Source of the DNA: an uncultured Ruminococcus sp.
GTDB lineage: Bacteria > Bacillota > Clostridia > Oscillospirales > Ruminococcaceae
Assembly (NCBI GenBank): GCA_947177715.1
Contig: CAMWVM010000021.1
Location: forward strand, 1 to 12,582
Direction of reading: 5' to 3'
Length of the DNA: 12,582 nucleotides
Below the pieces are notes generated by a model. The model did not search any database, was not told the DNA's origin, and saw only the letters and a program-made list of their open reading frames with translations. Shown in pieces: positions 1 through 12,582 of this stretch. Positions within the stretch are counted from its first letter, which is position 1, and each line of letters starts with the position of its first letter. The translations under genes were made by a program, and so were the position numbers.

Positions 1-956
1 ATTCCCGTATAAGGTACTGCTATTCTAAGGCAGGCAACGATTTTTGCAAATGTTTCATCAGATATTCCGTTGTCAAACTCGTCTGGGTCAATGTCATCAG
101 CACGTCTTACTCTCGGCACTGAAATTGTATGAGGTCCTACGCCATGAACTGCCTCTAAATGTTCTGCATGCATAAGCAGACCTGCAAACTCATATCTATA
201 AAGCTCAAGTCCGAACAGAGCGCCGATTCCGACGTCGTCTATTCCGCCCTCCATTGCTCTATCCATAGCTTCTGTATGATAAGCATAGTTATGCTTTGGT
301 CCTGTTGGGTGAAGTCTTTCATAGCTTTCCTTATGGTATGTTTCCTGGAAGAGGATATATGTACCGATTCCAGCGTCTTTCAGCTTACGGTAGTTTTCAA
401 CAGTAGTTGCGGCAATATTTACATTTACACGTCTGATTGCACCGTTTTTGTGCTTGATTGAATATATAGTTTTTATGCAATCGAGTATATACTCTATGGG
501 ATTATTTACAGGGTCTTCACCTGCTTCAATAGCAAGGCGCTTATGCCCCATATCCTGGAGGGCAATAACCTCTGCCTTTACCTCTTCCTGTGTCAGTTTT
601 TTACGGCAGATATGCTTATTTTTGGCGTGGTATGGGCAATAAAGACAGCCGTTTACACAATAATTTGAAAGATACAATGGTGCAAACATAACTATTCTGT
701 TGCCGTAAAAATTTTTCTTAATCTGCTCTGCGAGGGTATAGATTTCCTCGTTAATTTCAGGTACATCACAATCAAGAAGCACTGATGCGTCACGATGAGA
801 AAGTCCTTTTCTCTGCTTTGCTTTTTCAAGTATTTCTTTCAGCAAAGGAACATTACTTTTATTTTCCTGTGCATATGCGAGGGTGTTTTCAATTTCCTCG
901 TGGTTAATAAACTCCTCTGCTTTCAATGATTTTGGGTCATACTTAAACATATCCAT
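1..956 (-). CDS. hydG: [FeFe]-hydrogenase maturation radical SAM enzyme HydG (partial, C-terminus outside window)
   Basis: HydG is the radical SAM tyrosine lyase that makes the CO and CN ligands of the [FeFe]-hydrogenase H-cluster. The reading frame stays open to the left edge of the window. About 318 residues are present, against roughly 470 for the family, so the C-terminal domain with its second Fe-S site is not visible. The radical SAM motif CX3CX2C lies at residues 100-107 (C100, C104, C107) in the context SNYCVNGCLYCPYH, which is typical of HydG/ThiH-type enzymes. Further segments such as AIEAGEDP and LFQETYH fit the HydG TIM barrel. The start is either ATG at 956 or the in-frame ATG at 950; a weak GAAAG/AGAAG ribosome binding site does not decide between them. 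The gene follows hydE by about 20 bases on the same strand and is probably in the same operon. Confidence 0.95.
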   Translation of the reverse strand, partial: MDMFKYDPKSLKAEEFINHEEIENTLAYAQENKSNVPLLKEILEKAKQRKGLSHRDASVLLDCDVPEINEEIYTLAEQIKKNFYGNRIVMFAPLYLSNYCVNGCLYCPYHAKNKHICRKKLTQEEVKAEVIALQDMGHKRLAIEAGEDPVNNPIEYILDCIKTIYSIKHKNGAIRRVNVNIAATTVENYRKLKDAGIGTYILFQETYHKESYERLHPTGPKHNYAYHTEAMDRAMEGGIDDVGIGALFGLELYRYEFAGLLMHAEHLEAVHGVGPHTISVPRVRRADDIDPDEFDNGISDETFAKIVACLRIAVPYTG

Positions 957-976
957 TCTTCTTTCTATAAAAATTA

Positions 977-2041
977 TTATTTTGCAAATGAAACATGGTC
1001 ACCTTTATTTACTATCACTTTGCAGCCTATTGACTCCATACGTTTTTTCATACATACTACACACTGGGCTGACTCGTCCCCTGTACAGATTTTATTATCA
1101 TAGAGCATATATTTTTTTCTAACGGCTAACGGAGAGAGATTTGGCATTACCACATTTGCTCCTGCTAAAATCCCCTTTTCTCTGCCCATTGGATTGATTG
1201 TACCCAAAGCAGTGGTGGACGGTATCAGTGCAGTTGGCAATGTAAGCCGTATCAAGCCTATCATGAACAAAGTTTGCTCCATAGTCCCTGATGGCATATG
1301 AGCAAAGGGCGTATCCTTATGAGAAATAAAAGGACCGATACCGACCATATGCGGCTGCAATTCTTTCAGAAAAAGCATATCTTGGGCAAGATTTTCGGGA
1401 GTTTGAAAAGGAGAACCGACCATAAATCCTGTGCCCACCTGATATCCGATTTCTTTCAGGTTCCAAAGGCACTGCTTTCGGTTTTCGGCTGACAAATCCT
1501 GTGGGTGAAGCCTGTTGTAATGCTCATTATCAGCTGTTTCATGCCTAAGCAGATATCTATCTGCACCTGAATCAAAATATGCTTTATACTGCTCAAAGGT
1601 TTTCTCACCTATGGACAAGGTAACCGCACAATCGGGAAAACATTTTTTTATTTCCTTGATGATACTGACAATCTTATCATCGGTATAATAACCGTCCTCA
1701 CCACTTTGAAGGACAAAGGTGCGAAATCCTAAGCGGTATCCCTCGTCACAGCAGGACAGGATATCTTTTTCGCTAAGACGATATCTTTGAACGTTGGAAT
1801 TACTTCGTCTTATACCGCAATATAAGCAATCATTTTTGCAATAATTTGAAAATTCAATTAATCCCCTGATGTAGACGTCATTATTATAATATCTTTCCCT
1901 GATTTTTCTTGCTTTTGAAAAAAGATAATCAGAGGTATTGGGGTTCTGATTTTTTATAAGAAAAGAATACTCATCAGCAGTTAAACGAGAATTTTTCTCC
2001 AGTTTATCTATAAGAAAAAATGAATTGTAAATCTTAATCAT
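977..2041 (-). CDS. hydE: [FeFe]-hydrogenase maturation radical SAM enzyme HydE
   Basis: HydE is a cytoplasmic radical SAM enzyme that works with HydG and HydF to build the 2Fe subcluster of [FeFe]-hydrogenase. The protein has 354 residues, normal for the family. The radical SAM motif is C68-X3-C72-X2-C75 in the context FSNYCKNDCLYCGIRR. A second cysteine set, C319-X7-C327-X2-C330, sits near the C-terminus and has the spacing of the auxiliary Fe-S cluster site found in part of the HydE family, so this enzyme probably keeps that site. Other HydE-like segments are LQSGEDGYYT, LRHETADNEHYNRLHP and GTINPMGREKGILAGANVVMP. The ATG overlaps the stop of the upstream TM1266-type gene in an ATGA (2038-2041). 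Its TGAGGAGGA ribosome binding site lies inside that gene, which suggests translational coupling. hydG follows about 20 bases later. Confidence 0.96.
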   Translation of the reverse strand: MIKIYNSFFLIDKLEKNSRLTADEYSFLIKNQNPNTSDYLFSKARKIRERYYNNDVYIRGLIEFSNYCKNDCLYCGIRRSNSNVQRYRLSEKDILSCCDEGYRLGFRTFVLQSGEDGYYTDDKIVSIIKEIKKCFPDCAVTLSIGEKTFEQYKAYFDSGADRYLLRHETADNEHYNRLHPQDLSAENRKQCLWNLKEIGYQVGTGFMVGSPFQTPENLAQDMLFLKELQPHMVGIGPFISHKDTPFAHMPSGTMEQTLFMIGLIRLTLPTALIPSTTALGTINPMGREKGILAGANVVMPNLSPLAVRKKYMLYDNKICTGDESAQCVVCMKKRMESIGCKVIVNKGDHVSFAK

Positions 2042-2295
2042 TCCTCCTCATCAAAAACTTTTGAATATATGGTTTTAGTAGACACACCCTTAAGTTTTCC
2101 CAGCTTTCCCGACAAGGCACTAATGACATCATTAGGTGCATCCAATGCAACGCTTATTATATTCAATTTTTGTTTAACATGGGGTATACCCATTCTTCCA
2201 ATTATATATTGATTATACTGGTGCAATATTTCATTTATATGCTTTGCACATTCAGTATCTTCGACCATTATACCAATAAGTGCTGCTCTATTCAT
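2038..2295 (-). CDS. TM1266-type small protein of the [FeFe]-hydrogenase maturation operon (putative iron-only hydrogenase system regulator)
   Basis: This 85-residue protein resembles the TM1266 family, small ferredoxin-fold (ACT/NikR-C-like) proteins encoded beside hydE, hydF and hydG and usually annotated as iron-only hydrogenase system regulators. Matching features are the N-terminal strand with VEDTECAKHINEILHQY, the central IIGRMGIPH segment, and the alternating hydrophobic strand NIISVALDAPNDVISALSGKLGKLKGVSTKT. No DNA-binding helix-turn-helix is visible, so a direct transcription-factor role is not supported by the sequence. The ATG is preceded by TTAGGAGT at a good distance. It is the first gene of the operon, lies immediately downstream of a leader terminator, and overlaps hydE by 4 bases. 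The biochemical role is not established for the family as far as I know. Confidence 0.85.
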   Translation of the reverse strand: MNRAALIGIMVEDTECAKHINEILHQYNQYIIGRMGIPHVKQKLNIISVALDAPNDVISALSGKLGKLKGVSTKTIYSKVFDEEE

Positions 2296-2469
2296 AAAAA
2301 ACTCCTAACAAATAAAAAATCCCTGCTCTTTAAAGAAAAGACAGGGAAACAAAGCCTTTAGGATAAGGCTTGAATTACACATATATCAGTCTTTTCCGTC
2401 AGAACATATCTTCCGGTAAGAAAATAACAATCAATTCCCCGTCAGGGTAATCCTTTCAGGTCATTTTAC
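2296..2469 (-). promoter_or_regulatory. Structured 5' leader of the hyd maturation operon, candidate riboswitch or attenuator
   Basis: The leader of about 174 nt has several complementary segments. GGATTAC (minus strand, 2447-2453) can pair with GTAATTC (2372-2378), seven pairs with one G-U, closing a domain of about 80 nt. Inside it a CCG/CGG plus GAA/TTC hairpin lies around 2396-2417, and two copies of CTGACGG are present. Next comes a perfect 7-base hairpin AAGCCTT/AAGGCTT (2352-2371), then an intrinsic terminator. GACGGGGAA (2435-2443) can pair with the terminator 5' arm TTCCCTGTC (2340-2348), nine pairs with one G-U. GAAAAGAC (2389-2396) can pair with the overlapping GTCTTTTC (2335-2342), eight pairs. 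These are candidate antiterminators. I do not recognise a known riboswitch consensus. The pairings are read directly; the regulation is inferred. Confidence 0.6.
2314..2347 (-). terminator. Intrinsic terminator in the hyd operon leader
   Basis: TCCCTG (2342-2347) and CAGGGA (2320-2325) form a 6-base GC-rich stem, extended inside by TCTTT/AAAGA pairing, and six T residues follow directly on the minus strand (2314-2319). It lies about 18 bases before the TM1266-type start codon and downstream of a strong promoter. It must therefore be bypassed for the operon to be expressed. Confidence 0.75.
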
Positions 2470-2475
2470 TAATTT

Positions 2476-2504
2476 AGTATACTATACTTTTTTCTAATTG
2501 TCAA
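2476..2504 (-). promoter_or_regulatory. Sigma-A promoter of the hydrogenase maturation operon
   Basis: On the minus strand a consensus -35 TTGACA (2499-2504) and a near-consensus -10 TATACT (2476-2481) are separated by exactly 17 bases. The expected start of transcription is near 2469, giving an untranslated leader of about 174 nt before the TM1266-type gene. Such a strong core promoter suggests that control acts after initiation, in the leader. Confidence 0.85.
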
Positions 2505-2609
2505 TCGCTAAAAAACCTGCTTTTTTAGGAATTTATTGATATAACATAAATATTTGTCACGCTTTTGTGTAATTTTTATTAAAAGAATGCCTGTTTGGGT
2601 CTAAAATCC

Positions 2610-2638
2610 TTGAAAAATAGTGATTAATTTGATACAAT
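2610..2638 (+). promoter_or_regulatory. Sigma-A promoter of the Spo0A-like gene
   Basis: TTGAAA (2610-2615) and TACAAT (2633-2638) are separated by 17 bases, with transcription expected to start near 2645. It is divergent from the hyd promoter. The two -35 elements are about 105 bases apart, in an AT-rich stretch where I see no further feature. Confidence 0.7.
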
Positions 2639-2668
2639 TATTTACATAAGATATTGTGAGGTGATTCT

Positions 2669-3463
2669 GTGTTATCTGAACTTAAAATCGTAACGGCGGT
2701 AAACAAAACATCATATGGACGTCAGCTGAATAAAACTTTTGATGCGATGGGTTTTGACATATTCAAAGCTGAATCTGATCCTGTTTTAATCGAAATTGAA
2801 GTTGTAAGAAACAACCCGGATGTTGTTATTTTAAACTCTGACAACATGGATTTTGACTCTATTGAAAGACTGTCAAAGCACCTTTCAGGACTTGAAAAGC
2901 CTCCATATATTTTTGCTTTATACACCTATGAATCATCAGATATTGACAGGATGTCCAAGCTTAATAATTTGGTTACCATAGAAATGCCGATTAAATTTAC
3001 AAAATTGTGCGATGAAATACAGCGCATACACTCTATGACAACGATAACTTTAGAGCAAGTATACACTGAGATAAATGAAAAGATAGTGGAAATTCTGACG
3101 GTGTTGAAATTTTCGTCAAAGATGTTCGGATATATGTATATTAGAGAGGCACTTTTTGTTGTAGCTTGTTCTGGCAAGGCTAAAATCAACTTTTCCAGAG
3201 ATATTTATCCTGAAGTAGCTAAGAAATTCAATAGCAACACTGCTTGTGTTGAACGTGCTATAAGAGTAGCAATTAACAAGGCGTGGTCTAAAATGTCCGT
3301 TCACATAAAGAAGATATTTTTCAGTCCTGAAACTCTTAAAAATCACGAAAAGCCTACTAACAATGAATTTATTCTAACTATTGGGAATTACATACATGAC
3401 GAATACCAAACATTTTTAGAAAAGGCTGAAAAAGCTGAAAAAGTTAAAATAACAGTGAATTAG
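2669..3463 (+). CDS. Spo0A-like transcription factor with a degenerate receiver domain
   Basis: The protein has 264 residues, close to Spo0A. The C-terminal half (about 138-250) matches the Spo0A DNA-binding domain: GYMYIREAL, YPEVAKKFNSN, VERAIRVAINKAW and KPTNNEF align with GYLYLREAI, YPDIAKKFNTT, VERAIRHAIEVAW and KPTNSEF. The N-terminal half (about 5-115) looks like a receiver domain, but its active site is gone. The Asp pair of VADDN reads VTAVN (A10, V11), the phosphoacceptor position in PDVVILN is N56, and the conserved Lys before Pro reads M106. It is therefore unlikely to be activated by the phosphorelay and may act constitutively or respond to another signal. The recognition-helix region also differs (NTACVER for TASRVER). 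The start is GTG with GAGGTGA just upstream. The C-terminus is a short Lys/Glu/Ala-rich tail. It may be a divergent paralogue or the organism's only Spo0A relative; the window cannot decide. Confidence 0.85.
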   Translation: MLSELKIVTAVNKTSYGRQLNKTFDAMGFDIFKAESDPVLIEIEVVRNNPDVVILNSDNMDFDSIERLSKHLSGLEKPPYIFALYTYESSDIDRMSKLNNLVTIEMPIKFTKLCDEIQRIHSMTTITLEQVYTEINEKIVEILTVLKFSSKMFGYMYIREALFVVACSGKAKINFSRDIYPEVAKKFNSNTACVERAIRVAINKAWSKMSVHIKKIFFSPETLKNHEKPTNNEFILTIGNYIHDEYQTFLEKAEKAEKVKITVN

Positions 3464-3468
3464 TCAAG

Positions 3469-3521
3469 CCCTTCTTTGCATAAATTTGAACAAGATCAGA
3501 TTTATGCAGGAGGGATTTTTT
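3469..3521 (+). terminator. Terminator-like hairpin that contains the ylmC/ymxH ribosome binding site
   Basis: CCCTTCT (3469-3475) pairs with AGGAGGG (3508-3514), then a two-base TT bulge, then GCATAAATTTGA (3478-3489) pairs with TCAGATTTATGC (3496-3507) around a 6-base loop. This gives 19 pairs, two of them G-U. An A and six T residues (3516-3521) follow directly, then the ATG at 3522. It has the form of an intrinsic terminator for the upstream gene, yet its 3' arm is the Shine-Dalgarno sequence of the next gene, so it may also act on translation. Confidence 0.7.
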
Positions 3522-3812
3522 ATGATTTGCAGTTTTTCCAATCTGAGAAACAAAGAGGTTGTAAATCTTAAAACAGGACTAAAGCTTGGATATGTTGATG
3601 ATATTGAAATTGACACAACGACGGGAAATGTTGTTTCCCTCATTGTGTTCGGTCGTCCAAGAGCTTTAGGAATAATGGGAAGAGATGAAGATATTATAAT
3701 CAAATGCAGCGATATTGACCTAATCGGAGAGGATACTATTCTCGTGCGTTTTTGCAATGATACAATATGCACAAAATCAAGGAGCTTTTCCGTGGAAAAT
3801 TTGTTAAAATAA
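3522..3812 (+). CDS. YlmC/YmxH family PRC-barrel protein
   Basis: This 96-residue protein matches the YlmC/YmxH family, single PRC-barrel proteins of spore-forming Bacillota annotated as sporulation proteins without a defined biochemical role. The family pattern is clear: SNLRNKEVVNLKTGLKLGYVDDIEID at the N-terminus, then GRPRALGIMGRDEDIIIKCSDIDLIGEDTILV, resembling the usual GRPR-GREEDI-W-DI-KIGEDVILV core. The ATG at 3522 is chosen because AGGAGGG ends seven bases upstream. An in-frame TTG at 3486 has no ribosome binding site and lies in the hairpin. No separate promoter is obvious between the Spo0A-like gene and this one, so expression probably depends on read-through of the hairpin. The rpsB promoter starts 14 bases after the stop. 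Confidence 0.88.
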   Translation: MICSFSNLRNKEVVNLKTGLKLGYVDDIEIDTTTGNVVSLIVFGRPRALGIMGRDEDIIIKCSDIDLIGEDTILVRFCNDTICTKSRSFSVENLLK

Positions 3813-3826
3813 AATGTATCATATTC

Positions 3827-3855
3827 TTGAAATTGCGGGGCAGATATGGTATAAT
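3827..3855 (+). promoter_or_regulatory. Extended -10 sigma-A promoter of rpsB-tsf
   Basis: TTGAAA (3827-3832), a 17-base spacer and a perfect TATAAT (3850-3855), with an extended -10 TG at 3847-3848. Transcription should start near 3862. Such a strong promoter fits a ribosomal protein operon. Confidence 0.87.
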
Positions 3856-3861
3856 ATTAAA

Positions 3862-3994
3862 GCAATTCGCACGTCTGCGTTTTTGCAGTGGTTCTCGTAA
3901 AAACGAGTGAATGCAAGCTAAACCGGACGGAGGATACAAATTTATTCGAAACAATTCGGATAAAAATCTAAAAACCAAACAGGAGGTTACTACA
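3862..3994 (+). promoter_or_regulatory. rpsB 5' leader, possibly an autoregulatory structure
   Basis: About 133 nt of leader separate the promoter from the rpsB ATG. It contains a CTGC/GCAG hairpin (about 3875-3889), a CTCGT/ACGAG hairpin (about 3893-3905), and a segment CCGGA (3923-3927) that can pair with TTCGG just before 3961. A GGAGG at about 3930 has no start codon at a suitable distance. Ribosomal protein S2 represses its own mRNA through a leader structure in proteobacteria. Whether this leader does the same is inference, and I could not match a known consensus. Confidence 0.4.
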
Positions 3995-4732
3995 ATGGGA
4001 GTAGTATCAATGAAACAACTTCTTGAAGCAGGTGTACACTTTGGTCACCAGACAAGAAGATGGAACCCGAAAATGGCACCATACATTTTCACAGAAAGAA
4101 ACGGAATTTACATCATCGACTTACAGAAAACTGTAAAGAAGCTTGAAGAAGCTTATATGTTTATCCGTGATATCTCTGCTGAAGGCAAGGAAGTACTTTT
4201 TGTAGGTACTAAGAAGCAGGCAGGAGATTCTATTAAGGAAGAAGCGCTCAGAGCTGACGCACACTATGTAAACGCAAGATGGCTCGGCGGTATGATGACA
4301 AACTTCAAGACAATTCAGAGAAGAATCAAAAGACTTGAACAGCTTCACGCAATGGAAACTGACGGTACATTTGATCTTCTTCCGAAGAAAGAAGTTACAA
4401 AACTCAATCTTGAAATTGAAAAGCTTGAAAAATTCATGGGCGGTATCAAGAACATGAAGGAACTCCCCGGAGCACTTTTTGTTGTTGACCCACGTAAAGA
4501 AAAGATTGCTGTTGCTGAAGCTAAAAAGCTTGGTATTCCTGTTGTTGCTATCGTTGACACAAACTGTGATCCTGACGATGTTGACTATGTAATCCCAGGT
4601 AACGATGACGCTATCAGAGCTGTTAAGCTTATTGCTGGATGCATGGCTAATGCAATTATTGAAGGCAGACAGGGACAGGACGCTGTAGAAGAAGCTGCTG
4701 AAGAAGAGGCAACTGAAGCAACTGCAGAATAA
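3995..4732 (+). CDS. rpsB: 30S ribosomal protein S2
   Basis: S2 is a component of the small ribosomal subunit that binds late in assembly near protein S1 and the 16S rRNA head. The protein has 245 residues, normal length. The family signatures are present: [19 protein letters not shown] at 9-27, then [19 protein letters not shown], then [11 protein letters not shown], and [19 protein letters not shown] from about 158. The C-terminus is an acidic Glu/Ala-rich tail, common in S2. The ATG at 3995 is preceded by AGGAGG (3981-3986) at a good distance. An in-frame ATG at 3911 would add 28 residues that do not resemble S2 and lacks a ribosome binding site, so it is rejected. tsf follows, the conserved rpsB-tsf order. 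Confidence 0.98.
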
Positions 4733-4861
4733 ATTTTGCTTTGCAAAGCATCAAAAATGAATCATACTTTTAATAAAGTATGGGTCATAACCAAGAAAAT
4801 TTCGGGCAGGCATTTTTGTCTGCCTTGATTTCCATAAAAATAAATTTTAGGAGGAAATAAA
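4733..4861 (+). promoter_or_regulatory. rpsB-tsf intergenic region with three hairpins
   Basis: The 129-base gap holds a perfect 14-base palindrome TGCTTTGCAAAGCA (4737-4750), a perfect 8-pair hairpin CATACTTT/AAAGTATG (4763-4782), and an 8-pair hairpin GGCAGGCA/TGTCTGCC with a TTTT loop (4805-4824). The last has the GC content of a terminator stem but is followed by TTGATTTCC rather than a clean T run, so it may be a partial terminator or a processing site that adjusts tsf level. The tsf ribosome binding site AGGAGG lies near 4850. Confidence 0.5.
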
Positions 4862-5776
4862 ATGGCAAAGGTATCCGTTGCAGAAATCAAAGAACTTATG
4901 AAATCTACAGGCGTAGGCATGATGGATTGTAAAAAAGCTCTCGAAGAAGCTGAGGGCGATACAGAAAAGGCAATTCTTATTCTCCGTGAAAAAGGTCTTG
5001 CTACACAGGCAAAGAAAAGCGGAAGAGTTGCTGCTGAAGGTATTGTAACTTCAGTAGTAGAAGGTAATGTGGGCGCTGTTGTTGAAGTAAACATTGAAAC
5101 TGACTTTGCTGCTAACAACGAAGAATTTAAGGCTTTCGTTGCAGCAGTTGCTAAAACAGTAATTGAAAAAAATCCTGCTGACGTTGAAGCTCTTAAGGCT
5201 ACAGTAATCAGCGGCGGTGACAAGACAGTTGAAGAATCACTTCAAGACTTGTTCATCAAGATCAGAGAGAACATGGTTATTCGTCGTTTCAAAAGACTTG
5301 AGGGCGTTCTTGTACCTTACGTTCATGGCGGCGGAAGCATCGGTGTTATGGTTAAGCTTGATACAGATCTTGACGCTGACAAGGTATTTGAAGTTGGTAA
5401 GGACTGTGCACTTCAGGTAGCAGCTATGAATCCTGCATATCTTGGAAGAGATAACGTACCTGATTCTGCACTTGAAGAAGAAAAGAAAATCATGCTTGCA
5501 CAGATGGCTGAAGATCCTAAGATGGCTAACAAGCCTGAACAGGTTAAGGTTAAGATTGTTGAAGGTAAAATTGGCAAATACTATACAGAAAACTGCTTGC
5601 TTGAACAGGCATTCGTTAAGGATGACAAGGTTTCAGTTGGCAAGTATGTAGAAAACACTGCTAAGGCTCTTGGCGGTTCAATCAAGGTTGTTGACTATGT
5701 TCGTTTCGAGCGTGGCGAAGGCGTTGAAAAGAAAGAGGACAACTTTGCAGATGAAGTTGCTTCCATGATTAAGTAA
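4862..5776 (+). CDS. tsf: Translation elongation factor Ts
   Basis: EF-Ts is the guanine nucleotide exchange factor that recycles EF-Tu-GDP in the cytoplasm. The protein has 304 residues, normal for the family. The N-terminal UBA-like domain (1-50) carries the signature IKELMKSTGVGMMDCKKAL. The core contains GRVAAEGIV and NIETDFAANNEEFKAF at about 77-92, the region that contacts EF-Tu. HGGGSIGVMV and MNPAYLGRDNVP mark the second half of the core. The ATG is preceded by TTAGGAGGAAATAAA. It is co-directional with rpsB. Two hairpin terminators lie just after its stop. Confidence 0.98.
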   Translation: MAKVSVAEIKELMKSTGVGMMDCKKALEEAEGDTEKAILILREKGLATQAKKSGRVAAEGIVTSVVEGNVGAVVEVNIETDFAANNEEFKAFVAAVAKTVIEKNPADVEALKATVISGGDKTVEESLQDLFIKIRENMVIRRFKRLEGVLVPYVHGGGSIGVMVKLDTDLDADKVFEVGKDCALQVAAMNPAYLGRDNVPDSALEEEKKIMLAQMAEDPKMANKPEQVKVKIVEGKIGKYYTENCLLEQAFVKDDKVSVGKYVENTAKALGGSIKVVDYVRFERGEGVEKKEDNFADEVASMIK

Positions 5777-5797
5777 TAATTAATTGAATACAAATAT

Positions 5798-5833
5798 AAC
5801 CGTCATTGGTGCAAATCAATGGCGGTTTATTTT
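5798..5833 (+). terminator. Intrinsic terminator of rpsB-tsf
   Basis: AACCGTCATTG (5798-5808) pairs with CAATGGCGGTT (5817-5827), eleven pairs with one G-U, followed by TATTTT. It begins about 20 bases after the tsf stop. Confidence 0.8.
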
Positions 5834-5839
5834 AACAGA

Positions 5840-5869
5840 AAAGCGACATTCAAAAATGAATGCCGCTTT
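5840..5869 (-). terminator. Terminator of the pyrB-nfeD-slipin transcript, possibly bidirectional
   Basis: AAAGCG-CATTC (5840-5851) pairs with GAATG-CGCTTT (5858-5869) with one internal A/C mismatch. It lies between convergent tsf and the slipin gene, 15 bases from the slipin stop. The flanking T tracts are imperfect on both strands, so termination may work in both directions. Confidence 0.6.
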
Positions 5870-5883
5870 AAATTTTATCTAAT

Positions 5884-6858
5884 TTAGTCCTCTTTTTTAT
5901 CCTCGGATAGAACACCTTTCAGTCCTGCGGCAAGTCCTGCAAGCCCCTGAATTTCACTTGGAATAATAATCTTTGTTGCTTTACCGTCAGCTGCTTTTGC
6001 GAAGGCTTCAAGGCTCTTAAGCTGGATTACATTATCATTAGGGTTAGCAGAGTTTAGTTTTACTAAACTTTCTGCCAAAGCATTCTGTACCATTTCAATA
6101 GCTTGTGCTTCACCTTGTGCTTCAAGCACTTTCTGTTCTCTTACAGCATCGGCACGGAGAATCATAGATGTCTTTTCCGCTTCAGCCTGCAAAATCTTTG
6201 ATTCCTTATCAGCTTCGGCACGAAGGATTTTTGATTCCTTTTCACCCTCAGCAACAAGAATCTGAGATTTCTTTTCTGCTTCTGCCTGAATAACCTTTTC
6301 ACGTCTTTCACGGTCGGCTTTCATCTGCTTTTCCATAGCGTCTTGAATTTCCGGAGGCGGCAGAATATTTTTCAGCTCGACACGCTGGACCTTAATTCCC
6401 CATCTATCTGTTGCTTCATCAAGAATTTTTGTGATATTTGAATTGATTAAATCACGAGATGTAAGAGTTGCTTCCAAATCCAAATCACCAACGATATTAC
6501 GCAGGGTTGTGGCTGTAAGATTTTCAATAGCTGTTAATGGGTTTTCAACGCCGTAAGTATAAAGCTTTGCATCTGTTACCTGGAAGAAGATAACGGTATC
6601 AATTTTCATTGTAACGTTATCTTTTGTAATAACAGACTGTGGTTTAAAGTCCACTACTTGTTCTTTTATTGAAACCTTTTTAGCAATCTTATCGATAAAA
6701 GGAATCATAACGTGAAGACCTGTCTGCCATGCAGTATGGAATGCACCAAGTCTTTCCACAACAAACACATAGGCTTGAGGAACAATTCTGATACTGCGAA
6801 TTATCACTATTACTAAAAAGATTATTATTGCGAGTATAACATACAATCCATATTCCAT
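5884..6858 (-). CDS. SPFH/band 7 family membrane protein (slipin, QmcA-like)
   Basis: A stomatin/prohibitin-type protein that forms membrane-associated oligomers, often in membrane microdomains. It has 324 residues. One N-terminal hydrophobic segment (about 5-25) anchors it. The SPFH domain follows (about 27-180), with VPQAYVFVVERLGAFHTAWQTGLHVMIPFID, KEQVVDFKPQSVITKDNV and the ILPPPEIQDAMEKQMKADRERR junction typical of the QmcA/slipin group. Residues about 193-247 form five consecutive 11-residue units of the pattern EAEKxSxILxA, a hendecad coiled coil. The C-terminus (about 295-315) is the hydrophobic IIIPSEIQGLAGLAAGL typical of oligomerising slipins. The ATG is preceded by AGGAGGT. It follows an NfeD-like gene by 31 bases, the conserved nfeD-slipin partnership. 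Its physiological role here is not known. Confidence 0.92.
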   Translation of the reverse strand: MEYGLYVILAIIIFLVIVIIRSIRIVPQAYVFVVERLGAFHTAWQTGLHVMIPFIDKIAKKVSIKEQVVDFKPQSVITKDNVTMKIDTVIFFQVTDAKLYTYGVENPLTAIENLTATTLRNIVGDLDLEATLTSRDLINSNITKILDEATDRWGIKVQRVELKNILPPPEIQDAMEKQMKADRERREKVIQAEAEKKSQILVAEGEKESKILRAEADKESKILQAEAEKTSMILRADAVREQKVLEAQGEAQAIEMVQNALAESLVKLNSANPNDNVIQLKSLEAFAKAADGKATKIIIPSEIQGLAGLAAGLKGVLSEDKKED

Positions 6859-6889
6859 AAAAATACCTCCTACTTATTTTATAAACTGT

Positions 6890-7324
6890 TTATTTTGAAA
6901 CTATCAGCTTTGAACCTGATATTTCTTTGACTGTTACGATTGAACCTGATGCGATTGTTGAACCATCTTCAGAACGTGCTTCCCAATTAACACCGTTAAG
7001 TTTAACTCGTCCCATAGAAAGGTTGTTATTGATATCCTCGGTTACCACAGCAGTTTTTCCGATATCAAGTTCATAATTAGTATGCACGGTTTTACCTTGG
7101 ACTTTCTTGACAAGCGGTCTTGTAAAGATAAGCAGCAAAACTGATGCTACTACAAACACCACAAGCTGTACTGTAAAACTACAGCCGCCGATTGCAAAAA
7201 ACATTGCTACCAATGCGCCAAAGCCAAGCCAGATCGACACAAGAGCAGTTGAAGTTGCAATCTCGCAGACTATGAAAAACACAAATGCAATAGCCCAACC
7301 AACTATCATTGCAGTTTGAGTCAC
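6890..7324 (-). CDS. NfeD-like short membrane protein
   Basis: This 144-residue protein has hydrophobic segments at about 5-27, 29-45 and 50-68, then a soluble beta-rich C-terminal part (about 75-144) that fits the OB-fold NfeD C-terminal domain, with the pattern IGKTAVVTEDINNN...GRVKLNGVNWEARSEDGSTIASGSIVTVKEISGSKLIV. It lacks the serine protease domain of long NfeD proteins and so belongs to the short class. Short NfeD proteins are encoded next to SPFH proteins and are thought to act with them at the membrane; that context is present here. The start is GTG at 7324 with AAGGAG eight bases upstream. The 54-base AT-rich gap to pyrB holds no clear terminator or promoter, so read-through from pyrB is likely. 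Confidence 0.9.
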   Translation of the reverse strand: MTQTAMIVGWAIAFVFFIVCEIATSTALVSIWLGFGALVAMFFAIGGCSFTVQLVVFVVASVLLLIFTRPLVKKVQGKTVHTNYELDIGKTAVVTEDINNNLSMGRVKLNGVNWEARSEDGSTIASGSIVTVKEISGSKLIVSK

Positions 7325-7378
7325 AATATCATCTCCTTAAAATATATATTTAATTTTATGCGTAAAAAATTATATGTA

Positions 7379-8467
7379 TTATTCTATCAACGTTCTTTCG
7401 TCACAATAGTCGCAAATTACGGTATCGCCGTTACCACGGAAATATCTTGGCAGATATGTTTCCTGATGTGTAATACACTTAGGATTTGAACAGCTTACTC
7501 CGTTATACACTTTTCCGTACATGAGTGGTGCGGGCTTGCCGTCATTTTTCAATATAGTCAATATAAGCGCCATTCTCACATACATACCATATTTAGCTTG
7601 TTTAAAATACAGCGCTCTTTTATCATCATCGACTTCAATCGCAATTTCATCTACTCTCGGCAAAGGATGAAGCACAATCAAGTCGCTTTTGGCTTTTTTC
7701 ATTTTCTCCTTATCAAGGATATAGCTGCCTTTCTGCTGCTGATACTCATCCTCAGAATTAAAGCGTTCTTTTTGAATTCTTGTCATATAAAGAACATCAA
7801 GCTCGTCCATAGCATCATCAAGGCTTGTAACCTCTTTATATTCATATCCGCCTGCCGAAAGCAAGTCTTTGATATAAGAAGGCAAGGCAAGCTCTTTTGT
7901 TGATATAAGCACAAATTTTGTACCCTTAAAGCAACTCATAGCTTTAATTAAGGAGTGCACTGTTCTTCCGTTTTTCAAATCTCCGCACAGTCCGATTGTA
8001 AGATTCTCAAGTGTACTCTTCTCTTCCTTCAAGGTGAGCAGATCGGTCAAGGTTTGAGTTGGGTGTAGATGTCCGCCGTCACCCGCATTAATAACAGGGC
8101 ATTCAGCAGTTAAAGCTGCTGCTCTGACTGAACCTGCGACAGGATGACGCATTACCATAATATCGGCATAGCCGGACACGATTTTAGTTGTATCTTTAAT
8201 ATTTTCGCCCTTTGCAACCGATGATGTTTGAGGATTATCAAAACCTATTAGAGTTCCGCCAAGTCGCAGCATTGCTGTCTGAAATGACATTTGTGTTCTT
8301 GTTGACGGCTCATAAAACAAAGTTCCCATTATTTTACCCTTACAGGCTTCTTTATAATTATCGGGATTTTCAATGATTTCATGGGCAAGATTTAAAATCT
8401 TATTCCACCATGAAACCGGATAATCATTAAGGTCAATCAAATTTATTCTGTCATTATACACGCACAT
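7379..8467 (-). CDS. pyrB: Aspartate carbamoyltransferase catalytic chain with a fused PyrI-type zinc domain
   Basis: This enzyme condenses carbamoyl phosphate with aspartate, the committed step of pyrimidine synthesis. Active-site motifs are intact: S55-T-R-T (carbamoyl phosphate loop), SSVAKGE with K86, MRHP with R107, H136-P-T-Q, and HPLPR at 267-271. A normal catalytic chain is about 305-310 residues; this one has 362. The extra C-terminal part carries C326-X4-C331-X20-C352-X2-C355, the zinc-site arrangement of the PyrI regulatory chain (CxxxxC...CxxC), in the context [13 protein letters not shown] and VICDYCDE. The nucleotide-binding N-terminal domain of PyrI is absent. The fused zinc domain probably supports assembly contacts without CTP/ATP control; this is inference. 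The ATG at 8467 has GAAAGG about nine bases upstream. It has its own promoter and a structured leader. Confidence 0.95.
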
Positions 8468-8572
8468 ATCAAACAGCCTTTCAAAGTTTCAAACGAATAT
8501 TTGATTAATAGAACTTTAGTGCTTATATAAAAATAATTTAAGAAGTCCGCTTAAAGCACATATAAACGTTCT
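8468..8572 (-). promoter_or_regulatory. pyrB 5' leader with a 5'-terminal stem-loop
   Basis: Starting at the predicted +1, AGAAC (8568-8572) can pair with GTTCT (8510-8514), followed inward by TTT/AAA and GTGCTT (8554-8559) with AAGCAC (8519-8524). A smaller TTTAAG/CTTAAA hairpin (8537-8555) lies within and is followed by TTATTTTT on the minus strand. I do not see the conserved PyrR-binding hairpin sequence. The structure may stabilise the mRNA or act as a weak attenuator. Confidence 0.45.
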
Positions 8573-8578
8573 TTTAAT

Positions 8579-8607
8579 ATTATATCACAGGATATAACAA
8601 ATTTCAA
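8579..8607 (-). promoter_or_regulatory. Sigma-A promoter of pyrB
   Basis: On the minus strand, TTGAAA (8602-8607), a 17-base spacer and a perfect TATAAT (8579-8584). It begins only 7 bases after the stop of the upstream RNase M5-like gene. Expected +1 is near 8572. Confidence 0.85.
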
Positions 8608-8614
8608 TAAGATT

Positions 8615-9214
8615 TTACACATTACCCTCTTTTATTTTTTGCACAAGCTGTACAAATTCTTCCTTTGTAAATCGAATATTCACGGCTTCAAGCAATGCTT
8701 TCGCAGTTAAATTTTCAGGAAGATTCATAGCGTTTAAAATTTGCTTTCGATAAAGACCGCTGTTTGAGTTTCCTGAAAGTTTTAATTCATAGAAATCAAG
8801 GCTTGTAATAGGATTTTCAGACGATTTAATGTAGTTTACAATTCCTGCATCAACAAAAATTTCTCTAAGCTTCTTCGCACTTATTCCCTCTACTCCCAAT
8901 TTTCCTTCCTTTGACGGCTGGACTTTACGTTTTTCCTTACCGAAAATTTCAGGCGAATAGAGATTTATAATCTTCCCTTTAGGTACAATACTTTTAATAT
9001 GTCCTCTTATTCTAAAGCCTGCGGTATCGGAATCAGTCAATATTACTATACCTGTTTTCTCTGCATAATAACGTATCAATCTTGCTGTTTCGCTATTCTT
9101 ATATATTCCAAACCCATTTGTGACTATAATAGGGGCGTCAATAACCGATGACAGCTTTATTTTATCGTACTTTCCTTCTACAACGACAGCATAGCTGATT
9201 TTAAGCTTCTCCAT
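8615..9214 (-). CDS. RNase M5-like TOPRIM protein
   Basis: This 199-residue protein is related to ribonuclease M5, the TOPRIM endonuclease that matures 5S rRNA in low-GC Gram-positives. The TOPRIM catalytic residues are present: E13 in VVVEGKYD and D61/D63 in ILTDSDTAGFRIR. KLGVEGISAKKLREIF at about 105-120 matches the GIGIEHA-type segment that follows the TOPRIM fold in M5. The C-terminal part (about 135-199) is a helical domain with ITSLDFYELKLSG. The length is close to RNase M5 (about 185-190). It is not next to ksgA, as B. subtilis rnmV is, but 11 bases after holA. It may be the true 5S maturase or one of the M5-like paralogues found in clostridia, so I give no symbol. The ATG has GAGGGGGT six bases upstream. 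Confidence 0.75.
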   Translation of the reverse strand: MEKLKISYAVVVEGKYDKIKLSSVIDAPIIVTNGFGIYKNSETARLIRYYAEKTGIVILTDSDTAGFRIRGHIKSIVPKGKIINLYSPEIFGKEKRKVQPSKEGKLGVEGISAKKLREIFVDAGIVNYIKSSENPITSLDFYELKLSGNSNSGLYRKQILNAMNLPENLTAKALLEAVNIRFTKEEFVQLVQKIKEGNV

Positions 9215-9225
9215 AGGCTACCCCC

Positions 9226-10284
9226 TCAGCATGTAAGAGCCATTGCTTTAGCGGCACACTGCTCTAAAGTCAGCATGTCAGCAGCACTGCCTGACGACTT
9301 AGTTTTCAAAGCCAAATCGGTATCAGCAAGAATTTGAATCGTTTTTCTTATACGTTCCGCAGAAATATTTGCACACTCGGAAAAAGCATTTTTAACGGCA
9401 AACTCACGATTTCTTGGATATTTGAAATCAGCTGAAACATCTCCTATCATTTTACCTGAGGCTCTTGCCAGTTTTGCACGGTATATATCAGACATTGAAA
9501 AACTGATTATACCCAGAATTTCAAAAGGCTCATAGTTTTGATCCGCAAGTTCAGACAATCTTGTAAAAACCATTTTAGCATTACCTTTTAATATATTAAC
9601 GGCAAGTGAATAGCCGTCAGACTCTACACGTCTGACGCACAATGCATCGATATCATCTCTTGTAATTGCTCTTCCCTTAGCATAAGCGGTAAGCTTATTA
9701 AGCTCCTGACTTATAAATGCTGAATCACAAAGACAAAGATTGGCAAGATACTCAGCGTCATATTTTGATATTGAACATTCTGAACGCTGGACGTTTGCTA
9801 TTATATTTTTAGATAAATCAGATGCTTTTTTATATGCAAACTCACAAGCAGTTCCATGCTTTGCACAGAAATCGCAGAATCGTTTATTTTTATCGGTTAA
9901 GGCTCGTTTAGTCTTATATAAATCTGTACCTGTGGCATAGATCAGAACCACTGTTGTTTCCGGCAGGTCTGACAATGCTTTTCTGATATCATCTCCGTCT
10001 GTTTTCGTCACAGAATCCATATTAAGGTCATTAATAACTACGCATACACGCTGTGCGAACATCGGAAGCGCTTCACATGCATTTGCAAACTCGGCAACAT
10101 CCAGCTTTTTACCGTCAAATTTATGGAGATTCATGATCTGCTCTGACTTCGGCACCAGTTTATTTATCAACTTTTTTACATAAGCCTCCAACGCTCCGAC
10201 ATCATGTCCATAGAAAAAATACAAGTTATCAAAGTCTTCATTTTTTATTCTTTTACCCAAGTCTGCACTGTTCATTAAAGCCAT
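9226..10284 (-). CDS. holA: DNA polymerase III subunit delta
   Basis: HolA is the delta subunit of the clamp loader that opens the beta sliding clamp during replication. The protein has 352 residues, normal for Bacillota. The N-terminal AAA+-like fold begins with NLYFFYGHDVGALEAYVKKL. The middle contains LPMFAQRVCVVINDL and TTVVLIYATGTDLYKTKRALTDK. The C-terminal collar domain has DSAFISQELNKLTAYAKGRAITRDDI and ADTDLALKTKSSGSAADMLTLEQCA, a strong family marker. The ATG at 10284 is chosen because AGGAGG sits seven bases upstream; an in-frame TTG at 10290 is too close to it. The start overlaps the end of comEC by 32 bases, implying one transcript. The comEC-holA order is common in Bacillota. 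Confidence 0.95.
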   Translation of the reverse strand: MALMNSADLGKRIKNEDFDNLYFFYGHDVGALEAYVKKLINKLVPKSEQIMNLHKFDGKKLDVAEFANACEALPMFAQRVCVVINDLNMDSVTKTDGDDIRKALSDLPETTVVLIYATGTDLYKTKRALTDKNKRFCDFCAKHGTACEFAYKKASDLSKNIIANVQRSECSISKYDAEYLANLCLCDSAFISQELNKLTAYAKGRAITRDDIDALCVRRVESDGYSLAVNILKGNAKMVFTRLSELADQNYEPFEILGIISFSMSDIYRAKLARASGKMIGDVSADFKYPRNREFAVKNAFSECANISAERIRKTIQILADTDLALKTKSSGSAADMLTLEQCAAKAMALTC

Positions 10285-12259
10285 AATCAAGCCTCCTTAC
10301 TATATAATCATTATTTTCAAATACTATTTCTATAGGATACTTCTCATTTTTAAGATTATATTTTTTGTCATTCAATATAAAGCAATCAGAAAACATTTCA
10401 ATCTCCGCATTATTCAGACTGGCTTCATAGCCTTCATCGATGCTGGAGATTTTTATGTTTTCAAAATAAATAATATCGCTTGTTTTATACAAATCTGTTT
10501 CGGTATCAAAGTCACTATAAAAAGCAGTTGCCTCAGGATAAATATTATTCTCATAGGTTTTGGCTGTATAATAGCACTCGTCCAAGATAATCACGCTTTC
10601 TACGTACTTAACTCCTTTTTTGGTCATAAGATTATTCACAGCAGAATTACTGCTTCCCTTTGCGCCCAAATCTGCAATAACACACTTTTCATTCTCATAT
10701 ACAACTACCTGAGATTTTGAACCGTCAGGAATAAAAATAAAATGGACATTATTTGCATCATAAATTACGCTTACATTATATGCTGATATAATTACCCCAT
10801 AGGCAATAACTGCTGAAAAAACATAATATTTTAATCTTTTAGAATGCACTGCCCAAATAATCACAGCTGCACAGATAAAAGAAATTACTATTTTCAAATA
10901 CATACTATTGACAGTGACATAGGAATAATCAAGAGATGAAATTTTATCAGCAATTAAAATCACCCAATGAATAAGCCATCCTGCGGTTTTTAGAATAGGT
11001 ACGGCAACAAAGCTTAATCCTCCTGTTACTGCGACTATTACCGACAGACTTAATGCCAAGGTACATATAGGCACCAATATCACATTTGCAAGCGGTGCAA
11101 TAATAGATATCTCATCAAAGAAAAGAACTGTTACAGGCATTGCGGTAAACATCACTGTCAATGAAGCCAATCCGCTTTTCAACAGTTTTCCTGTAGCTTT
11201 TTTATATTGTACCACATTTATCACTCTTGGTGCAACTGCTCCGATAGCCATTGCTCCGAAAAATGACAACAAAAAGGATGGACTTCGCACTATGTATGGA
11301 TTACTTAAAGGCATTATCAATGCACACCAACCGAGGGTATTCATACAATCTCCGAATCTGAACAAAACATCTGAAAGCAAAAGCATGGTCAGCATAATTG
11401 CAGCTCTTGTAACAGATGGAGAAAACCCTGCAAACAATGCAAAAGTCCAAATAATAATTTCCATCAACACAAATCTGATTTTACGGTTTTTCACAAATAA
11501 TCCGAAAAATGCTCCAAAAAATGCTGAAATAATTACCATATGAGTTCCTGAAACAGAAAAGATATGACCTATTCCTGTGCGGTAGAGCTTTGTTTTAGTA
11601 ATACTGCTTATTTCTGACTTATCTCCACAAAGCATTGCACCAAGGAATCCGCCCTCATCGCCTTTTACTATATAATTAATTTCATTAAAGAGATAGTCAC
11701 GATATTTTTTTACTGCCTTGAGAAAAGGTTTTGTATTCTTTTCAATTATGCATACTTGTCCCTTTCCTATACCTGAAAGGAAAACACCTTTAGGACGATA
11801 GTAACTTTCTGATGCAAAATTTACAGAATCATTAATTTTTTCAACTTTGCCCTTTACTTCGACTTTATCATAGTAATCATAGTCGTCATCATCTACAAAG
11901 AAAGTAATTTCTGTTTTTACACCGTCGTTTATTCTGCCTTTAACGGTAAGCCTACCCATATCTGATCCAAAGTAAGAATAATCGGTAATAACTCCGGAAA
12001 ATATAATATTTTCACCGCTGTACGAGATTATTTTATCATATTTAAAATAAGTGAACACTGACAAATAGGACACACCAACAAAAAAAGAAACTGCTATCAC
12101 GGTGACGTAAAGTCTATACTTTTTTAAAATAAAAAACAGTGCTGATGTCAACAACATACCTATTAATATAAGTGGCAAATTATATTTTCCCCATCCTAAT
12201 GAAGCAGCCAACAGCCCACCAAGAAACGCAAATCCAATGTAAGCAATTTTTCTTTTCAT
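10253..12259 (-). CDS. comEC: ComEC/Rec2 DNA uptake channel protein with a degenerate C-terminal domain
   Basis: ComEC is the inner-membrane channel that brings transforming DNA into the cytoplasm. The protein has 668 residues. Three hydrophobic segments lie in the first 70 residues, followed by the OB-like DUF4131 region (about 80-170). The polytopic competence domain (about 205-475) carries the family motif GHIFSVSGTHM at 231-241, plus FAGFSPSVTRAAIM and the SPSFLLSFFGAMAIG segment. The C-terminal part (about 500-668) keeps the shape of the metallo-beta-lactamase-like domain (IFIPDGSKSQVVV, VIADLGAKG) but has ILDECYY where the metal-binding THPHADH motif is expected. Channel function may remain while nuclease activity is probably lost. 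The ATG at 12259 has AAAGGAT about six bases upstream. The end overlaps holA. No other competence gene is in the window. Confidence 0.93.
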   Translation of the reverse strand: MKRKIAYIGFAFLGGLLAASLGWGKYNLPLILIGMLLTSALFFILKKYRLYVTVIAVSFFVGVSYLSVFTYFKYDKIISYSGENIIFSGVITDYSYFGSDMGRLTVKGRINDGVKTEITFFVDDDDYDYYDKVEVKGKVEKINDSVNFASESYYRPKGVFLSGIGKGQVCIIEKNTKPFLKAVKKYRDYLFNEINYIVKGDEGGFLGAMLCGDKSEISSITKTKLYRTGIGHIFSVSGTHMVIISAFFGAFFGLFVKNRKIRFVLMEIIIWTFALFAGFSPSVTRAAIMLTMLLLSDVLFRFGDCMNTLGWCALIMPLSNPYIVRSPSFLLSFFGAMAIGAVAPRVINVVQYKKATGKLLKSGLASLTVMFTAMPVTVLFFDEISIIAPLANVILVPICTLALSLSVIVAVTGGLSFVAVPILKTAGWLIHWVILIADKISSLDYSYVTVNSMYLKIVISFICAAVIIWAVHSKRLKYYVFSAVIAYGVIISAYNVSVIYDANNVHFIFIPDGSKSQVVVYENEKCVIADLGAKGSSNSAVNNLMTKKGVKYVESVIILDECYYTAKTYENNIYPEATAFYSDFDTETDLYKTSDIIYFENIKISSIDEGYEASLNNAEIEMFSDCFILNDKKYNLKNEKYPIEIVFENNDYIVRRLDYGFNEQCRLG

Positions 12260-12294
12260 ACTTATCCTTTGTCACTCAAATCATGTCCGAAAAG

Positions 12295-12333
12295 GCTTCC
12301 CCAAGACACACAACTGTGGTTTTAGAGAAGCCG
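12295..12333 (-). other. Hairpin upstream of comEC
   Basis: GGCTTC (12328-12333 on the minus strand) pairs with GAAGCC (12295-12300), with a possible inner CACA/TGTG stem. TTTT follows on the minus strand, and GAATTTTT follows on the plus strand. It may be a weak attenuator in the comEC leader or a second terminator for the tRNA transcript. A possible but weak promoter (TTGGCA, 17 bases, TTTAAA) lies at about 12337-12365. Confidence 0.35.
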
Positions 12334-12382
12334 AATTTTTAAAATTCTATAACACTAATCTGCCAATTAAAAATATACAGAT

Positions 12383-12416
12383 ATAAAAATATCCGTTGCT
12401 TTATTACACAACGGAT
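12383..12416 (-). terminator. Intrinsic terminator of the tRNA transcript
   Basis: ATCCGTTG (12409-12416) and CAACGGAT (12391-12398) form a perfect 8-pair stem with a 10-base loop, followed by ATTTTTAT on the minus strand. It begins about 25 bases after the tRNA-His CCA. Confidence 0.82.
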
Positions 12417-12440
12417 CAGGTGCGCAATGCGCTAAAATTC

Positions 12441-12518
12441 TGGGGTGGATAGTGGGATTCGAACCCACGGTCTTCAGTGCCACAAACTGACGCGTTAACC
12501 AACTACGCTATACCCACC
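12441..12518 (-). tRNA. tRNA-His (GUG)
   Basis: A full cloverleaf can be drawn. The extra G at -1 pairs with C73, the histidine identity feature. The acceptor arm GTGGGTA pairs with TATCCAC (one G-U). The anticodon stem TCAGT/ACTGA encloses the loop TTGTGGC with anticodon GTG (12481-12483). The T arm is GTGGG-TTCGAAT-CCCAC. CCA is encoded at 12441-12443. A terminator follows, and another tRNA lies 26 bases upstream. Confidence 0.97.
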
Positions 12519-12544
12519 ATATAGCAGATTCAAAATGAACCTGC

Positions 12545-12582
12545 TGGCACGCCTTACTGGACTCGAACCAGTGGCCTACTGC
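12545..12582 (-). tRNA. tRNA 3' half, identity not visible (cut by window edge)
   Basis: The visible part is the anticodon-stem 3' strand GCAGT, a 5-base variable loop AGGCC, the T arm ACTGG-TTCGAGT-CCAGT, the acceptor 3' strand AAGGCGT, discriminator G73 and an encoded CCA. The short variable loop makes it a class I tRNA, not Leu, Ser or Tyr. The anticodon is outside the window. G73 is compatible with Arg, Gln or Trp among others, so no identity is assigned. It is probably co-transcribed with tRNA-His. Confidence 0.88.

Follow-up and report, generated by a model that had tools for sequence, protein, structure and literature searches.

Several bacterial regulators act on the leader RNA of the genes they control, and the sites that they recognize are built in different ways. 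PyrR binds a loop in the pyr attenuator that is asymmetric and contains a purine-rich bulge. Antiterminator proteins of the LicT/BglG type bind the RAT hairpin, the loops of which are asymmetric as well; there the protected hairpin is itself the antiterminator, or a part of it, and protein binding stabilizes the antiterminator and turns the genes ON. ANTAR-regulated leaders present two hexaloop hairpins with conserved loop bases, and ribosomal proteins provide examples of translational autoregulation. To our knowledge, the regulation of [FeFe]-hydrogenase active-site assembly is poorly known, and neither a mode of action nor an RNA-binding relative is known to us for the TM1266 protein family, which is annotated only as 'putative regulator'.

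The leader studied here lies on the minus strand (2504-2296) of a 12,582-nt stretch of DNA (hereafter the window, meaning the whole stretch that was analyzed), which is contig C21 of a 1.74-Mb Ruminococcus assembly in 277 contigs that is 80% complete. It stands 5' of TM1266-hydE-hydG, all on the minus strand: a TM1266-family gene of 85 aa with a NikR-sensor-like fold (2038..2295; PF21699, E 7.4e-31; TIGR03959, E 1.1e-31), hydE (977..2041; TIGR03956, E 2e-178) and hydG, truncated by the contig end (3..956; TIGR03955, E 4.1e-194, profile positions 1-313 of 470). A Shine-Dalgarno-like AGGAG of the TM1266 gene was read from the sequence at 2302..2306. Divergent from the hyd operon, at 2669-3463 on the plus strand, is a gene for a protein with a Spo0A C-terminal domain (under the NCBIfam Spo0A cut-off). 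Further along, the minus-strand gene at 7379-8467 encodes an aspartate carbamoyltransferase that may be a fusion of the PyrB-PyrI type, its residues 317-359 matching PRK00893, a regulatory-subunit family, at a score under the cut-off of that family.

A preliminary description of this DNA had proposed a near-consensus promoter, a leader of about 174 nt, a terminator made of a hairpin plus six T, and two upstream segments complementary to the 5' arm of that terminator, and all of these held up. The sigma-70-type promoter (2476..2504, minus strand) consists of a -35 box TTGACA (2504-2499) and a -10 box TATACT (2481-2476) spaced by 17 nt, with 11 of 12 consensus matches, and TTGACA-17-TATAMT could be read upstream of the leader in four relatives of the same genus (G012, G003, G009 and G011). 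The leader runs for ~174 nt up to the ATG at 2295 and contains, at 2314..2346, an intrinsic terminator with a hairpin at 2346-2321 and a U-tract TTTTTT at 2319-2314 (-12.6 kcal/mol). A pattern scan for terminators missed this hairpin, presumably owing to its bulge; its five core pairs are all kept in 5/5 same-genus leaders. The first complementary segment, GAAAAGAC (2396-2389), overlaps the 3' strand of a conserved hairpin described below as unit 2 and forms 8/8 pairs with the terminator 5' arm (2342-2335) in all five same-genus leaders, pair changes included. The second, GACGGGGAA (2443-2435), is the 3' strand of unit 1 and a candidate alternative antiterminator strand, forming 9/9 pairs, one of them G-U, with 2348-2340 in the window (constrained fold, -39.1 kcal/mol). 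Minimum-free-energy folds of the window also place a spacer hairpin at 2352..2371 (minus strand), after the units and before the terminator. The window leader folds better than 197 of 200 shuffles (z -2.6), and its energies are -41.1 kcal/mol with units and terminator formed, -38.6 kcal/mol in the antiterminator state and -45.2 kcal/mol for the free minimum; by these calculated values (-41.1 vs -38.6), the two states are close enough for switching.

The conserved core of the leader differs from the one first drawn, which was a seven-pair helix (2453-2447 with 2378-2372) enclosing a compact domain of about 80 nt. The helix is complementary in the window (7/7 pairs) but is not conserved in the same genus, where G012, G003, G009 and G011 keep 2, 5, 4 and 2 of its seven pairs, respectively. 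It also overlaps the conserved unit 1, and a fold that combines it with the terminator reaches -37.4 kcal/mol, compared to -41.1 kcal/mol for units plus terminator. On the lost pairs and the energies, we dropped the helix and the 80-nt domain as a core. The enclosed domain is no unit: the conserved parts are two separate hairpins, at 2464-2434 and 2420-2391. Thus, conservation and covariation in relatives were found for these hairpins and were lacking for the drawn helix and domain.

Each of the two hairpins is a copy of one unit of ~31 nt, both strands of which read CUGA-N4-RAAG. Written out, the unit follows the formula CUGA-N4-RAA(R)-loop-(Y)UGA-N4'-RAAG. From the outside in, a CU/AG step is followed by a tandem GA/RA mismatch, 3-4 helical pairs and another tandem mismatch (RA/GA), and the tip is an apical stem-loop whose length is free across copies. 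Unit 1 (2434..2464, minus strand) has an outer AU/AU step, a GA/GA loop, a CCUG/CGGG helix, an AA/GA loop and an AGG/CCU apical stem; by itself it folds into the unit hairpin (-10.4 kcal/mol). Its pairs are kept 9/9 in G012 and 8/9 in G011, G003 and G009 being cut short at the 5' end in the five-leader alignment so that unit 1 was not judged in those two. Unit 2 (2391..2420, minus strand) has an outer CU/AG step, a UA/AAA loop, a CCG/CGG helix, a GA/GA loop and an AGA/UCU apical stem; it folds alone to -9.2 kcal/mol and keeps 7-8 of its 8 pairs in the five same-genus leaders. Its 3' strand is one half of the antiterminator. When the whole leader was searched by BLAST against 100 relatives, G012 matched over the full length (77%) and G003 and G009 matched in a block of 37-43 nt, ~100 nt upstream of TM1266, which is the unit 2 region (92% identity over 37 nt in G009 and 88% over 43 nt in G003); otherwise the matches were mostly short and due to chance.

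Reading the sequence upstream of TM1266 in fetched loci, we saw the words CUGA and RAAG, inverted, in many genera. Model R1 was built from 23 such examples chosen by eye (alignment A3), whose own covariation is therefore weak evidence, and the later searches serve as its test. Unit 1 of the window is one of these 23 training rows as well as a match of the R1/R2 models (2467-2430, 32.7 bits), and unit 2 scores weakly by itself (17.8 and 19.0 bits). The final alignment, A7, holds 106 matches from 94 chosen loci, 103 of them distinct, loci with coding false positives alone having been excluded beforehand. In the distinct copies, 95.3% of the pair cells are standard pairs, compared to 68.4% in shuffled alignments and at most 49.7% when slid, and 236 cells carry two-sided changes as opposed to 67 in shuffles (score 0.678 vs 0.207), figures that are biased toward the model since the alignment was fitted to it. 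How many of the pairs show any two-sided change at all (8/9) is uninformative, as 64 of 500 shuffles reach that number. Across the same 103 copies, strand 1 reads C97 U103 G86 A100, then R102 A102, and strand 2 reads C72 U89 G91 A95, then R103 A103 A96 G97; given this near-identical consensus of both strands, the RNA duplex is dyad-symmetric. What marks a cis-regulatory structured RNA, a covarying structure conserved at related genes, was thus found, and on the strength of these alignments and pairings the leader before TM1266-hydE-hydG is a real attenuator with a conserved, covarying RNA element.

That the leader could not be matched to a familiar riboswitch class, as initially noted, was borne out by the search of Rfam 15, in which no family reached its own gathering score in the window (E <= 5), in six relatives (E <= 2) or in 15 further loci (E <= 1). 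Weak matches fell on 2388-2312 of the window, below unit 2 (NsiR1, 23.1 bits with gathering at 39; anti-hemB, 18.2 bits with gathering at 49.5), and over unit 2 of locus L062 (anti-hemB, 18.4 bits, gathering 49.5, E 1.4); NsiR1, anti-hemB and L10-leader identities were rejected on scores far under the gathering thresholds. An ANTAR-regulated leader was rejected because the apical loops of the aligned copies vary both in length and in sequence, and a LicT/BglG RAT on the RAAG strand that element and antiterminator share, hence being mutually exclusive. The novelty of the element thus rests on comparison with Rfam 15 and with the systems known to us, without a literature search.

The models found the element mostly at TM1266 and the hyd maturation genes. 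R1 gave 35 matches in 120 relatives (E <= 0.1), 31 of them at TM1266/hyd genes and four coding false positives (two in polA), which we discarded. With R2, 60 matches were obtained in 291 genomes of the class (E <= 0.05): 41 share the strand of a listed HydG and precede it by 0-5 kb, as judged by position alone, 14 lie at TM1266, between hydE and hydG, or upstream of aspA-hydF, and the five not among these 55 were discarded as false or unplaced. Among 299 genomes of the phylum (E <= 0.01; three genomes were already in earlier sets), 13 of 14 matches were at TM1266/hyd genes. The yield was lower in the 23 genomes of named TM1266 loci (E <= 0.1), with nine of 14 well placed and five false or unplaced, and model matches in G512 and G745 were likewise discarded. 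In 99 genomes of the order Bacteroidales, three of four matches fell exactly on the TM1266 gene, with its AUG inside the element. These three loci (L237-L239) and the source Bacteroidales locus L084, which scores more weakly, all have the TM1266 start codon within the element, in L237 as CUG AUG GAA AAG. At these loci strand 2 consists in part of the coding start MEKR, which leaves strand 1 as the independent part; the overlap may be a sign of translational self-control of TM1266. Although the E-values are rough, the association between the element and these genes is too strong for chance.

The genes first behind the element are TM1266, hydE, hydF, hydG, aspA, a GNAT gene or a FecCD-like permease (names other than TM1266 and HydG were read by eye from translations of the relatives). 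Among 13 same-genus genomes with TM1266, the tandem leader lies upstream of it in four (G012, G003, G009 and G011) and the element lies downstream of it in seven (G002, G005, G006, G008, G010, G013 and G015); it was not found in G001 and G014. Tandem units occur in the window genus and in G091, G067 and G270, and in two loci (L160 and L161) tandem elements precede a GNAT acetyltransferase-hydG-hydF unit. A tie to TM1266 by position alone was rejected, as the element also heads hydE-hydG-hydF, GNAT-hydG-hydF, aspA-hydF and hydG units with TM1266 elsewhere; in G527, G561 and G662, for instance, it heads hydE or hydF. Conversely, units in G258, G348, G174 and G250 combine the element with TM1266 where no hydE, hydF or hydG was read, the one in G258 (locus L209) continuing from TM1266 with a FecCD-like permease, an ATPase and a NifH-like gene. 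Six same-genus relatives (L118, L119, L121, L122, L123 and L166) show the order TM1266-[element]-hydF-hydE. In all of these except L118, NifH-like and NifD-like translations were read further downstream, so that H-cluster maturases adjoin a nitrogenase-like cluster, and in L120 a NifH-like gene directly follows TM1266 and the element. Elsewhere (L217, L218, L183 and L214), as judged from translations, TM1266 and the element adjoin SsuA-like ABC transporters or ECF-type membrane components, neighbors that hint at a transported signal or cofactor.

We surveyed the sequence behind the element in 60 chosen leader-type sites, with SD-type sites excluded. By script, terminator-like hairpins of -8.9 kcal/mol or lower were identified in 57 of them; none was picked in L083, L182 and L209, and the pick in L159 is doubtful. 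Compared to shuffles, the alternative pairing between element and terminator was modest (mean z -1.4; 22 of 60 sites in the best 5%; 30/200 for the window alone). When each element was instead paired with its own and with foreign terminator arms, the own arms were favored (mean -11.7 vs -8.5 kcal/mol, matched by 0 of 20000 permutations), and they remained so when arms were swapped only among those of like GC content (-11.7 vs -9.0 kcal/mol, 0/20000). This comparison has n = 48: 11 near-duplicate or weak rows were dropped, leaving 49 of the 60 sites, and L187 has no terminator under the tighter limits. A second arrangement is found where eight of the 60 class matches end 11-16 nt upstream of the hydG match start, positions at which the 3' strand covers the hydG Shine-Dalgarno region. 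The sites thus appear to be of two kinds: transcription attenuators, with a terminator and an exclusive antiterminator that share the regulatory strand, and putative translational operators, with the Shine-Dalgarno sequence or start codon in or beside the 3' strand, at hydG and at three Bacteroidales TM1266 starts. The two kinds of platform agree in their predicted sign, the folded hairpin turning the genes OFF; as judged from the pairing tests, the units and the antiterminator strand are putative competitors.

The TM1266 protein of the window has 85 residues in the order beta-alpha-beta-beta-alpha-beta (AF2 pLDDT 92.4). Its closest Foldseek match is 2nzc, followed by the NikR sensor domain, and its score against PF08753 (NikR_C) lies just under the cut-off. 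It has no DNA-binding part, and its conserved basic residues are R3, R34, K64 and K74 (window protein numbering). A comparison of 45 TM1266 proteins that have a detected element nearby to 40 that have none (L068, with a stop in the translated stretch, was dropped) gave no clear difference in conserved residues.

In the genomes of the class, the element tracks TM1266 rather than HydG. It was found in 49 of 175 genomes with TM1266 and in two of 116 without it, four genomes with false matches alone (three of them with TM1266) having been dropped; if they are kept, the counts become 52 and 3. Among HydG-positive genomes, the element is present in 42 of 143 with TM1266 and in two of 41 without (p 7e-4), while genomes with TM1266 and no HydG over the cut-off carry it in seven of 32 cases and genomes with neither protein in 0 of 75. 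A further 39 HydG-positive genomes lacking TM1266, searched with more sensitive filters, gave no element (0/39), an empty result that says little by itself but stands against matches of the same model in congeners, and in four genera (g184, g174, g142 and g199) the HydG-positive members without TM1266 lack it and the TM1266-positive members have it. Many of the sampled genomes are incomplete, and incomplete assemblies can mimic gene loss (G269 is 83% complete). Three genomes have a well-placed element and no TM1266 that we found: in G133 the contig ends soon after hydG, where its congeners G222 and G387 carry TM1266, and G308 and G685 are 93% and 94% complete, respectively. The element stayed below threshold in 126 of the 175 TM1266-positive class genomes, so either the element, though common, is not universal, or the model misses certain copies that have diverged too far.

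We propose that TM1266, a NikR-sensor-like protein without a DNA-binding domain, probably acts in trans by binding this palindromic, cis-regulatory RNA operator and represses, with OFF logic. Slightly better than even, in our estimate, is the broader claim that the TM1266 family is an RNA-binding sensor controlling H-cluster assembly and, in certain genomes, clusters of transporter or nitrogenase-like genes as well, across the relatives of the window bacterium (Clostridia by their named records) and the Bacteroidales. With the units folded and held, the RAAG strand would be barred from the terminator 5' arm, the terminator would form, and transcription would stop before TM1266-hydE-hydG; with the units open, the RAAG strand would pair with the terminator arm and the genes would be transcribed. 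At other loci, the folded hairpin would cover the hydG Shine-Dalgarno sequence or enclose the TM1266 start codon and so block translation. The holder of the hairpin would be TM1266 as a symmetric oligomer, one half-site per subunit, feeding back on the operon that encodes it and on hyd genes at other sites, perhaps in response to iron or to some other signal related to the H-cluster. We read the element, its covariation, its association with genes and the alternative pairing from sequence, and from these we infer the holder, a symmetric protein on a symmetric RNA being the simplest reading.

The main rival to a TM1266 operator is a metabolite or ion riboswitch, in which both unit loops would form the aptamer and a ligand (iron, SAM, an H-cluster intermediate or a transported compound) would stabilize the unit, leading to termination or Shine-Dalgarno occlusion, with TM1266 as just one of the regulated genes. 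A transcriptional riboswitch was also the original reading of this leader, and part of it stands: a conserved, covarying RNA, coupled to terminator and antiterminator, at H-cluster maturation genes. The expression-platform logic would be identical, and a small, widespread element that precedes several different first genes, occurs in tandem in some lineages and stands with transporter-like genes in a number of units, as is typical of riboswitches, would suit this rival well. Yet the evidence leans to a protein effector, since the core is palindromic with two-fold symmetry, the element keeps company with TM1266 rather than HydG, even in units in which no hydE, hydF or hydG was read, it was not found in the 39 HydG-positive genomes without TM1266, and in Bacteroidales it sits on the TM1266 start codon. 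We therefore regard a riboswitch as possible but unlikely, bearing in mind that the element and TM1266 could co-track simply as parts of one regulon, that coding constraint explains some of the Bacteroidales match, and that a ligand-binding RNA could be palindromic too. Quite improbable, in our view, is an attenuator to which a different protein from the H-cluster or Fe-S system binds, TM1266 having its role elsewhere: dyad symmetry would suit any dimer and the TM1266 association could be indirect, but seven class genomes have the element and TM1266 with no HydG over the cut-off, and no other gene is common to the contexts read. An attenuator based on a leader peptide, or a simple terminator whose complementarities are due to chance, has its terminator and complementary segments and hardly any likelihood left; we consider it refuted by the conservation and covariation of an element that recurs at TM1266/hyd genes, Bacteroidales included. 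A leader-specific pairing that beats 20000 permutations and an ATG in unit 1 that opens a frame of only two codons (ATG ACC TGA) also count against it.

For the question of how cells regulate [FeFe]-hydrogenase active-site assembly, the element offers TM1266 a candidate target and predicts a regulon in many genomes. It also adds a palindromic type of RNA operator, in which the dyad logic usual in DNA operators is read on RNA.

Among the systems named at the outset, the pyr attenuator controlled by PyrR is similar in that the regulator gene heads the operon, hairpin binding would favor the terminator over the antiterminator, and there are several sites per operon; unlike it, the element has no Rfam match, and TM1266 matches NikR_C by profile and fold, not PyrR. 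The RAT hairpin of LicT/BglG also contains two internal loops of similar make-up with a few pairs between them, and a symmetric dimer of the protein reads it, as is proposed here, whereas the held hairpin here would exclude the antiterminator (OFF). Autoregulation of the ribosomal-protein type resembles the Bacteroidales arrangement, where the start codon of TM1266, the presumed regulator, lies within the element, but elsewhere the element appears to drive transcription attenuators or covers the Shine-Dalgarno region of hydG. In metabolite riboswitches, with platforms both transcriptional and translational, a conserved RNA core is likewise combined with a variable platform and OFF logic; in contrast, the core of this element is palindromic and tied to one protein family, and no Rfam class matches it. 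Finally, TM1266 resembles the C-terminal sensor domain of the nickel repressor NikR in fold and, under the cut-off, weakly in profile, but at 85 aa it lacks the ribbon-helix-helix DNA-binding domain, so that NikR's mode of binding DNA is not open to it, and a palindromic RNA operator would probably take the place of DNA.
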